Source of the DNA: Spirochaetota bacterium
GTDB taxonomy: Bacteria; Spirochaetota; UBA4802; UBA5368
Assembly (NCBI GenBank): GCA_004297825.1
Contig: SCSX01000063.1
Span: 1 to 64,000 of the forward strand
Length of the DNA stretch: 64,000 nucleotides
Direction of reading: 5' to 3'
Shown: piece after piece, positions 1 to 64,000 of the stretch
How positions within the stretch are numbered: the stretch's first letter is position 1
How the letters are laid out: every line of letters starts with the position of its first letter
The notes under the pieces: generated by a model
Seen by the model: the letters and a program-made list of their open reading frames with translations, nothing else
Told to the model about the DNA's origin: nothing
Database searches by the model: none
Made by a program: the position numbers and the translations under genes

Positions 1-764
1 AGATTCTGCTCGGCCCTCTTGCGCTCGGTGATGTCGCGTCCCACCAATTGGTACTCGATGATCCCGCCCTGTTCGCGGGATATCGCACGGTACGTCCATT
101 GCTGCCAGTGCTGCTGGCCGTCATCCAGCGAGACGCGGTGCTCGACCGTGCACACCGGTTTCGCGGTGGAGAGCGCCGCGAGCGCCGTTTCCAGGCGGAC
201 CCGGTCCTCCCGCGGAACGGCCGATGTGAAGCTTTGGCCTATGAGCGCATCGAGCGTACGGTTGAAAAAGCGGCAGAAGGCTCCGTTTACGAAGGTGAGG
301 GTGCCGTCGGGCAGGCAGCGGCATATGAGCTCGGTTTGATCCTCTACGATGGCGCGGTACCTGGCCTCGCTCTGCGCGAGGCGTTTCTCCAGCCGGTGGC
401 GCTGGAGCGCCGTCTCGATGGCGGTATAGAGGTGTTCCCTGCTCACCGGCTTGATCACGTACCCGTACGCCTGGCTGTGGATCGCGCGGCGTATGCTGGG
501 AAGGTCGCTGTGCGTACTCAGGAACACGACGGGCACGTCCGTCTGTTCGCGCATCTGCTCCGCGGTCTCTATGCCGTCGATCGCCCCCTGCAGCTCGATA
601 TCCATGATGACCAGGTCGGGGCGCGCCTCCATAAGCACGCGCAGCGCCTCCTCGCCGGAGAGCGCGTTCCCCGCGATCGTGTAATCCAGATCCCGCAGTA
701 TGCGCGCGTACTCCCCCGCGGCCAGATTTTCGTCCTCTACTATTAGGATTCTCGCTCCGGGCAT
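1..764 (-). CDS. Response regulator with PAS domain (C-terminal part outside window)
   Basis: Reading leftward from an ATG at 764 gives an open frame that runs off the window edge, so only the first 254 residues are visible. Residues 1-120 are a receiver domain: acidic pocket with D11, phosphoacceptor D55 in LVIMDIEL, and K105 in YVIKPVS. A short helical linker with QSEARYRAIVE follows, then a PAS fold from about residue 135 that ends in the family signature VGRDITERKRAEQ. The missing part could be a histidine kinase, GGDEF or another output; the visible sequence does not decide it. No strong Shine-Dalgarno precedes the ATG. The gene is divergent from smpB across a 143-bp gap. Confidence 0.85.
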   Translation of the reverse strand, partial: MPGARILIVEDENLAAGEYARILRDLDYTIAGNALSGEEALRVLMEARPDLVIMDIELQGAIDGIETAEQMREQTDVPVVFLSTHSDLPSIRRAIHSQAYGYVIKPVSREHLYTAIETALQRHRLEKRLAQSEARYRAIVEDQTELICRCLPDGTLTFVNGAFCRFFNRTLDALIGQSFTSAVPREDRVRLETALAALSTAKPVCTVEHRVSLDDGQQHWQQWTYRAISREQGGIIEYQLVGRDITERKRAEQN

Positions 765-907
765 TTTCAGTATTTAACAGGCACCTGAGATTTGCACTCT
801 GAGAATACGTCACGGGACGTCGAAAGTCAATAGAATTTGACAGCGAAAATGATTTGACGGATACTCCCCGTGTGCGAGGCTTTCCCGCTGCCGGGCCGGT
901 AACCAGG

Positions 908-1366
908 ATGAGCGATACCATACACGACATAGTTCAGAACAAGAAGGCGCGCTTCGAATACGAGATACTCGAGACCTTCGAGGCGGGGATCGTGCTCGTG
1001 GGCACGGAGGTGAAATCCGTCCGCCAGAAAAAGGTGAGCATCAACGAAGCCTACGCGCGCATATGGAAGGGCGAGGCCTACCTCACCGGCATGAACATCT
1101 CCGCCTACGAGATGGGCAACCGGTTCAACCACGAGCCCGTCAGGGACCGCAAGCTCCTCCTGCATACCCGCGAGATCAGGCGCCTTACCGGCAAACTCCA
1201 GGAGCGCGGCTACACGATGGTCCCCCTCAAGCTCTACTTCAAGAACGGGAAGGTCAAGGTGCTCCTGGGCCTGGCGAAGGGCAAGGCCCAGTATGACAAG
1301 CGCTCGACGATCAAGACGCGGGAAGCGAACCGGGAGCTGCAGCGGGAGATCAAGAAGCACCGTTAG
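908..1366 (+). CDS. smpB: SsrA-binding protein SmpB
   Basis: SmpB binds tmRNA and delivers it to stalled ribosomes for trans-translation. The 152-residue product has the family's conserved features: N-terminal NKKARFEYEILETFEAG, GTEVKSVR, the basic central GLAKGKAQYDKR and a lysine/arginine-rich tail ending REIKKHR. The open frame extends 18 codons upstream of 908, but family length (about 150-160 residues) and the usual SmpB beginning (a short polar stretch before NKKA) favour the ATG at 908, preceded by an AGG at short spacing. No ssrA gene is seen in this window. Confidence 0.96.
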   Translation: MSDTIHDIVQNKKARFEYEILETFEAGIVLVGTEVKSVRQKKVSINEAYARIWKGEAYLTGMNISAYEMGNRFNHEPVRDRKLLLHTREIRRLTGKLQERGYTMVPLKLYFKNGKVKVLLGLAKGKAQYDKRSTIKTREANRELQREIKKHR

Positions 1367-1485
1367 CCGGTAGGACGTACGCCACGCATTATGCGTTTTT
1401 TCGTCATCTTCGCGCGCCTGCCGCGGTGCGATTCAGGCCGGGGCGCCCCAGGGGCGCCGATATTACTTTTCCGGAGGCACCCACA

Positions 1486-2613
1486 ATGCCGGACATGAAT
1501 TCCGAACATAAAAATCCGCCCAGAAGGGTTAACGGGTATACCGCGACGTTCGGCGATAAAGCCCTCGAACGGGACTACTTCGTACACGAATACGGACGCC
1601 TGGGAAGGTATCTCCGGTTTTTCCTCTCCGCCGGCGCGCTCCTGTACTTCATGTTCCTGGTACCGGACTACCTGGTCTTTGGCGCGGAACCGCGCTTTCT
1701 TTTCCTTTTCGCCCTCCGCGCGCTTTTTGTTTTCGTTTCGCTCGTCACGCTCCTTGCGCTAAAAAAGCCGGCGAACCTTCCCGTCATGCACCGGTGGATA
1801 ACGGGATACCTGGCGCTCAATTGCCTCAATTTCATCGCGGTGCTGACACTTTATGAAAAAGGCAACCCCTACATCCAGGGATTCAGCGTGATCATGGTCA
1901 TCCTGGGAATCTTTCTCGTCCCCAACCGCTGGGTATTATCGGTGACCATAGCCGTCGCCGTCATAATCTCGTATACGGCGCTGCTCGTTACTTCGCCGGG
2001 ACGCCTGACCGGCTTTGAAATCGCCGCGATAATCACGTACCTCGTGCTGGCCCTCGTCCTGGGCGCGTTTTCGATGCTGCGCGGAGAGTATTCGAAGCGG
2101 CTGCAATACCTCACGACCAGGGACCTGGAAAGAATGACCGTCACCGATGCGCTCACGGGGGTGTTCAACAGAAAAAAATTCGACGACGAGCTCTCGCGAT
2201 GGATCATGATCGCGTACCGGTACCACGGCCCTTTCAGCCTCGTGCTCATCGACATCGACAATTTCAAGAAGATAAACGACACCCACGGCCACCGCGCCGG
2301 CGACGCCGTCCTCACCGGCATAGCAATGCTCGTCTCGACGCAGATACGCGAAATCGACCTGTTCGCGCGCTGGGGGGGCGAGGAGTTCGCCCTGCTCCTG
2401 CCCCAGACGGGGCGCGTGCAGGCCGCCGTTCTGGCCGACCGTATCCGCGCGGTGATCGAAAAGCATCAATTTCCCAGGATAGGACGGGTTACCTGCAGCT
2501 TCGGGATCACGGAATACCTCCCGGAGGATACCGCGGAAAGCCTGTTCATCCGCGTGGACGGCCTGCTCTACACGGCGAAGTCGAATGGGAAGAACTGTGT
2601 GGTGAGCGGCTGA
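1486..2613 (+). CDS. Membrane-anchored diguanylate cyclase (GGDEF)
   Basis: This protein makes c-di-GMP from two GTP. The ATG at 1486 has a GGAGG nine bases upstream, which is better than the upstream GTG at 1426; the product is 375 residues. Residues ~35-205 hold about six hydrophobic helices, a membrane sensor of unassigned type. The GGDEF domain begins near DALTGVFNRKKF and contains DIDNFKKINDTHGH and the intact active site RWGGEEF. An RxxD inhibitory site (REID) stands five residues before it, so product feedback inhibition is expected. The stimulus is unknown. It sits alone between smpB and a small unknown gene. Confidence 0.93.
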   Translation: MPDMNSEHKNPPRRVNGYTATFGDKALERDYFVHEYGRLGRYLRFFLSAGALLYFMFLVPDYLVFGAEPRFLFLFALRALFVFVSLVTLLALKKPANLPVMHRWITGYLALNCLNFIAVLTLYEKGNPYIQGFSVIMVILGIFLVPNRWVLSVTIAVAVIISYTALLVTSPGRLTGFEIAAIITYLVLALVLGAFSMLRGEYSKRLQYLTTRDLERMTVTDALTGVFNRKKFDDELSRWIMIAYRYHGPFSLVLIDIDNFKKINDTHGHRAGDAVLTGIAMLVSTQIREIDLFARWGGEEFALLLPQTGRVQAAVLADRIRAVIEKHQFPRIGRVTCSFGITEYLPEDTAESLFIRVDGLLYTAKSNGKNCVVSG

Positions 2614-2742
2614 GCGCCCGGGACGGGGTTGCGCCGGGTCGCCGCACCGCTTCAAATTTATCCGATTAATATCCACTTATGAGATTAATTGCTGGTAATT
2701 TCAACATAACATGCTAAACTGATCATTACCACGAGGCGAACT

Positions 2743-3093
2743 ATGCAATTTAAAACCATCTTGTCCGAGCGAAGGAGCTACCAGTCGCTTACCATTTCGA
2801 AAAAGGACATCGAATCGACCGTACGCAGCAAGGCGAAAAGCATCATCAAGAACGATTGGACCAAGGAAGACCCCTTCGTGCGCACCAGGGAGGTGCGTTT
2901 CATCCTGGGCGGCAAGAGGATGCTCTCCCCGGTGGAGGTGCATTTTTCCAGGGGTGAAATCGCAGAGGCCGGCGACCGTTATCCCATCTTGATCCACATA
3001 GAGTTCGACACCCATAAGACCGCGCCCATCGGGATTGGACATGCGTCGAAGAGCGGGGATGTCGAGTTCGACCTTTTCGAAGCGATGAACTAG
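2743..3093 (+). CDS. Hypothetical protein, 116 residues
   Basis: I do not recognise this family. The product is soluble, charged, without signal peptide or membrane helix. A GAGG lies at good spacing before the ATG, and the upstream 129 bp are AT-rich relative to neighbours, compatible with a promoter. Visible motifs are only an N-terminal SERRSYQSLTISKKDIE and a central block of alternating beta-like strands (VRFILGGKRMLSPVEVHF). It could be a small regulatory or PilZ-like beta protein, but the PilZ residues RxxxR and DxSxxG are not present. Support for coding is the ribosome site and codon use; function unknown. Confidence 0.6.
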   Translation: MQFKTILSERRSYQSLTISKKDIESTVRSKAKSIIKNDWTKEDPFVRTREVRFILGGKRMLSPVEVHFSRGEIAEAGDRYPILIHIEFDTHKTAPIGIGHASKSGDVEFDLFEAMN

Positions 3094-3309
3094 CGCGTTT
3101 TCCCGTCCGACCAACCAGATGCCATACGCTCACCAGCCCCCGGGAGGGGGTTGTTTCCGTATTTATCTCACCCACGAAAACTCCCGGACAGCCGGCGACG
3201 GGAATTTCATCCCCCCGACAAGCGTGCGTTCCGTGAAATCCGGCATGCCGTTAAGTGCTTGCCTGGACGCACGGGATGCGGTAGCGTTATTCAAGACGCC
3301 GGACATCGC

Positions 3310-6002
3310 ATGACGCCATTTTTTATTAACGGGGGTCCGATATAAGCACGCCTGCGGATTTCGCTTCCTGGTCCGGCGACGGCTCTTTCGGGCGGTGGGC
3401 GACGGACGAGTACGGCCTTCCCTGCTATGATTACGCTCCGCCCGAAAGCGCTCCCCGCGCGCCCCAGGTCACCGAGGACGGCGTCTTCCGCGCCCCCTGG
3501 CACCAGGCCGGGAACCGCCGCCTGACCGCCGCGCTTCACGCCGACGGCAGTACCGAGCTCTACGCGTCCGACCGCGGATTGTTCCGCATAACGCCCTTCG
3601 AACCGCGCCTGGGCACGGTGGGCGGGGCGCTCGCGATGCTCTGTTTCCCGGGTACGGAACCCGTACCGCTCCTCAGGGGACTTCTGCCCCCGGAAAGCGC
3701 CATGGAGGTCCGCTTCGGGATGGGATACGCGCGTTTCGCATACGAGGTGCGCGGTACGCGCGTGGGGATCACCCACTGGCTTCCCGACGATAATTCCCCG
3801 GCCGTGGTCACCGACATGCGCATAACGCCCGGTCCCCAGGCGCCGGAGCGGCTTATGCTCGCGCACGGCGTCGCCGCGTGGTTCATCGACTTCGACCCCG
3901 TTTGTTCCGGATGGAGGAGGGAGCGCTTCGGCCGCGCGCCGGTACTAAGGCTTCTTTCGCTTGTCTCGCGCTACCTGCTCTACCCGCTGCGCCTCAACAC
4001 GAACTGGAGGAGAATGCGTTTCGCCCGCTCTTTCACTTACAGGGTCGAATCGGCGACCGCGGGGGAGATTCATGTCTTTCCGGAGCGGCGCGCGGGGAAG
4101 CGCTTTGACCCCCGGGCGTTATCGCCCCGCCAGGAATTTCCTCAGACCTTCTTTAGCGGCGATGCGGGCCGGGGTGAACAAACATGCGCGGTCCGGGCGG
4201 TGCCGTTTTCGTCGGCCCGGGAGGTACTGGGCGCGCTCGCGCGGGGGAACGGATTCTCAGGCACGAAGGAATATCGGAACCCCGTGAACCTGGCACATTC
4301 GTTCGCGCTCGCGCCCCGAAATACCCAGGATTTCCGCGTCGTCTGGGGCTATGCGGACAGGGCCGAGGTGGAGACGGCCGCGCGGGCGCTGTACCATGCA
4401 TCCATGGAAAACCACATGGCCGCGCGCCGTAAGGACGCGTTTTTTTTCAGCGTGCCGGGGATTCCGTGGGTGGAACGCGAATGGACCTGGCATGCGGGAC
4501 AGCTTCGCGACGCCGCGATGTACGACCGCTGTCACGACAGCCATACCGTGCGCCAGGGCGGGGCGTACTATTTCGTCCAGGGCGTGGACGGCGCGCCGCG
4601 GGACCACGCCCTGTTCGCGGCGGCGCTGTCGTATATCGATCCGCCGCTCGCGCGTGAAATCCTCGTGACCATGCTGCGCGCCACGCACGCGGACGGCACC
4701 CTGCCCTACGCCCTCTACGGATACGGCATGTCCTCGGGATTCGGGCTTCACGGGGTCTCGGGCGACCTGCATCTCTTCTTCCTGTGGGCGCTCACCGAGT
4801 ATGTCTTCGCGACGCGCGACTTCGCCTTCCTGGACGAGATCCATCCGTATCATCCCGCCGGCACGGTGTCCCCGCGCACGGTGAAGAGCGCCGTTGCGCA
4901 GTACTGCCGTTATGTCATGGAGCGCACGGGCACCGGCGCCCACGGACTCCTGCGCTCCGGCACCGGCGACTGGAACGATTTCATCCAGTTTCACGCGAAG
5001 CGCCGCCGCGCCTACATCCGGGACGGTGAATCGACGTACACCACCGCGATGGCGCTCTACGTGCTCCCGCACACCGCCGCACTCGCCGCGTCATGGGACG
5101 ATGCACTTGCAGGGAAACTGTACCGATTCACCGAACGGCTCAGGGCGGCGCTTCTCCGGCAGTGGAACGGGCGGCAGCTCATTCGAAGCTGGGATGGCAG
5201 GGGAAACGCGATCGGCGGCGATGCGCTCTTCATGGAGCACCACGCCTGGGCCCTTGCCTCGGGGGCGCTCCCCGGCGCCATGGCCGACACCATAGCCGAC
5301 GCGATCCGTGAAACGCTCGACGCGCCGTCTCCCTGCGGGGCGCACATCCTCGCTCCCCCCGCGCGGCTGCGGTTCGATTTCCTCCCCTCCGGATGGGACA
5401 CCAACGGCGGCGTCTGGCCGGCGGCGAATGCGATCCTCACCTGGGGATACGGCGCGCGCCGCCCCGCGTACGCGCGCGCGAGCCTCTTTAAAAACACGCT
5501 CTGCGCCCACGCGGAGGCTTACCCGGACATCTGGTTTGGCACGTGGAGCGGGCCGGACAGCTACAACGCCCGTTATGCGGAAAACGCCGGGGAGACCTTC
5601 TACCACATCACGCCCATGGCCGACTTCCCCGTCATGAACGCGAACGTGCACGCCTCCCCCATCCTCGCCGCGCTCAGGACCTGCGGCGTGGAGCCGGACG
5701 CATTTGGATTTCGCATAACGCCACGGCTTCCCGACCCGGAGTGGTCCCTGAAATGTGCCCTCCTTGAAATTGAAAAACGCGAGGGCTCACTTTCTTTCCT
5801 CTACCGGGCGCCATCCGCCGCGCAGTCGGGAACGCTCACATTCACGGTGGAGGATCCGCTGTGCGCAGCGCCGGCGATGTCGATTGTTGCGGACGGGAGG
5901 GAGATTTCCTTCGAGCGGACCGGGGATGCGTGCGTGAGGTTTGTGCTGCCCTGCGCGCCGGGTGTCTCTCTTAAAGTGCGAGTAACACGCAATAAAAATT
6001 AA
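3310..6002 (+). CDS. GH94/GH36-like glycoside phosphorylase or hydrolase, 5' end apparently frameshifted
   Basis: A carbohydrate-active enzyme of the GH94/GH36-like (alpha/alpha)6 group. Family hallmarks: an N-terminal beta region with SGDGSFGRWATDEYGLP and WHQAGNRRLTA, then YDRCHDSHTVRQGGAYYFVQ, a DWND motif in SGTGDWNDFIQF carrying the presumed catalytic Asp, and the C-terminal NGGVWPAANAILTWG and GTWSGPDSYNARY. Clear coding extends upstream of the first in-frame initiator (TTG 3579) back to a stop at 3327, with no ATG, GTG or TTG in that stretch. An ATG at 3310 joins this frame if one base is added to the five-G run at 3331-3335. I therefore set the start at 3310 and flag a frameshift. Substrate not inferable; no secretion signal. 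Confidence 0.82.
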
Positions 6003-6025
6003 ATCCTATCTAGGATGATTTTTTT
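6003..6025 (+). terminator. Probable intrinsic terminator of the GH94-like gene
   Basis: ATCCT (6003-6007) pairs with AGGAT (6012-6016) around a 4-base loop, followed by a run of seven T. The stem is short and AT-rich but the T tract is good. It overlaps the stop codon of the convergent small gene. Confidence 0.5.
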
Positions 6026-6249
6026 GATTTTAGGGGCGCACGAGACATCTTTTTCTGGGTAGTACGAGCGCCATTATTCCCACCCGATGAAGATGATTCC
6101 TTTTTAAAGGTAATATCAGGCTTTGAAATTTTCTCAGCGATTTCAGAATACGAAACAGTTCCTGTCGAAGTAGGTACAAGATTAGCTTTGTATATACCAG
6201 GCTTTATGGGGACTAATTTGAATCCGCTGATATTTTTCTTGTTTCCCAT
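6010..6249 (-). CDS. Small basic hypothetical protein, 79 residues, in AT-rich island
   Basis: The ATG at 6249 is preceded by AGAGAGG at six bases, better than the upstream in-frame start at 6294. The product begins MGNKKNISGFKLVPIKPG and ends in a low-complexity Ser/Gly/Asn/Lys tail (KKESSSSGGNNGARTTQKK). No signal peptide or helix. It lies 53 bp downstream of the 2TM-GAF gene on the same strand and shares its low GC, so the two are probably cotranscribed. No family recognised. The basic disordered tail might bind nucleic acid or a partner protein; this is speculation. Confidence 0.65.
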   Translation of the reverse strand: MGNKKNISGFKLVPIKPGIYKANLVPTSTGTVSYSEIAEKISKPDITFKKESSSSGGNNGARTTQKKMSRAPLKSKKSS

Positions 6250-6302
6250 AATGAACCTCTCTATAAATATACTCCCAGTACAACAAACAATCAACCTTTC
6301 CT

Positions 6303-7073
6303 TTAATGCAGCAGAGCAACAAATTCAGAAATATTGTTGCTATTTTCAAAAAGCTTCTCGAGCAATTTTCTCTTTTCTAGTTCGTCGAATGTATTGTTTT
6401 TACTATCGATATTAACCACACCTATTATTTTATTTGTTAACCTCATCGTATGAAGATCAATTTCAAAAATCGGGGTGCTCATTATAAACTTTATATCTTC
6501 TGTTGCTTTTAATTGCTCTTTAGTTAAACTAAACTCATTCCTATCTACTTTTTCCAAGTCAACCACAATTTGCCCTTCCCGATAAGCCAAGCCCGCCACT
6601 CCCTGATTAATCGTTAATTGCAAATTTTTATCCATATCTCGATTCATATTGTAATGGAAAACCGTATCGAATTGTGTTGTCATTATAAATGGCCGGTGCC
6701 AATTGCATAGTCGCTTCCAAATGAGAATTCTTCTCTTTGCTATCATCACATTAACTCTAAGGTCAATGCTGTGTTTTGAATAAACTTGCGCCAAATCTCT
6801 AATACGGCTTTCAATTATTTGCGGACGCGTTGCAATAAACTTGCTGAATAGTCTCACTTCACCTTGTAATGCCCATTTTTGATAAAGAACATATAAACCT
6901 ATTAGAGTCACAAAAAGGAATATTTTGACCTGGTAGTTCAAATTTCCCAGAAGAGTAATTAAATCAGCAGGAGTCTTTAAATCCGGTGGCAATAGTACAA
7001 ATGCAGATTGAATAAAAAATAATATTATTGGGACAATTAATATTTTAGTACGGGAATTAGGATTACTTACCAT
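6303..7073 (-). CDS. Two-TM membrane protein with GAF-type sensor domain
   Basis: 256 residues. Two hydrophobic helices at about 10-30 and 47-66 form a hairpin. From about residue 90 to the end is a cytoplasmic GAF-like domain: INQGVAGLAYREGQIVVD, then FIMSTPIFEIDL and KIIGVVNIDSKNN match the usual GAF core of glycine turn, Pro-Ile strand and GVxxIDS strand. No kinase, cyclase or other output is attached. A GGAG precedes the ATG and a good promoter lies upstream (7128-7099). Base composition is strikingly AT-rich against the GC-rich neighbours, suggesting transfer. Membrane-hairpin plus ligand-binding domain plus small partner resembles some stress or defence effectors, but I recognise no named system. 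Confidence 0.8.
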   Translation of the reverse strand: MVSNPNSRTKILIVPIILFFIQSAFVLLPPDLKTPADLITLLGNLNYQVKIFLFVTLIGLYVLYQKWALQGEVRLFSKFIATRPQIIESRIRDLAQVYSKHSIDLRVNVMIAKRRILIWKRLCNWHRPFIMTTQFDTVFHYNMNRDMDKNLQLTINQGVAGLAYREGQIVVDLEKVDRNEFSLTKEQLKATEDIKFIMSTPIFEIDLHTMRLTNKIIGVVNIDSKNNTFDELEKRKLLEKLFENSNNISEFVALLH

Positions 7074-7098
7074 TTATTCTCCAGTCCATTAAACAAGA

Positions 7099-7128
7099 GT
7101 AATATGCAATGATTTTCATTATTGTCAA
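7099..7128 (-). promoter_or_regulatory. Sigma-70-type promoter of the 2TM-GAF gene
   Basis: On the minus strand TTGACA (7128-7123) and TATTAC (7104-7099) are separated by 18 bases, about 25 bases before the start codon at 7073. The -35 box is a perfect consensus. Confidence 0.6.
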
Positions 7129-7171
7129 TTCTAATTTACAACAGCATGCAGTTGCTTAAATCGAGCGAGCC

Positions 7172-8050
7172 CTACAACCCCCGCGCCCGCTCGGACCGGA
7201 GTCCCGACATGTCGCGGCCCGAAAGCACCGCGTCGATCGCGGCGAGCATGTGTGCCTTATCTTTCTGGAGGGTGCCGTTGACGGGCAGGTAGTTCGAGGC
7301 GTGGATTCCCACGAAGCGCATGTTGTCCACCGTCAGGTTTTCGAAAAGCACCTTCATCTCTTCGAGCGTCTCGAGCGCGTCGGGAAGCTCGTATTCGCCG
7401 CGCTGCATCTGCTGGTGGAGGACCGTGCCGGGCACCGGCGTCACGGTGAGCGCCGCCAGGTAGTGCGGCTTCATTTCGTTGGTGATGCGCGCGGTCGCGA
7501 TTGCGTGTTCCCGTGCGCGCGCACCGCGGCCCGCGAGCCCCAGGAGCACCATGGACGAAAGATTCATCCCGGCGTCAATGAGCGCACGCCCCGCCGCAAG
7601 CATCTCCCCCGCGGTCACGCCCTTGCGGATGTGCTTCAGGAGCGCGTCGTCGCCCGTCTCGACGCCCAGGTATGCCTTGGTGAGCCCGGCCGCGCGCAGC
7701 TCCTTCAGCTCATCGGCGCTCTTCGCGAGGGTGCTTTGCGGGCCCACGTAGCTGCCCACATGCCGCAGCGAGCGGAATGTTTTTTTGAGGTCCGATAATA
7801 TCTCCAGGAGGACGGGCGTGTCGATCGCGATCGCGTCGCCGTCGCACAGGAACACCTTCTCGACGTCCCCGTAATGTTCGCCCGCCATGCGTATATCGGC
7901 CCTTATCTCGTCGATGCCGCGCACGCGGTATTTCTTGTCCTTGTACATCCCGCAGAAGGTGCACGCGTTATGCGAGCATCCCACGGTGCACTGTAACAGG
8001 TAACTATTGGCCTCGCTGAACGGGCGGAAGATGTTTCCTTCGTATCGCAT
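7172..8050 (-). CDS. Radical SAM protein
   Basis: 292 residues. The N-terminal cysteine cluster CTVGCSHNACTFCGMYKDKKYR is the [4Fe-4S]/SAM-binding site of the YgiQ/Elp3-like radical SAM branch that starts with an R(P)xSEA..SYL.Q sequence. It is followed by FLCDGDAIAI and a TIM-barrel with GVETGDDALLKHIRKG, the typical SAM-binding GVE segment. The family is common in Clostridia and Spirochaetota as a stand-alone protein of unknown substrate. No partner gene (peptide precursor, tRNA-modification gene) is adjacent; the next gene downstream belongs to the AT-rich island and the upstream one encodes an exported protein. Confidence 0.85.
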   Translation of the reverse strand: MRYEGNIFRPFSEANSYLLQCTVGCSHNACTFCGMYKDKKYRVRGIDEIRADIRMAGEHYGDVEKVFLCDGDAIAIDTPVLLEILSDLKKTFRSLRHVGSYVGPQSTLAKSADELKELRAAGLTKAYLGVETGDDALLKHIRKGVTAGEMLAAGRALIDAGMNLSSMVLLGLAGRGARAREHAIATARITNEMKPHYLAALTVTPVPGTVLHQQMQRGEYELPDALETLEEMKVLFENLTVDNMRFVGIHASNYLPVNGTLQKDKAHMLAAIDAVLSGRDMSGLRSERARGL

Positions 8051-8099
8051 TGATGAAATCCGTTGAGTAATTTTTTCGGGAAACCGGGGACGTTGTGCG

Positions 8100-8840
8100 C
8101 TATTGGTACGCGTCGATCACCGCCATGTACTCCTTCTCCCACTGGGCGATCGTGCCCTCGTAGTTCTTGTCGGTGACGATTCCCTTGTCGAGCTCCAGGC
8201 GGAAATGCCCCAGGAGCGCGGCACAGCGGTTGAGCATCGCGCTCATCTTTTTTATCTTCGCGAGCTCCGCCGGCTCGATAAAGAGCTTGAGGTCGGCGCC
8301 CTCGCGCACCAGGTCCATGGGCTTTTTCTTTCCGGACACCATGACCTCCGTCTTGACGACGCCGCCCTCCTCCCTCGCGCTTACCAGGACGATGTCGGCC
8401 GGCTTGAGCGCGCGCAACTGCGGGGCGATGAGCGAGGCGGTAAGCGACCATGCCGCGCTCATCGTCTCGAATTTCTTCGCAGGCCACTTCATGCTTACCT
8501 TGAGCCGGTTCTCGTCCTCCTCGAGGATGCGCTCGGGGAACCGTTTCCGGAAGGCCTCTTTGAAAAGCGCGAACTGCTTCATCCCGGCGTTACCCATGCT
8601 GTCGAACTCGACAAGTGCCTTCGCCGATTCGGCGGCATAGTAGAGGGTGACGACCTCCGCGTCGGTGAGCAACGCGGGGATGGCGGTGAGTGCCTTGAAG
8701 TATTTTTCGGGCGTCGATAAATCGGCCTTCGCGGGGGCCTTGACCGCCGCGTCGTTCGCAGCCTTGAGGCCCGACGAAGCCGGATGCCAAATCCCCAGCA
8801 TGAGCACCGCCGCGGCAAGTACGTTCATGATCTTCTGCAT
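8100..8840 (-). CDS. Exported hypothetical protein
   Basis: 246 residues with an N-terminal signal peptide (about 1-28, hydrophobic core VLAAAVLMLGIWHPA, cleavage near SSGLKA). The mature part is alpha-helical and charged with no cysteine-rich or catalytic motif that I recognise. STPEKYFKALTAIPALLTDAEVV resembles the general layout of small periplasmic helical proteins. A GAGGGGGA ribosome site precedes the ATG. It follows guaA by 33 bp on the same strand and may be read from the purE-guaA transcript. Function unknown. Confidence 0.75.
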   Translation of the reverse strand: MQKIMNVLAAAVLMLGIWHPASSGLKAANDAAVKAPAKADLSTPEKYFKALTAIPALLTDAEVVTLYYAAESAKALVEFDSMGNAGMKQFALFKEAFRKRFPERILEEDENRLKVSMKWPAKKFETMSAAWSLTASLIAPQLRALKPADIVLVSAREEGGVVKTEVMVSGKKKPMDLVREGADLKLFIEPAELAKIKKMSAMLNRCAALLGHFRLELDKGIVTDKNYEGTIAQWEKEYMAVIDAYQ

Positions 8841-8873
8841 GCAGGATTCCCCCTCTGAGCGTTACCGCTTCGC

Positions 8874-10442
8874 CTACTCCCACTCGATCGTGGACGGCGG
8901 CTTTGACGAAATGTCGTAGACCACGCGATTCACGCCGCGCACCTCGTTGATGATGCGGTTCGAGATCGTCTGGAGCACCGCGTAGGGGAGCTCCGCCCAG
9001 TCGGCGGTCATCGCGTCCACCGAGGTGACGGCGCGGATCGCGATCACGTTCTCGTAGGTGCGCTTGTCGCCCATCACGCCCACCGACTTCACCGGCAGGA
9101 ACACGCAGAACGCCTGCCAGAGCTTCCGGTAGAGCCCGGCGGCCTTTATCTCGTCGACCAGGATCTCGTCCGCCTCGCGCAGCACCCTGAGGCGCTCCTC
9201 GGTGATCTCGCCTATGATGCGGATCGCGAGGCCCGGGCCGGGGAAGGGGTGCCGGTAGATGAGCTCGTCGGGCATCCCGAGCTCCTGCCCGAGCTCGCGG
9301 ACCTCGTCCTTGAAGAGCTCCTTCAGGGGCTCGATCACCTTGCCGGACTTAATGAGCTCAAGCACCTCGGGGACGCGGTTGTGGTGGCTCTTGATGGTAT
9401 CGGACGGACCCTTCGTGGACACCGATTCGATCACGTCGGGATAGAGCGTCCCCTGCGCGAGGAAATCGAAGCGCCCGATCTTCTTCGCCTCCTCCATGAA
9501 CACCGCGATGAATTCCCGTCCTATGATTTTCCTCTTCTCTTCCGGCTCGTCCACGCCCGCGAGCTTCCCCAGGAACCGGTCGTAGGCGTCCACGTAGATG
9601 AGGTTCAGCTTCATGTGGTGCGTGAAGCGCTCGATCACCTTCTCGGCCTCGTTCTTGCGGAGCACCCCGTTGTTCACGAACACGCAGTACAGCCGCTCGC
9701 CTATGGCCTTCTGTAAAAGCACCGCGACGACCGAGGAGTCCACGCCCCCGGAGAGTCCCAGGAGCACGGTGCCGTCCTTCACCTCGGCGCGGATGGCCTC
9801 TATGCTCGAGTTCACGAAGGACTTCATGTTCCAGGTGGGCGTTATGCGGCATACCCCGAACAGGAAGTTCGAAAGTATCTCGGTCCCGTGGACGGTGTGG
9901 TAGACCTCGGGGTGGAACTGGACCCCGTATATCCTCTTCTCGCGGTGCTCGATGGCCGCGGTCTCGGCGTTATCCGTGCTCGCGATCACCGTGAAGCCGG
10001 GCGGGGGCGCTTCCACCTTGTCGCCGTGGCTCATCCATACTGTCTCCTCGCGCGCGAGGCCTTTGAAAAGCGGCGAATCCGCCTTCACGCTGATCGTCGC
10101 GCGCCCGTACTCCTTGCGCGACGAGCTCCCCGTCTTTCCGCCGAACGCCTCGACCGTCACGTACAGTCCGTAACAGATGCCCAGCACCGGCACGCCGAGC
10201 TCGAATATATCGTTCCCTATGCGCGGGGCGTTCTCCTCGTAGAGGGACGATGGTCCCCCGGAGAGCACGATCGCGCCCGGCTTTTCCCTTTTTATGTCCT
10301 CGATCGGATGGAAAAAGGGCACGATCTCGGCGTAAACGTGCAGCTCGCGGATGCGGCGGGCGATGAGCTGGGTGTACTGCGAACCGAAATCCAGCACGAT
10401 CACCTTTTCGGCGGGGACGCTCCCCGGAATGTGTTCGATCAT
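8874..10442 (-). CDS. guaA: GMP synthase (glutamine-hydrolysing)
   Basis: GuaA converts XMP to GMP with glutamine and ATP. The 522-residue product has a class I amidotransferase domain (1-~205; [13 protein letters not shown], nucleophile C90 in GICYGL, HPEVYHT), an ATP-pyrophosphatase domain with the P-loop [13 protein letters not shown], and the dimerisation domain ending [17 protein letters not shown]. Around C90 the usual GICYGMQ is GICYGLY, so the conserved glutamine is a tyrosine; the reading frame is intact there. It overlaps purE by four bases, so translation is probably coupled. Confidence 0.96.
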
Positions 10443-10969
10443 TTCTTCGACTCCATCAGACGGATATATTCCTTATACCCCGCGGCCTGCAGCTTTTCAT
10501 TTTTCTCCATCACGCCGCGCGCGAGCGTTTTTCGATACTCATCGAGCTTCGAAGCGAGGGCCGCGTCGCCAATCGCGAGCATCGCGACCGCGTAGAGCGC
10601 GGCGTTTGTCCCGCCGGCCCTGCCGGCCGGCATGGTTCCCACCGGTATGCCGGAGGGCATCTGGAGGATCGAGAGGATCGAATCGATCCCGCCCGCGAGC
10701 GCAGTCTCGATGGGGATACCTATCACGGGAAGCGTCGTGTAGGCCGCGAGCACCCCGGGCAGGTGCGCCGCACCGCCGGCCGCAGCAATGACGACCTTCA
10801 CGCCGCGCGCCCGCAGTCCCTTCGCCCATTCCTTCGTCTCGTCGGGCGTCCTGTGGGCGGAAGAGACGCGCACCTCGAAGGGCACGCCGAAATCCTCGAG
10901 CGTGGAAAAGCATTCCCTGATGCGGGGGAGGTCCGAATCGCTCCCGAGTATGATAGCAACGTCCGGCAT
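10439..10969 (-). CDS. purE: N5-carboxyaminoimidazole ribonucleotide mutase, PurE class I
   Basis: PurE makes CAIR from N5-CAIR in de novo purine synthesis. The start at 10969 gives 176 residues beginning [15 protein letters not shown]; longer in-frame starts add a non-homologous leader. Signature motifs are [17 protein letters not shown] and [17 protein letters not shown], all intact. Its stop overlaps the guaA start by four bases, forming a purine operon. An AGGAG lies before the ATG. The rest of the pathway, including purK, is not in the window. Confidence 0.95.
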
Positions 10970-10997
10970 AGTACGTACGCTCCTCGTGTGGTGCGGA

Positions 10998-11040
10998 ACA
11001 AGCCTTGTTTCCGGGGGACGGGGACAGCCTAGCGTCCCCT
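10998..11040 (-). promoter_or_regulatory. Hairpin-rich purE leader
   Basis: In the purE leader, read leftward, GGGGAC pairs with the first of two nearby GTCCCC copies and could instead pair with the second. A further arm follows, GGAAACAAG against CTTGTTCC. Mutually exclusive pairing is possible, but there is no T tract and no recognised riboswitch core. The rest of the 199-bp gap to the divergent TPR gene shows nothing else convincing. Confidence 0.3.
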
Positions 11041-11168
11041 CACCCAAAATGTAAACAATTTTACCGTGCACGCATCGGCCCAAATATACTTGACTTCCCG
11101 CCGCGGTCCGTCTTCCCTTATGATTAACGGAATAGTGTCGCTAAACCCCGGCGCCAGGCGGAAGCTGC

Positions 11169-12530
11169 ATGGATTTTCTCAGGTTTATCGCGTTTTTTAT
11201 CGCGCTCGTCGTCATGGGCGGCGTGGTCCTCGTCGCCAGGATGATGCAGCACCCCGCGCGCATCCGCAAGGCCGAGGAATTTTTCGCGCAGGGCGACACG
11301 CGCAAGGCAGGGGAGATCGTCAAGAAGGTCCTTGACAAGAAACCCGATTTCGTCCCCGCGCGCTACCTTCGCGCCCGCATGCTCATTCTGCAGAGGCAGT
11401 ACGTGATGGCCATCTCCGAGCTCACCGGCATCCTGGGGTTGTCCGATATGCGCCAGTACGTGAACGAGGTGGAAATCCACTACCACCTCGCCATGCTCTA
11501 CAAGGAAACCAAGCAGTTCCCGCGGGAGGTCGACGAGTACAAGGTCATCCTCACCTTCAACCCGAACGACATCAGGGCCAATCACCGCATCGGGCACGTG
11601 CTTTTCAAGCAGAAGAATTTCCAGTCGGCGCGCGATCACCTGCTGCGCGCGTACAGTCAGGACGCGAGCCTCGTCGACGCGCTGTTTCCGCTGGGGGCGA
11701 GCTATTTCAATCTGGGCGACTATTCCTCCGCGGAACAGCACCTGCTGCGATCCCTGGAAACCGGCACGGACACCATCGAGGCCCAGTATATGCTGGGAAT
11801 CATCTACAAGTCCCGCAAGGACTACGATACCGCGCTGCGCATGTTCTCGAACACCCAGGTCGACCGGCGCTTCTATATAAAATCCTTGTACCAGGTCGGC
11901 GAGATATATTTCGAGAGGGACGAGTACGACGAGGCCATCCGCAGGCTCGAGCCGGGGCTTTCGTCACTCCAGCCCAAGACCGACGAGGCGCTCGAGTACC
12001 GCTACCTCCTCGCCGAGTGTTACGAGCACGGCAACAAGATCGCGGAGGCGCTCTACCACTGGGAGCAGATCAACGAGCAGAACCCGGGCTACCGCGGCAT
12101 CAAGGGCAAGCTGGACGACTACCGGGGAATCCTCGAGGACGAACGCCAGCGCGCCCTCTTCACCTCGTCGCTCGAGGAGCTGCAACCGCTCATCACCGAG
12201 ATTATCGCACGGCTCAATTACAACGTGCTCTCGAAAAAGCCGGTGGGTCAGCACGAGTACCAGTTTCGCGCCTTCAACGTGAAGCGGATGAACGATCCGC
12301 CCCTGCTCATCAACTTCAATAGAACTACGCGCGAGATCACCGAGGCCCAGCTCGAGGAATTCCACAAGCGCATGGACGAGGAGAAATGCAGGAGCGGTAT
12401 CTACATAACCACGAGCCGCTTCAGCATCAAGGCGAAGAACAACGCCACGACCATGCTCATCGACCTTGTGGATACGAGTACGCTGACAAGGCTTATCGAG
12501 CGCATAATGCAGAAAAAGGACAGGGGTTGA
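11169..12530 (+). CDS. Membrane-anchored TPR protein with degenerate Mrr-like C-terminal domain
   Basis: 453 residues. One N-terminal membrane helix (about 4-24) is followed by at least six tetratricopeptide units (about 30-320; e.g. AEQHLLRSLETGTDTIEAQY). The last ~110 residues resemble the Mrr restriction-endonuclease fold: GIYITTSRFSIKAKNNA matches the conserved G.fiTTS.FS..A strand and is followed by MLIDLVDTSTLTRLI. The QxK catalytic strand of Mrr reads INFNRTT here, so nuclease activity is unlikely. Cytoplasmic TPR arrays normally scaffold protein complexes. The downstream lipoprotein gene overlaps its stop codon, so they form one operon. Confidence 0.85.
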   Translation: MDFLRFIAFFIALVVMGGVVLVARMMQHPARIRKAEEFFAQGDTRKAGEIVKKVLDKKPDFVPARYLRARMLILQRQYVMAISELTGILGLSDMRQYVNEVEIHYHLAMLYKETKQFPREVDEYKVILTFNPNDIRANHRIGHVLFKQKNFQSARDHLLRAYSQDASLVDALFPLGASYFNLGDYSSAEQHLLRSLETGTDTIEAQYMLGIIYKSRKDYDTALRMFSNTQVDRRFYIKSLYQVGEIYFERDEYDEAIRRLEPGLSSLQPKTDEALEYRYLLAECYEHGNKIAEALYHWEQINEQNPGYRGIKGKLDDYRGILEDERQRALFTSSLEELQPLITEIIARLNYNVLSKKPVGQHEYQFRAFNVKRMNDPPLLINFNRTTREITEAQLEEFHKRMDEEKCRSGIYITTSRFSIKAKNNATTMLIDLVDTSTLTRLIERIMQKKDRG

Positions 12531-13615
12531 TACGAGTGAACCTTCCGGCGCGCACCGTCAGATACGCACTACTTGCCGCGGCCTCCCTGTTCGTCGCATT
12601 CGCCGCCTGCGGGCGGGACTACGAGTCGTCCATTCGCAAGGGGGCAGGCCTGTACCAGGAAGGGAAGAAGGACGAAGGCCTTCGCGCAATGGAGGAAGGC
12701 ATCGTGCGCGGTTCGGCGGCCTTCTCGTTCGACGCGCCGCTACCCGAGGGAGGAGACACGCTCTACCGCAAAACCGCTTCGGGCACCCGTGTCGTGCACC
12801 CGGCAGACGTAACCCTGAAGGGAATCGCGGAATTCGACGCGATCGCGTGCGGCAAGGACTCGGTCGCGCTCGTAAAGGGAAACGACTTGGCGCTCTTCGA
12901 TTTGGGGGGCAAATTCATTTCCGCGGACACGCTTCCCCCCTCGAAGGAAAAGACCCGGACGGCCCGCGCGCTCGCCTGGACCGGCGACGATCTCATGGTG
13001 TTCTGCGACGGAAGGCTCTTTCGTTATTCCCCGCGCGCCCGTTCGTTTAAGCCCTTCCTTCCACGGGAAAGTTTCGCTCCACCCTACGGAGACTCGGGGT
13101 ACAGGGCGTCGTTCATCCTGGAGGGCGGGACGCTGCTCCTCATCCTGGGGATGGGCGGGCAGTACAACCTGAGCGCCCTGGGGATCGAGAAGGAAACGAT
13201 GCTGTTTAAAAACAAACCGGTTTCATCCTCCCGCCTCATATCGACCCGGGACCGATTATACTACATTGCGGGGAGCGCGGGCGCGTGGATCCTCGCGGCG
13301 TACGCCTTCGAGACGAAAGCCGTCAAGGAGCTCGCGACCATGGGCGATCTCGTCGATATCACGCTTCTGGGCTCGGGCGCGCTCTTCGAGACGCGCGACG
13401 GGATTTTTTTTACCGACTACGCACGTCCGTCTGAGGGCATCACGCTTCCCTTCTCGTTCAGGGCGCGCGGCAGGTCGGGCCCGCACATCATTATAGAACA
13501 GGGGGGGGCGCTTTTCCTCATCGATGAAAAACGCTTTCTCGATCTGCTTGCGGTGGCCCGCGGGGAGCTTCCTCATGTTTTCGTCGCTAAAAAACAGGCG
13601 GCGCCTGCGGGATAG
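12527..13615 (+). CDS. Lipoprotein, probable beta-propeller-like, unknown function
   Basis: The frame enters through a TTG at 12527 that overlaps the stop of the TPR gene (TTGA), with AAGGA six bases before it; a GTG at 12536 is an alternative. The 362-residue product has a signal peptide ending in a lipobox (VAFAAC at about residue 25), so it is lipidated. The mature part contains repeated short beta segments (VALVKGNDLALFDLGGKF, LMVFCDGRLFRYSP) reminiscent of WD/PQQ-like blades without the strict signature. Likely partner of the TPR protein at the inner or outer membrane; no enzyme motif seen. Confidence 0.75.
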   Translation: MIRVNLPARTVRYALLAAASLFVAFAACGRDYESSIRKGAGLYQEGKKDEGLRAMEEGIVRGSAAFSFDAPLPEGGDTLYRKTASGTRVVHPADVTLKGIAEFDAIACGKDSVALVKGNDLALFDLGGKFISADTLPPSKEKTRTARALAWTGDDLMVFCDGRLFRYSPRARSFKPFLPRESFAPPYGDSGYRASFILEGGTLLLILGMGGQYNLSALGIEKETMLFKNKPVSSSRLISTRDRLYYIAGSAGAWILAAYAFETKAVKELATMGDLVDITLLGSGALFETRDGIFFTDYARPSEGITLPFSFRARGRSGPHIIIEQGGALFLIDEKRFLDLLAVARGELPHVFVAKKQAAPAG

Positions 13616-13640
13616 GCGGTCGCAGGTAGGGTGTGAATCT

Positions 13641-14363
13641 CTAAAACGTGATCACCACGTCGTGGTACACGCCGCGGAAAGAGTAGCCCTGTTTATCGCG
13701 CGCGCACACCTCTTCGAGCACGCGCCGCACCTCCGGACCCATCCCCTCTTCGAGCCCCAGGTGCCTTCGGAAGTACTCGGATTCCTCGTCGAGATCGGCG
13801 ATCCGGGTGACGCGAATCTGCTCGACATTGTGCACCTCGTAATCGAGACCGATCACGTCGAGCGCATCGGTGACCTGCGTGCGGAACACGCCCGAACCGC
13901 CGTGCCCGCCGCCGAAACGCGCGCGTAAAAGCTCCGCAAGGCTGAGCGTCCCCACGTCGCTCTTGACGAGGAGCACGGACTTCGCCGCGTATTCGCTCAT
14001 CTTGCGCAGCGCCGCCCTCGTATCTTTCATCGGGTAGATCGCGTGAACGCAGACAAGCGCATCGGCCCTGTCGCCGCTCCAATCCTCCCAGGGAACCACG
14101 GATACCCTGACGCGGCCGCGGGCCTCCCCCTCAAGCTTTTCCTCCAGAAGTGCCGCCATCCATTGCGAGGGCTCCACAGCCTCGACCCTGTGTCCTATCC
14201 GTGCGAGGGGAGCGGTAAAGAATCCCGTCCCGGCTCCCACGTCAATGATACGACCCGCCCCCTTGATTCTCGATGCCACCTCGTCGAGCAGGTTGCCCGG
14301 GTACCCCTCGGCTGAAAGCCTCCGGTCGTAGTCCAGCGCGAACTGGCGATCATAGAATTTCAT
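13641..14363 (-). CDS. Class I SAM-dependent methyltransferase
   Basis: 240 residues with the Rossmann methyltransferase core: motif I IIDVGAGTGFFTAPLA, the acidic end of strand 2 in VEAVEPSQWM, and motif IV-like ADALVCVHAIY. The substrate is not indicated. It is the last gene of a leftward five-gene operon; its ATG lies one base after the stop of the alkaline phosphatase gene, so translation is probably coupled. No strong ribosome site of its own. Confidence 0.87.
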   Translation of the reverse strand: MKFYDRQFALDYDRRLSAEGYPGNLLDEVASRIKGAGRIIDVGAGTGFFTAPLARIGHRVEAVEPSQWMAALLEEKLEGEARGRVRVSVVPWEDWSGDRADALVCVHAIYPMKDTRAALRKMSEYAAKSVLLVKSDVGTLSLAELLRARFGGGHGGSGVFRTQVTDALDVIGLDYEVHNVEQIRVTRIADLDEESEYFRRHLGLEEGMGPEVRRVLEEVCARDKQGYSFRGVYHDVVITF

Positions 14364-14364
14364 G

Positions 14365-15957
14365 TCACAACCCCAGCGCCTGCCGCATGAGCTCGCCCAC
14401 CTCGGTACTATGGCGCAGGCCGCGGAAATAGTTTATCGTGTTCTCCGGCCCCAGCGCTATGAGAATCGTCGGGGTCGACGTATGAGTGCCGCTCGCCCAT
14501 ACGATTCCCTGCTCACGGCTGATGGCGCGGCCCATGAGGTTGTTGCGCGCCTCGTCCGGCGCGACGTAGAATTCCTTGAAGTCCAGTACCTTGGGAAAGC
14601 TTTTCCTGGCATCCCGTCCCGACACATAGTACTCGTTCGTCTCGTCGGCGAGGATAGCCTTCGCCTCCTCCGACGATATCTTGAATTCGACGTTCGCGTT
14701 GAAAATTCTCGTGAGCGCATCGGCGGTCTGGTCTTTTTTAGGCAGCGCCTCGAACTGGTCGCGTATCCCGTTGAAGCTCATTTTCTGCGCGTAGATGCGG
14801 TCCAGGACCTCGGGATTCACGTAATTCCACGAGGGCTTATACGGCTTTCCCCCGAAGGCCTTGCCCATGAGCGCCCGGGGCTCCGGTATATTGTAGCGCG
14901 AATAGCTGAAACCCACGCCCCCCGTCTCGTGGTCGGCCGCGACCAGGACGAGCGTGTCCTCGCGTGACTTCGCCCACGAGTACACGTACCCCAGGGTTTC
15001 GTCCAGCACCAGCATTTCGTGGATGAGCCGCCCGGCATCGCTGTTGTGACCCGCCCAGTCGATGTGGCCGGCCTCGACCATGAGGAAAAAACCGCTCTCG
15101 CTGCGCGAAAGTATCTCGATCGCTTTCTCCGTCATCTCCCGGAGCGTGGGGATCTGGCGGTCCTTGCTCTTGCGCGTCTTCGTCACCTGGATTCCGTCGG
15201 GCATTTCGCCCGCGGTGAAAAGTCCCAGCAGCTTCCCGCTCTTCGCGCTCTGCATATCGGACTTGCCAAATACGAGGTCGTATCCCTGGCCCCGCGCCGC
15301 GTCGAGCAGGTTCTGGTTGTCCTTGCGCTTCGAATCGAGCTCGATGTGGGCGGGGACGAGCTCGCGCAGGTCCTTGTACGCCTGCGAATTTTTATTCGCG
15401 ACCTCTTGCGGAAGGAAGTACCTGAGCCCCCCGGAGAAGAGCACGTCGGCGCCCGACCGGATGACGTCCTCGGCGATCTCGTTTTCCATGTTGCGGTCCG
15501 CGCGGTGCGCGGCGAAGGCCGCGGGGGTCGCGTGCGTGATGCGCGTATCGGACACGAGCCCGGTGGCCCGGCCCTTGCGGCTCGCCAGTTCCAGGATGGT
15601 CTCGGCTGCGTTGCCGTCCTTGTTGAGGCCCACGGTCTCCGGACGCGCCGGAAGCCCCGTCGCGTACTGGGTCGCGGAGGCCGCGGAATCGGTGACGAGC
15701 GCGCCCTCGGGGCTCATGAGCACGAGACCCATCGCGCCCGCCTGCATGGCCTCCTCGATGACGAGCTTTCGGCCGGGGACGACCGACCGCGGGGCGTAGC
15801 GCGCGTAGGTGAGCGCGAGGCCGATCTGCTGGGGACCCATGCCGTCCCCGATGATCAGGATGACGTTCCGGATGGGGCCCGGTTTCTTTGAGCACGCCCC
15901 GCCAAGGAGCACGGCGCACGCGAGTCCCGCGGCGATGATTATTGCAAGCTTTTTCAT
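14365..15957 (-). CDS. Alkaline phosphatase family lipoprotein
   Basis: A phosphomonoesterase of the alkaline phosphatase superfamily. The 530-residue form starting at 15957 has GGTGG upstream and a signal peptide with lipobox LLGGAC, so it should be a lipoprotein. Motifs: IIGDGMGPQQIG (metal Asp), VTDSAASATQYATG with the nucleophilic Ser, ARKSRDRQ-like spacer then EAGHIDWAGHNSD and AADHETGG for the zinc ligands, and a late GTHTSTP. All catalytic positions are present. It may feed on organic phosphate; neighbours are a histidine phosphatase and a methyltransferase. No Pho box was identified. Confidence 0.92.
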   Translation of the reverse strand: MKKLAIIIAAGLACAVLLGGACSKKPGPIRNVILIIGDGMGPQQIGLALTYARYAPRSVVPGRKLVIEEAMQAGAMGLVLMSPEGALVTDSAASATQYATGLPARPETVGLNKDGNAAETILELASRKGRATGLVSDTRITHATPAAFAAHRADRNMENEIAEDVIRSGADVLFSGGLRYFLPQEVANKNSQAYKDLRELVPAHIELDSKRKDNQNLLDAARGQGYDLVFGKSDMQSAKSGKLLGLFTAGEMPDGIQVTKTRKSKDRQIPTLREMTEKAIEILSRSESGFFLMVEAGHIDWAGHNSDAGRLIHEMLVLDETLGYVYSWAKSREDTLVLVAADHETGGVGFSYSRYNIPEPRALMGKAFGGKPYKPSWNYVNPEVLDRIYAQKMSFNGIRDQFEALPKKDQTADALTRIFNANVEFKISSEEAKAILADETNEYYVSGRDARKSFPKVLDFKEFYVAPDEARNNLMGRAISREQGIVWASGTHTSTPTILIALGPENTINYFRGLRHSTEVGELMRQALGL

Positions 15958-15984
15958 GTTCTCCACCATGGTGTCCGATCTTGA

Positions 15985-16581
15985 CTATGCCCGTAGCGCG
16001 AATCCCTCCGCGGGCTCCAGCATTCTTACGTCCGCGTTCCCCATCGGCGGGATCTCCCTGTGCCGGTCGGGGGCAAGCCCCCGGAAGGCCGCGCAGAGTA
16101 TCTGCAGGGGATCGCCATGCGACACGATGAGCAGCGTTTCCCCATCAAGGTCTTTTTCGCATTCCTCCACGAACGCGAGCATTCTCGCGCGCACCGCGCG
16201 GGGCGTCTCTACGCCGTGCGCGCCGTTGTCCGGGTTGCCCGCGTCCCCGGCCCAGACGTCGTAATAATGCTCCGAGCTCCTGCCCTCGAATTCGCCAAAG
16301 AAGCGCTCCCGCAGCAGCGCCGACACCCGAACCTGCCCCAGGCCCAGGATCTCGCGCACGATCTCCGCCGTCTCGATCGCCCGCCGGTAATCCGACGAGC
16401 ATACGATCGTCACCCGGTCCAGGTCCCCGCATTCGCGCACGCGCCCGCGCACCTGCTCCGCGCCCTGTCCGGTCAGCCCGTATGACCCCCTCGCCAGGTC
16501 GGGCCCGCTTGCGATTATGTGCGCGACGTTCGCCTCGCTCTCGCCGTGTCGCATAACCATGTAGCGATTGCGGAAATTCAT
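15985..16581 (-). CDS. Histidine phosphatase family protein
   Basis: 198 residues of the phosphoglycerate-mutase-like branch. The catalytic RHG motif lies in MVMRHGESEANVA; the second arginine in SSDYRRAIETAE, the glutamate in ERFFGEFEG and the second histidine in LIVSHGDPLQI complete the active site. Lacking a signal peptide, it acts in the cytoplasm. Members dephosphorylate sugar phosphates, cobalamin precursors or phosphoproteins; neither the sequence nor the neighbours choose between these. Its start overlaps the upstream lipoprotein stop by four bases. Confidence 0.9.
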   Translation of the reverse strand: MNFRNRYMVMRHGESEANVAHIIASGPDLARGSYGLTGQGAEQVRGRVRECGDLDRVTIVCSSDYRRAIETAEIVREILGLGQVRVSALLRERFFGEFEGRSSEHYYDVWAGDAGNPDNGAHGVETPRAVRARMLAFVEECEKDLDGETLLIVSHGDPLQILCAAFRGLAPDRHREIPPMGNADVRMLEPAEGFALRA

Positions 16582-17123
16582 TTGGCGTCGCGGTACTCGA
16601 TCCTGAATGCGCCCTTCAGCCTGCGCTCCTGCGCGCCCCCCGGAAGCTCAATCGTGCATCGCACCTCAAAGGGGATGTCTTTGCAGGAATATCCGTCACC
16701 TGGAGCAGGCGCGGCAAGCTCCGCGTGGAAAAATTTTTCCATGAGGCTTCCCACGAGCGAGAAGCCGTAAATCTTCCCCTCTACGACCTCCAGCCTCTCC
16801 GCCTCAACCGATATCCCGCGGGCACTGTCCACGAACACCGCCTTCACCGCGCCGTGCGCCGCGCCGCCTGTCAGCGGAAAGCTGAAACAAACCGTATCCC
16901 CCTCGAAATAAAAGAAGTTGAAGAGATCCTTCACCGTCCCGCCACGGGTGTAGGGGCGAAACGTGTAGACGAGGGTACTGTCGGCGATGTCACCCCCGGT
17001 AGCAAGCCGCGATCCCAGCCGTCCCTCACCCAAGGACGGAACACCACGATCCCCGCCGCACGCAAGCATCACTACAAGCGCGGCCAGCACCGCCGCGGAT
17101 ACGCCCCTTCTAATCGCAGTCAT
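16578..17123 (-). CDS. Hypothetical lipoprotein
   Basis: 181 residues from the ATG at 17123; a longer frame to 17192 lies inside the upstream gene and would hide the signal peptide. The N-terminus is basic then hydrophobic with a lipobox (VVMLAC, about residue 22). The mature part looks beta-rich, with a segment FYFEGDTVCFSFPLTGG and two cysteines. No family recognised. Within the operon it overlaps the preceding gene by 14 bases and the histidine phosphatase by four. Confidence 0.75.
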   Translation of the reverse strand: MTAIRRGVSAAVLAALVVMLACGGDRGVPSLGEGRLGSRLATGGDIADSTLVYTFRPYTRGGTVKDLFNFFYFEGDTVCFSFPLTGGAAHGAVKAVFVDSARGISVEAERLEVVEGKIYGFSLVGSLMEKFFHAELAAPAPGDGYSCKDIPFEVRCTIELPGGAQERRLKGAFRIEYRDAK

Positions 17124-18057
17124 GATCGCAGTCGATCCTCCACCATCCCTTAAGCGAGAGCTCGTCGTCGCGCACGGTCCGGAAGCGTCCAAAATATTCC
17201 CTGAGCTGCGCCGTGAACGCGTCGGTGGGGGCGAGCTCGTCCTCGCGGGGGATCAGGAGACCCGGAAACAGGGACTCGCGCTTCGCGGCGGGAAGGAGTT
17301 CCTCGGCGCTCTTGTACTTACTGTAAACGAGAAGGAAGAGGGGTTCGAATACCGCGCACGCGCGCTCTAGTTCGCGCGCCGTGGGACGCAGCACGTTTAT
17401 GCAGGAGGTGAAATAATCGTACACGATGAAGGGGTACAGCTTGAGCGAGATCGGAAACACGTCCTCCAGGTCCATGCGCACGTGGAGCTCCCTGGTGAGC
17501 TCCCGGTAATTGATGTCCTCGAACATGGCGAAGGTGTGGAAGGCCTGATCCGATTCCGTGTAGGTCAGGTCGAATACCCGCACCGGGAGAAAGGAGTCCT
17601 CCGCCGGCTTGTCCGATTTTACCACGGGTATGAGCTCAGACTTGAAGTAGGCGCGGTCGGTGACGAACGAGGGATACCGGTCCGTGGTCCCTTTTTCCAG
17701 GACGCGTCCCCCACCGCCGCCGTACTTCATGTCCAGCTTGTAGATGTGGATGAAGTCAATAAATTTCCCGGGCAATTTCTTCACGAATTGCAGCGTATGC
17801 TGTTCGGCGGCGGGCTTGCGCTCGCGCATGAGATCGTGGCCGGCCAGATATTCGGGCACGAATTCCGCGACGCCCTTCACGATCCCCACGGCGCTCGCGT
17901 AGTCGAGCTCCTTCACCGGGACATGGCCCACCTCGTATTCGCCCTGGAAGAGCACGAACTCGTTCTTGATGTTGTTGATGAAAACGTCTCCGGTTTTATT
18001 CCGCGCCTCGGGCCCTATCGCCTTGAGCATGTCCCGGATCTGATCAAGTGGATTCAT
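17110..18057 (-). CDS. Hypothetical cytoplasmic protein, first gene of phosphatase operon
   Basis: 315 residues, no signal peptide or membrane segment. I do not recognise the family. It has a glycine run (KYGGGGGRVLEKG), several aromatic-rich strands (FPISLKLYPFIVYDYF) and an odd tail WWRIDCDHDCD. As first gene of the five-gene leftward operon it should be expressed with the lipoprotein, the two phosphatases and the methyltransferase. The 238-bp gap upstream of it (18058-18295) shows no further gene. Confidence 0.75.
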   Translation of the reverse strand: MNPLDQIRDMLKAIGPEARNKTGDVFINNIKNEFVLFQGEYEVGHVPVKELDYASAVGIVKGVAEFVPEYLAGHDLMRERKPAAEQHTLQFVKKLPGKFIDFIHIYKLDMKYGGGGGRVLEKGTTDRYPSFVTDRAYFKSELIPVVKSDKPAEDSFLPVRVFDLTYTESDQAFHTFAMFEDINYRELTRELHVRMDLEDVFPISLKLYPFIVYDYFTSCINVLRPTARELERACAVFEPLFLLVYSKYKSAEELLPAAKRESLFPGLLIPREDELAPTDAFTAQLREYFGRFRTVRDDELSLKGWWRIDCDHDCD

Positions 18058-18295
18058 TCTCTCCCCGCCGAGCCCCGCCTGGAATCGATTCGAATTAAAT
18101 ATACTTCATTTCGCGGCGCGAATTCAATTACGTTTTGTGGTTTGGGTCCGATTCGCCGGCCGGCCGGAAGCGATATCGGACCCCCGATTTAAAGCCTTCG
18201 ATCGCGCCCCACGCACCGGCCCGCGCCGTTGGACCCCACGAGGCCCGCAAATGCTATAACGCTCCCACTCGATAATCAACACAAATTCATGCAAC

Positions 18296-18976
18296 TCATT
18301 CTATCACCGCGTCGCGCGCCTTGAAGGGCTTCATGTAGGTATAATGCCACCATTCCATGTGGTAATTCTTGAACCCCTGGCGCTCCATCGCGCTTTTCAA
18401 AATCTCGCGGCGCTCACGGGCGGGACCGTCGGCGTTCTTCGTCCAGGCGCGCTCGGAGAATTCGTCGTAGGCGCTTCCCATGTCCAGCTCGCGGCCCCGT
18501 TCGTCGGTCAGGGTGAGGTCCACGGTGTTCCCGCAGGGATGGCCGTACACGGCCTCGGTGTTGGCGATGCCCGATATATAGGTTCCCACCAGCCATGCCT
18601 TCCCGGAGGCGCGGGCCCACCGGATCATGTGTATCTGCGCCCTGAGGGGCCGGTAGGCATCCAGCACCAGGAGACCGTAGCCGCGGTGCGCGAGCTCCTC
18701 CCGGACCCTTCCCAGCGCCTCGGCCGCGGGCGTCACGAGCCAGGCGCAGCCCGCGCGATAGCCGTCCATCGCCGCGCCGGTGAAATTGTTCGCGGTCGCG
18801 TAGCGCACGTCGGTTCTCACGCCGGAAACCAGGGCGAGATCGGAGAAGCCCTCCGGCATTCGCGTGCAGGCGCGCGGTTTCGCGTCCCCGTCCCCCTCTT
18901 GCCCGCTTTCGCCGCAGGCCGCGGGAATCCAAAGACAGAGCGCCAGGACGGCGGAAAGGATTCGCGTAGTTTTCAT
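18296..18976 (-). CDS. D-Ala-D-Ala dipeptidase-like M15 lipoprotein (VanX/DdpX family)
   Basis: 226 residues. A signal peptide ends in the lipobox IPAAC (about residue 21). The M15D zinc peptidase core is intact: DAYRP (arginine), the zinc ligands in YGHPCGNTVDLTL (H and D) and EWWHY (catalytic Glu and zinc His). VanX-type enzymes hydrolyse D-Ala-D-Ala; a lipid-anchored envelope form more likely recycles peptidoglycan dipeptide than confers vancomycin resistance, and no vanH/vanA neighbours exist. It is divergent from cheD. Confidence 0.9.
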   Translation of the reverse strand: MKTTRILSAVLALCLWIPAACGESGQEGDGDAKPRACTRMPEGFSDLALVSGVRTDVRYATANNFTGAAMDGYRAGCAWLVTPAAEALGRVREELAHRGYGLLVLDAYRPLRAQIHMIRWARASGKAWLVGTYISGIANTEAVYGHPCGNTVDLTLTDERGRELDMGSAYDEFSERAWTKNADGPARERREILKSAMERQGFKNYHMEWWHYTYMKPFKARDAVIE

Positions 18977-19072
18977 GGCTGATACTACCCTGCGTGCACG
19001 AATTTTGTCCCGCGGTCAAATAAAAAAAGTGACCGCTCTCGAATTCCCTTGACAAAGCGCACTTTTTCTTCC

Positions 19073-19101
19073 TTGATTTAGTTCTGGCATTTTGATATAG
19101 T
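19073..19101 (+). promoter_or_regulatory. Sigma-70-type promoter of the cheD operon
   Basis: TTGATT (19073-19078) and TATAGT (19096-19101) are separated by 17 bases; the cheD ATG is at 19182. The -10 box lies inside a perfect palindrome listed separately. Confidence 0.6.
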
Positions 19102-19112
19102 ATATCAAAATG
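19088..19112. promoter_or_regulatory. 25-bp palindrome over the cheD -10 box, probable operator
   Basis: Arms CATTTTGATAT (19088-19098) and ATATCAAAATG (19102-19112) are perfect reverse complements around AGT. The -10 element is within it. No T tract follows, so it is more likely a repressor site than a terminator. AT content is far above the surroundings. Confidence 0.55.
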
Positions 19113-19181
19113 TCGAAGTGCCGCTATGCAGGCAGGCAGCCGAAAGATCGTCAATCATATATTTCGCGATAGAGTATACCT

Positions 19182-19661
19182 ATGAATTCACTGGTTAATG
19201 TGGGCGTGTCCCAGGTTGGATTTGCCGTTCATCCCTCGGTGCTCAGGACCATCCTGGGCAGCTGCGTGGGCATTTGCGTGTACGACAGGATGAAAAAAGT
19301 CGGGAGCCTGGCGCACGTCCTTCTCCCCAACAACCCCGGCGACGGCAATCCCGAGAAATACGCGGACACCGCCATCCCGCTCATCGTCCAGCGGCTCCTT
19401 AAAGACGGCTGCAAGAAGGAATTCATGTCCGCGAAGCTCGCGGGCGGCGCGGCCATGTTCAAATTCAACAGCAACGTCGCGCTCGGCCAGATTGGGGACC
19501 GCAACGTCGAAGAGTCCAGGAAGATGCTGGAAAAACACGGCATACCTGTGGTAGCCGAGGATATCGGAGGGAATTCCGGCAGGGTTATCGACTTTTTCCT
19601 CGAGGACGGCCGGCTCAAGGTCAAGGCCGGCGGCGAGGAAAAGCTGTACTACAAGGTTTAA
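19182..19661 (+). CDS. cheD: Chemoreceptor glutamine deamidase CheD
   Basis: CheD deamidates glutamines of methyl-accepting receptors and in many bacteria is bound by CheC or CheY-P. The 159-residue product carries the family core: LGSCVGICVYD with the catalytic Cys, SLAHVLLP with the catalytic His, then KLAGGAAMF and IGDRNVE. No cheC, cheA, cheR or cheB is adjacent; instead it heads an operon with an HDOD protein and a zinc-ribbon protein. A chemoreceptor that might be a substrate lies 19 kb away (38319-40145). Confidence 0.95.
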   Translation: MNSLVNVGVSQVGFAVHPSVLRTILGSCVGICVYDRMKKVGSLAHVLLPNNPGDGNPEKYADTAIPLIVQRLLKDGCKKEFMSAKLAGGAAMFKFNSNVALGQIGDRNVEESRKMLEKHGIPVVAEDIGGNSGRVIDFFLEDGRLKVKAGGEEKLYYKV

Positions 19662-19683
19662 CCATAGAACCCGGAGAAATCCC

Positions 19684-20544
19684 ATGCAAGAGCAGATACA
19701 GAAACGCATAGAAGCGATAATAACCAATCTGGACCAGCTCCCGTCCATCCCGGACGTCGCGAGCCGGGTGATCAACATGGTCAACGATCCGGACGTGTCA
19801 TTCAAGGCCATGGCGGACGAGATTTCCAAAGACCAGGCCATAACCACCAATATCCTGAAGCTCTGTAATTCGGCGTTTTTCAGCAAGGGGAAGGAAGTCA
19901 CCTCGATGGACAGGGCCATCGTGACGCTGGGAATAAAGGAAGTGAAGGACATCGTGATTGTCGCCGCGACGCGCGAGGTGCTGAGCAAGGCGATCCAGGG
20001 TTACGACCTCCAGCGCGGCGAGCTCTGGAGGCACGGGCTTGCGGTCGCGATCCTCTCCAAGCGGATCGCCCTCGCGAAAAACCGGAAAGCGGTCGCGGAC
20101 GTCGCGTTTACCGGCGGCATCATCCACGATGTGGGAAAGACCGTGCTCGCCCTCTTCGTGCAGAGCACCTTCAAGGATATCCTCGCCACCGCCGAATCGA
20201 AAAAAATCACCTTCGACTCCGCGGAAAAGGAAATCATGGGTTACGACCACCAGGAGATTGGCGAAAAGGTTCTTTCCAAGTGGAGGTTCCCCGAGGTGCT
20301 CAAGGCGATGGTGCGCTTCCACCACGATCCCGCCGCGGCGCCCAAGGAATTTCTGGAACTGGTCTCCATCGTTCATGTTGCCAACGTGATCTGCCTCATG
20401 GGCGGCATCGGCATCGGGGCGGACGGCCTCTACCACGAGCTCTCCGACGTCGCGATCAAGGCGCTTGGGCTCAGCAACAAGGAGCTTGAGCAGTTTTATT
20501 CGGACCTCCCCCAGGTCGTCAACCAGACCAGGGAAATGCTCTAG
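19684..20544 (+). CDS. HDOD domain protein
   Basis: 286 residues, essentially one HDOD domain: LPSIPDVASRVINMVNDPDVS at the N-terminus, ITTNILKLCNSAFF, TLGIKEVKDIV and a retained HD pair in GGIIHDVGKTVLALF. HDOD proteins are signal-transduction adaptors that control motility or development; most lack phosphodiesterase activity. GGAG precedes the ATG, 22 bp after cheD, so the two are cotranscribed. A link between c-di-GMP or chemotaxis signalling and receptor modification is plausible but not shown. Confidence 0.93.
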   Translation: MQEQIQKRIEAIITNLDQLPSIPDVASRVINMVNDPDVSFKAMADEISKDQAITTNILKLCNSAFFSKGKEVTSMDRAIVTLGIKEVKDIVIVAATREVLSKAIQGYDLQRGELWRHGLAVAILSKRIALAKNRKAVADVAFTGGIIHDVGKTVLALFVQSTFKDILATAESKKITFDSAEKEIMGYDHQEIGEKVLSKWRFPEVLKAMVRFHHDPAAAPKEFLELVSIVHVANVICLMGGIGIGADGLYHELSDVAIKALGLSNKELEQFYSDLPQVVNQTREML

Positions 20545-20561
20545 GTTCCCGGACCGGGGTC

Positions 20562-20978
20562 ATGAACCTCATAAAAAGCTGTCCCGCCTGCGGGAGAAAT
20601 TTGCGCTTCCCCATCGACAAGGGCACCATTCGCGTGCGGTGCGTCTGCGGGGAGAGCTTCGTTGCCAATCCCGACGATCCCGCGCTCTACAAGAACGCCA
20701 CGTTCGACATCGCCCATGTCAAGGAAGCCCGTCCCGGGCTCTTCGACAACCTCTCGTTCGCGGAATTGCGGACGCGCGCCCGCGATCTCAAGGACGCGGT
20801 CATGCAGCGCACCTATCGCCTGAAATACACGATCCAGAATTTCCCGCTCCTGCCCGCGACCAGCCAGCGGAGAATCGTGCTTATCGGCGTCGCGGCGGGC
20901 ATCGCCCTGGCCGCAATCCTTTATTTCATCTACATCCTGCACGCCCGGCGCATCCCGCCCGAAGGCGTAATCGTTTAA
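20562..20978 (+). CDS. Zinc-ribbon membrane protein, 138 residues
   Basis: An N-terminal zinc ribbon (CPACGRNLRFP, then VRCVCGESF; four cysteines in two CxxC/CxC pairs) is joined by a helical stretch to one C-terminal membrane helix (about 105-127; LIGVAAGIALAAILYFIYIL). The layout is that of tail-anchored MJ0042-like zinc-finger proteins. Third gene of the cheD operon, 17 bp after the HDOD gene. Function unknown. Confidence 0.8.
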   Translation: MNLIKSCPACGRNLRFPIDKGTIRVRCVCGESFVANPDDPALYKNATFDIAHVKEARPGLFDNLSFAELRTRARDLKDAVMQRTYRLKYTIQNFPLLPATSQRRIVLIGVAAGIALAAILYFIYILHARRIPPEGVIV

Positions 20979-21147
20979 CGGCCCGGACCGGTTCCATGAT
21001 CACGCCAGTGGTATCGCTATCGGTATGCATTTTTTTTGAAGCGCGTTGTGCCGCGGAGGGCGCCGGGAAACGGACGTGTGCGAATCGGCCCCCGTGCTTT
21101 TTCTCCGGCGATCCCGCCACAAGTATGCCGACGCACGGGAGAGAACG

Positions 21148-22086
21148 GTGACAGATCATTTCCTGAACTCCACCGAGCGGTACCATCGCGAGGAGATCAC
21201 CTCGCTTCACTGGGAGCTCACGGTGTGCGAGATGCTCTCCCGGGGAGACAGCCCCTGCCGGAGATTCCTCCGGGTTCCTTCATCGTTCGGCGGCGCGCTG
21301 CGCGCGTTCCTTTCGCGCTTCGTCGCGTGGGACGCGGTGGGCGCGGTGCTCGAGGTGGGAGGGGGATACGGGAGCCTCATGCGCGACCTTCTCGCCGGTC
21401 TTCCCGCGGCGCGCGCGTGCATGATGGACATCTCGCCCTTTCTCCTGGCGCGGCAGCGGGAGGCGCTTTTCGGACGTTATGCGGAATTTATCGAGGGGGA
21501 TTTCTTCGCCTGCGATCGCGCGTTCCTGCGCCGCTTCGATCTCGCGATCCTTAATGAAAACCTGGGGGATTTCCCCACCGCCTGCGGGCTCACGCACGCC
21601 CTGTTCGAAGGCGAAAGGACGGGGTCCGATATTATCACGGCGGTCCGCGGGTACTTCACCCGCTACGGGCTCCAGAGGCCCGCGGCCGGGGAGTTCGCCT
21701 TCAACCTGGGGGCGGTGCGGGCCGTGGAGCGCCTGTGCGGCGCGGGGATACGCTGCGTCTACCTTTCGGAGCACAGTTGCGAGGCCCGGCTCCCCGAATC
21801 GTTCGCGGGACTCATCGCCGCGCACTCGGCCGGCGATCCCGAGCGGATCCGCCTGCGCGGCCACGACGAGTACACGATCCGGTTTTCGTATCTCGAGCAG
21901 ATCGCGCGCGCGCACGGGTACCGGACGCACCGCGGTCCCTTCGCGGATTTCCTGGATTTCGAGTTCAGCCCGGAGGTGCGCTTCATCGTGACCTCGCGCG
22001 CGTCCATGAAGGACGAGCACGAGGCCGTCAGGCATTTCATCGAGGATCTTTACAAGTACGAATACCTGGTGCTCGTAAAGGAATAG
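21148..22086 (+). CDS. SAM-dependent methyltransferase-like protein
   Basis: The GTG at 21148, preceded by GGGAGAG, gives 312 residues beginning MTDHFLNSTERYHREE; the frame extends further upstream without homology-like sequence. Motif I is VLEVGGGYGSLMRDLL and ACMMDISPFLLARQ follows as strand 2. The remainder lacks a recognisable substrate domain. LAILNENLGDFPTACGL corresponds to the post-strand-4 region. It might be the last gene of the cheD operon (169 bp gap) or a separate unit. Confidence 0.8.
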   Translation: MTDHFLNSTERYHREEITSLHWELTVCEMLSRGDSPCRRFLRVPSSFGGALRAFLSRFVAWDAVGAVLEVGGGYGSLMRDLLAGLPAARACMMDISPFLLARQREALFGRYAEFIEGDFFACDRAFLRRFDLAILNENLGDFPTACGLTHALFEGERTGSDIITAVRGYFTRYGLQRPAAGEFAFNLGAVRAVERLCGAGIRCVYLSEHSCEARLPESFAGLIAAHSAGDPERIRLRGHDEYTIRFSYLEQIARAHGYRTHRGPFADFLDFEFSPEVRFIVTSRASMKDEHEAVRHFIEDLYKYEYLVLVKE

Positions 22087-22094
22087 GGACGGGG

Positions 22095-22262
22095 CTATAT
22101 CTCTTTAAGTCTCGCCTTGAGGTGGAAGTAATACCTGGATTTCACCTGGTTGGCTTTTTCCATCTCGTCGATCTTCTTCGCGATCTGATCCTTGCTGAGC
22201 CTGTTGACCTTTTTCGACTTCTTTGCCTTCGCGTCCTGGGCGCCTTGTGCTTCTTCTGCCAT
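22095..22262 (-). CDS. Small basic protein, 55 residues
   Basis: An ATG at 22262 with AAGGAG eight bases before it opens a 55-codon frame ending TAG at 22095. The product begins MAEEAQGAQDAKAKKSKK and ends YYFHLKARLKEI; it is lysine-rich and probably one long helix from about residue 23. No family recognised. Strong ribosome site and position in an otherwise empty gap support it. It is convergent with the methyltransferase gene and 71 bp upstream of nothing else on its strand. Confidence 0.65.
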   Translation of the reverse strand: MAEEAQGAQDAKAKKSKKVNRLSKDQIAKKIDEMEKANQVKSRYYFHLKARLKEI

Positions 22263-22333
22263 CCTGACTCTCCTTGATGTTTGTATGTGTTCCCGCGCCG
22301 GCGGCGCGAAACAATCGCGCCACCGGCGCGATG

Positions 22334-23518
22334 CTACTTTTTAATGGTATCCATCGCCTCCCGGAATTTGGGAAGGGCGCGCCGGATTACGTCCTCCGCG
22401 ACACAGTATGCGATACGGAAATATCCGGGACCCCCGAATCCCACCCCCGGCACCACCAGCACGTTCGATTTCTGCAAATGCCTCACGAACTCCACGTCGT
22501 CCGCTATGGGCGATTTCGCGAAAATATAGAACGCGCCGTCGGGCCTGGCGTACGCGTACCCGGCCGATTTGAGCCCGCCCACCAGGAGATCGCGGCGCTT
22601 CTTGTAGGTTTCCACGTCCACGGAAACGCCGGTGAGCCGCGCGACCGCGCGCTGCATGAGCGCCGGCGCGTTCACGTACCCGAGTATCCGCGTGCAGAAC
22701 ACGAGTCCGTTCAGGAGCGATTCCGCGTCGGCGATACCGGGGTGCACGGCGATATAGCCGATACGCTCGCCGGGGATCGAAAGCGTCTTCGAGTATGAGC
22801 TCACCACAATCGCCTGACTGCAGTGCGCCATGAGCGGCGGGACCTTTACACCGTCGTACACGATCTCGCGGTACGGCTCATCGGCTATAAGGTAGACGGC
22901 CCTTCCCGCGGTCTTCATGTGATCGAGCACCAGCCCGGAAAGCGCCCGTATCTCGTCCTCACCGTACACGCGGCCGGTGGGATTGTTGGGTGAATTGATG
23001 AGTATGGCGCGCGTCTTCGGCCCAAGCGCCTTTTTTATCGCGTCCATGTTAAGGGAAAAATCTTCGTTCGAGGCGGCAAGCACCATCTTCCCGCCGTGAT
23101 TATCGATATAGAAGCCGTATTCCGCGAAGTAGGGCTTGACCACCACGACCTCGTCGCCCGGGTCGAGGATCGTTTTAAGAACCACGTTAAGGCCCCCCGC
23201 GGCACCGCAGCTCGCGATAAGATGCGAGCCCACGATCTGCACCCCCTGGTCCTTCGAGACGCGCTTCGCGATCGCCTCGCGCGCGTCGGGAAAACCCGCG
23301 TTGGGCATGTAGCCGTGCGCGCCCCTGGTGTCCTGGGCGATGAGGTCTTTAACCGCGGCCGCAAACCCGGCAGGCGGCGGAAGATCGGGGTTGCCCAGGC
23401 TGAAATCGAAGACGTTCTCCGCCCCGAATTCCGCCTTAAGCCGTATGCCCTCCTCGAACATCCTGCGTATCCAGGAGGACCGTTCCATCGATTCCCTTAT
23501 CCTGGCAGAGACCGTCAT
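22334..23518 (-). CDS. PLP-dependent aminotransferase, class I/II (aspartate aminotransferase-like)
   Basis: 394 residues of fold type I. Markers: FSLGNPDLPPP near the N-terminus, NSPNNPTGRVY (substrate and PLP-binding Asn), ADEPYREIVYD (Asp to PLP nitrogen), SYSKTLSIPGERIGY with the Schiff-base lysine, and a C-terminal GGPGYFRIAYC with the carboxylate-binding Arg. GAGGT precedes the ATG. Substrate may be aspartate, alanine or an aromatic amino acid; the sequence alone does not tell. It stands alone. Confidence 0.92.
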   Translation of the reverse strand: MTVSARIRESMERSSWIRRMFEEGIRLKAEFGAENVFDFSLGNPDLPPPAGFAAAVKDLIAQDTRGAHGYMPNAGFPDAREAIAKRVSKDQGVQIVGSHLIASCGAAGGLNVVLKTILDPGDEVVVVKPYFAEYGFYIDNHGGKMVLAASNEDFSLNMDAIKKALGPKTRAILINSPNNPTGRVYGEDEIRALSGLVLDHMKTAGRAVYLIADEPYREIVYDGVKVPPLMAHCSQAIVVSSYSKTLSIPGERIGYIAVHPGIADAESLLNGLVFCTRILGYVNAPALMQRAVARLTGVSVDVETYKKRRDLLVGGLKSAGYAYARPDGAFYIFAKSPIADDVEFVRHLQKSNVLVVPGVGFGGPGYFRIAYCVAEDVIRRALPKFREAMDTIKK

Positions 23519-23761
23519 CGCTTACCTCTCATACCGAATCAACATGTATCCGCGCCGCCGCCCGACGCTTTTAAGCGGGGACGCGGAAAAGACGTCCTTG
23601 CTTGCAGCAGGCCGGGACCCCGCCGGCACAGGAAGTAAGTTTATGGCCGGGACGGCGCGAATCAAGCATTTTTCTTCTTGATGTACCCGCACTTCCCCGT
23701 ATTGTTGAATCATGAGGCCCGGCGCCCGGAGGCCTCCATTTCCCGCGACAGGAGCAACGCG

Positions 23762-24283
23762 ATGAGCCCCAGAGAGGATTCCCCGATATTTTTATACCCC
23801 AGGCTGGCGCGTGCCGTCTTCGCTCTAGCGGGGCTCCTCCTGGGTTTCCTGGTGGCGCGCGCCTTTGTCATTCCCTGCCGGGTGAGCGATGACCTCATGC
23901 TGCCCGGCCTTGAACAAGGGCGCCTGGTCTACGTGCTCAAGCATGTCACGCCGCGCGAGGGCGATATCGTCCTCGTTGAAAGCCCCGCGGAGCCCGGCAA
24001 AACGCTCCTCAGGCGGGTTATCGCGGGCGAGGGCGCCGTAATTGAGGTCAGGAACAAGGTCTTCTATAACAACGGCGAAAAAATGACCTTTACCTGGGAA
24101 ACCCTTTCGACCGATAATAGGGTATTCCCGATGAGCTTCTCCGGCCGCGACAACATGGCCGCCGTGAAGCTCGACCGGAAGGCCTGGTTCCTGCTTTGCG
24201 ACAACCTGGACCGGGAATTCGACAGCAGGACGCTCGGCCCGGTGGAAGCGGGCAGGATAATCGGGCGAGTGATATACAGATAG
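23762..24283 (+). CDS. Signal peptidase I homologue lacking the catalytic Ser/Lys pair
   Basis: 173 residues from the ATG at 23762, which has AGGAG seven bases upstream. One N-terminal membrane helix (about 18-38) is followed by the S26 fold. In the family the nucleophile lies in a GxSMxPTL motif; here the matching segment is DDLMLPGL, with Leu where Ser should be. The general-base lysine motif (K-R-V-I-G) reads LLRRVIAGEG, with Arg for Lys. The structural parts GDIVLVESP and NNGEKMTF are kept. It is probably proteolytically inactive. It is 18 bp upstream of the K+ channel gene, so it may serve channel assembly; that is inference. Confidence 0.8.
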   Translation: MSPREDSPIFLYPRLARAVFALAGLLLGFLVARAFVIPCRVSDDLMLPGLEQGRLVYVLKHVTPREGDIVLVESPAEPGKTLLRRVIAGEGAVIEVRNKVFYNNGEKMTFTWETLSTDNRVFPMSFSGRDNMAAVKLDRKAWFLLCDNLDREFDSRTLGPVEAGRIIGRVIYR

Positions 24284-24301
24284 CGGGATACCGAAAAAAA
24301 C

Positions 24302-25507
24302 ATGGAAAGGCTTCAGGAGAAAATCCGCGCCCTGGGCGAAATGCTTGAATCCTTCCGCAAGGAGAGGGTGCATCGCCTGCTGCTTTCGCTCTTCGCCGTG
24401 GTGACCCTTTTCGGCACGGTCATATACATGTTCGAACGCACAAGCCCTGACGCGCTTATCAATTCCATTTGGGATGGCATATGGTGGGGATTTGTGACGA
24501 TCAGCACCACGGGATACGGCGACAAGTATCCGGTCACCTGGGCGGGGAGGATAGTCGCGATCACGACCATGCTCACCGGCATGATCCTCACCATTGTCAT
24601 TTCGGGCACCATCGCGTCAATCCTGGTGGAACGAAAACTGAAGGAGGGACGGGGTTTGCAAAAAATAAACAGCAAGGACCATATAATCATATGCGGCTGG
24701 AACGAGAACGGCAGCGCGCTGCTGGACGGGTTCCGGATCAAGTCCGAGAAGACCAGGAAAAAGACCGACCTGGTGCTCCTTAACGAGCTCGAGACCGAGG
24801 CGATGAACGAGATACAATTCACCTACGCGACCAAGTTCCTGGGCATTGAATTCATCAGGGGCAATTTCACCCACGAACAGGTGCTCGAAAAGGCGAACAT
24901 AAAGGGCGCGAAATCGGTGGTGATACTCGCCGACGAGTCCGGGGAAAACACGCTGAAAAACGCGGATGAGCGCGTGGTGCTCGCCGCCTACACCATAACG
25001 ACCCTCAATCCCGGCGCGCGCATCAGCGTGGAAATCCAGAACCAGCAGAACGAGCAGTACCTGAAGCGCACCAACGTCGACAGCATCATCGTAACCGGGG
25101 AATTCAACAGCTTTATGCTCATCAACTCCTCGCTCAACCCCGGGGTGCCGCAGGCGCTCAAGGAAATGATGAATTTCAGTATGGGCAAGGAAGTCACCAC
25201 CCGTGATATACCCGCGAACCTGGTGGGAAAAAAATTCGACGATCTCTTCCGCTTCATCCGCGAGAAGGAAGGCGCGATATTGATCGGTATTATCAGCGAA
25301 TCGAAAAAGCTTTCGATTGACGATTTTCTATCGGGCGACCCCTCGTCCATAGACGAGTTCATCAAGCGGAAGTTCGCCGAGTCCGAAAAGGATTTTTTCG
25401 CCGATACGGGCGGCCAGCTCGGCGTTATGGTGAACCCCGGCTGGGACTACGTGATCATGGAGAACGACCGGGCGCTCATGATAGGCGAACCGAGGTCCAA
25501 ATCATGA
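24302..25507 (+). CDS. 2TM potassium channel with RCK domains
   Basis: 401 residues. TM1 about 25-45, pore helix, selectivity filter TTGYGD at 69-74, TM2 about 83-108. A cytoplasmic RCK domain (KDHIIICGWNENGSALLDGF) follows; its nucleotide-binding first glycine is partly altered (GxNxxG), and a second RCK-C-like part ends the protein. Such channels are MthK/Kch-like and gated by ligands on RCK. No voltage sensor. It overlaps the next gene, a cNMP-binding protein, by four bases, which suggests the two act together. Confidence 0.93.
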   Translation: MERLQEKIRALGEMLESFRKERVHRLLLSLFAVVTLFGTVIYMFERTSPDALINSIWDGIWWGFVTISTTGYGDKYPVTWAGRIVAITTMLTGMILTIVISGTIASILVERKLKEGRGLQKINSKDHIIICGWNENGSALLDGFRIKSEKTRKKTDLVLLNELETEAMNEIQFTYATKFLGIEFIRGNFTHEQVLEKANIKGAKSVVILADESGENTLKNADERVVLAAYTITTLNPGARISVEIQNQQNEQYLKRTNVDSIIVTGEFNSFMLINSSLNPGVPQALKEMMNFSMGKEVTTRDIPANLVGKKFDDLFRFIREKEGAILIGIISESKKLSIDDFLSGDPSSIDEFIKRKFAESEKDFFADTGGQLGVMVNPGWDYVIMENDRALMIGEPRSKS

Positions 25508-26016
25508 GCGAATTCGATAAATTCAAGAACATCGTCATCCTGAAAGGCATATCGGACGACCAGGCGCAGATTCTCCTCGACATTTGCATTCGCCACGTAT
25601 TCGAAAAAGGCGAGATCATCATGCAGGAGGAAGAGGACCGGCACAGCATGTTCTTCTTCATAGAAGGGGAAGTGGCCGTGTCGAACGTGATCACCATGAA
25701 GGCAAGCAACCGCCTTGGCTACAGCGAGGTGGAAAAATCCCTCGTGCGTCTCAAGGCCGAGCAGGTGGGCATGTTGGGGGAAATGAGCCTGTTCGAGGAG
25801 CAGCCGCGCTCCGCGACGGTGAAGGCATTCGAACCCTGCGTGCTGTACGAAATCGAGAAAAAGGAATTCGAGGGCTTCATAATGAGGCATCCCCTGATCG
25901 GATCGGTCATACTCTACAACATCGCGAACATCCTGTGCGCCCGCATCCGCAATGGAAACCGGGATATATTGAAACTCACCACCGCGCTCTCGATCGCGCT
26001 CTCGCGGTCCCAGTAA
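25504..26016 (+). CDS. Cyclic-nucleotide-binding domain protein
   Basis: 170 residues: one CAP-type cNMP-binding domain with the phosphate-binding cassette GEMSLFEEQPRSATV (Glu and Arg in place), flanked by helices. There is no DNA-binding or enzyme domain. It starts inside the channel gene's last codons (ATGA overlap), which implies tight co-translation. In SthK-type channels this domain is the C-terminal part of the channel itself; here it is separate. That suggests a soluble cNMP sensor acting on the RCK channel. Confidence 0.92.
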   Translation: MSEFDKFKNIVILKGISDDQAQILLDICIRHVFEKGEIIMQEEEDRHSMFFFIEGEVAVSNVITMKASNRLGYSEVEKSLVRLKAEQVGMLGEMSLFEEQPRSATVKAFEPCVLYEIEKKEFEGFIMRHPLIGSVILYNIANILCARIRNGNRDILKLTTALSIALSRSQ

Positions 26017-26166
26017 CCACACCGCGGCCTCACCGGTCGGTACCGGGTTTCGAACCGGATATGCGCACGGGTGCTTTCCCATCGTCCCGATTTTATGTTG
26101 ACAAGCCCGTTTCCGGGCCCGTTAAATAAGATCACCTTCACCTGGAATCCCGACAGGAGCATACAC

Positions 26167-28659
26167 GTGAAAGCGATCATCATGGCCGGCGGCGAGGGCA
26201 CGCGCCTGCGCCCCCTCACCTGCAACCGCCCCAAGCCCATGATCCCGGTCATCAACAAACCGGTGCTTGAACATATCGTGAACCTTTTACGAAAAAAAGG
26301 CATCATCGACATCGTCATCAGTTGTTTCTACCTTCCGGAAAACATCCAGAACTATTTCGGCGACGGCTCGGAATGGAACGTGAACATTTCCTATTCGGTG
26401 GAGGAATCCCCCATGGGAACCGCGGGGGGAGTGAAGAAGGCCGTCGGCCGCGCGCACGAATCTATGCTCGTGCTCTCCGGCGACGGCGTGGTGGATTTCG
26501 ATATCGATCGCGTAAGGGAATTTCACGAACGGAATAATTCCTCCTTCACCATCGTGCTCACCCACGTGACCGAGCCCACCGAGTACGGCATCGTGATCAC
26601 CGCCCCGGACGGCCGTATCGATAAATTCCTCGAGAAGCCGGCCTGGAGCGAGGTGTTCAGCGATACCGTCAACACGGGGATGTACATCATAGAGCCCGAA
26701 ATCATCAACGAGCATATCCCGGAAGGGACCAGGTTCGATTTCTCCATGGACCTTTTCCCCATCCTCCAGCGCCTGGGGATTCCCATGTACGGCCACGTCG
26801 CGGAAGGCTACTGGTGCGATGTGGGAAACCTGGGAGCGTACAGGGACGTTCACCAGGCGATTCTCGAGGGCCGCGTGGGAATCGACTTCCCCGGGAAAAA
26901 GATCGGGGACAACGTCTGGGTGGGACGAAACGTCGAAATAGCGCCTAACGCGGTGCTGCGCGGCCCCGTCATACTCGGGAATTTCGTGCGCATCAAGCGC
27001 GGCGCGGAGGTGTCGGAATTCTCGGTCGTGGGCGACAACTGCGTGATCGAGGAAAACGCGACGGTACGAAGGAGCATCCTCCTGCACAACACGCTGGTGG
27101 GACCCAAGTGCCACCTGCGCGGCGCGCTCATAGGGAAACGCTGCGTGCTCGGGGAAGGCGTCGCCATCTACGAGGGCGCGGTGGTGAGCGACGACTGCCA
27201 GATCGGCAGCGCCGTACAGATTCCCTCCGGGATCAGGGTTTGGCCCGAAAAGATAATCGAGCAGGGGGCGACGCTCACGGCCGACCTCATCTGGGGGCAG
27301 ACCGAGAAAAAGACGCTCTTCGGCAGCGAAGGGATAAGCGGTTCCTTCAATATCCGGATCACGCCCGAATTCGGCGCGAAGCTCGGTTCCGCCCTTGGGG
27401 CCTTCCTGGGCGGGGCTACGACCGTGGTGATAAGCCGGGACGCCTCGCTGGCCGCGCGCATCATTAAGCGGGCGGTCTCTTCGGGGCTCCTCTCCATGGG
27501 CGTCGAGGTGTACGACCTCGACGTGGAATCGATCCCCATTAACAGGTACTCGACCCGATTCCTGAACGCGGACATGGGGGTATACGTGCATATCGCACCC
27601 ATGACGGGACTCCAGTTCGTCCAGATCAAGCTTTTCAACAAGTTCGGATTCCAGATCCCCATCCAGGACGAGAAAAAGATCGAAAACATATTCTACCGTG
27701 GCGATTATCCGCGCAAGAACGCGTTCGAGGTGGGCAGGCTTATCTATCCCATCCACCATATCGAATCCTATATTGCGAACGCGGAAAACTACGCTGACCG
27801 CGAATCGCTCAGGAACAGCCGCATCAACGTGATCGTGGATTTTTTCAACGGGGCGTCGTCGCTCGTGCTCCCGGACCTCCTTGCGCGATTCGGCTGCACC
27901 CTTACCTCCCTGCGAGGACAGATCAAGGAATTCCAGAGCGAGGACGAGCTGAAAAAAGACGCGCGCAACGCGATCGAATCCGTGGTAAGCATGGCGCGCG
28001 CAAACGGCGAGATCGGGGCCATACTCGGCCCGCACGGCGAGAACATCACCATCGTGGACGAAACGGGCGCCATCCTTTCGAGCGACGACGTCGCGGCCCT
28101 GCTGTGTCTTCTCTACCTCAAGCACAGGAAGGTCCGGGGAATCGGCATCCCGGTGACGGCATCGGCGGTCATCGAGCGCATCAGCGCTTCCCAGGGGGGG
28201 ATCGTCCGTCGAACCAGCACCAAGCTCCGCCAGCCGGAGGGTATCGACGACCTTTTCCTGAATACGAGCGACGAGCGCCTTCCGTACCTCGAGCTCGAAT
28301 TCGATCCCATGATCGCGTTTCTCCTGGTTCTCGAACTCACCGCGCGCGAGAAGAACACCCTTACAGGGCTCAGGGCCTCCCTTCCCCAGGGAAGCATGCG
28401 GTCCGTTTCCCTGCACTGCACCACGGAGGAGAAGGCCTCGATCATGAAAGCGCTTTCAACCGCCGCGCACGGAACCGGCGCCAGCATGGAGCTCACGGAC
28501 GGGGTACGCGTGGTGCGCAAAGAGGCATGGATACTCATCATGCCCGATTCGGCGAATCCCCTCATCCACCTTTACGCGGAGGGCGAGTCACTTGAGGAAC
28601 GCGAGAAGATCATCACGGAATACTCCGGAATCATATCGAACCTTTCGAAATCCCAGTAA
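26167..28659 (+). CDS. Mannose-1-phosphate guanylyltransferase fused to phosphomannomutase-like domain
   Basis: The GTG at 26167 has AGGAG at seven bases and gives 830 residues. Residues 1-~235 are a nucleotidyltransferase: IIMAGGEGTRLRPLT and NRPKPMIPV. Residues ~250-370 are left-handed beta-helix hexapeptide repeats. The rest is phosphohexomutase-like, but the phosphoserine loop (TASHNP in mutases) reads VYVHIAPMTG, without the serine. This ManC/PMM-like fusion is known in cyanobacteria, actinobacteria and others. It likely makes NDP-mannose or another NDP-sugar for envelope glycans; the mutase half is probably regulatory. Confidence 0.88.
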   Translation: MKAIIMAGGEGTRLRPLTCNRPKPMIPVINKPVLEHIVNLLRKKGIIDIVISCFYLPENIQNYFGDGSEWNVNISYSVEESPMGTAGGVKKAVGRAHESMLVLSGDGVVDFDIDRVREFHERNNSSFTIVLTHVTEPTEYGIVITAPDGRIDKFLEKPAWSEVFSDTVNTGMYIIEPEIINEHIPEGTRFDFSMDLFPILQRLGIPMYGHVAEGYWCDVGNLGAYRDVHQAILEGRVGIDFPGKKIGDNVWVGRNVEIAPNAVLRGPVILGNFVRIKRGAEVSEFSVVGDNCVIEENATVRRSILLHNTLVGPKCHLRGALIGKRCVLGEGVAIYEGAVVSDDCQIGSAVQIPSGIRVWPEKIIEQGATLTADLIWGQTEKKTLFGSEGISGSFNIRITPEFGAKLGSALGAFLGGATTVVISRDASLAARIIKRAVSSGLLSMGVEVYDLDVESIPINRYSTRFLNADMGVYVHIAPMTGLQFVQIKLFNKFGFQIPIQDEKKIENIFYRGDYPRKNAFEVGRLIYPIHHIESYIANAENYADRESLRNSRINVIVDFFNGASSLVLPDLLARFGCTLTSLRGQIKEFQSEDELKKDARNAIESVVSMARANGEIGAILGPHGENITIVDETGAILSSDDVAALLCLLYLKHRKVRGIGIPVTASAVIERISASQGGIVRRTSTKLRQPEGIDDLFLNTSDERLPYLELEFDPMIAFLLVLELTAREKNTLTGLRASLPQGSMRSVSLHCTTEEKASIMKALSTAAHGTGASMELTDGVRVVRKEAWILIMPDSANPLIHLYAEGESLEEREKIITEYSGIISNLSKSQ

Positions 28660-28673
28660 CAGAGGACGCTCCC

Positions 28674-29777
28674 ATGCATGACATCGACAGGCAGAGACTT
28701 ATCGGCACTTTCCTGGACCTCGTGAAAATCCCCTCCCCGTCCTGGAAGGAGCGCGCGATCATCGAATATATCACCCGCGTTCTTCGCGATCTTGAGATAC
28801 CTTACGAGCTTTTCCCCTGCGGAGAATCGCACAACCTGCTCGCGCGCATGGGCGCCACCGTTCCCGGGACGCGCGGGATCGCGCTCTCGTGCCACATGGA
28901 CACCGTCGTCCCCTGCGACAGGGTGCAGCCGGTGGTTACGCCCCAGCGCATTTCCTCCGACGGGAGCACGGTCCTGGGATCGGACGACAAGGCCGCGGTC
29001 GCCGCGCTGCTGGAGACCATGCGCGTTCTACAAGAGCGAAAGCTTCCCCACGGCCCCGTCGAATTCCTCTTTTCCTGCGCCGAGGAGCTCGGGCTCTACG
29101 GGATCAAGGGCTTCAATCTTGCACATCTCGATTCGAAATTCGCCTTCGTGCTGGACAGCGGCGGCCGCGTGGGACGGATAATCCTCGAGGCGCCATACCA
29201 GTCCACCATCGAAGTTTTCATCAAGGGAAAGGCCGCCCACGCGGGAATGGAACCCGAAAAAGGCGTGAGCGCGATCAGGGTGCTTTCAGGCATCCTTTCG
29301 TCAATCCCCCACGGGCGCATCGACAAACAAACCACCGCCAACATCGGGCTCATATCCGGGGGCAAGGCCACCAATATCGTCGCCCAGGAGGCCTGGGCGA
29401 AGATCGAGGTAAGATCGATCGACAGGAAAAAACTGGCATCGATCGAATCGAAAATTTACGCGACGGTGAAGGACAAGGCGCGTGCGGCGGGGGCCAAGGC
29501 GCGCCTTGAGCGCCGTCTGGAATACTCGGGGTTCTCGCTCGACAAATCCAGCGCCGTCGTGCGCATGGCGGAAAAAGCGGTGAAAAGCATCGGCTGCAAA
29601 CCAGCGTTCGAGAGCTCCGGCGGCGGGAGCGACACCAACATAATAAACAAGGCCGGGATAAAGGCGGTAAATCTCTCGGTGGGCATGATGAACGTGCACA
29701 CCACGAACGAGTACATCATGATCCGGGACCTCGTCGGCGCCGGGCGCCTGGCCCTTGCGCTTGTTGCCGGGGTTTAG
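28674..29777 (+). CDS. M20 family metallopeptidase (PepT-like)
   Basis: 367 residues of the zinc aminopeptidase/tripeptidase clan MH. Metal and catalytic residues: SCHMDTVVP (His, Asp), LGSDDKAAVAAL (bridging Asp), SCAEELGLYG (catalytic Glu-Glu), VLDSGGRVG (Asp) and the late NVHTTNEYIM (His). The lid domain is inserted between. PepT-type enzymes cut N-terminal residues from peptides. It follows the guanylyltransferase by 14 bp and closes the rightward cluster. Confidence 0.92.
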   Translation: MHDIDRQRLIGTFLDLVKIPSPSWKERAIIEYITRVLRDLEIPYELFPCGESHNLLARMGATVPGTRGIALSCHMDTVVPCDRVQPVVTPQRISSDGSTVLGSDDKAAVAALLETMRVLQERKLPHGPVEFLFSCAEELGLYGIKGFNLAHLDSKFAFVLDSGGRVGRIILEAPYQSTIEVFIKGKAAHAGMEPEKGVSAIRVLSGILSSIPHGRIDKQTTANIGLISGGKATNIVAQEAWAKIEVRSIDRKKLASIESKIYATVKDKARAAGAKARLERRLEYSGFSLDKSSAVVRMAEKAVKSIGCKPAFESSGGGSDTNIINKAGIKAVNLSVGMMNVHTTNEYIMIRDLVGAGRLALALVAGV

Positions 29778-29780
29778 GAA

Positions 29781-30245
29781 CTACGCGATTCGGACCCCCT
29801 GCTTTTTAAGCTGCGCCTGGAGCTTTGCAATGTTCACATATCTTGGCGTCGTCCTGTCCCTGACCGCGAGCGCCGCGGCCACGCCCGCCCCCTGGCCGGT
29901 AGCCGTGCAGCTGACCATCTGGCGCGTCGCGGCATGGGATATCTTGTCCCCCGCGACGCACCGTCCGGCGACCAGGAGGTTGTCCACGCCCTGGGGAAGG
30001 ATAATGCCGTAGGGCAGCTGGAAATACCTGCCGGTCGTCGGGATATACAGCACGTTGTAGCCGTCGATAAACTCGGGGCAGACGGCGATGGAATCCGCGA
30101 AACGGGCCTGGTTTTTAATATCGTGCTCGGTGAGATTATAGGCCCCGATGATTTTTCTCGATTCGCGCGTCCCCAGCGACGTGTGAAAATTCCTGATGCG
30201 GGCGTCCGAAAATCCCGGGGCGTGCTTCTTCAACGATTCCATCAC
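29781..30245 (-). pseudogene. C-terminal remnant of an FAD-dependent oxidoreductase
   Basis: The 154-codon frame reproduces only the last third of the PF12831-type FAD-dependent oxidoreductase: LGTRESRKIIGAYNLTEHD, then LPQGVDNLLVAGRCVAGD and the terminal CTATGQGAGVAAALA that binds FAD. Family members are about 450-550 residues with an N-terminal GxGxxG dinucleotide fold, which is absent; a stop lies in frame about 30 bp before the first start, and the next 60 bp to the neighbouring gene cannot hold the missing part. This is a 5' deletion, not a frameshift. Confidence 0.8.
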
Positions 30246-30309
30246 CAGTATCGCCCGCCGCCTTCCTTTTTATCTGGCCCGACGGAATATTACTACATGG
30301 CCGCCGGGG

Positions 30310-30750
30310 CTAGTTACAACCCAGCTTCACCACGAAATATGCCCCGCAGATCAGGGTGAGCGGCAGGGTCATGAAATAGGTAATCACGTCTTTGCCCCCG
30401 ACGGCGCTCGCGTGAATCACCTTTTTACCGAAAAAGGAGTAATGGAAATGCGCGGGATCCTGCGTGCGCCTGTAGATGCGCCGCGAGACGCGGTATTTCA
30501 CGAACAGCATGAAGAAAAATATGAGACCCGATTCTATGAAAAGGAGCCTGTCGAGGTTGATCTCCTTGAGTTCCCGCGGACTGATGAGTATGAAGACCGA
30601 CAGGAATATTCCCAGGAAGATGTTGGTCACCGAGGTGAATAGGAAACCGCGGAACGATTTTTCGTCCTTTTTTGATATGTACGAACTCAGGAAATAGATA
30701 TGTACGGCGAAAGAAATTTCCAGAATGATAATAAAAACGAGAACGATCAT
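30310..30750 (-). CDS. Membrane protein of unknown function
   Basis: 146 residues with about four hydrophobic helices (near 2-22, 38-58, 70-88, 120-141) and a cytoplasmic basic loop VSRRIYRRTQDP. No catalytic motif or recognised family. AT content is a little higher than in neighbours. It sits directly upstream of the oxidoreductase remnant, at the probable deletion junction. Confidence 0.65.
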   Translation of the reverse strand: MIVLVFIIILEISFAVHIYFLSSYISKKDEKSFRGFLFTSVTNIFLGIFLSVFILISPRELKEINLDRLLFIESGLIFFFMLFVKYRVSRRIYRRTQDPAHFHYSFFGKKVIHASAVGGKDVITYFMTLPLTLICGAYFVVKLGCN

Positions 30751-30783
30751 GGCGAACGATACTTTCTATTGCTCTATATTGTC

Positions 30784-30812
30784 TTGACAGCCGGGGAAAT
30801 GATAGTTAATCT
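30784..30812 (+). promoter_or_regulatory. Sigma-70-type promoter of the acyl-CoA-synthetase-like gene
   Basis: Perfect TTGACA (30784-30789), 17-base spacer, TAATCT (30807-30812). Predicted transcription starts about 35 bases before the ATG at 30853, which supports that ATG as the true start. Confidence 0.65.
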
Positions 30813-30852
30813 CCCGCATAAGTCAAGTAAAAGGAACGCGCGACGTTAAGTA

Positions 30853-32312
30853 ATGGCAAGGGGGGCCCGGCCCCGATATACGAACTGCTCATTCGGAACG
30901 GGGAGGAGCGGCCCGATGGCGTGTTTTTCATCCACGGGGAAAGTCCCGTGCGCTACCGGCAGGCGTTGGAAACCGTCAGGCGGACTGCCGGGAACCTGCG
31001 CGGGCGCGGACTCCTCGCCGGCGATCGTCTCCTCCTGCAGCTCGGAAACTCGCCTGAATTCGTATACCTTTATTTCGCCGCGCTCCAGCTTGGCGCGATT
31101 CCCATGCTCGTCAATCCCGCGGCGAGGCGGTTCGAGCTCGAATATTATTGTGAAAAAGCCCGGCCCAGGCTGGCGGTGACCACCAGGGCCCTCGAAGGGC
31201 AATTCCGGGCGGGCGGGATTCCCTTCATGGCCCCCGGCGCGATCATCACGATAGACGGCCCCTCCCCCGGCGGATTTCTCGGAGAAGTCGCCGGGACTCA
31301 TCCCCTGGAAGATTATGAATGTTCCGCGCCGGGACAGGCCGCGGCGCTCATCTTTACCTCTGCCAGCGACGGCAATGCGAAGGGGGCACTTCTCACCCAT
31401 GGAGGAATACGTGTCGCCGCCGAAACGGCTCACCGGATGCTCGTGGATGAACACGACGTATTTATCTCCATGCTCCCCTTTTTCCACTCTTTCGGGCTTA
31501 CCTCATCCCTGATACTTCCGCTGTACAGCGGTGTTCCTTTTATGCTCATCGAGCGTTTTTCTCCGCGCACCCTCGTCGGTCTTTTGTCGAAGGCTACCAT
31601 CGCGTGCGGGGTTCCCGGGATGTACGAAATCCTGGCGAAGGCGCTGCCGGCCGGCACGCGCTACCCGGGAATGAAGGCCTGGATATCCGGCGGGGAGGCT
31701 CTCTCATCCGGCCTGCAGGCCTCCCTCCTGGAACATCATCTCATCGACCTGCGCCAGGGTTACGGCCTCACCGAGGCGTCTCCCATAGTCGCCTGGAACG
31801 ATCTCGATAACCCCAGTACGCCCGGTTCGGTGGGCCGCGCGATGCCCTATAACGAGGTGCGAATCCTTCCCCCCGATCGGCGCTCCCCCGAAGGTACCCC
31901 GGGCGAGATTCTTGTGCGGGGCGCCAATGTGATAGGGGAATATTTCGAAGATTCACGGGCCACTCGGGAAGCGATATCGGACGGCTGGCTCCATACCGGG
32001 GACCTTGGTTTTTTTGATGCAAAGGCGAATCTCGTGATTGCGGGCCGAAAAAAAGACATGGTGATTCGTCGGGGGCTCAATGTGTATCCTCGGGAGGTAG
32101 CCAGGATCCTTTCCCGCAATCCGGAGATTCAAAACGTCCAGGTTTCCGGACACATCACCCACTTGCCTGATCATCGATTCGCGGAAAGTCTGACGGCCGA
32201 GATATTCGTAAAAACGGATTCCGCGCTTACGGCTGAATCGGTGCTCGAATGGGCCAGAGAAAATCTTTCCGCCTACAAGATTCCGGAAGAAATTACGATT
32301 CGACGCGCATAA
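30853..32312 (+). CDS. AMP-binding acyl-CoA synthetase-like protein, apparent frameshift near start
   Basis: An adenylate-forming enzyme. Motifs: LIFTSASDGNAKGALLTHGG (P-loop-like AMP-binding signature, TSGTTGxPKG relative, degenerate), GYGLTEASPI, WLHTGDLGFFD and IAGRKKDMVIRRGLNVYP. First in-frame initiator is GTG 30921, but family-like sequence (IYELLIRNGEERPDG) lies before it in an open frame without any start codon. The ATG at 30853 joins that frame if one G is added to the six-G run at 30860-30865. Adding the base gives about 486 residues. Substrate unknown, probably a fatty acid; a hotdog thioesterase-like gene lies 4 kb away. Confidence 0.85.
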
Positions 32313-32792
32313 AGAAGCGATGGCATCCGCCGATTCGCACGAATCATCAAACCCGCGCCGATATACCTGAATTGATCCGGCTAATTTTGTTTTTCAGGGC
32401 ATTGGAATATGGCAAGATGAAGAAAACGGGGTGCCCCTATAAAAAAAGAGAGGTATTCATGATGAATACCTCGCGCAAATTTAGCGGAATATTTGGAAGG
32501 AAATTAAAGTGTACCAGGATGATCCCAGCTCACACTTTATATTAAGCACGTTTAGTGCCAAAACCTCAGTGTTTTCTAAAAAAATATCGATTGGGGGACA
32601 ATCGCCCGACATATCGCCAATTTTCAAGATGGAAATCACCGATTATCGTTCTTCCCCGGCTGACTTCCAGAGATAGTATAGTAAGTTTTGGCCAAGGCGG
32701 CGACGATTTTTAAAAATTTTGAAGAATTAATCAAACAAGCGTCCTGACAACAGGACGCTTGTGTTGAAATCCGGACTCTTTTCTAAACCAGT
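32313..32792. other. Gene-free interval with one strong hairpin
   Basis: About 480 bp with no credible gene; the short frame at its left edge is a shadow of the preceding gene. The only structure is a perfect 12-bp stem (32735-32746 with 32751-32762) with an ACAA loop. It lies downstream of the FecR gene on the minus strand and is followed there by T-rich sequence, so it is probably its terminator. Confidence 0.55.
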
Positions 32793-33872
32793 CTATTCCT
32801 GCCCTGTCTCCGGATCGAGCGATTTCGGGACACCGTTCGAATATACGAGCACCTTGTTGTCCTTCATTTCGATCTTGCCATCGTTTACGATATTCTTTCT
32901 CCACAGCACGGGGCCTTCAACCGAGGCGCAGTAAATGTAATCCCCCGAGGCGATGTAAAGCTTATTATCCTGTTTGAGCGGCTGGTTTACCACCTTGCCT
33001 TCCCATATAACCTTGCCGTTCTTTATGAAGTATATCTCGTATCTCGTCACGAGCAGCCGACCGTCGGGTTTTGGTTTTTCCTTCTCGAGTTTGACTACCT
33101 GCGCGATCTGCTTGATGATTTCCTTGGGCTTTACGGCCATCGCGGCAACCTCGGCATTCTCGCGGAAGTCCTCTGCCTTGAACACGGTCACGTCCTTTTT
33201 CGTTAAAACGACGTCGTTCTTCATCTCCTGGGCGATCTTGACTACCGCGATCTCGATGTTCTTGGCGTCTTCCCTCTTGAGTATCTGCTCCACCTTTTTC
33301 TCGGCGTCATTCACTTCCTTCTGGGTGACGACGACCTTTTCCTTCTCCTCGATGGCGGGTGCGCTTTCAAGCAGCTTGGCGGTCTGCGACTCGAGCTGCG
33401 GAACGCGCTTGATCACCTGGATCTTGCCGTCGAAAACCTTGAACAGCGAATTCTTCTTTTCGTCGGCCTCGACCGAAAACTTCGTCCCGCGCACGCCCGC
33501 GACCGCGGTGGGGGTTTTCACCATGAAGCTCTCATCCTTCATGAGCTTCTTGGGCTTGCAGAGCATCTTGCCCACATCCAGCCCCAGGGTTGTGGTTTCC
33601 ATTTCTCCCTCGCGCAGTATCTGCGCAAAAACGAGGTTTGAGTTCTCCTTGACCCTTATGATCGAATTGCCTATCTTCACGTCGCAGCTCGATTGCCCGG
33701 CCGTTACGATGCGATCGTTCTCCTTGATGAGCTCGCCCATCTCGACCGGCTTGTCGTTTTTCTTAACATCGCCGATCATGAAGCTGATCATCGCATATTC
33801 GTCTTCGACCTTGCCGCAACTTGCCCAGACGCCGACCAGCAGGCATATGGCAACCGCGAGTAACTTTTTCAT
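32793..33872 (-). CDS. FecR-domain lipoprotein
   Basis: 359 residues from the ATG at 33872, with GGGGGA upstream. Signal peptide with lipobox VGVWASC (Cys about residue 19). Residues ~30-150 match the FecR domain: NDRIVTAGQSSCDVKIG, then TPTAVAGVRGTKFSVEADE, the signature VRGT-F. After it comes a charged, coiled-coil-like middle (about 165-250) and a beta-rich end. In Leptospira-like bacteria such proteins are surface or periplasmic rather than TonB-linked sigma regulators; no sigma factor or receptor gene is near. Confidence 0.88.
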   Translation of the reverse strand: MKKLLAVAICLLVGVWASCGKVEDEYAMISFMIGDVKKNDKPVEMGELIKENDRIVTAGQSSCDVKIGNSIIRVKENSNLVFAQILREGEMETTTLGLDVGKMLCKPKKLMKDESFMVKTPTAVAGVRGTKFSVEADEKKNSLFKVFDGKIQVIKRVPQLESQTAKLLESAPAIEEKEKVVVTQKEVNDAEKKVEQILKREDAKNIEIAVVKIAQEMKNDVVLTKKDVTVFKAEDFRENAEVAAMAVKPKEIIKQIAQVVKLEKEKPKPDGRLLVTRYEIYFIKNGKVIWEGKVVNQPLKQDNKLYIASGDYIYCASVEGPVLWRKNIVNDGKIEMKDNKVLVYSNGVPKSLDPETGQE

Positions 33873-33928
33873 GACATTCCCCCTTCCCTGGTGAGTTGAA
33901 TCCTTTTCATTCACTCTTGAACGTACCA

Positions 33929-33958
33929 ATAGTACACTGACCCATGGTAAAAATGCAA
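33929..33958 (-). promoter_or_regulatory. Probable promoter of the FecR lipoprotein gene
   Basis: On the minus strand TTGCAT (33958-33953) and TACTAT (33934-33929) are 18 bases apart, with the start codon about 57 bases downstream. Confidence 0.5.
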
Positions 33959-34101
33959 ATTAATAGCCGGCTCCCCTCCAATTTTTAACCTGTCATCCAA
34001 TGCGTATTGTCCCCGGGCCCACCTGCCCGGCGGGTTCTAAATGCCATTTCACCCTAAAATAGCTTGCATGACGCCGATACACATGTTGTTGTCATACCCA
34101 T

Positions 34102-35397
34102 ATGAACACGCAATTGAACGACCCGGAAATTGTACGTGGAACGCTTCTTGCCGCGATTATCGGGGACGCGCTCGGCACGCCGTTCGAAGGCCTGGGCAAG
34201 GCCCACCTGCACGCGGTATTCAGGGACCTCGATGGTTACACCGACCCGGAACCGGCCCTGAAGGGACATCTCGACCGCTGGCGCAAGCCCGGGCTCTACT
34301 CCTCCATTTCCCAGCTCATGCTCCTGTACGCGGGGGCCCTTACGGCCCGCAGGAGGGATCCCGTTTCCGCTTTTTCCGGACTCGTGCGCGCGGCACCCGC
34401 GGTGGAGGGAGGCATGTTCGGTCCCTTCAGGCACGCGGGCGCGGCCGAACGGGGAATGCTCGAACGCCTCATGTCCGCGGATACGGGGCACCGCATGCTC
34501 GACTCCCTTCCCTGCGCGCGTCCCGTTGCGGGGATCGTCCCCCTGGGTCTCTTTGCCGGGGAGGACGAACCCGTTCCCACCCTCGCACGCGCGGCCGCAC
34601 TCTGGTCCCGCGAGCGATTCACCGCATCCGGCGCGATCATAGGCGCGTCGATTCTCCGCCGGGCTGTCCGGGACCGCGGGGAAGCGGGGGGCGGACTGCT
34701 CAAGGCGGCGGTCCTCGAAACCGGGATGGTTATTGCCGACCTTGATGAAAATTCTCCCGGGCTTTTCTCGCTCGGATTCAATCCGGATTCGCTCCTGGAC
34801 GCGGCCCGCCTCTTCGAGGCGGCGCTTCGCGCTGCTTCCGCCGCGCGCGATATCGCCGCGGCGGAGACTGCGATAATCCGTATCGTAAACACGATCCTCA
34901 AGACACCGGTAACCCGCGCCACGGTGAATCACCCGCTGTGCGTCCTCCCCTTCGCCCTCGCCTATGCACGGTTTTTTTCGGACGCCCCCGTTACCGGCCT
35001 TCTTCACGCGGTCATGGAGGGCGGCTCGTGCGCGTCGCTGGCCGCCCTGGCCGCGGCGTACCTCGCGGCCGCACATGGGACCGGGTGGATACCGGAAGGA
35101 ATTTTCGAGGGAATCATCAACAAGTCCCGGATCACCGCGCTCTGCGAGTCTCTCGCGCGCGGGCGTGTCGGCGAAACCGAACTTTCCGAATTCATCGCGG
35201 CCGAGGCGGGGCTTACGCGCAAGGAACTCCAGGAGCTTGGCGGCAGGACAAGGCATTTCTCCCCGAAAACGAAGAAACAGCTGACTCGCACACAGGCCGA
35301 GGAAAGGATCGCCCGGATTACCGTCGAGAGCTGGACAAAGGCCGACCGCGCGAAGTGGAAGAAAGACAAGAAGAATTACGACAAGCACCAGGAATGA
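34102..35397 (+). CDS. ADP-ribosylglycohydrolase-fold protein with lost metal ligands
   Basis: 431 residues. The start GTLLAAIIGDALGTPFEGL is the classical ARH/DraG opening. The family then needs a TDDT-type motif and late GxDxDT aspartates to bind two Mg ions. At the first place this protein has GLYSSISQLMLLYAG, and at the second EGGSCASLAALAAAY; the aspartates are gone. It is therefore unlikely to cleave ADP-ribose and more likely binds a ligand or protein. The C-terminal 70 residues are highly basic (KKDKKNYDKHQE), an unusual extension. Stands alone. Confidence 0.82.
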   Translation: MNTQLNDPEIVRGTLLAAIIGDALGTPFEGLGKAHLHAVFRDLDGYTDPEPALKGHLDRWRKPGLYSSISQLMLLYAGALTARRRDPVSAFSGLVRAAPAVEGGMFGPFRHAGAAERGMLERLMSADTGHRMLDSLPCARPVAGIVPLGLFAGEDEPVPTLARAAALWSRERFTASGAIIGASILRRAVRDRGEAGGGLLKAAVLETGMVIADLDENSPGLFSLGFNPDSLLDAARLFEAALRAASAARDIAAAETAIIRIVNTILKTPVTRATVNHPLCVLPFALAYARFFSDAPVTGLLHAVMEGGSCASLAALAAAYLAAAHGTGWIPEGIFEGIINKSRITALCESLARGRVGETELSEFIAAEAGLTRKELQELGGRTRHFSPKTKKQLTRTQAEERIARITVESWTKADRAKWKKDKKNYDKHQE

Positions 35398-35404
35398 GGG
35401 GTGG

Positions 35405-36352
35405 TTATTTCTCCGCGCCCGCGTCTATATAACGAAGCATGCGCTCCTTGAATTCTGCCGTGGTAAGCCAGCGCCCGCGCGCGTACCCTATGAGAACCTC
35501 CCTGCCCCCGCGGAGGGCGATTATCGCGCCCTCGCACTCGACAAGCTTTTTCCTGTGGGGTCCGCGCACTCCGGTGCATGCCCCCACCGAATAGATGTGC
35601 TCATCCGGCCTTACCTCGCCGGCGAAGATGACGGAAAAATCCACCGTTACCCCGCCCTGCCAGACGTGCATGAATCCGGCCCACCCCAGCGTTTCGTCGA
35701 GCATTGCGGCCAGGACCCCCGGATGCACCGCGTCTCCGTGCCGGTTCATCGTGTCGCAGCGCATGGGCCCCCCGGTCGCGCTGAAAAGGGAGGTCAGGTA
35801 GCCGCCGGTATCGGTCTCGCGGATTTCAAACACGCGGGTGCAGTTCTCCGGCTGGTGCCCTTCACAGAAAATAATCCTCTCGGAAAAAAAGGGTATGCTG
35901 AAGGAATTCCGCGACCGCACCGGCCGGCCCATCAGCGCATCGATTCTCGCCGCCGCCTCTTCGAATTCCCCCGGCGGTGAACGGTGAATTTTCCCCTCAA
36001 GATAGGCGCGCATGCAGAAATCCGGATGAACGCTCCCCCGGCAGGCGCCGTCGGCGATTTCCGCGGATATGGTCACCCGGCTGCCGATGCCGATAGGATC
36101 GCCCCCAAACCTGAAATCGGCCTTCCAGGGGCAGCGTGACATCCATCCGTCCAGGTGATCCGCGAGTTCCAGGAGCGCTATCATGCCCACCGCCCCGTGG
36201 GGAATGCCCGGCCAGCCCTCATGCCGGTACCCGATAATCACCGGCGCGGACGCCCCCGTGCCGGAGAGCGCGAGATTATCGAAAATATACCCGTCCTTCC
36301 CGCAGAAATAGCATGAATCGTGGCTTATCAAGGCGCGTGCCCGTTCCCCCAT
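35405..36352 (-). CDS. Tandem hotdog-fold thioesterase-like protein
   Basis: 315 residues. The C-terminal half has the PaaI-type hotdog signature HPGVLAAMLDETLGWAGFM followed by a beta sheet (GGVTVDFSVIFAGEV). The N-terminal half has a similar helix (GIPHGAVGMIALLELAD), so the protein is a fused pair of hotdogs. CYFCG near the start is also seen in this family. Such proteins hydrolyse acyl-CoA thioesters. It is convergent with the ARH-like gene, ending 7 bp from it. Confidence 0.78.
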   Translation of the reverse strand: MGERARALISHDSCYFCGKDGYIFDNLALSGTGASAPVIIGYRHEGWPGIPHGAVGMIALLELADHLDGWMSRCPWKADFRFGGDPIGIGSRVTISAEIADGACRGSVHPDFCMRAYLEGKIHRSPPGEFEEAAARIDALMGRPVRSRNSFSIPFFSERIIFCEGHQPENCTRVFEIRETDTGGYLTSLFSATGGPMRCDTMNRHGDAVHPGVLAAMLDETLGWAGFMHVWQGGVTVDFSVIFAGEVRPDEHIYSVGACTGVRGPHRKKLVECEGAIIALRGGREVLIGYARGRWLTTAEFKERMLRYIDAGAEK

Positions 36353-36493
36353 ACCGAATTGCTTCAGTCTAGCCGGGCCTCGCGATTCCTGGCTATCAAA
36401 AAATCCGCTCCCGTGCGACGCCCCGGGCCCGTTAAACTCTTCCTTTTAAGGAAAAAAATATATTGACAATTCCCCACCCGTGACCTTTTTCAG

Positions 36494-36505
36494 AAACAAT
36501 TGTTT
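36494..36505. promoter_or_regulatory. Palindrome in the DEAD-box helicase leader
   Basis: AAACAATTGTTT is a perfect 12-bp palindrome 34 bp before the helicase start. A consensus TTGACA lies at 36463-36468, but no matching -10 box stands at standard spacing, so the promoter itself is unresolved. Confidence 0.3.
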
Positions 36506-36538
36506 AGATAAAATCAAAAGACATAGAGACACAAATCA

Positions 36539-38284
36539 ATGAAATTCACAGAATTGAATCTGCACGAGAGCCTCCAGAGAGGCATAGACGATGTTGGCTT
36601 TACCGACTGCACCCCCGTCCAGGAGATGACATTCGTAAAGACCTTGCCGGGAACCGACGTCTATGTGCAATCCCAAACGGGTACGGGCAAAACCGCCGCG
36701 TTCCTGATCACCATCTTCCAGATGTTCCTCACCGGGCGTTATCCCCGCAACAAGGCCCTCGTGGTGGTCCCCACCCGGGAGCTCGCCATCCAGGTCGAGG
36801 AAGAGGCGAAGGTGCTCGGCAGGCATACCAGCTTCAAGTGCGGCAGCTTTTTCGGCGGCATGGGGTACGATAAACAGGAAAGGCTCCTCAACGCGGGCGA
36901 CCTGAACCTCTACGTGGGTACGCCCGGCAGGCTTATCGATTTCACAAAATCGGGAATGCTGGACCTTAAGCAGTTTTCCATCCTCGTGATCGACGAGGCG
37001 GACCGGATGTTCGACATGGGCTTCATACCCGACATCCGCTACATCATCAAGAAAATGGTGCCCCCGACCGAGCGCCTCACGATGCTCTACAGCGCGACGC
37101 TCTCCTCCAGGGTGAAGCAGCTCGCCTGGGAATACATGAACGATCCCTTCGAGATCGAGATCCGTCCGGAACAGCTCACGGTCGACACGATCACCCAGGA
37201 GCTCTACCACGTATCCACCGAGGAAAAGTTCCGCCTCCTGCTCGGCATCTTAAAGAAGGAGGCCCCCAAGAGCGGGCTCATATTCACCAACACCAAGAAG
37301 ATGGCGGAGATAATCTCACGCAGGCTCACCGCGAACGGGATCGAGAACGATTACATCTCGGGCGACCTTCCGCAAAAGAAGCGCCTGAAGATCATCGACG
37401 AGATGAAAGCCGGGAAGCAGGAGCTCCTGGTCGCCACCGACGTCGCGGCGAGGGGACTCCATATCGAGGAGCTCGACATGGTCATCAACTACGATCTCCC
37501 CGACGACTGCCAGAATTACGTGCACCGCATCGGCCGCACGGCCCGCGCGGGAAAAAGCGGCAGGGCCGTTTCCCTTGCCTGCGAACGTTATGTGTACAAC
37601 CTCGAGGCGATCGAAACCTTCATCGGCTCGAAGATACCCACCGTGTGGGAGTTCGACCACCTCCTGGCCGAAGACGCCAGCCGCGAATTGCGGCACGACC
37701 ACCGTTCCGCGGACCAGCGTCCCCGCGGTCGTTCATCACAGGGTCGTTCCGGCCAGGGCCGCTCCTCGCAGGGACGCTCGTCACAAAGCCGCTCCAGTCT
37801 CGAGCGACCGTCGCAAAGGCGCTCCTCCCAGAGCCGGTCGTCCCACGAATACGTGCCCCAGGATCGCGTCTCTTTCGAGAACCGGGACAGGGAAAAAATC
37901 GAGGGCGCCGAACAGCCGGCCGTACCGGTCGCCGTGAGCGCCGAATCCGGCGACAGGTCTTCCAAGCGCAAACGCCGCAGGAAGAAAAGGGGCAAGGGCG
38001 GCGAAGGGGCGCAGGGGCAGCAGGCCGTCGCGGCAACGCAGCAGGAAAGGCCCGATCGTTCCGAGCGGCATGACAGGAAAAAGCGGCCAGATGACAGGCG
38101 CGACCGCAAGCCGCGCACTGAAGAAAAACCGGCGAAGAGCACCTCGGCGGATGAAAGGCTGGAATATTACCGGCAGAAGTACGGTGACAATTTCAGCTAC
38201 AAGAAGGGGGCTGAGCCCTCCTCCGGCAAGGCCGGAAAGAAGGGCGGGGTCCTTTCCAAGATCAAGTCCCTGTTTAAAAAATAG
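36539..38284 (+). CDS. DEAD-box RNA helicase with basic Ser/Arg-rich tail
   Basis: 581 residues. The helicase core (1-~380) has all motifs: Q motif [19 protein letters not shown], Ia [60 protein letters not shown] unwinding in ribosome assembly or mRNA decay is expected (RhlE/CsdA relatives). The tail (about 395-445) is a repeat of S-S-Q-[GS]-R units ([15 protein letters not shown]), then a Lys/Arg cluster and a disordered end, like RNA-binding tails. Weak ribosome site. Confidence 0.94.
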
Positions 38285-38291
38285 GTGCAGG

Positions 38292-38316
38292 GCCGGCCGC
38301 GAAGCGGCCGGCTTTC
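38292..38316 (+). terminator. Intrinsic terminator of the helicase gene
   Basis: GCCGGCCGC (38292-38300) pairs perfectly with GCGGCCGGC (38304-38312) around GAA, followed by TTTCC. The stem is symmetric and lies between convergent genes, so it may also stop the chemoreceptor transcript. Confidence 0.65.
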
Positions 38317-38318
38317 CG

Positions 38319-40145
38319 TCATTCGAGCTTGAACTGGCGGACGATATCGTTCAGGATTTCGGACTGGGACGTCAGCTCCTCGGAGGTCGCCGCGAGTTCT
38401 TCCGATCCGCTCGCGACGTGTTGCGTAATCCTGTTGATCTGGTCGATCGCCTTGATGATCTCGTTGCTGGAAAGGCTCTGCTCCTCCATCATCACCGAAA
38501 TCTCCTCGGACATGCGGCTCACCGACAGCACGTCGTCTTTTACGCCCACGCTCATCGAGGTGAGATCCACGGAGGATTTCGCGATGCTTTCCATGAGTCC
38601 CGCGGTCTTCTTCACGTTACCGATAATCTCCCGCAGCGACGCCGCGGTCCGCTCCACGAGCGAGGACCCCGCGTCCACCTTCCCGCTCGTTTCGGCGATG
38701 AGGGTGTTGATCTCCTTCGAGCTGGCGGCGGTCTGGTCGGCAAGCTTGGATATCTCCTCGGCGACGACCGCGAACCCGCGCCCGTGCTCGCCCGCACGCG
38801 CCGCCTCGATCGAGGCGTTGAGCGAAAGCAGGTTGATCTTGTCGGATATTTCCGAAATGATCGTCACGATCTCCGTGATCTTTCGGGAGCTTTCGTTGAT
38901 ATCCTTCATGCTGTCCACGGTGTTTACCAGTATCTTCTCCCCTTCCATCGCGTAGCCGTGCGTCTCGTCCGCCATCCGGTTCGCGTCCTGGGCGTTCCTG
39001 TTGATCTCGACGATCGCGCCGGCGAGGTACTCCATGGATGTCTTGGTCAGGTCCGCCTTTTTCGCCTGCTGTTTCGCGTTGTCGGATACGGCATCGATAG
39101 TCGCCTTTATCTCCTCGAGCGCGCTCGAGGTTTCCTCGATGCTCGCCGCCTGGTCCTGGGCAACGTGCGCCAGGTCGGAGCTCGATCTGGTCATTTCCTG
39201 CGACGAGACACGCACCTGGTCCGCCGACGAATGAACCAATGAAATGATTTCCCTGAGCTTGTCGACAAAGCCGTTAAACAGCCCGGCGAGCCGGCCCACC
39301 TCGTCCTCCCGCTGAATATCGAGCTTCACCGTGAGATCACCCGCGCCCTCATTGATGCCCGTAAACGCGACAGCCATGCCGTCAAGAGGGGAGAGCGATC
39401 GTTTCACGATTAACCTGATAAGAACCAGGGCAACCACGAAGATCACGATGTTCAATATGATACTCAACACTATCGCGAAGAACTGTTCGGAAATAAATTT
39501 ATCGACCGAGTACGCTATTTCGAACGCCCCGTGGATCTCGCCCTCCTTCCATCCCTCCATTGTCCCCCCGGTGGGGTCCTTCCCGTCGTCCCTGCCCCAC
39601 AACTCCTTCGAGGTCTTCGGGTCGCCGTGGCACACGAGGCAATCCCTGGTGAGGCGGACGGCCCTGTAATATTTTATGGTCTTCTCACCGAAGAAATCTA
39701 TCTGGAGGTGTTCCGTTTTATTTTCATCGGTCATCGTCTTCAGCACGTCCGCCTCCTGCGCGGTCGGGGTGTTTTCGGGATTGCGCGGATAGAATTTAGG
39801 CACGCGAAAAATGAAACCCAGCTCCGCCGCTTTTTTTCTCATGGTCATAATCGAGGAGAAGACGGGCACCGCGTAGACGAATTTCCCTTTGACGTCCTTC
39901 ATGAGGCGTTCCCGGTCGAACACGCCGCGCCCCCAGTTGTCGGCCTGGTATTCGCGGACCGATTCGCCCATGATGCATATCGAGCGCGCCTTGTCCACGA
40001 TCTCGGTTTCGCCCAGGGCGATGAGCCTTCCCCGCCACCAGATGTTCGTGACGGTCATGCTTATGAAAAAGATCGCGAGGACGCCGATAATGACCCGTCC
40101 CTTAATCGAGCGCACGTTCACGTATCGAGCCAGTCGTGACATCAT
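38319..40145 (-). CDS. Methyl-accepting chemotaxis protein with c-type haem sensor domain
   Basis: 608 residues. TM1 is about 16-36. The periplasmic domain is of the DUF3365/Tll0287 type, with a c-type haem site CLVCH at 169-173. TM2 is about 218-242, then HAMP (to about 295) and the signalling hairpin with [28 protein letters not shown]. Haem in this domain suggests redox, oxygen or NO sensing. GAGGAG precedes the tandem ATG at 40145. No CheA/W genes are nearby; CheD at 19 kb could modify it. Confidence 0.94.
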
Positions 40146-40244
40146 TTCTGTTCTCCTCTACCCCGGATTGTTTTACTGATCCGCAGGGCTGCATTAGGGG
40201 CATGCCGGGCGGCGTAGATTGGTCGTGTGGAACGCGGGGTGCGC

Positions 40245-40760
40245 TTATTTCAGGGCGCCTTCATGCCGCAGGAGGAATTCCTTGATATGGACGCCCCCCG
40301 TGTAGTTGCCGATAATCCCCCCCGATTTGATCACACGGTGGCAGGGGATGAATATGGGAAAACTGTTTTTCGCCATCGTATTGCCCGCGAACCGGGCGCC
40401 GTTTTTCACACCCGCGCGCTCGGCGAGCCCGCCGTAGGTGACGGTCCTCCCGAAGGGTACTTTCTGAAGCTCATGGTATATCCGGACCTCCCCCTCCGTA
40501 TAGGCGGACAGGTCGAGTTCCGGCGCCTTCGAGCTTTTCTTTGAAAAATAAGATTCAAGGAAGGCCAGTGCCGGCGCGATCCCCCCGCTTACCCGCTCCC
40601 TGTAGCGCAGCAATATCTCCCTCTCCTCGCGCTCCGTGGCGAACGTTGCGCACAAAAGCCTCCTGTCGTCGCCGAGCAGGTACAGGATTCCGGGCTGCAG
40701 CCTGAATGGATGGTAGCATACCGGCCCCCGGAGCGGGGAGGTGTTAATTGAGATTGCCAT
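40245..40760 (-). CDS. ogt: Methylated-DNA-protein cysteine methyltransferase
   Basis: Ogt transfers the alkyl group from O6-alkylguanine to its own cysteine. The 171-residue product has an N-terminal ribonuclease-like domain and the DNA-binding/active-site domain: PFGRTVTYGGLAERAG, then NSFPIFIPCHRVIKSGG with acceptor C140 in PCHRV. It begins inside the last codons of ribF (17-bp overlap) and is the last gene of the aroKC-ribF-ogt operon. Confidence 0.93.
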   Translation of the reverse strand: MAISINTSPLRGPVCYHPFRLQPGILYLLGDDRRLLCATFATEREEREILLRYRERVSGGIAPALAFLESYFSKKSSKAPELDLSAYTEGEVRIYHELQKVPFGRTVTYGGLAERAGVKNGARFAGNTMAKNSFPIFIPCHRVIKSGGIIGNYTGGVHIKEFLLRHEGALK

Positions 40761-41697
40761 TGCATTCCTCCTCGCGGAGAATTTCCCGTGCGGCGGCCGC
40801 GTCGCGCTCGAGCTGCGCGACGAGCTCCTGGACGGAGGGAAAACGCTTCTCGTCCCTGAGCCGCTCGATAAACTCGATTTCCATTCCCTGCCCGTAGAGA
40901 TCCCCCGAGAAATCGAACAGGTGGGCCTCCACCGTGCGGCCCGAGCCCGCGAACGTCGGGTTCGTCCCGATATTCAGCATGCCCCCGTGCATTGTGCCGC
41001 CCGCGAGCACCCTGACGGCATAGACCCCATCCTTGGGTATTACCTTGTCCGGGTCTCCGGGGAGCATGTTCGCGGTGGGGAATCCCAGGGTCCTTCCGCG
41101 TTCGGCGCCCTTCACCACCATGCCCGAAACCGTGTAACAGCGGCCCAGCAGCGAGGAGGCGAGTCTCACGTTGCCGTCCTCGATCTCCGTGCGGATCCAC
41201 GTGGAAGAGACCGGCCGCGAATAGAAGCTTTTCGGCTCCACGCGGGTCACGCCGAAGCCGCGATGCTTGGAAACCTCGCGCAGGAAATCGATATTCCCCT
41301 CGCGGTTCCTTCCAAAGGCGTGGTCATACCCCACCACCATGTCGATCACGCCCAGTTTTTTCAGGACTATCTCGTTGAAAAATTCGGTTGCGCTCATCTG
41401 CGCCATCGCGGCGGTGAAGTCGAGCAGGATGATGTGGGGTATGCCGCAGGATTGAATGGCGCGCACCTTTTCCTCCGCCGTCGTAAGAATGCGCGGGGGC
41501 GTTTTGGGCGTGATTATTTTCCTGGGATGATCCGTGAAGGTGATGACGATGGGCTCCCCGCCCTTCTGGCGCGCGATGTTAAGCACCATGGAAAATATCC
41601 GCATGTGTCCCAGGTGCACGCCGTCAAAGCTCCCCAGCGTGACGACGGGATTTTTAAATAGCCCCTTTTCTTCCGGTATGCCGCGCAAGACGGTCAC
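40744..41697 (-). CDS. ribF: Bifunctional riboflavin kinase/FAD synthetase
   Basis: RibF makes FMN then FAD from riboflavin. The 317-residue product starts with an FAD synthetase domain, GSFDGVHLGHMRIF being its nucleotidyltransferase signature and TWIRTEI another, and ends with the flavokinase barrel (TLGFPTANM, GVYAVRV, NIGTNPTF, FIERLRDEKRF). Its start overlaps the aroKC stop by four bases. Confidence 0.95.
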   Translation of the reverse strand: MTVLRGIPEEKGLFKNPVVTLGSFDGVHLGHMRIFSMVLNIARQKGGEPIVITFTDHPRKIITPKTPPRILTTAEEKVRAIQSCGIPHIILLDFTAAMAQMSATEFFNEIVLKKLGVIDMVVGYDHAFGRNREGNIDFLREVSKHRGFGVTRVEPKSFYSRPVSSTWIRTEIEDGNVRLASSLLGRCYTVSGMVVKGAERGRTLGFPTANMLPGDPDKVIPKDGVYAVRVLAGGTMHGGMLNIGTNPTFAGSGRTVEAHLFDFSGDLYGQGMEIEFIERLRDEKRFPSVQELVAQLERDAAAAREILREEECNGNLN

Positions 41698-43295
41698 GGG
41701 CGTCCCCCCGCGATTTTTTCCTGGATGGCAAGCGCATCGGCGAGCACGAGGGCGGTCATCGATTCGATCACCGGGATCACCCTGGGCACGATACAGGGGT
41801 CGTGTCTCCCCTCGATAAGTATCGCGCGCTCCGCACCCCGCACGTCTACGGTGGACTGGGGACGCGCGATCGACGGTGTCGGCTTGATTGCGATCCGGGC
41901 TGTGATATCGGCCCCGCTAGAAATGCCCCCCAGGATCCCGCCCGCGTTGTTGGAGAGGAAACCCGTACCGTCCATGGGATCGTTGTTGGCGCTGCCGCGC
42001 TGTCGCGCCGCCGCGAATCCGGATCCGAACTCCACGCCCTTGACGGCGCCTATGGAAAAAAAAGCCGCCCCCAGCCGCGCGTCCAGCTTGAAAAACACGG
42101 GATCGCCCAGCCCCGCCGGCACGTTTTTCACGATCAGCTTCACGATGCCGCCCACCGAATCGTGTTCGCGGCGCGCCGTCATGACCGCCTCTTCCATCGC
42201 GCCGGCCCTCTCCGGGTCGGCCGCGCGCACGGGGTTTTTTTCGATGAACGAGAGATCTTCACGCGTTCCCTCGATCCCGGCGATCTCCTGGGCGAAGGCG
42301 AAAATTGCAATGCCGTGCTTCCTTACGATCGAGAGCGCCACCGCCCCCGCGGCGACCCTTCCCGCGGTCTCGCGGCCGGACGAGCGTCCGCCGCCGCGAT
42401 GGTCGCGCATGCCGTACTTTTTCCAGAAGGTGAAATCGGCGTGCCCGGGGCGGAATACCTCGCGCAGCGCCTCGTACTTGGTCGAATCCTGGTCCCTGTT
42501 GTACACGACCAGGCACAGCGGAGTGCCGGTCGTCTTCCCCTCGAACACGCCCGAGAGAATGTGCACCGCGTCATCCTCGCTGCGGGGCGTGGTCACCGCG
42601 CTCTGTCCCGGGCGCCTGCGATCGAGCTCCGCCTGGATGTCGGCCGGTGAAACCGGGATGCCGGGTGGCAGGCCGTCCATGACGGCTCCCACCGCCGGCC
42701 CGTGGCTCTCCCCGAAGGTAGTCGTTCTGATAATCTCCCCGAAGGTGCTGGGCGAATGCATGCGGGCGCTCATGAGGGAGGAGAGTATTTCGGCGATCTC
42801 GCGGTGCGCGTCGCGTTCGTTCTCCGCCGTGACGGTAAAGGTCATATCAGAAAGGTGCTCCACCGATTCATAGAGCCGCGAAACGCGCGCCTCGAATTCC
42901 TGGAGGCCGTCGGCGCACGAAAGGAAGGGCGGGAGACCGGTCTTCTGCATCCTTTCCCATAGAAGGTGTATCGGCGCCTTGAGGAGAATCAGGATGGAGT
43001 CCTCGAGGAGCAGCCTCCTCGAGTCGGGGTCGGCCATGGTGCCGCCCCCGGTCGCGATCACGCACCAGTCCCGTCCCGCGAGCTCCCGGACGGTCCTGCG
43101 CTCCCATTCGCGAAACGCGGGCTCCCCTTCCCGCGCGCATATCTCGCGGCAGGTGCCGGGCTCGCCGGACTCACGCGCGCATATCTCCTCGAGGAGCGTA
43201 TCGGTCTCCACGAAGCGCAGGCCGGTCAGTTCCGCGAGCTTCGCGCCGATCGTGCTCTTGCCGCTGCACTTGGGTCCTGTGATTACTATTCTCAT
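41694..43295 (-). CDS. aroKC: Fused shikimate kinase and chorismate synthase
   Basis: 533 residues joining two shikimate-pathway enzymes. Residues 1-~173 are a shikimate kinase: P-loop GPKCSGKST (7-15), ETDTLLEE and TGGGTMAD. From about 182 on is a complete chorismate synthase (about 350 residues): FGEIIRTTTFGESHGP, GIPVSPADIQAELDRRRPGQS, SEDDAVHILSG, YGMRDHRGGGRSSGRET and a conserved end. The frame is continuous with no stop, and an internal ATG near residue 179 could also initiate a free AroC. The two steps are not consecutive (EPSP synthase lies between). Confidence 0.93.
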   Translation of the reverse strand: MRIVITGPKCSGKSTIGAKLAELTGLRFVETDTLLEEICARESGEPGTCREICAREGEPAFREWERRTVRELAGRDWCVIATGGGTMADPDSRRLLLEDSILILLKAPIHLLWERMQKTGLPPFLSCADGLQEFEARVSRLYESVEHLSDMTFTVTAENERDAHREIAEILSSLMSARMHSPSTFGEIIRTTTFGESHGPAVGAVMDGLPPGIPVSPADIQAELDRRRPGQSAVTTPRSEDDAVHILSGVFEGKTTGTPLCLVVYNRDQDSTKYEALREVFRPGHADFTFWKKYGMRDHRGGGRSSGRETAGRVAAGAVALSIVRKHGIAIFAFAQEIAGIEGTREDLSFIEKNPVRAADPERAGAMEEAVMTARREHDSVGGIVKLIVKNVPAGLGDPVFFKLDARLGAAFFSIGAVKGVEFGSGFAAARQRGSANNDPMDGTGFLSNNAGGILGGISSGADITARIAIKPTPSIARPQSTVDVRGAERAILIEGRHDPCIVPRVIPVIESMTALVLADALAIQEKIAGGRP

Positions 43296-43381
43296 GGAGG
43301 GGACGAACCTGATAAAATGTGGCTATCGGCCCCCGAAAAAGCAATAAAAAAATCTGCCGGATGCGGCATTCCCGGAGCGGA

Positions 43382-44560
43382 TCAGCGCGTCGTCTTCTTT
43401 TTCACCGCGATCTGCATGTTCGATTTATTGATGATGACACCGTACCCGTAGTGAAACGGAAGGGGCGCGTTGTCGCGGGGATAGGCGGCGCGCATGTCGG
43501 GCTGTGGCAGCACCGTCGCGTTGGTGAGGGTATACGAGGGATCGTATATCCCGAGCAGGCGCACATCCCACACGGTCCTGTCGAAGAAGCGGTACGGAAT
43601 TCCGGAGTCGTCCTGCACGATCATGAGGCTGCGGTCGAGCACCATCGCGCGGACCGCCCCGATCCAGTCGTAGTGCATGAAAAAGATCGCCGACTTAAGC
43701 ATCGTCACGTAGGACCTGAACGAGCCCACGTACCTGCCCTCCGGGGATCCGCCCCGCGCGAACCCGTCGTCCAGCTTCGCACACAGGTACACCAGCGTGC
43801 GATGTTCCGTCTCGCCGGGGACGTTGAATGAAATCCGCACGCCCGAAGCCGCGGGCGCGTTATTTTTTTGCGCGGGCGCCGATTCGACCGTCCCCGTCGC
43901 GACGGGCCTTCCTTCATCGTCGAAGCCTATGCGCTCGACCCCGCACACCCGGAGCCCCAGGCGCGCCATGAATGCCATGATCACCGGGGCGACACCCGCC
44001 AGCTGCGTCCCGGTCATCGCGTTCTGCATGATATGGCTCATGAAATAGTTCATCATCCCGAACTCGGGGATCGCGGTCTGCATGGAGTACAGCAGGGACG
44101 CGATTCCCTGCCGGCCCATGGCCGCGAGCGCGGGCGCGTCGCCGGGGGGCTCGAGCGCCACCATCAGGTAGAAGGGCGCATCCGGGAACAGGCAGTACAT
44201 GTTTATGAAGTCGGCGCCGCTGAGCGGGTAGAACACCATCTCCCGGTCATATGCAGCGGGCAGGTTGCCGGGCCGCCATGCCCGCACGGGGACGACGGTC
44301 AGCCGGGTTACGTTTTCCCAGAACCGGTCCATGTAGGCGACATGCCCTGCGTATACGGGGTCTTCCCTGAGTCTTATCCATGCCTCGTCCCCGGATTCCG
44401 CGGGCATGCCCGCGAGAAAGAGCGCGGTTTCGTGCAGGTCCGCCCTGCAGGGAACCCTCTTCTGGGCGACCCCGCCGCCCTGTGAACAGCCCTGCCCCAG
44501 CCCGGGCATGCCGCAGGCAATGATCAGGACGGGCAGCAGTAAAAGATATCTCTTCATCAT
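43382..44560 (-). CDS. Hypothetical lipoprotein
   Basis: 392 residues from tandem ATGs at 44560/44557. Signal peptide with a possible lipobox VLIIAC. The mature part is mixed alpha/beta with no recognised catalytic motif; GVRISFNVPGETEHRTLVYLC and LKSAIFFMHYDWIG are its most structured segments. The longer upstream frame (to 44650) is judged wrong because it hides the signal peptide. No operon partner: upstream a divergent MORN gene, downstream the aroKC gene. Confidence 0.72.
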   Translation of the reverse strand: MMKRYLLLLPVLIIACGMPGLGQGCSQGGGVAQKRVPCRADLHETALFLAGMPAESGDEAWIRLREDPVYAGHVAYMDRFWENVTRLTVVPVRAWRPGNLPAAYDREMVFYPLSGADFINMYCLFPDAPFYLMVALEPPGDAPALAAMGRQGIASLLYSMQTAIPEFGMMNYFMSHIMQNAMTGTQLAGVAPVIMAFMARLGLRVCGVERIGFDDEGRPVATGTVESAPAQKNNAPAASGVRISFNVPGETEHRTLVYLCAKLDDGFARGGSPEGRYVGSFRSYVTMLKSAIFFMHYDWIGAVRAMVLDRSLMIVQDDSGIPYRFFDRTVWDVRLLGIYDPSYTLTNATVLPQPDMRAAYPRDNAPLPFHYGYGVIINKSNMQIAVKKKTTR

Positions 44561-44758
44561 GATCCGTGGTAACGGCATACTCATTATATTCGAAACGCCC
44601 GTCGAATGCAAGTCCCGGAATCCTGCGCCCACCAAGGGGCGGACCTGCATGGTTTCGCCCCGTCTTCACGAGGTATGCCAAAATATTTGTTGTAATAATA
44701 AAAATGAGGCCTGATAATCGTTTCCGCACACGCGCGCTTTCTCTTCCCGAGGAGAATT

Positions 44759-45790
44759 ATGGCCAACCGGAACGGCAACCTGAGTTTTTACCCCGTCGCA
44801 TTCTTTGCCTTATGCCTGTATCTGCTCGTGTCACCGCACGCTACCCTCCAGGCCGATTGCGTCGCGGGAGACTGCACCAACGGCAGGGGCACGTTCACGT
44901 GGAGTGACGGCACCTCCTACGAGGGGGGGTTTCTTAACAGCGCCCGTCACGGAACGGGAACCCAGCGATGGCCCGACGGCTCCACCTTCACGGGGGACTG
45001 GAAAAACAACCACATTTTCGGAAACGGCATCTTCAAGTATAAAAACGGCAGCGTCTACACGGGCTCGTGGAAGAACGACAGGCGCGAAGGCGAGGGAAGC
45101 TACACCCTGTCGGACGGCCGGGAATACAAGGGCGAATGGAAAAACGACGCGATGAACGGCCGGGGCTCCATGGTGTGGCCCAACGGCGAACACTATGAGG
45201 GCGAGTGGAAGGACAACCGGATGAACGGGAAGGGGAAATTCACCTTCGCGGACGGATCGACATACCAGGGGGACTGGCTGGACAGCAAGATGGACGGACA
45301 GGGCACCTATGCCTGGCTCAACGGTTCCAAGTACATCGGGGCCTTCAAGGCGAGCCGACGCGAAGGGAAAGGCATCCTGACCGGCCCGGAGGGCGACCGC
45401 TATGAGGGCATGTGGGAAAACGACAAACGCGTGGGCGAAGGCGCGGGGTCGTGGAAAGACGGGACGAAGTATACCGGGAAATGGGACAAGGACAAGCTGA
45501 ACGGCAAGGGCACCATCACCTACCGCGACAGTACAACCTACACGGGTGAGTTCCTGGAAGGAATCCCCAACGGCAAGGGAAAAATCTCCTGGCCCGACAA
45601 GCGCGTGTACGAGGGCGAGTTCAGGAACAACCAGCTTCACGGTTTCGGGATAATGAAATTCCCGGACGGGCGCATCTACACCGGGTCATGGGAAAACGGC
45701 GAAATGCACGGCGCTGGCTCCATGCGCCATCCCAACGGCAAGGTTCAGCAGGGGAAATGGGAAAACGGGGAATTCAAGGGCGGTAAATAA
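44759..45790 (+). CDS. Exported MORN-repeat protein
   Basis: 343 residues. Signal peptide (about 1-32, CLYLLVSPHATLQAD), then about thirteen MORN repeats of ~23 residues (YxGxW/FxxxxxxGxGxxxxxDG), e.g. SYEGGFLNSARHGTGTQRWP, that form a beta-sheet scaffold binding lipids or proteins. GAGGAG precedes the ATG. Many MORN proteins are scaffolds, but the exported form in bacteria is uncharacterised here. It stands between a divergent lipoprotein gene and tRNA-Arg. Confidence 0.93.
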   Translation: MANRNGNLSFYPVAFFALCLYLLVSPHATLQADCVAGDCTNGRGTFTWSDGTSYEGGFLNSARHGTGTQRWPDGSTFTGDWKNNHIFGNGIFKYKNGSVYTGSWKNDRREGEGSYTLSDGREYKGEWKNDAMNGRGSMVWPNGEHYEGEWKDNRMNGKGKFTFADGSTYQGDWLDSKMDGQGTYAWLNGSKYIGAFKASRREGKGILTGPEGDRYEGMWENDKRVGEGAGSWKDGTKYTGKWDKDKLNGKGTITYRDSTTYTGEFLEGIPNGKGKISWPDKRVYEGEFRNNQLHGFGIMKFPDGRIYTGSWENGEMHGAGSMRHPNGKVQQGKWENGEFKGGK

Positions 45791-45796
45791 TATCTG

Positions 45797-45870
45797 CGCT
45801 CCCGAGAGGACTCGAACCTCTGACACATAGTTTAGGAAACTACTGCTCTATCCGCCTGAGCTACGGGAGC
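45797..45870 (-). tRNA. tRNA-Arg (anticodon CCT)
   Basis: Read leftward from 45870, 74 nt fold as a cloverleaf: acceptor GCTCCCG/CGGGAGC, D arm GCTC/GAGC, anticodon stem GTAGT/ACTAT with loop TTCCTAA (anticodon CCT, reading AGG), T arm with TTCGAGT. CCA is not encoded. It lies six bases past the end of the cNMP-binding gene and could be processed from its transcript. Confidence 0.93.
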
Positions 45871-45875
45871 GGAAA

Positions 45876-46520
45876 TTACGTCATCATGTTTTTTCTGCGC
45901 GAATTGACGATCCGCTGGAAGTCACGCAGGTTCTTCACTATGATCTTGTCCGTGAAGAGTTCAATCTTGCCGAGCTGGTTCATATGTGTCAATATTTTTT
46001 GCACATCCACGACCTGCATTCCGGCCCAGTTCGCGACTTCCTGCATATTCGCCTTCAGGGTAACCGCCTCCTGGATATCCAGGTGCGGGTCCTGCTCGGA
46101 AAGCATGCACATGACGTCCATGACCTTGAGCTGAGGCTCCTCGAGGAGGAGAATCATAAGCCGGCGCTTCGCGTCGTAGATTCGCTTTGAAAATATGATG
46201 AGCAGCTTGTAGGCAAGCTGGGGGTTCCCCTGGAGGAGCGCGTCGAAATTTTCCCGGCGGAACTTGAGGAGCTTCACGTGATCCATCGCGATCGCCGAGG
46301 CCGATCGGGGCTGTTCCTCGAGGATGGCCATCTCCCCGAATACATCGCCCACCTCGAGCACGTCCAGGGTCTTCTCCGTGTTGTTGATTATCTTTACGAT
46401 CTTGACCCTGCCGTTCTGTATGAAATAAAACTCGTTGCCCGGCTCGTACTCGCAGAAGATGATCTCCCCCGGGGAATAATCCACTCCGAATTTTTCGAAG
46501 AGCTTGCTGTCAAGAAACAT
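45876..46520 (-). CDS. Crp/Fnr-like cyclic-nucleotide-binding protein
   Basis: 214 residues. A CAP-type domain (about 1-125) with phosphate cassette FGEMAILEEQPRSASAIA (Glu, Arg present) is followed by a C-terminal region that could be a winged helix (VANWAGMQVVDVQKILTHMNQLGKIEL), so a Crp-like transcription regulator is likely. It lies three bases after its upstream neighbour, another cNMP-domain protein, in one operon. Confidence 0.87.
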   Translation of the reverse strand: MFLDSKLFEKFGVDYSPGEIIFCEYEPGNEFYFIQNGRVKIVKIINNTEKTLDVLEVGDVFGEMAILEEQPRSASAIAMDHVKLLKFRRENFDALLQGNPQLAYKLLIIFSKRIYDAKRRLMILLLEEPQLKVMDVMCMLSEQDPHLDIQEAVTLKANMQEVANWAGMQVVDVQKILTHMNQLGKIELFTDKIIVKNLRDFQRIVNSRRKNMMT

Positions 46521-46523
46521 TGA

Positions 46524-47738
46524 TTACTTCCCCTGCGCCTGAATTGTGGCGAGCCTCTTGGCGGCGAGCTTGTTCACGCCGTCCTTGGGATCCATGGCGA
46601 CGACCTTGGTATAGTACGAGACGGATTTGTCCGGTTTCTTCATCGTCTCGTACGTGAGCCCGATATGGAAGAGCGCGTTTTTCACGTTCTCCGAATTCGG
46701 GAATTTCTTTATCATGTCCGAGAAGGCCACGAGGGCCTCGTTGAACTTGGCAAGCTTCAGGTAGCTCCGCCCGATCTCAAAATTAGCCTTTTCAAAAACC
46801 TTGCGCTCGGCCTCGTTCTTGAGGTTCTTCGTCGCGAGAATTTCCTGGTAGAGCTTGAGCGATTCCGCATAGCTTTCCTGGGAAAACAGGCTCATGGCTT
46901 CGTAGAACATCTCCGGGACATCCTTTTTCGGTTGCTCCGCCGGGGAGGCGGCCGCCGGCGAGGTGCCGAAGAAATCGTCGATCTCGCCCGAGAGCCCGGA
47001 CGAAGAATCCATGTCCATATCGGCCATGGGCCCGTGGGGCTCGGCCGCGCGCGACGCCGGCTTGTCGTCGTCGATGCTGAAATCGGTCATGTCCATGGAA
47101 TCATCGTGCGAGGGCGCCGGGGTCGAAGCCGTCGGTATCGGCCCCCCCGTGTCCCTTGTCGCCCCCGCACCGCCGGGACTTCCCGACTCGATGGCGCGGA
47201 TGCGCTCCATTGCTTTTCCGGAATAATTTCCGTCCGGATAATACTCCATGTAGCGCTTGTAGGCATAGAGCGCCTGCTGGACCCTCCCCACCTCGAAATA
47301 GTATTCGCCGATCCGGAAAAGCTCCTCGGCGGGATTCACGTTGTCTTTCTGGTCGAGCACCTCGCGCTGCATCTTGCCGATCCGCCTGAGCTGGTTCGAG
47401 AAGATGCGGAGCATCTTGCGGACCACGTTCACGTTCTGGATCACCAGGCGCTCGAAATCGGCCAGGGGCAGCACCAAGAGCACCGTCTCGCCGATGGTCT
47501 GTGCGGTCTCTTCCCGCGGATATTTGCCCAGCGAGGATTTTACCCCGAAGAACTCGCCCGGCTTGATCTCCTCCTTCACCTCTTCGCCGGTGTCGACCTT
47601 GCGCGAGGTGAGGAGCACGCGCCCGCCCTTGAGCACGTATATGTATTCGCTCTTGTCGTTTTCGAAATACACCACCGAGCCGTGTTTGTATCGGCGCGTG
47701 ACAATGCTGGTAGACTGACTCATTGGGCCGTTTGACAT
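46524..47738 (-). CDS. cNMP-binding and TPR protein
   Basis: 404 residues. Residues ~10-125 are a CAP-type fold (HGSVVYFENDKSEYIYVLKGG) but the phosphate cassette is replaced by PGEFFGVKSSLGKYPREETAQ, so cyclic nucleotide binding is doubtful. A coiled linker, an acidic low-complexity stretch rich in Asp/Ser/Pro (about 180-270) and TPR units follow (e.g. NALFHIGLTYETMKKPDKSV). GGGGAAG precedes the ATG. Scaffold with a sensor head, cotranscribed with a Crp-like gene. Confidence 0.87.
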   Translation of the reverse strand: MSNGPMSQSTSIVTRRYKHGSVVYFENDKSEYIYVLKGGRVLLTSRKVDTGEEVKEEIKPGEFFGVKSSLGKYPREETAQTIGETVLLVLPLADFERLVIQNVNVVRKMLRIFSNQLRRIGKMQREVLDQKDNVNPAEELFRIGEYYFEVGRVQQALYAYKRYMEYYPDGNYSGKAMERIRAIESGSPGGAGATRDTGGPIPTASTPAPSHDDSMDMTDFSIDDDKPASRAAEPHGPMADMDMDSSSGLSGEIDDFFGTSPAAASPAEQPKKDVPEMFYEAMSLFSQESYAESLKLYQEILATKNLKNEAERKVFEKANFEIGRSYLKLAKFNEALVAFSDMIKKFPNSENVKNALFHIGLTYETMKKPDKSVSYYTKVVAMDPKDGVNKLAAKRLATIQAQGK

Positions 47739-47758
47739 CGCTTCTTCCCCGATTCCTG

Positions 47759-48994
47759 TTATACCCGGAATTCGACCGGCATAAAGGGAAATTCTTTCTT
47801 AAAGCCCACCGCCTTCGAAATGCGCCTGAGCATCCCTACGAGATCGCCGATAATGATCTTTTCCTCGCCGTCCATCACGATATGCTGGTAGGTCACCTTG
47901 AGCGCATCGAAGAGGTATGCATAACGGGCGTCCCCGTACACGGGCCTGCCGTCGATCACCACGAGCAGAACATCCTTAAGCCCCGCCGAGACTACCGAAT
48001 CATACGCGTTCTTCCTGGTATTTCTGAACAGCGCGAGATCCGCAACGTTGCCGGATTTGACGTGGCCGTTTTTTTTCAGGTAAAAAGCCTTTGCCGGATT
48101 CGCGGTGACCATGCGGACGATCGTTTCTTCGGGAAGATCCTTTCCGTATGTTTTCTTGAAATAGGTCCGATCGAATTTCATCTCGTAAAGGATATTTTCT
48201 CCACCCGACATGGGGGAATCGGTGCCGATACACACGTTCACCCCGACATCCAGCATTCTTTTCACGTTCGCGGTCGTGTTGAACATGAAAACATTGGAAT
48301 CGGCGCACCACACGACCGATGCGCCCCGTTGTTTTATGACCTTTATGTCTTCCTCATTGAAAGCGATTCCATGAACCAGAACAGAGTGGTCCCCAAGCCC
48401 CCCTTTGCGGTCCAGGGTCTTCAGATCCTGCTTCGTCTCGGCGTCGAAGCCTTCCGCGATGTGGGTGATGAAGGGGATGTCTTCCTTGAGCGCCTTCCGG
48501 TACTCGACGTCTATCTCACCGCCCCATGCGAGCGCGAAGGACGCGATGGAGTGGGAAAGCGAATAGTTCCTTATGGCCTTCGTGGGCAGTATGTCAAGGT
48601 AAGGCTCGTTCACGAAGTGAGGTATATGGTCCGATACGGTGGTGACGGCCGATACGAGGTTGCGGTATGCGCCCAGCAGGTAGAGGTCCCTGTTTTCGAT
48701 CTGCTGGCGCTCCTGGTACACCGGCGCGCTTTTTAAATCATTGTCCCAGGGAAGCCAGTTTTCATAGGGGCCGAATCCGACCTTTGGATAGTAAGTACCA
48801 AGAAGATGATCATGAGAATTTATAAGCCCGGGGGTTAAAACCGCATCCTCGGCGGTGATCGCCAGTGAAGGCCGCGGCTTTTCCCTGGATACCCGCTCGA
48901 TCCTGGAATCTTTTATCTCCACGGAGCTCCCCTTCAGTTCTTCCTCGGGGGTAAGAATGACAGCTCCCTGAATTCCCCACTCTTTCATCGGCAA
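47759..48994 (-). CDS. Amidohydrolase family protein (TrzN/cytosine-deaminase-like)
   Basis: 411 residues of the metal-dependent amidohydrolase superfamily: NSHDHLLG (HxH metal pair), FITHIAEGF (His), VLVHGIAF (His) and IGTDSPMSGG (catalytic Asp), all present. The N- and C-terminal beta parts form the composite domain (VLTPGLINSHD and SGNVADLALF). Substrates in this subgroup are N-heterocycles such as guanine, hydroxyatrazine or methylthioadenosine; not decided here. Stands alone. Confidence 0.9.
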   Translation of the reverse strand: MPMKEWGIQGAVILTPEEELKGSSVEIKDSRIERVSREKPRPSLAITAEDAVLTPGLINSHDHLLGTYYPKVGFGPYENWLPWDNDLKSAPVYQERQQIENRDLYLLGAYRNLVSAVTTVSDHIPHFVNEPYLDILPTKAIRNYSLSHSIASFALAWGGEIDVEYRKALKEDIPFITHIAEGFDAETKQDLKTLDRKGGLGDHSVLVHGIAFNEEDIKVIKQRGASVVWCADSNVFMFNTTANVKRMLDVGVNVCIGTDSPMSGGENILYEMKFDRTYFKKTYGKDLPEETIVRMVTANPAKAFYLKKNGHVKSGNVADLALFRNTRKNAYDSVVSAGLKDVLLVVIDGRPVYGDARYAYLFDALKVTYQHIVMDGEEKIIIGDLVGMLRRISKAVGFKKEFPFMPVEFRV

Positions 48995-49312
48995 ACCTTC
49001 CGTATATGCCGCACAATCCCCTTAGTCCCGTTCAAAGCCTGCACGGGAGCGCCTGGAATGGCGTAAACATCACATTTTGAACAGCCTATTTATACTATTA
49101 GAACAAAATCTCAACGTCAAGTAAAAATGCTCCCCCCGGATACAGCGACCACGGGCATGCTCCCGGTTCCGTGGCAGTGAGCCGGCTTTATTATTGTATC
49201 GGTATCGATCCTCTGTTGAAGGAACTATTTTTCGCGGGGGGAACGGCCCGACGCGTGCCGGTCATGCCCGTGCCGCGTGGTTGGAAATACTTGTTCCGCC
49301 TCTGGCCCGGTT
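48995..49312. other. Gene-free interval
   Basis: 318 bp between the amidohydrolase and histidine-kinase genes, both leftward. Short open frames here overlap the neighbours' shadows and lack ribosome sites. A moderately AT-rich patch at about 49075-49125 could hold the amidohydrolase promoter; no -35/-10 pair convinced me. Confidence 0.5.
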
Positions 49313-52300
49313 TCAATCCGGTATCGGTTTCTCCGTACGCCCGGTCGCCTCGTCGAGCAAGCTGATCGCATCCTGAAGAACATAGGGTTTCATCATGACG
49401 CCGTCGAATCCGTAACCCTTGTAACCGGCCATTACCGGATCGTTCGAATAGCCGCTGGAAACGATGATGAAGGCCGCGGGGTCCAGTTCACGTATCCTGG
49501 CCAGGCATTCAACTCCCCCTATTCCCCCGGGCACGACGAGGTCCATGATAACCGCATGGTACGGATCCCCTCCCTCCATCGCATCCGCGTACATAGCGGC
49601 CGCCTCGGCGCCGTCACGTGCCCCGTCCACCCTGTAGCCGAAATATGAGAGCATGTTGATCGCCACGTCTCTCACCGCCTTCTCATCGTCCATTACGAGA
49701 ACGCGGCCGTTGCGCTTCTCGGCCGGGGCATCGCTGCGCCGGTGATTCCGCTCCTCTCCGTCCGACGCATGCAGGTAAATATGAAACGCGGTGCCCCGGC
49801 GTTCTTCCGACTCGACGTCGATATAACCGCCATGCCGCTTAATTATCGAATAACTGCTCGCAAGTCCCAGTCCGCTTCCATGCTCCTTGGTGGTGAAATA
49901 GGGGTCGAATATCCGTCCCAGGAATTTTCTCGGAATGCCGACGCCATTGTCCCTGATGGATATCCGCACATATCTCCCTTGTTTCAGGGGCAGCCCGAAA
50001 ACTTCACCCAGGTTGTGTGCGCGAACGGAGATGGTGCCCCCGCCCGGCATGGCCTGCATCGCGTTTATCAGTATGTTATTGAGCACCTGGCTTACCTGGT
50101 CGATATCAATGTCCACGGGCCAGAGCCCGTTTTCAAAATCGAACTCGCACCTGACCGGCGAGCCGGTAAGGATGAATTCCGCGCTTTCCCTCAGGAGCTC
50201 GCCGATCGACGCGGTTTTCTTGACCGGTGCCCCGCCCTTTGAGAAGGTGAGCAGTTGCCTGGTAAGATTGGCCGCGCGCAGGCAGGCCTGCTCGATCTTC
50301 TCCATGAATCCATGGAAATCCGGGTTGTCCCTGATCGTGAGTTTCGCCAGGCCCAGGTTCCCTATTATCGCGGTAAGCAGGTTGTTGAAATCATGCGCGA
50401 TCCCGCCCGCAAGCACGCCGAGCGACTCTATCTTGCTCATCTTGATGAGTTCCTTTTCGAGCTTGATCTTCTCGGTGATGTCCCGTATCGCGATGACGGT
50501 TCCTCCCGGGCGGTCCCCGCTGCCGGCGACCGGCGCGCCGCTCACCTCGACGATACGTTCGCGGCCGTCCGGGGCGGTCATCACTATCGGCAGATCCGCG
50601 AGATCCTGGAGCGCCCCGGCCCCCACGCGGCCAAACAACCCGGCAAGCTCCTGCCCGGATTTCAGATCTTGAAGCGAAAAAAGGTCGGCTAAATTTTTCG
50701 CGCCGGCTTCTTCGACGGTGTGCCCGGTGAGCCTCTCAGCCGAAGGGTTCATCAGGAGCACGCCCCCCTCGATGTCAATGGTTATCACGGCATCGCCGAT
50801 CGCGCGAAGCGTGGCCGCTATTCTCTCCTTCTCGCGCGTCAGGTTCTCATTCATCGCGAGAAGCTCATTGTGGGCGGAGAGAAGCCGCTTGTTCAAGGCT
50901 TCAAGCCTGCCATACTGGACCTGAATTTCCCGGAACTGCATCAGGATCGTGTCCTCCGCGCGCTTCATCTGTGAAATATTGGTTATAATCGAGATTGCGC
51001 CCACGCCTTCATCAATGGTGATCCGGGAGGCAGCGATGATCACGTCGATGATTTCGTTTCTCTTCGTGAGCATCTGCGCCTCGTACTGCGACGGCGCCTC
51101 CAGCCCCGCGAGCCTGTTGTTATAATACGAGAACACCATCTCCCGTCCCTTGGGCGTTTCCGGGAGAAGGTCGGCAAGCGTAAGCCGGCTGAATTCACGC
51201 TCATCATATCCGAGCATGCGAACCAGCGACGCGTTGGCGTAGACCGGTTTCACGCCCATGAGCAGCATTATCCCGTCGTGGGCGTTTTCCACGAGCAGGC
51301 GATACCTCTCCTCGGATTCCCGGAGCCGACGGAGCGCCTTCATTTTTTCAGCGCGGTAGGTGTTCATCTTGTCGGCGATCCCGAACGAGAAGAGGAGCAT
51401 GGTGATGGACGACCCCACCTGGTATCCCCAGGTGGTCAGGAACATCTCGGGCACAAGCGCGTAGGACTTCAAAACAAGCAGCAGGATACCCAGTATGAAA
51501 CTCAACCAGGCGAGCACGTAAAAATAGGCCTCCCGCATTTTGAGCATGAGGCTGCGCACACCCAGGAGCGTCATCATCGCGACGGTGATCCCCGCGACAA
51601 TTGCCGAAAGCTGGGTCATGTAGTAATAATCGACCCACAGCGACGAAACGGAGATACCCAACAGGATATGCGCCCAGATCAGGCAAACGCGATAGATGCG
51701 GGGCGAATGTTCCGATACATTGAGGAAGGCACAGGTGAACTGCAGCCCGAAGAGTATCGTTAAAAACGAAAACAGCGGGTGACTGATATTGCTCCAGCGC
51801 GGGGAATCCGGCCAGAGGTACTGTGAGGCGAGCCCGCTGTGCACGAGCGATACGATTGCAAGAGACAGGATGAAGAACAACAGGTAGGCATAGCTCTTCT
51901 CTTTCATCGTCACGAAAATGAAAAGGTGATAGAACGCAAGCGCGAGCATGATTCCGTAATAAACCCCGAGAAGGGGCAGCTCGTACCGCCGCATCGATTC
52001 GAATTTTTCCGGCGCCCAGGCGACCATTGACGCGGAGATTGACCCCCGGGACTGCATGCACAGGTAATACGTGCTTACGCCCGGCGGAACGCTCAGCCTG
52101 AATACCTGGTTCCGGTAGTTCAGGTCCCTGTTCGAGAACGGCAGGTGGTCGCCCCGCCTGACCGCGGAGTATCCGTGCGGGGATGGAATATAAAAATCCA
52201 GGGAGTCGATAAGGGGGTATTCATGTTCGATAAATATCTCCGCCGGGGCGGGCGTACTATTTTCAATGGAGAACCGGATCCACACCGCGTCCCTGGTGTA

Positions 52301-52543
52301 ACCGAAGGCCGGCCGGCCGAAAGGGGTGGGGGAAAAATTAGCGCTAAAGGCATGCGTCGACGCCTGTTCGATGGAGAGGGAATGGGGTGCATCCTTGTAG
52401 TATTCGATGTGCGAATCCAGCCTTGCGGTCGAAAAGCCGGCATCCAGCGTAAGCGGGTCGGCCGGGTATACCGGTTCCGGGTACCCCCATGCAGCTATCA
52501 CTAAAAATACTCCAAGGCCTGTTCCGCGCAGAAAGTTCCGCAT
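49313..52543 (-). CDS. Hybrid sensor histidine kinase with 7TM-DISM module, PAS domains and receiver
   Basis: 1,076 residues from the ATG at 52543 (GGTGGGGA before it). Order: signal peptide; extracytoplasmic 7TMR-DISMED2 (about 30-180); seven-helix 7TM-DISM region (about 190-400); PAS (about 415-530); second PAS (about 585-705, MNPSAERLTGHTVEEAG); HisKA with GGIAHDFNNLL (phospho-His); HATPase with NILINAMQAM, DNGVGIPRKF and GSGLGLA; a receiver with MDDEKAVRD, VIMDLVVPGG (Asp) and MKPYV. The ligand sensed is unknown, likely a sugar or lipid. No cognate regulator is adjacent. Confidence 0.94.
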   Translation of the reverse strand: MRNFLRGTGLGVFLVIAAWGYPEPVYPADPLTLDAGFSTARLDSHIEYYKDAPHSLSIEQASTHAFSANFSPTPFGRPAFGYTRDAVWIRFSIENSTPAPAEIFIEHEYPLIDSLDFYIPSPHGYSAVRRGDHLPFSNRDLNYRNQVFRLSVPPGVSTYYLCMQSRGSISASMVAWAPEKFESMRRYELPLLGVYYGIMLALAFYHLFIFVTMKEKSYAYLLFFILSLAIVSLVHSGLASQYLWPDSPRWSNISHPLFSFLTILFGLQFTCAFLNVSEHSPRIYRVCLIWAHILLGISVSSLWVDYYYMTQLSAIVAGITVAMMTLLGVRSLMLKMREAYFYVLAWLSFILGILLLVLKSYALVPEMFLTTWGYQVGSSITMLLFSFGIADKMNTYRAEKMKALRRLRESEERYRLLVENAHDGIMLLMGVKPVYANASLVRMLGYDEREFSRLTLADLLPETPKGREMVFSYYNNRLAGLEAPSQYEAQMLTKRNEIIDVIIAASRITIDEGVGAISIITNISQMKRAEDTILMQFREIQVQYGRLEALNKRLLSAHNELLAMNENLTREKERIAATLRAIGDAVITIDIEGGVLLMNPSAERLTGHTVEEAGAKNLADLFSLQDLKSGQELAGLFGRVGAGALQDLADLPIVMTAPDGRERIVEVSGAPVAGSGDRPGGTVIAIRDITEKIKLEKELIKMSKIESLGVLAGGIAHDFNNLLTAIIGNLGLAKLTIRDNPDFHGFMEKIEQACLRAANLTRQLLTFSKGGAPVKKTASIGELLRESAEFILTGSPVRCEFDFENGLWPVDIDIDQVSQVLNNILINAMQAMPGGGTISVRAHNLGEVFGLPLKQGRYVRISIRDNGVGIPRKFLGRIFDPYFTTKEHGSGLGLASSYSIIKRHGGYIDVESEERRGTAFHIYLHASDGEERNHRRSDAPAEKRNGRVLVMDDEKAVRDVAINMLSYFGYRVDGARDGAEAAAMYADAMEGGDPYHAVIMDLVVPGGIGGVECLARIRELDPAAFIIVSSGYSNDPVMAGYKGYGFDGVMMKPYVLQDAISLLDEATGRTEKPIPD

Positions 52544-52632
52544 TCCCCACCATATACCCGCGGTCGCTAGTAAAACCGTCCCCGCCGGGCCTGTCAATGA
52601 AAAACCGCATCCGTGCGTTCCGGGAATTTTGG

Positions 52633-52660
52633 TTGACGCTGAAGGGGAAGGTGCTACTAT
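52633..52660 (+). promoter_or_regulatory. Sigma-70-type promoter of tRNA-Ala
   Basis: TTGACG (52633-52638) and TACTAT (52655-52660) with a 16-base spacer, ending 13 bases before the tRNA start; typical of a strong stable-RNA promoter. Confidence 0.65.
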
Positions 52661-52673
52661 GGGCTTACAAGGC

Positions 52674-52746
52674 GGGGCTGTAGCTCAGTTGGGAGAGCGC
52701 TTGAATCGCACTCAAGAGGTCGACGGTTCGATTCCGTTCAGCTCCA
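52674..52746 (+). tRNA. tRNA-Ala (anticodon CGC)
   Basis: 73 nt with acceptor GGGGCTG/CAGCTCC (one G-U pair), D arm GCTC/GAGC, anticodon stem CTTGA/TCAAG with loop ATCGCAC (CGC, reading GCG), T arm with TTCGATT. CCA is not encoded. It lies in the gap between two leftward protein genes, transcribed against them from its own promoter. Confidence 0.93.
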
Positions 52747-52759
52747 CATCAACCACCTT

Positions 52760-55072
52760 TCAATATGCCGGCTCCAGGCTCACTACGTGAGACGGCGTTG
52801 CATCCATCGGTCGAAACACCCTGTCTTCCACGTACAGATCGAAATAATCCGAGAACGGGTTAGTAGAATATCCATAAAGCGGCGCAATCAGGGAACCGTC
52901 CGTCTTTATGACCGCCGAGACGGACGTGACCATGTCCGCTTCGAATTTTTCCGCATCACTGAAGCCCCCGAGGTTTATCGTTGAATGGGCCCCCGGCACC
53001 ATCACGCGCTCGCTGCGGTACAACCTGCGCGCGAAGAAAGAATCTCCGCGCACGAGCGGCAGCTGGAAGCGGCCCTTGTGAAGCGTGCCCCAATTCCATT
53101 TTTCCATCTCCGGCCCCTCGATCACGTTCAGACCGCGCATGGCGCGAAGAAATGCGCGGTCGAAAAGCATATCGCGCGATTCGTTGCGTTCGGACGTGGT
53201 CGCATCGTCGAAAAGGAGGGATTTGTCCGCGACGAACATCTCAACGAACCTGTCAAAGTAGAGATTGTGGCGCGCCAGGATCGTCTTCAAATGATCTCCC
53301 TTGAATTCATCGCCCGCGGTGTCGCGGATAACCCGCAGGAGCAGGGTTTGAAAAAGTGTCGCGGGCACCGAATCGGTCGACGCGCGCAGGTCCCAGTCGT
53401 TAAAATAAATCCTGCACAGGCGCGCGGAGGTAATCGGCATTTTTTCGAGAAGCTGCAGGAAGGAAGAAAGTATCTTGCGCGCGTGCGGTGAAGTAATGTC
53501 AAAAAGCGTTTCGTAAAGGTACCGATCCTCGATATTGGACTTCCGGTCGAGCATCTCGCGTATCCGGCCCAGCCTGGAACCGTCCCTGCCGAGCATCGCC
53601 TCGGCAAGCTCGGGCGGCGCGTCCTCGATCATTGAATCCCCCGCCACGAGCATTGCCCCATCGTCATTGCGCGCATACGCCGAGAGATCGGCGGCCGCGT
53701 TCCAGCCGGGACGCGCATCCGACCTGAACACCATGCCCGCAACGTTCCGCTGCGGAATTCTCCCGGAATAGACTTTTCGAGCCGTTTTTCCCGCCACGAA
53801 CAGGTGCACCCTGGGCGCGGAGTTCACCCCCGTTACCAGTCCCCGCGCCGCCTCCAGGTCCTGTGCAAGCGGCATCTCGAACAGAGAAGCGATATAGCTT
53901 TCATCGGGCGTGATGCACCGGATGCTAATCACATCGGTCTTCACTGCGCCCTGGAACACGTCGCTTATCACTGGTCCGCGTTCGGTAGCCCTGAATTCGA
54001 ATTCCACGGACGATCTCCGGCTTCGCCCCGCCTGAAGGGTTTCCTTCCGCGCGATGAAGTCCTTCCAGGCGCCCTGGTATCGGTACTGCTGCCGGTTGTC
54101 CGCCGCTGCGGTCTCTTCGATATAAAAGTCCTGGCTGTCTGCCGCCAGGTGAAAACTTGCGAAGAGAAAATCCCCGTTGGCCCCGTGCCATATGAATGGC
54201 AGTCCCGCGCTCGTGAACCCGTCGATTTTCTTTTCGTTGATGATAATGCGCACCGGGTACCAGAGGGGAAACAGGTGCATGGGATTGTCAAGATTCATGA
54301 TGAGCCTGGAGGCTCCATCCCCGGTGCGGCTCGCGGCCACGAACGCCGCAAAACCGCGCGACGCCGGGATAATCCGGTCCGAAATTATTCCGTTGATTTC
54401 CAGGAGGGCCTGCACGTTCTTCTGTTCGGCCGGGGTATACCAGTAGAGAAGCTCTTCCGGGATCATGTCCTTGAGGGGATGTATCTTTAATTCATCCGGG
54501 AACACGAAGGTGAGCTCCCTGTTATTGGTGAACGCGTTTCCCCATTCGCTCAGCAGAAGCACCGCGATGACATCCGCCGCCGTCCAGTCGTCACCCGGGA
54601 CGTCCGATATGCCGATCAGTTCCCTGAACTTGTTGTTTTTCAGGAAATTGATACCGCGCACGTAAGCTTCCATGCGGGCGCGATGGGGCTGCTTGAGCGT
54701 TTCGAGGATTTCACCCGCCGAGCGGGAGAACCCCATCACCCGGGAGACCTTGTCGATCATGAACCCGTCCTCTCCCATAAGCTCGGCGAGGCGGCCGCGC
54801 GCGGCCGCCCTGCAATACTCTATCAGGAGCAGCCTGTCCTGGGCGTGAAGGTAGCCAAGACAGAAATACGCGTCCTCCCAGCCGGATGCGCGTACCGTGG
54901 GGACTCCGAAGTCGTCCCTCGAAATTGACGCGCCCGCGGTCACCGCCGCCGCGTATTCCCCGTCATAGGATACCGTCCGCCGGAGGATGAGGCTGAAAAC
55001 GATTCCGGCCGCGATCACGAGCGCCAGCGCGGAGCCGGAAGAAATGAGTATGATCTTTTTTCTATTGGTCAT
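52760..55072 (-). CDS. Penicillin-acylase-family protein lacking the usual N-terminal nucleophile
   Basis: 770 residues. An N-terminal membrane anchor (about 5-28) precedes an S45 fold with FGVPTVRASGWEDAYFCLGYLHAQDRLLLIEYCR, typical of the family's A chain. Processing in active members exposes a Ser in (G)SN.WVVSGSRT; aligned on the SRT, this protein has GFAAFVAASRT, with Gly at that place, and the downstream NDPH reads NLDNPMH. A neighbouring Ser (ASRG) could be an alternative. The homologue may be unprocessed and inactive, or use a shifted nucleophile. Envelope location. Confidence 0.85.
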   Translation of the reverse strand: MTNRKKIILISSGSALALVIAAGIVFSLILRRTVSYDGEYAAAVTAGASISRDDFGVPTVRASGWEDAYFCLGYLHAQDRLLLIEYCRAAARGRLAELMGEDGFMIDKVSRVMGFSRSAGEILETLKQPHRARMEAYVRGINFLKNNKFRELIGISDVPGDDWTAADVIAVLLLSEWGNAFTNNRELTFVFPDELKIHPLKDMIPEELLYWYTPAEQKNVQALLEINGIISDRIIPASRGFAAFVAASRTGDGASRLIMNLDNPMHLFPLWYPVRIIINEKKIDGFTSAGLPFIWHGANGDFLFASFHLAADSQDFYIEETAAADNRQQYRYQGAWKDFIARKETLQAGRSRRSSVEFEFRATERGPVISDVFQGAVKTDVISIRCITPDESYIASLFEMPLAQDLEAARGLVTGVNSAPRVHLFVAGKTARKVYSGRIPQRNVAGMVFRSDARPGWNAAADLSAYARNDDGAMLVAGDSMIEDAPPELAEAMLGRDGSRLGRIREMLDRKSNIEDRYLYETLFDITSPHARKILSSFLQLLEKMPITSARLCRIYFNDWDLRASTDSVPATLFQTLLLRVIRDTAGDEFKGDHLKTILARHNLYFDRFVEMFVADKSLLFDDATTSERNESRDMLFDRAFLRAMRGLNVIEGPEMEKWNWGTLHKGRFQLPLVRGDSFFARRLYRSERVMVPGAHSTINLGGFSDAEKFEADMVTSVSAVIKTDGSLIAPLYGYSTNPFSDYFDLYVEDRVFRPMDATPSHVVSLEPAY

Positions 55073-55146
55073 GTCACCGGGCCCTTTTAGATCATGACAT
55101 CGGGTGCGCCGTCCCGGCCTCGATTGACCGATCCGCCGCGCACGGC

Positions 55147-55593
55147 TTATTTATCCCCGAGTACCTCGATATCCGCGTTTATGATCTCCATTTTTATGTT
55201 CTTATTATCGAGCATGGTGAAGAACCGGCCGAAATCCCCGACAGCCTTGATGCGCGTCTTTCCTTTTATGAGCCCGGCGACGGAAGCGACGTCCTGGGTG
55301 TGAATATAACACTCCACCTGGGCTCCGCCCGCCTCGATGCTCACCAGGACCGAGAATTCATAATCAATATTACCGGAGGGAATTATGTCCTTCACCACCG
55401 CGTCGGCGACCACCACCCTCTTGTCCCCCAGCTCTTTTATAATAAGCGCCTTTTTCGCGATGTTATCGGCCCTGTCCATTTCCTCTTTTTTGGCTACGGC
55501 GTCAAGCACCGATATCTTGTCCTTGAACAGGGTTGCGCACCCCGCGCTCACTAATACCGCGGCGGCCATTGCAGCTAAAATCGTCTTTCTCAT
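55147..55593 (-). CDS. Small hypothetical lipoprotein
   Basis: 148 residues from the ATG at 55593. Signal peptide with lipobox VLVSAGC (about residue 19). The remainder is beta-like, with VVADAVVKDIIPSGNIDYEFSV and several Lys/Asp-rich turns; KGKTRIKAVGDFGRFF resembles an OB-like strand. No family recognised. It is 74 bp downstream of the acylase gene on the same strand, so it may be cotranscribed. Confidence 0.7.
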   Translation of the reverse strand: MRKTILAAMAAAVLVSAGCATLFKDKISVLDAVAKKEEMDRADNIAKKALIIKELGDKRVVVADAVVKDIIPSGNIDYEFSVLVSIEAGGAQVECYIHTQDVASVAGLIKGKTRIKAVGDFGRFFTMLDNKNIKMEIINADIEVLGDK

Positions 55594-55807
55594 CGCGAAG
55601 TGTTCTCCTGGATAGTCATTATGACGCCACACATGATGCTATCACCCTATGGGGAGCTTTTAGTATTTGTCAAATAATCTTTTCCGTCATCGCGCATCGT
55701 ACATTTACACGGATTTAGTACACTCGCCCTGCGGGGAGGCTTTATCAGCGGCATTGGCATTCGCCGATACGATGTTTCGGCCGCCAAAAATCCATGAGAC
55801 ATTTTCG

Positions 55808-55836
55808 TTGCGTATTTTCATAGGATGCACTATATT
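55808..55836 (+). promoter_or_regulatory. Sigma-70-type promoter of the CheY-like gene
   Basis: TTGCGT (55808-55813), 17-base spacer, TATATT (55831-55836); the start codon lies 34 bases further on with AAAGGGAGGG as ribosome site. Confidence 0.65.
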
Positions 55837-55870
55837 TGGTGCAGATAGGTTAACTTAAAGGGAGGGCTAC

Positions 55871-56299
55871 ATGAGCGAGGAACCTGCCAATATATACAAG
55901 AGCCCGCCGGCGGGGATCAATCCGCGAAGGGGAACCTCGTATGAGGCTATAATCGTCGACGACTCTAAAATGACCAGGCAGATACTCAAACAGATTCTCA
56001 TGTCGGTCCAGTTCAACGTAATAATGGAAATCGAAAACGGCGCCACTGCCGAGATGATAATCCGGAATAAGAATCTTAAACCGGATTTCATGTTCATCGA
56101 CATAGAAATGCCCGTCATGGACGGCATCACGCTCGTCAAGCAGATTCGTCCCCTGCTGCCGGATTGCCGGATCGTAATGGTCACTTCTCACAGCGAGACG
56201 GAAATGGTCAAAGAGCTCGCGAGCCTGGGAATCAACGGTTTTATCAAAAAACCGTTCGATCGCGATGCCGTAATACTGCGCCTCTCCAAAGTCAAGTAA
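55871..56299 (+). CDS. Stand-alone receiver-domain protein (CheY-like)
   Basis: 142 residues: a 20-residue leader, then one receiver domain. Asp pair in IIVDDSKMTRQ, phosphoacceptor Asp in FMFIDIEMPVMDG, Thr in MVTSHSETE and Lys in FIKKPFDRD are intact. It has no output domain, so it works like CheY or Spo0F on a partner. It has its own promoter and strong ribosome site. No kinase gene is next to it; the hybrid kinase 3.5 kb away is a possible source of phosphate. Confidence 0.92.
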   Translation: MSEEPANIYKSPPAGINPRRGTSYEAIIVDDSKMTRQILKQILMSVQFNVIMEIENGATAEMIIRNKNLKPDFMFIDIEMPVMDGITLVKQIRPLLPDCRIVMVTSHSETEMVKELASLGINGFIKKPFDRDAVILRLSKVK

Positions 56300-56317
56300 A
56301 CGTCCGGGCCTGCGTGT

Positions 56318-56345
56318 AAAAGAGCGGCGCCTTGCGGCGCCGCTC
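56318..56345 (-). terminator. Intrinsic terminator of the formate dehydrogenase operon
   Basis: A perfect 10-bp GC stem (56322-56331 with 56336-56345, loop TTGC on the plus strand) is followed on the minus strand by TTTT. It is 31 bp after the beta-subunit stop. Confidence 0.75.
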
Positions 56346-56376
56346 CCCTTGAATTCATGCTGTCGAATCGGATATA

Positions 56377-57195
56377 TTAAGCGCCAAAGTCCTTGGTGAC
56401 GATCCTTTTCGAAACCCTGTACGCGGTCCTTTTCAACATGGGAAAGCCCATGGTAAACATTGACGCCACGCGGTACATATCGCGAATCGCCTCGGCCTTC
56501 GCCATGTCGATGGGCTTCACATTGACCGGAAGACTGTATTTCTCGGGCTTGTCCTTGAGGATCGTGATGACCTTCAGTCCCCCGAACTCCTCCTTGCCGT
56601 AAATGCTCGCGTTGGGAAAATCCTTCTTCACCGCGGCAAGGCGCTTATCGGCCTTCTGGAGCACCTTCTGCCTCGAGTCAATGGTGAGCGCCCCGGTCGG
56701 ACAGTGGAACGCGCACGCCGGGATCTCCCGCGCATTGACGGTGCAGGCATGGCACTTGAAGGACTTGTATCGGACCAGGGGCTCCTCGGTCCCGTATTTG
56801 CTCAGGTCCTTTTCCAGAACGTGCGGGACCTTGTAGATGCACTCGTTCTCGCATGCGCCGCAGCCGATGCACTTCGCCTGGTCAATCACGACCCATCCGT
56901 CCCTCTTCGATATGGCCTTTTCGGGACATACGTTCAGGCAGTTGGGGATCTCGCAGTGATAGCATTTCTTGTGCATGATCATCCAAATAGGTTTCTCGGG
57001 ATTCGAGCGGTCTATGGGGAAGAACTTCACATGGTTGAACGTGATCGCCGTAAGCTCCTTGGGATTGGTGTACTCCGGTCCCGCGAAAAACTCCGTGTTT
57101 TCCGCGGGAAGGTTGTTCCACTGCTTGCATGCGACCTGGCAGGCCCTGCACCCGGAACACTTGGTGGTATCTACCAAAAATGATCTTTCTGACAT
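56377..57195 (-). CDS. fdhB: Formate dehydrogenase iron-sulfur (beta) subunit
   Basis: 272 residues with four [4Fe-4S] clusters: C13/C16/C19/C23 in CSGCRACQVAC, then CYHCEIPNCLNVCP, CIGCGACENEC and CHACTVNAREIPACAFHC. It has no signal peptide or C-terminal membrane helix, so it would be carried to the periplasm with the Tat-exported alpha subunit. It passes electrons from the alpha subunit to an acceptor such as cytochrome c3; no cytochrome b subunit is present here. It begins three bases after the alpha gene. Confidence 0.93.
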   Translation of the reverse strand: MSERSFLVDTTKCSGCRACQVACKQWNNLPAENTEFFAGPEYTNPKELTAITFNHVKFFPIDRSNPEKPIWMIMHKKCYHCEIPNCLNVCPEKAISKRDGWVVIDQAKCIGCGACENECIYKVPHVLEKDLSKYGTEEPLVRYKSFKCHACTVNAREIPACAFHCPTGALTIDSRQKVLQKADKRLAAVKKDFPNASIYGKEEFGGLKVITILKDKPEKYSLPVNVKPIDMAKAEAIRDMYRVASMFTMGFPMLKRTAYRVSKRIVTKDFGA

Positions 57196-57198
57196 GGC

Positions 57199-60171
57199 TT
57201 AGGCCTCCTTCTTGATATCTACCAGGAACGCCTTGAATTCCGGGATCATGGTATTGGCGTCGCCGATATTGGGGGTCAGCTGATTACAGCTGTCGCCCGT
57301 TGACGCACACCCCTGCCCGAAATGCCAGATCATTCCGACCATTTCCACGTTCTTGCCGTTCACCTTGAGGGGCTGTACCCGTTCGGTGACCAGCGCGTAC
57401 GCCGATATGCTTCCGCGCGCGTTGAGGATGCGAACCTTGTCCCCGTTCTTGATGCCCTTCGCTGCCGCGAGGCTTGGGCTTATCTCGCAGAACATGTCGG
57501 GAACAAGCTCGTTCAACCAGGGCAAGTTGCGCGTCATCGCGCCCGCCTGCCAGTGTTCCACCACGCGGTAAGACGTGCCTACATAGGGGAACCGCCCCGG
57601 GTCGCCAAATTCCGCGGCGATCGAATCGAGCTTCACCGCGGCGGGATTGAGCGCCTGCGAATTGAAGATATTCGTAGTCGGGCTCTCCCAGGGCTCATAG
57701 TGTTCGGTAAAAGGCCCGTCATTGAGTCCCGTGGGAGCGAAAAGCTTCGCCACGCCCTCGGGATTCATGATGAAGGGGTTTTTCTTGTCGGGGCCCAGAG
57801 CGGGACCGCCGTCGACGATATCGCCCTTCCACTTGCTGCCGGTCCATTTGACGACCCAGCGGTTTTCGTCCCACGGGGTTCCGTCGCGCTTCACCGCGGC
57901 CCTGTTGTAGATGATGCGGCGGTTGAGGGGCCAGCACCAGGACCATTCGGGAAACATCCCGATCTTGTTGGAGGCATCCTTTGCGCCCCTGCGCGCCATC
58001 ATGTTCCCCGACTCGGTGTAGGAACCGCAATAGAGCCAGTTTCCGCAGGTCGTGGAGCCATCGTCCTTGAGGTCCATGAACGTGACCATCTGTTTGCGCG
58101 ATTTCGTCTCGAACCCGTTGATCTCCTTGGCGACGAGGTGCGGTGAGGGCTCATGCTCGCCCGGCTCGGTATAGTTCCAGTTCGCCTTGACTATGGGATC
58201 CGGGAACTTCCCGCCGTCTTTTTTGTACATCGCCTGGAGCTCTTTCAGAATCATGTCGAGAATGTCAAGATCGCTCTTGGCCTCACCCGGGGCTTTGACG
58301 GCCTTGTAGCGCCACTGGGCCCACCTGCCCGAATTGGACACGCTTCCTTCCTTCTCGACCGACGAAGCGGCCGGGAGCAGGAATACCTCGGTCTTGACCT
58401 GTTTGCTGTTGACGCCTTCCCGTTTCCAGAAAATTGAGGAATCGGTTTCCCAGAGGTCGACGGCGACGAGCCAGTCCAGGTTTTCCATCGCCTTCGCGAT
58501 CCGGTTCGCATCGGGACCGCCTACGACGGGATTGGTCCCCATGTAGAACGCACCCTTCAGCAGCCCCTTATACATGTCGTCAAACACGATAATGTAGGGC
58601 GTAGGTTTCGCGAACTTGGGAAGCCAGTCGTAGCAGAAATCGTTTTCCTTTGTCGCCGCGTCGCCATAGAACGCCTTGAGCATGCTCACGAGGTACTTGG
58701 GCCTGTTCGCCCACCAGTTGATGCTCATGGGATCGTTGGTCTTGGGCGTGGTCTTGTTATATGCCTCCAGCGTGGGGTGCGCCTTTTCGCTCGGGCACGG
58801 CATATATCCCGTGATCAGGTGGAAAAGCAGCCCGTAGTCCGTGGAACCCTGTACGTTCGATTCCCCGCGCAGCGCATTGATGCCGCCGCCGGCAAGCCCC
58901 ATATTTCCCATGAGCGTCTGCATGATCGCATAGGCCCGCACGTTCTGGGTTCCCACCGTGTGCTGCGTGGTTCCCATGGCGTACATGATCGTGGCGACCT
59001 TGTCTGGCTTATGGGTGGAGCAGAATATATCGGCTACCTTGAGAAAGGTATCCTTAGAGCACCCGGTCGCGAGCTCGACCTTTTCAGGGGTATACCGCTC
59101 GTAATGCTTTTTCATGAGCTGGTATACGCACTGGGGATCCTTGAGCGTCTTGTCCTGCTTGGGCACCCCCTTGTCGTCGACCTGATACTGCCAGCTCTTC
59201 GTGTCGTATTTCCTTCCGCCGGCGTCATAACCGCTGAACAGCCCGTCGTTAAACGCGTAGGCCGGGTTTACAAGATACGATGCGTTGGTGTATTCCAGAA
59301 CGTATTCCTTCTGGATTTTATCATTCTGAAGCGCGTAATTGATCACCCCGTTCAGGAACGCAAGGTCCGAACCGGGACGCAGCGGAGCGTAGAGGTCCGC
59401 AAGCGAGGCCGATTTGGTAAAGCGGGGATCGACGACAACAAGCTTCGCACCGCGCTCCTCCTTAGCCTTGAGAACCCATTTAAAGGAGATGGGATGGTTT
59501 TCCGCGGCGTTGGATCCCATTAAAAGGATAACGTCCGCGTTCTTGATGTCGATCCAATGGTTCGTCATTGCACCGCGACCGAAAGATGCCGCCAGACCGG
59601 CGACAGTAGCGCTGTGTCAAATTCGAGCCTGGTGTTCCAGGTAGGTCACCCCCAGGAGCCTCATGAACTTGCTGAGCGCGTAGCATTCCTCGTTATCGAG
59701 TGCCGCGCCGCCCAGGCTCGCGATGGCAGGGGTTCTGTTCACCGTGACTCCGCCGGCCTTTTCAACGAAAGAGGCGTCGCGTGTCGCCTTGACCTTTTGC
59801 GCGATCATCTTCGCGGCGTCCTTCCAGGAGAGCTCCTCCCATTTATCGCCAAAGGGTTTCCGATACAGCACCTTGTCCAGACGTCTCTGGTTGACGCCTA
59901 CCTGGTACAGTGCGCTTCCCTTCGAGCAGAGCGAGCCCTGGTTGATTGGATGGTCCGGATCGCCTTCGATATTGACGATCTTGCCGTTTCTCGTTGAAAC
60001 GATCAGGCCGCACCCTACCCCGCAATAAGGGCAGATTGTGGTGCTTTCCCTGGCACCCTGCATTTTATTCGGGACGGACTTGCATCCGCTAAGGAACGAT
60101 ACGCCGCCCAGGAAGGCACCGGCAGCCGTTACGCCCGAGAGCTTTAGGAAATCACGTCTGGAGATGGGCAT
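57199..60171 (-). CDS. fdhA: Formate dehydrogenase catalytic (alpha) subunit, selenoprotein with in-frame UGA
   Basis: One gene of 990 residues interrupted by a UGA at 59619-59617 (residue 185), read as selenocysteine. The context RI-U-HSATVAGLAASFGRGAMTNHW is the Sec-formate-dehydrogenase active site (Mo/W-bis-MGD). Other features: Tat signal SRRDFLKLSG; [4Fe-4S] motif CPYCGVGC with C47, C50, C54 and C82; then molybdopterin regions and a terminal molydopterin-binding domain. The SECIS hairpin lies just after the UGA. AGGAGG precedes the ATG. Periplasmic formate oxidation or, less likely, CO2 reduction. FdnG/FDH-1-like. Confidence 0.95.
59588..59619 (-). promoter_or_regulatory. Bacterial SECIS element with its UGA codon
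   Basis: After the UGA (59619-59617) and 12 bases, GTCGCC (59604-59599) pairs with GGCGGC (59593-59588) around a GGTCT loop. The loop sequence and spacing match the SelB-binding hairpin of E. coli fdhF/fdnG. It lies in the coding region. Confidence 0.85.
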
Positions 60172-60649
60172 ATGAATCCTCCTGCCATTATTTAACAGAC
60201 ATAGTTATGCAATAATTTGCTAAAAATAACACATTAAAAGGCTGATTGAAGGATAGCGAAACAGGTGTAACGTGGTGCATTGAAATCCCCAATCATGAAA
60301 GCAGAGTTATTACCGAACCGGCCCCGCCGTGCTTTGGAAGCCCGCGCGACAAATCCCGATACCCTCGGATGATCGACCCGGGGGGTTACCCTTCTTTACA
60401 AGATTGGGAGGCAGGTCGATTTCTCTCGCTGCCTGCGGTCCTGCTCCATGGCTTGCGCTTTAGGAACAGTGACTCGAAGAGGTTCATTTTGTTTTAGGAT
60501 GGGGCCCCTATCTGTCAATGAATTTTTTGCATTTTTCCGGGTCGCCAATCGTATCATATAAAAAATATCTTTACAAATGCCGTCAGGGAGCCTATGAAAT
60601 TATTGAATAACCCCTTTCAGACTAAAATCAGGTATCCAGAACCTTTATC
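60172..60649. other. Gene-free interval upstream of fdhA
   Basis: About 480 bp between divergent genes. The 83-codon frame at 60246-60497 has no ribosome site or familiar sequence and is not called. The first 70 bp next to fdhA are AT-rich and probably carry its promoter, but no clear -35/-10 or sigma-54 box could be assigned. Confidence 0.5.
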
Positions 60650-61390
60650 ATGCCTAAACCGCCTCTCAGGATACAAACTACCACGTTCTGGGACTATCCG
60701 TCCCAGAACTACGGAAAAGGTACGCAGGGCAGCCAGGATTATATCGGGGCCACCCCCTCGTACATTATTTGGAATCTCCTTAAACGATACACCAGGGAGG
60801 GCAACCTGGTCATCGATCCCATGTGCGGGAGCGGCACGACCCTGGACGTCTGCGGGGATACGGGCAGGATCGGGCAGGGATTCGATATCAACCCCATCCG
60901 GGACGACATTGAGCGCGCCGACGCCCGCTCGCTCCCCGTTGCGGACGGGAGGGCGGATTTCGTGTTCGTGGACCCCCCTTACGGCGATAATATCGAGTAT
61001 TCGGACTGCCCGGAATGTATAGGGCGCTTAAGCGCGACTTCCGGGGACTATTTCGATGCCATGGAAATGGTCATCCACGAGATGTGGCGTGTGCTGCGTC
61101 CGGACAGGTTCATGGCGCTTTATGTGTGCGATTACTTCAATAAAAAGCACGGTTTTGTTCCGATAGGCTTTCACTTGTTCGAGATGATGTCCCGCTTATT
61201 CGTTCCCGTTGATATCGTCTCCGTGATGCGTCACAACAAATCCCTGAAAATGGGTAACTTCCACAAGGCCGCCGAGGAAGGGAATTTCTACTTGCGGGGC
61301 TTTAATTACCTGTTTATCATGAGGAAGGAGAAACAGCGGAATGCTTCAGCCGGACACCAGCCCCAAAGGAAGAATCATCGTAATAGATGA
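60650..61390 (+). CDS. Orphan DNA methyltransferase (N6-adenine/N4-cytosine type)
   Basis: 246 residues. DPMCGSGTTLD is the SAM-binding FxGxG-type motif and VDPPYGDNIEYSD the catalytic DPPY motif of amino-methyltransferases; here DPPY follows the SAM motif in the gamma order. No restriction gene, target-recognition domain or specificity subunit adjoins it, so a solitary regulatory methylase is likely. A tRNA or rRNA guanine methylase is an alternative because the protein is short. Its end overlaps the next gene by 50 bases. Confidence 0.8.
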   Translation: MPKPPLRIQTTTFWDYPSQNYGKGTQGSQDYIGATPSYIIWNLLKRYTREGNLVIDPMCGSGTTLDVCGDTGRIGQGFDINPIRDDIERADARSLPVADGRADFVFVDPPYGDNIEYSDCPECIGRLSATSGDYFDAMEMVIHEMWRVLRPDRFMALYVCDYFNKKHGFVPIGFHLFEMMSRLFVPVDIVSVMRHNKSLKMGNFHKAAEEGNFYLRGFNYLFIMRKEKQRNASAGHQPQRKNHRNR

Positions 61391-62276
61391 CGAGCCGAGC
61401 GTCCGAAAGCTTATAAAGCGACTCCTCGAGCGTAAAGGTTACAGCATCGACACCGCAAAGTCGGGCGAAGAAGGGATCGCAAAAATCCTGGAGACCGAAT
61501 ACGATATCGTCATCACGGACATGCTGTTGCCCGGGATGGACGGGATGGCGGTCCTCGAGACGATCAAGGAACACAGCAGCAGCATAGACGTCGTTCTCAT
61601 TACCGGTTTCGGGTCGATCGAATCCGCGGTTTCCTTCATGAAGGCCGGCGCCCTTGATTATATCACGAAACCCATCAACAGCGACCACCTGGAGATCGTC
61701 ATTCAAAAGGCGATAGAGCGGAAGGAGCTCATCAAAGCCGCAAGGGAGCGCGATCTTTATTTCAAGATGTCCCTCACCGACAGCCTCACGGGACTATTCA
61801 ACCACAAGTATTTCCAGGAACAGGTCCAGCGCATGGTCCTGCACGCGAGGAGAAAAACCCACAACCTCTCGATCATACTCATCGACATCGACGATTTCAA
61901 GCTCGTGAACGACAATTTCGGCCATCAGACCGGCGACCTGGTGCTGCAGGTCATCTCCTCGTCGATTCTCAAGGCGTGCAGGAGTCACGACACGGTGGCC
62001 CGGTACGGCGGCGAGGAATTCGGGGTGATACTGCCGGAGACCGACGCGGACAAGGCGGTCGCGGTGGCAAAGCGCATTCAGGAGACGATCTTCGCTCACC
62101 ATTTTAAAAACGTGACGTACCCGGTCACGGTATCGATAGGCGTGGCGGTATATCCCGCGAACGGGCATGAAGCGGCCGACCTGATACATAACGCGGACGT
62201 GGCGCTCTACGTGAGCAAACGGGCGGGGAAAAACAGGTATACCCTCTACGGCGAAGACGCGCAGAAAAAATGCTAG
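61341..62276 (+). CDS. Response regulator with GGDEF output (PleD-like)
   Basis: 311 residues. Receiver (about 10-125): IVIDDEPSVRK, phosphoacceptor in VITDMLLPGMDG, Lys in DYITKPIN. After a helical linker comes a GGDEF domain: DSLTGLFNHKYF, DIDDFKLVNDNFGHQTGD, active-site RYGGEEFGV with RSHD (RxxD) inhibitory site just before it. It makes c-di-GMP on phosphorylation. GGAGAAA precedes the ATG. It overlaps the methylase gene by 50 bases and the convergent permease gene by four. Confidence 0.95.
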   Translation: MLQPDTSPKGRIIVIDDEPSVRKLIKRLLERKGYSIDTAKSGEEGIAKILETEYDIVITDMLLPGMDGMAVLETIKEHSSSIDVVLITGFGSIESAVSFMKAGALDYITKPINSDHLEIVIQKAIERKELIKAARERDLYFKMSLTDSLTGLFNHKYFQEQVQRMVLHARRKTHNLSIILIDIDDFKLVNDNFGHQTGDLVLQVISSSILKACRSHDTVARYGGEEFGVILPETDADKAVAVAKRIQETIFAHHFKNVTYPVTVSIGVAVYPANGHEAADLIHNADVALYVSKRAGKNRYTLYGEDAQKKC

Positions 62277-63379
62277 CACTTTTCAGTGCCGGGCCCGGCG
62301 CCTTCTACGCATGAGCGGTCGTAATCCTCCAAGACGCGGTAAATCTCCCAGAATGAATAAAAAAGCGTAAGCAGAAGCGGGCCCACGATCACACCGGGCA
62401 GGTTGAACGCCTGGATGCTTCCAAGGAGGAGGAAGAAGAATATCAGCGGATGAAACGCCAGCTTGTCTCCCAGGAGTTTTGGTTTCAGCAGGTTTTCAAG
62501 GAGCATGTATCCCGAGAAGCACCAGGTCCCCACAAACACCCCCCAGAACACGTTCCCGGAAATTACCAGGGCGGCCGCTGCCGGCATCCAGATTATCGAG
62601 GTTCCCACTACCGGTATAAGAGAGAGAATCGCGGCGATGCTTCCCCATAGCAGGGGGGCGGCGAGCCCGGCGACACCGAATCCGACCCCGAGCAGAATTC
62701 CCTGCAGCACCATGATGAGCATGTTGCCCACCATTAATACCTTTATGACTTCCTTGAGCCGGCTCACGACGCTTTTTTCAATATCGCTTGGAAACGGCAT
62801 CAGCTTGTAAAACAGGGCTCCAAAGCGTTTCCCCTCGGTGAAGAGAAAATAGAGAATGAGGAACATGAAAAAGAAATTTACCGTAAAGCGTATCGAAAAA
62901 CTCAGCACGTCCGTGAGGTTTGAAAAGAGGGCCAGGGACGCGCTTTGCAGCACCTCCGCGGTTTTTTTCACCAGCTCCCCTTCGGTGATATTGAGAAACG
63001 CATAGGCGGTTTTCATGATCTCGCTTTTATGAAGAAAATCGTCGAATATTTTCGGATCGAATTGTTTCTGGATATATTGGTAAAATTCAAAGCTCTGGTT
63101 GGCAAGGGTGAACAGCAGCAGGAACGCGGGTACCATCACGACTACAAAAAGGAGCACAATGAGCAGGGAAGAACTGAGCCAGGATTTCTTCAGCACGCGA
63201 AGCATCGCGTCATGTATCGGCTTCAGGGAAACGTAAAGGACGAATGCGAAAAGGAAAGGCCAGAAGTAATAGCGGAAAATGAACGCGAGGCCTATGATCA
63301 CGGAGACGAAAAGCGCAAGGAAGAGAAGCTTTAACCGCTTGTTGCGCTGGATGAGAAGATATGAATCTTTCTTTACCAT
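62273..63379 (-). CDS. AI-2E family transporter (PerM-like)
   Basis: 368 residues from the ATG at 63379; a GTG at 63400 is also possible but sits inside a hairpin. Seven to eight membrane helices, a long polar segment after the second or third (FDPKIFDDFLHKSEIMKTAYAF), and the conserved GxxxGxxxxxxG and LIPVVGTSIIW region. Family members export quorum signal or act as Na+/H+ antiporters. No quorum-signal gene is nearby. Confidence 0.9.
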   Translation of the reverse strand: MVKKDSYLLIQRNKRLKLLFLALFVSVIIGLAFIFRYYFWPFLFAFVLYVSLKPIHDAMLRVLKKSWLSSSLLIVLLFVVVMVPAFLLLFTLANQSFEFYQYIQKQFDPKIFDDFLHKSEIMKTAYAFLNITEGELVKKTAEVLQSASLALFSNLTDVLSFSIRFTVNFFFMFLILYFLFTEGKRFGALFYKLMPFPSDIEKSVVSRLKEVIKVLMVGNMLIMVLQGILLGVGFGVAGLAAPLLWGSIAAILSLIPVVGTSIIWMPAAAALVISGNVFWGVFVGTWCFSGYMLLENLLKPKLLGDKLAFHPLIFFFLLLGSIQAFNLPGVIVGPLLLTLFYSFWEIYRVLEDYDRSCVEGAGPGTEKC

Positions 63380-63431
63380 GGGTTGAAATTCGACCGGCAC
63401 GGGGTCGCCCCCATGCCGGTCTTTGATAAAA

Positions 63432-63596
63432 TTACTTCGTGAGATAATGAGATAAATCGGTCGCTATCTTACTGATAGCATGATCCAGATATTCGTCGTC
63501 CGAGATTCTTTTCCGGTATTCGTCGATCTTCCGGGGATCTCCTCTAATCTTACCCTGTTTTATCTCACGCTCATCCTTGTTCATGAGACGCTTCAT
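63432..63596 (-). CDS. Small protein, 54 residues, possibly FlgM-like
   Basis: From the ATG at 63596, with GAGGGG at eight bases, the product begins MKRLMNKDEREIKQGKI and ends DYLDHAISKIATDLSHYLTK-like (ISKIATDLSHYLTK). A weak likeness to the end of anti-sigma factor FlgM (a Asp-Pro then helical residue pattern) is seen, but it is shorter than usual and not enough for a call. No flagellar genes are in the window. Confidence 0.55.
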   Translation of the reverse strand: MKRLMNKDEREIKQGKIRGDPRKIDEYRKRISDDEYLDHAISKIATDLSHYLTK

Positions 63597-63713
63597 AAGA
63601 ACACCCCTCTGCTTAAGGCCATCCTGCTCCTCCATGAACAGGACTCGCGGCCTTATTAGTATATTCGGCACGTTAAGGGGAAAAAATAAGCGATTTATCC
63701 ACCGGATGTCGGT

Positions 63714-64000
63714 TCAGCGGAATATGTCTTCGATCCATTCCGCCTGGCCGTCAAGGATGGAAATCATGTCGAATCTGCATTCAATATCGGCGGAATAGAG
63801 GCCGGGGTGTGAGCATAAATACTGGTTGGCGATGAGCTTGAGGGTGTTTTTTTTCCGGCGGCTGATCGAGTAAAGAGGGCCTCCGAATTGTGTGGAATTG
63901 CGGCTTTTAACCTCGAAGAATACCAGCAGGTTGTCCCTGGTCGCGATGATGTCTATTTCACCCAGCCGCCCCGATCGGTAGTTGCGTTCGAGGGTTGTGA
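63714..64000 (-). CDS. YraN/UPF0102 family protein (C-terminal part only)
   Basis: The frame enters from the window edge and stops at 63714, giving the last 94 residues. LGEIDIIATRDNLLVFFEVKSR is the PD-(D/E)XK nuclease-like motif of UPF0102 (Asp, then ExK), followed by SISRRKKNTLKLIANQYL. The N-terminal part lies outside. Members are predicted nucleases of unknown role. It is 118 bp upstream of the small gene. Confidence 0.88.
   Translation of the reverse strand, partial: TTLERNYRSGRLGEIDIIATRDNLLVFFEVKSRNSTQFGGPLYSISRRKKNTLKLIANQYLCSHPGLYSADIECRFDMISILDGQAEWIEDIFR

Follow-up and report, generated by a model that had tools for sequence, protein, structure and literature searches.

On the minus strand of the window, as the whole stretch of 64,000 nucleotides analysed here is called, lies a pair of formate dehydrogenase genes, fdhA and fdhB, preceded by a leader with a riboswitch (Table 1). 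The 5' open reading frame of fdhA starts with the ATG at 60171 and extends to 59617 (184 residues), where it ends at the TGA 59619-59617. Past this codon the same frame remains open down to the stop at 57199; counted from its first ATG, the 3' frame (59568-57199) encodes 789 residues. In a preliminary description of the locus, the two frames were read as one enzyme by translation of the UGA, and the positions given there are exact. Apart from this TGA, no stop interrupts the 990 codons. The residue encoded by the UGA is followed by HSATVAGLAA, precisely the peptide that had been proposed. Translated through the UGA, the protein gives a full-length match of 1294.4 bits to TIGR01553 (formate dehydrogenase-N alpha; cut-off 814.2) and contains the Pfam domains TAT_signal, Molybdop_Fe4S4, Molybdopterin and Molydop_binding. 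A PDB search returned chains of the Desulfovibrio vulgaris Sec enzyme FdhAB as the best matches, and the UGA residue aligns with the metal-ligand position of the PDB chains, which is Sec or, in some chains, Cys. The earlier assignment to the Sec formate dehydrogenases is thereby borne out: fdhA is almost certainly an ordinary gene of the FdnG/FdhA type in which one UGA is read as Sec. The frame, the family, the position of Sec, the constraint on the SECIS element, the sel machinery and the riboswitch match are results of computation. Elsewhere in the window, shikimate kinase and chorismate synthase are fused in one open reading frame (41694-43295, minus strand), and nucleotidyltransferase, hexapeptide and phosphomannomutase domains are fused in one protein (26071-28659, plus strand).

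Table 1. Features of the fdhAB locus (positions in the window)
Feature	Position	Strand	Remarks
Candidate -35 hexamer TTGACA	60513..60518	-	just before the riboswitch; invariant in 8 aligned leaders
Moco/Tuco riboswitch aptamer (RF01055), P3-less	60375..60491	-	fdhA leader; 43.1 bits, gathering score 36
fdhA (formate dehydrogenase alpha subunit)	57199..60171	-	990 aa with Sec185; Tat signal, [4Fe-4S] and bis-MGD domains
Bacterial SECIS element (RF01989 SECIS_3)	59564..59622	-	GGUCU apical loop 18 nt after UGA
UGA codon, Sec residue 185	59617..59619	-	PDB alignment and homologue codons
fdhB (iron-sulfur beta subunit)	56377..57195	-	272 aa; begins right after the fdhA stop

The codon at the Sec185 position was compared among 80 homologues from other assemblies, in which it is TGA in 71 and TGC or TGT in nine. 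The nearest relatives of the organism are uncultured Spirochaetota assemblies, and the closest homologues also have TGA at this codon. Because TGA is retained in so large a proportion of the homologues, the closest included, a sequencing error that turned TGC or TGT into TGA is excluded.

The sequence downstream of the UGA matches the Rfam model SECIS_3 with an E value of 8e-9 and 47.4 bits, which falls short of the gathering score (63). The corresponding sequences of relatives score similarly, between 47 and 54 bits, and likewise remain below 63, so that for this clade the curated cut-off appears to be set too high. The apical hairpin consists of 7 bp, U-GUCGCC [GGUCU] GGCGGC-A; its loop stands at the same 18-nt spacing from the UGA as the AGUCU of the SECIS_3 model. 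The distance of 12 bases at which the preliminary description placed the GGTCT hairpin holds for the stem, which begins at the 12th nucleotide, but not for the loop. Folding of the 45 nt after the UGA, which had been suggested as a check, yields the hairpin, but its energy alone is unexceptional (z -0.68; 26% of synonymous recodings fold equally well). As the fold of the single sequence is not significant, comparative tests were used, and the evidence beyond chance consists of the Rfam match, a peak of synonymous conservation and covariation at wobble positions. Among the Sec-type genes, synonymous conservation at codons 185-196 is the highest of 519 windows (0.172 compared with a mean of 0.034, sd 0.031). 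In the apical stem, the codons of Val190 and Ala194 covary at the wobble base: among 68 distinct Sec sequences the pair is C-G in 31 and T-A in 21. All Sec sequences have a U in the middle of the loop motif, whereas five of the nine Cys sequences have another base there. Cys homologues form a less stable hairpin, with a mean energy of -6.2 kcal/mol versus -9.9 kcal/mol in the Sec homologues; the p value of 0.0016 is only indicative because homologous sequences are related. Taken as a whole, the SECIS_3 pair list failed to separate Sec from Cys homologues (lower stem 5.4 versus 6.2 pairs); among the SECIS_3 pairs, only those of the apical stem tell the two types apart. The proposed match to the known bacterial SECIS is upheld by the SECIS_3 E value, albeit below the gathering score, the synonymous peak and the covariation.

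The genome (4.9 Mb in 96 contigs, 95% complete) was surveyed for the genes required for Sec synthesis and insertion, whose presence the preliminary description had left to be verified. All four were found above their curated cut-offs: selA with 481 bits, selB with 281 bits, selC (tRNA-Sec) with 73.5 bits and selD with 381 bits. selC, selA and selB form one cluster on contig 37, and selD is located on contig 25. The selD gene (L010 1501-2427, plus strand) likewise encodes a selenoprotein: it has an in-frame TGA of its own near the N-terminus, in a GAGU motif (residue 28 of the stretch translated). An in-frame TGA also occurs in two more genes that resemble formate dehydrogenase genes, one at L113 4198-7296 (minus strand), followed by FDH-beta and FdhE-like genes, and one at L115 1922-4624 (plus strand).

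The nine homologues with TGC or TGT, one base off TGA, might suggest a pseudogene, a Cys-type formate dehydrogenase split by a nonsense mutation or a sequencing error, but TGA at the exact codon in the other 71 rules this out, and with a frame that has no second stop, a synonymous conservation peak downstream of the UGA and a full sel gene set there is next to no chance that it is correct. Hardly more credible is a UGA that is sometimes obeyed to release a 184-residue product with an independent function. The 3' part does have a possible start codon, at 59568, although one is expected in any long frame. Arguing against a separate short product are the end of the 184-residue piece within the cofactor domain and the lack of the Fe-S domain and the Tat signal in the 3' piece, and the conservation points to one continuous protein.

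The product of fdhB contains Fer4 domains and matches TIGR01582 with 126 bits, below the cut-off of 334.7. It lacks a membrane helix (maximal 19-residue hydropathy 0.7). In the closest relatives too, fdhB lies directly downstream of fdhA, and no gene for a gamma or membrane subunit adjoins fdhAB in the neighbourhood of the locus. Without an adjoining gamma subunit, the unit looks like a soluble, periplasmic two-subunit FdhAB. Formate dehydrogenase N of Escherichia coli is a molybdenum-cofactor enzyme with a gamma subunit in the membrane. The spirochaete enzyme shares with it (FdnG, PDB 1kqf) the TIGR01553 family and the SECIS_3 architecture, but not the membrane subunit next to the gene pair. 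It is more similar to the W/Sec FdhAB of D. vulgaris Hildenborough (PDB 6sdr, 6sdv and others), with which it aligns over residues 1 to 988 and has in common Sec at the same position, the Tat signal and two subunits with no adjoining membrane subunit. It differs from the D. vulgaris enzyme in that it comes from another phylum, its gene is preceded by a Moco/Tuco riboswitch, and tungsten as its metal is a prediction.

The riboswitch, the inclusion of fdhB in the unit and the likely link to tungsten were overlooked in the preliminary description. The aptamer in the fdhA leader scores above the gathering score of RF01055, and the P3 positions are deleted in the alignment, which places it with the P3-less, Tuco-type form of the Moco RNA motif (PMC2408646). 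The P3 stem is missing in every riboswitch that was aligned, namely the three that this genome contains and those from relatives. A Moco/Tuco riboswitch also precedes fdhA in eight relatives (L021, L022, L023, L031, L032, L033, L045 and L047), which include both Sec and Cys types. At the candidate -35 hexamer a consensus promoter scan called no promoter. A terminator scan revealed no intrinsic terminator on the minus strand between the riboswitch and fdhA, and no clear switch that would sequester the ribosome-binding site was seen in the leader, the fold of which is unremarkable. In contrast to the described Tuco-type riboswitches, the fdhA aptamer heads a selenoprotein message; formate dehydrogenase and selenocysteine are not discussed in the main text of that study (PMC2408646). 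A literature search in a limited collection found no paper on a selenoprotein formate dehydrogenase gene headed by a tungsten-type riboswitch.

The two other P3-less Moco/Tuco riboswitches of the genome precede genes of different kinds. One (L117 3407-3529, minus strand) immediately precedes the gene for a TonB-dependent receptor (844-3312, minus strand), the product of which is a candidate outer-membrane importer of tungstate or molybdate, or of a carrier thereof. The other (L116 2820-2942, minus strand) lies upstream of a gene cluster (2653-726, minus strand) that contains a gene for a class III cytochrome c-like protein (cytochrome c3-type), followed by those for a hydrogenase maturation protease and the small subunit of a NiFe/NiFeSe hydrogenase; here a cofactor riboswitch heads a non-molybdoenzyme cluster.

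Clues to the metal of FdhA come from the riboswitch and the gene content. P3-less forms of the Moco RNA accompany Tuco use in 17 of 19 organisms, which is a correlation (PMC2408646). The genome contains six open reading frames of the AOR (aldehyde oxidoreductase) family and two TupA-like genes, one of them followed by a TupB-like permease gene; the TupA and TupB matches are below the curated cut-offs. A genome search did not detect the tungstate transporter WtpA, and ModA is present. The P3-less riboswitch together with the TupA/TupB-like genes and the six AOR-family genes suggests a tungsten enzyme. Alternatively, the same Sec formate dehydrogenase may be a Mo enzyme and the P3-less riboswitch may sense Moco. 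The presence of ModA, TupA matches that fall short of the equivalog cut-off and the correlative nature of the P3 rule are in favor of molybdenum, whereas the lack of P3 in all of the aligned riboswitches, the abundance of AOR-family genes and the identity of the closest characterised enzyme, W-FdhAB (PMC9774666), make it the less likely choice. In the more plausible reading, FdhA is a tungsten enzyme and the riboswitch is probably of the tungsten-cofactor type, an inference from sequence that we prefer with some confidence.

According to the proposed mechanism, transcription probably begins a short distance ahead of the P3-less riboswitch. The ribosome would pass the UGA at codon 185, where SelB and tRNA-Sec, recruited by the SECIS hairpin downstream, would insert Sec, and Sec185 would ligate the metal, Mo or W, in the bis-MGD cofactor. 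FdhA would then function as the catalytic subunit of a periplasmic-type, presumably Tat-exported formate dehydrogenase FdhAB, from which FdhB would carry electrons away. With a riboswitch at the start of the transcript, expression of fdhA should depend also on the supply of the cofactor, probably the tungsten cofactor.

A wider model, which we advance tentatively and regard as possible rather than probable, is that a single mRNA integrates sensing of the tungsten cofactor in the leader with selenium gating at the SECIS and the UGA, and that the other P3-less riboswitches, upstream of the cytochrome c3-NiFe hydrogenase genes and the TonB receptor gene, form with it a tungsten-cofactor regulon that possibly swaps hydrogenase for formate dehydrogenase. 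Formate dehydrogenase alpha is, along with SelD, the most widespread of the bacterial selenoproteins (PMC5029168), and for this reason the fdhA gene itself teaches little beyond its correct annotation. The useful part, a modest addition, is that in uncultured Spirochaetota a riboswitch of the tungsten type stands in front of the gene for a selenoprotein formate dehydrogenase; this combination provides a genomic hint at the metal of the enzyme and a testable regulon. If the model is true, expression of FdhA would be tuned to the supply of both the tungsten cofactor and selenium.
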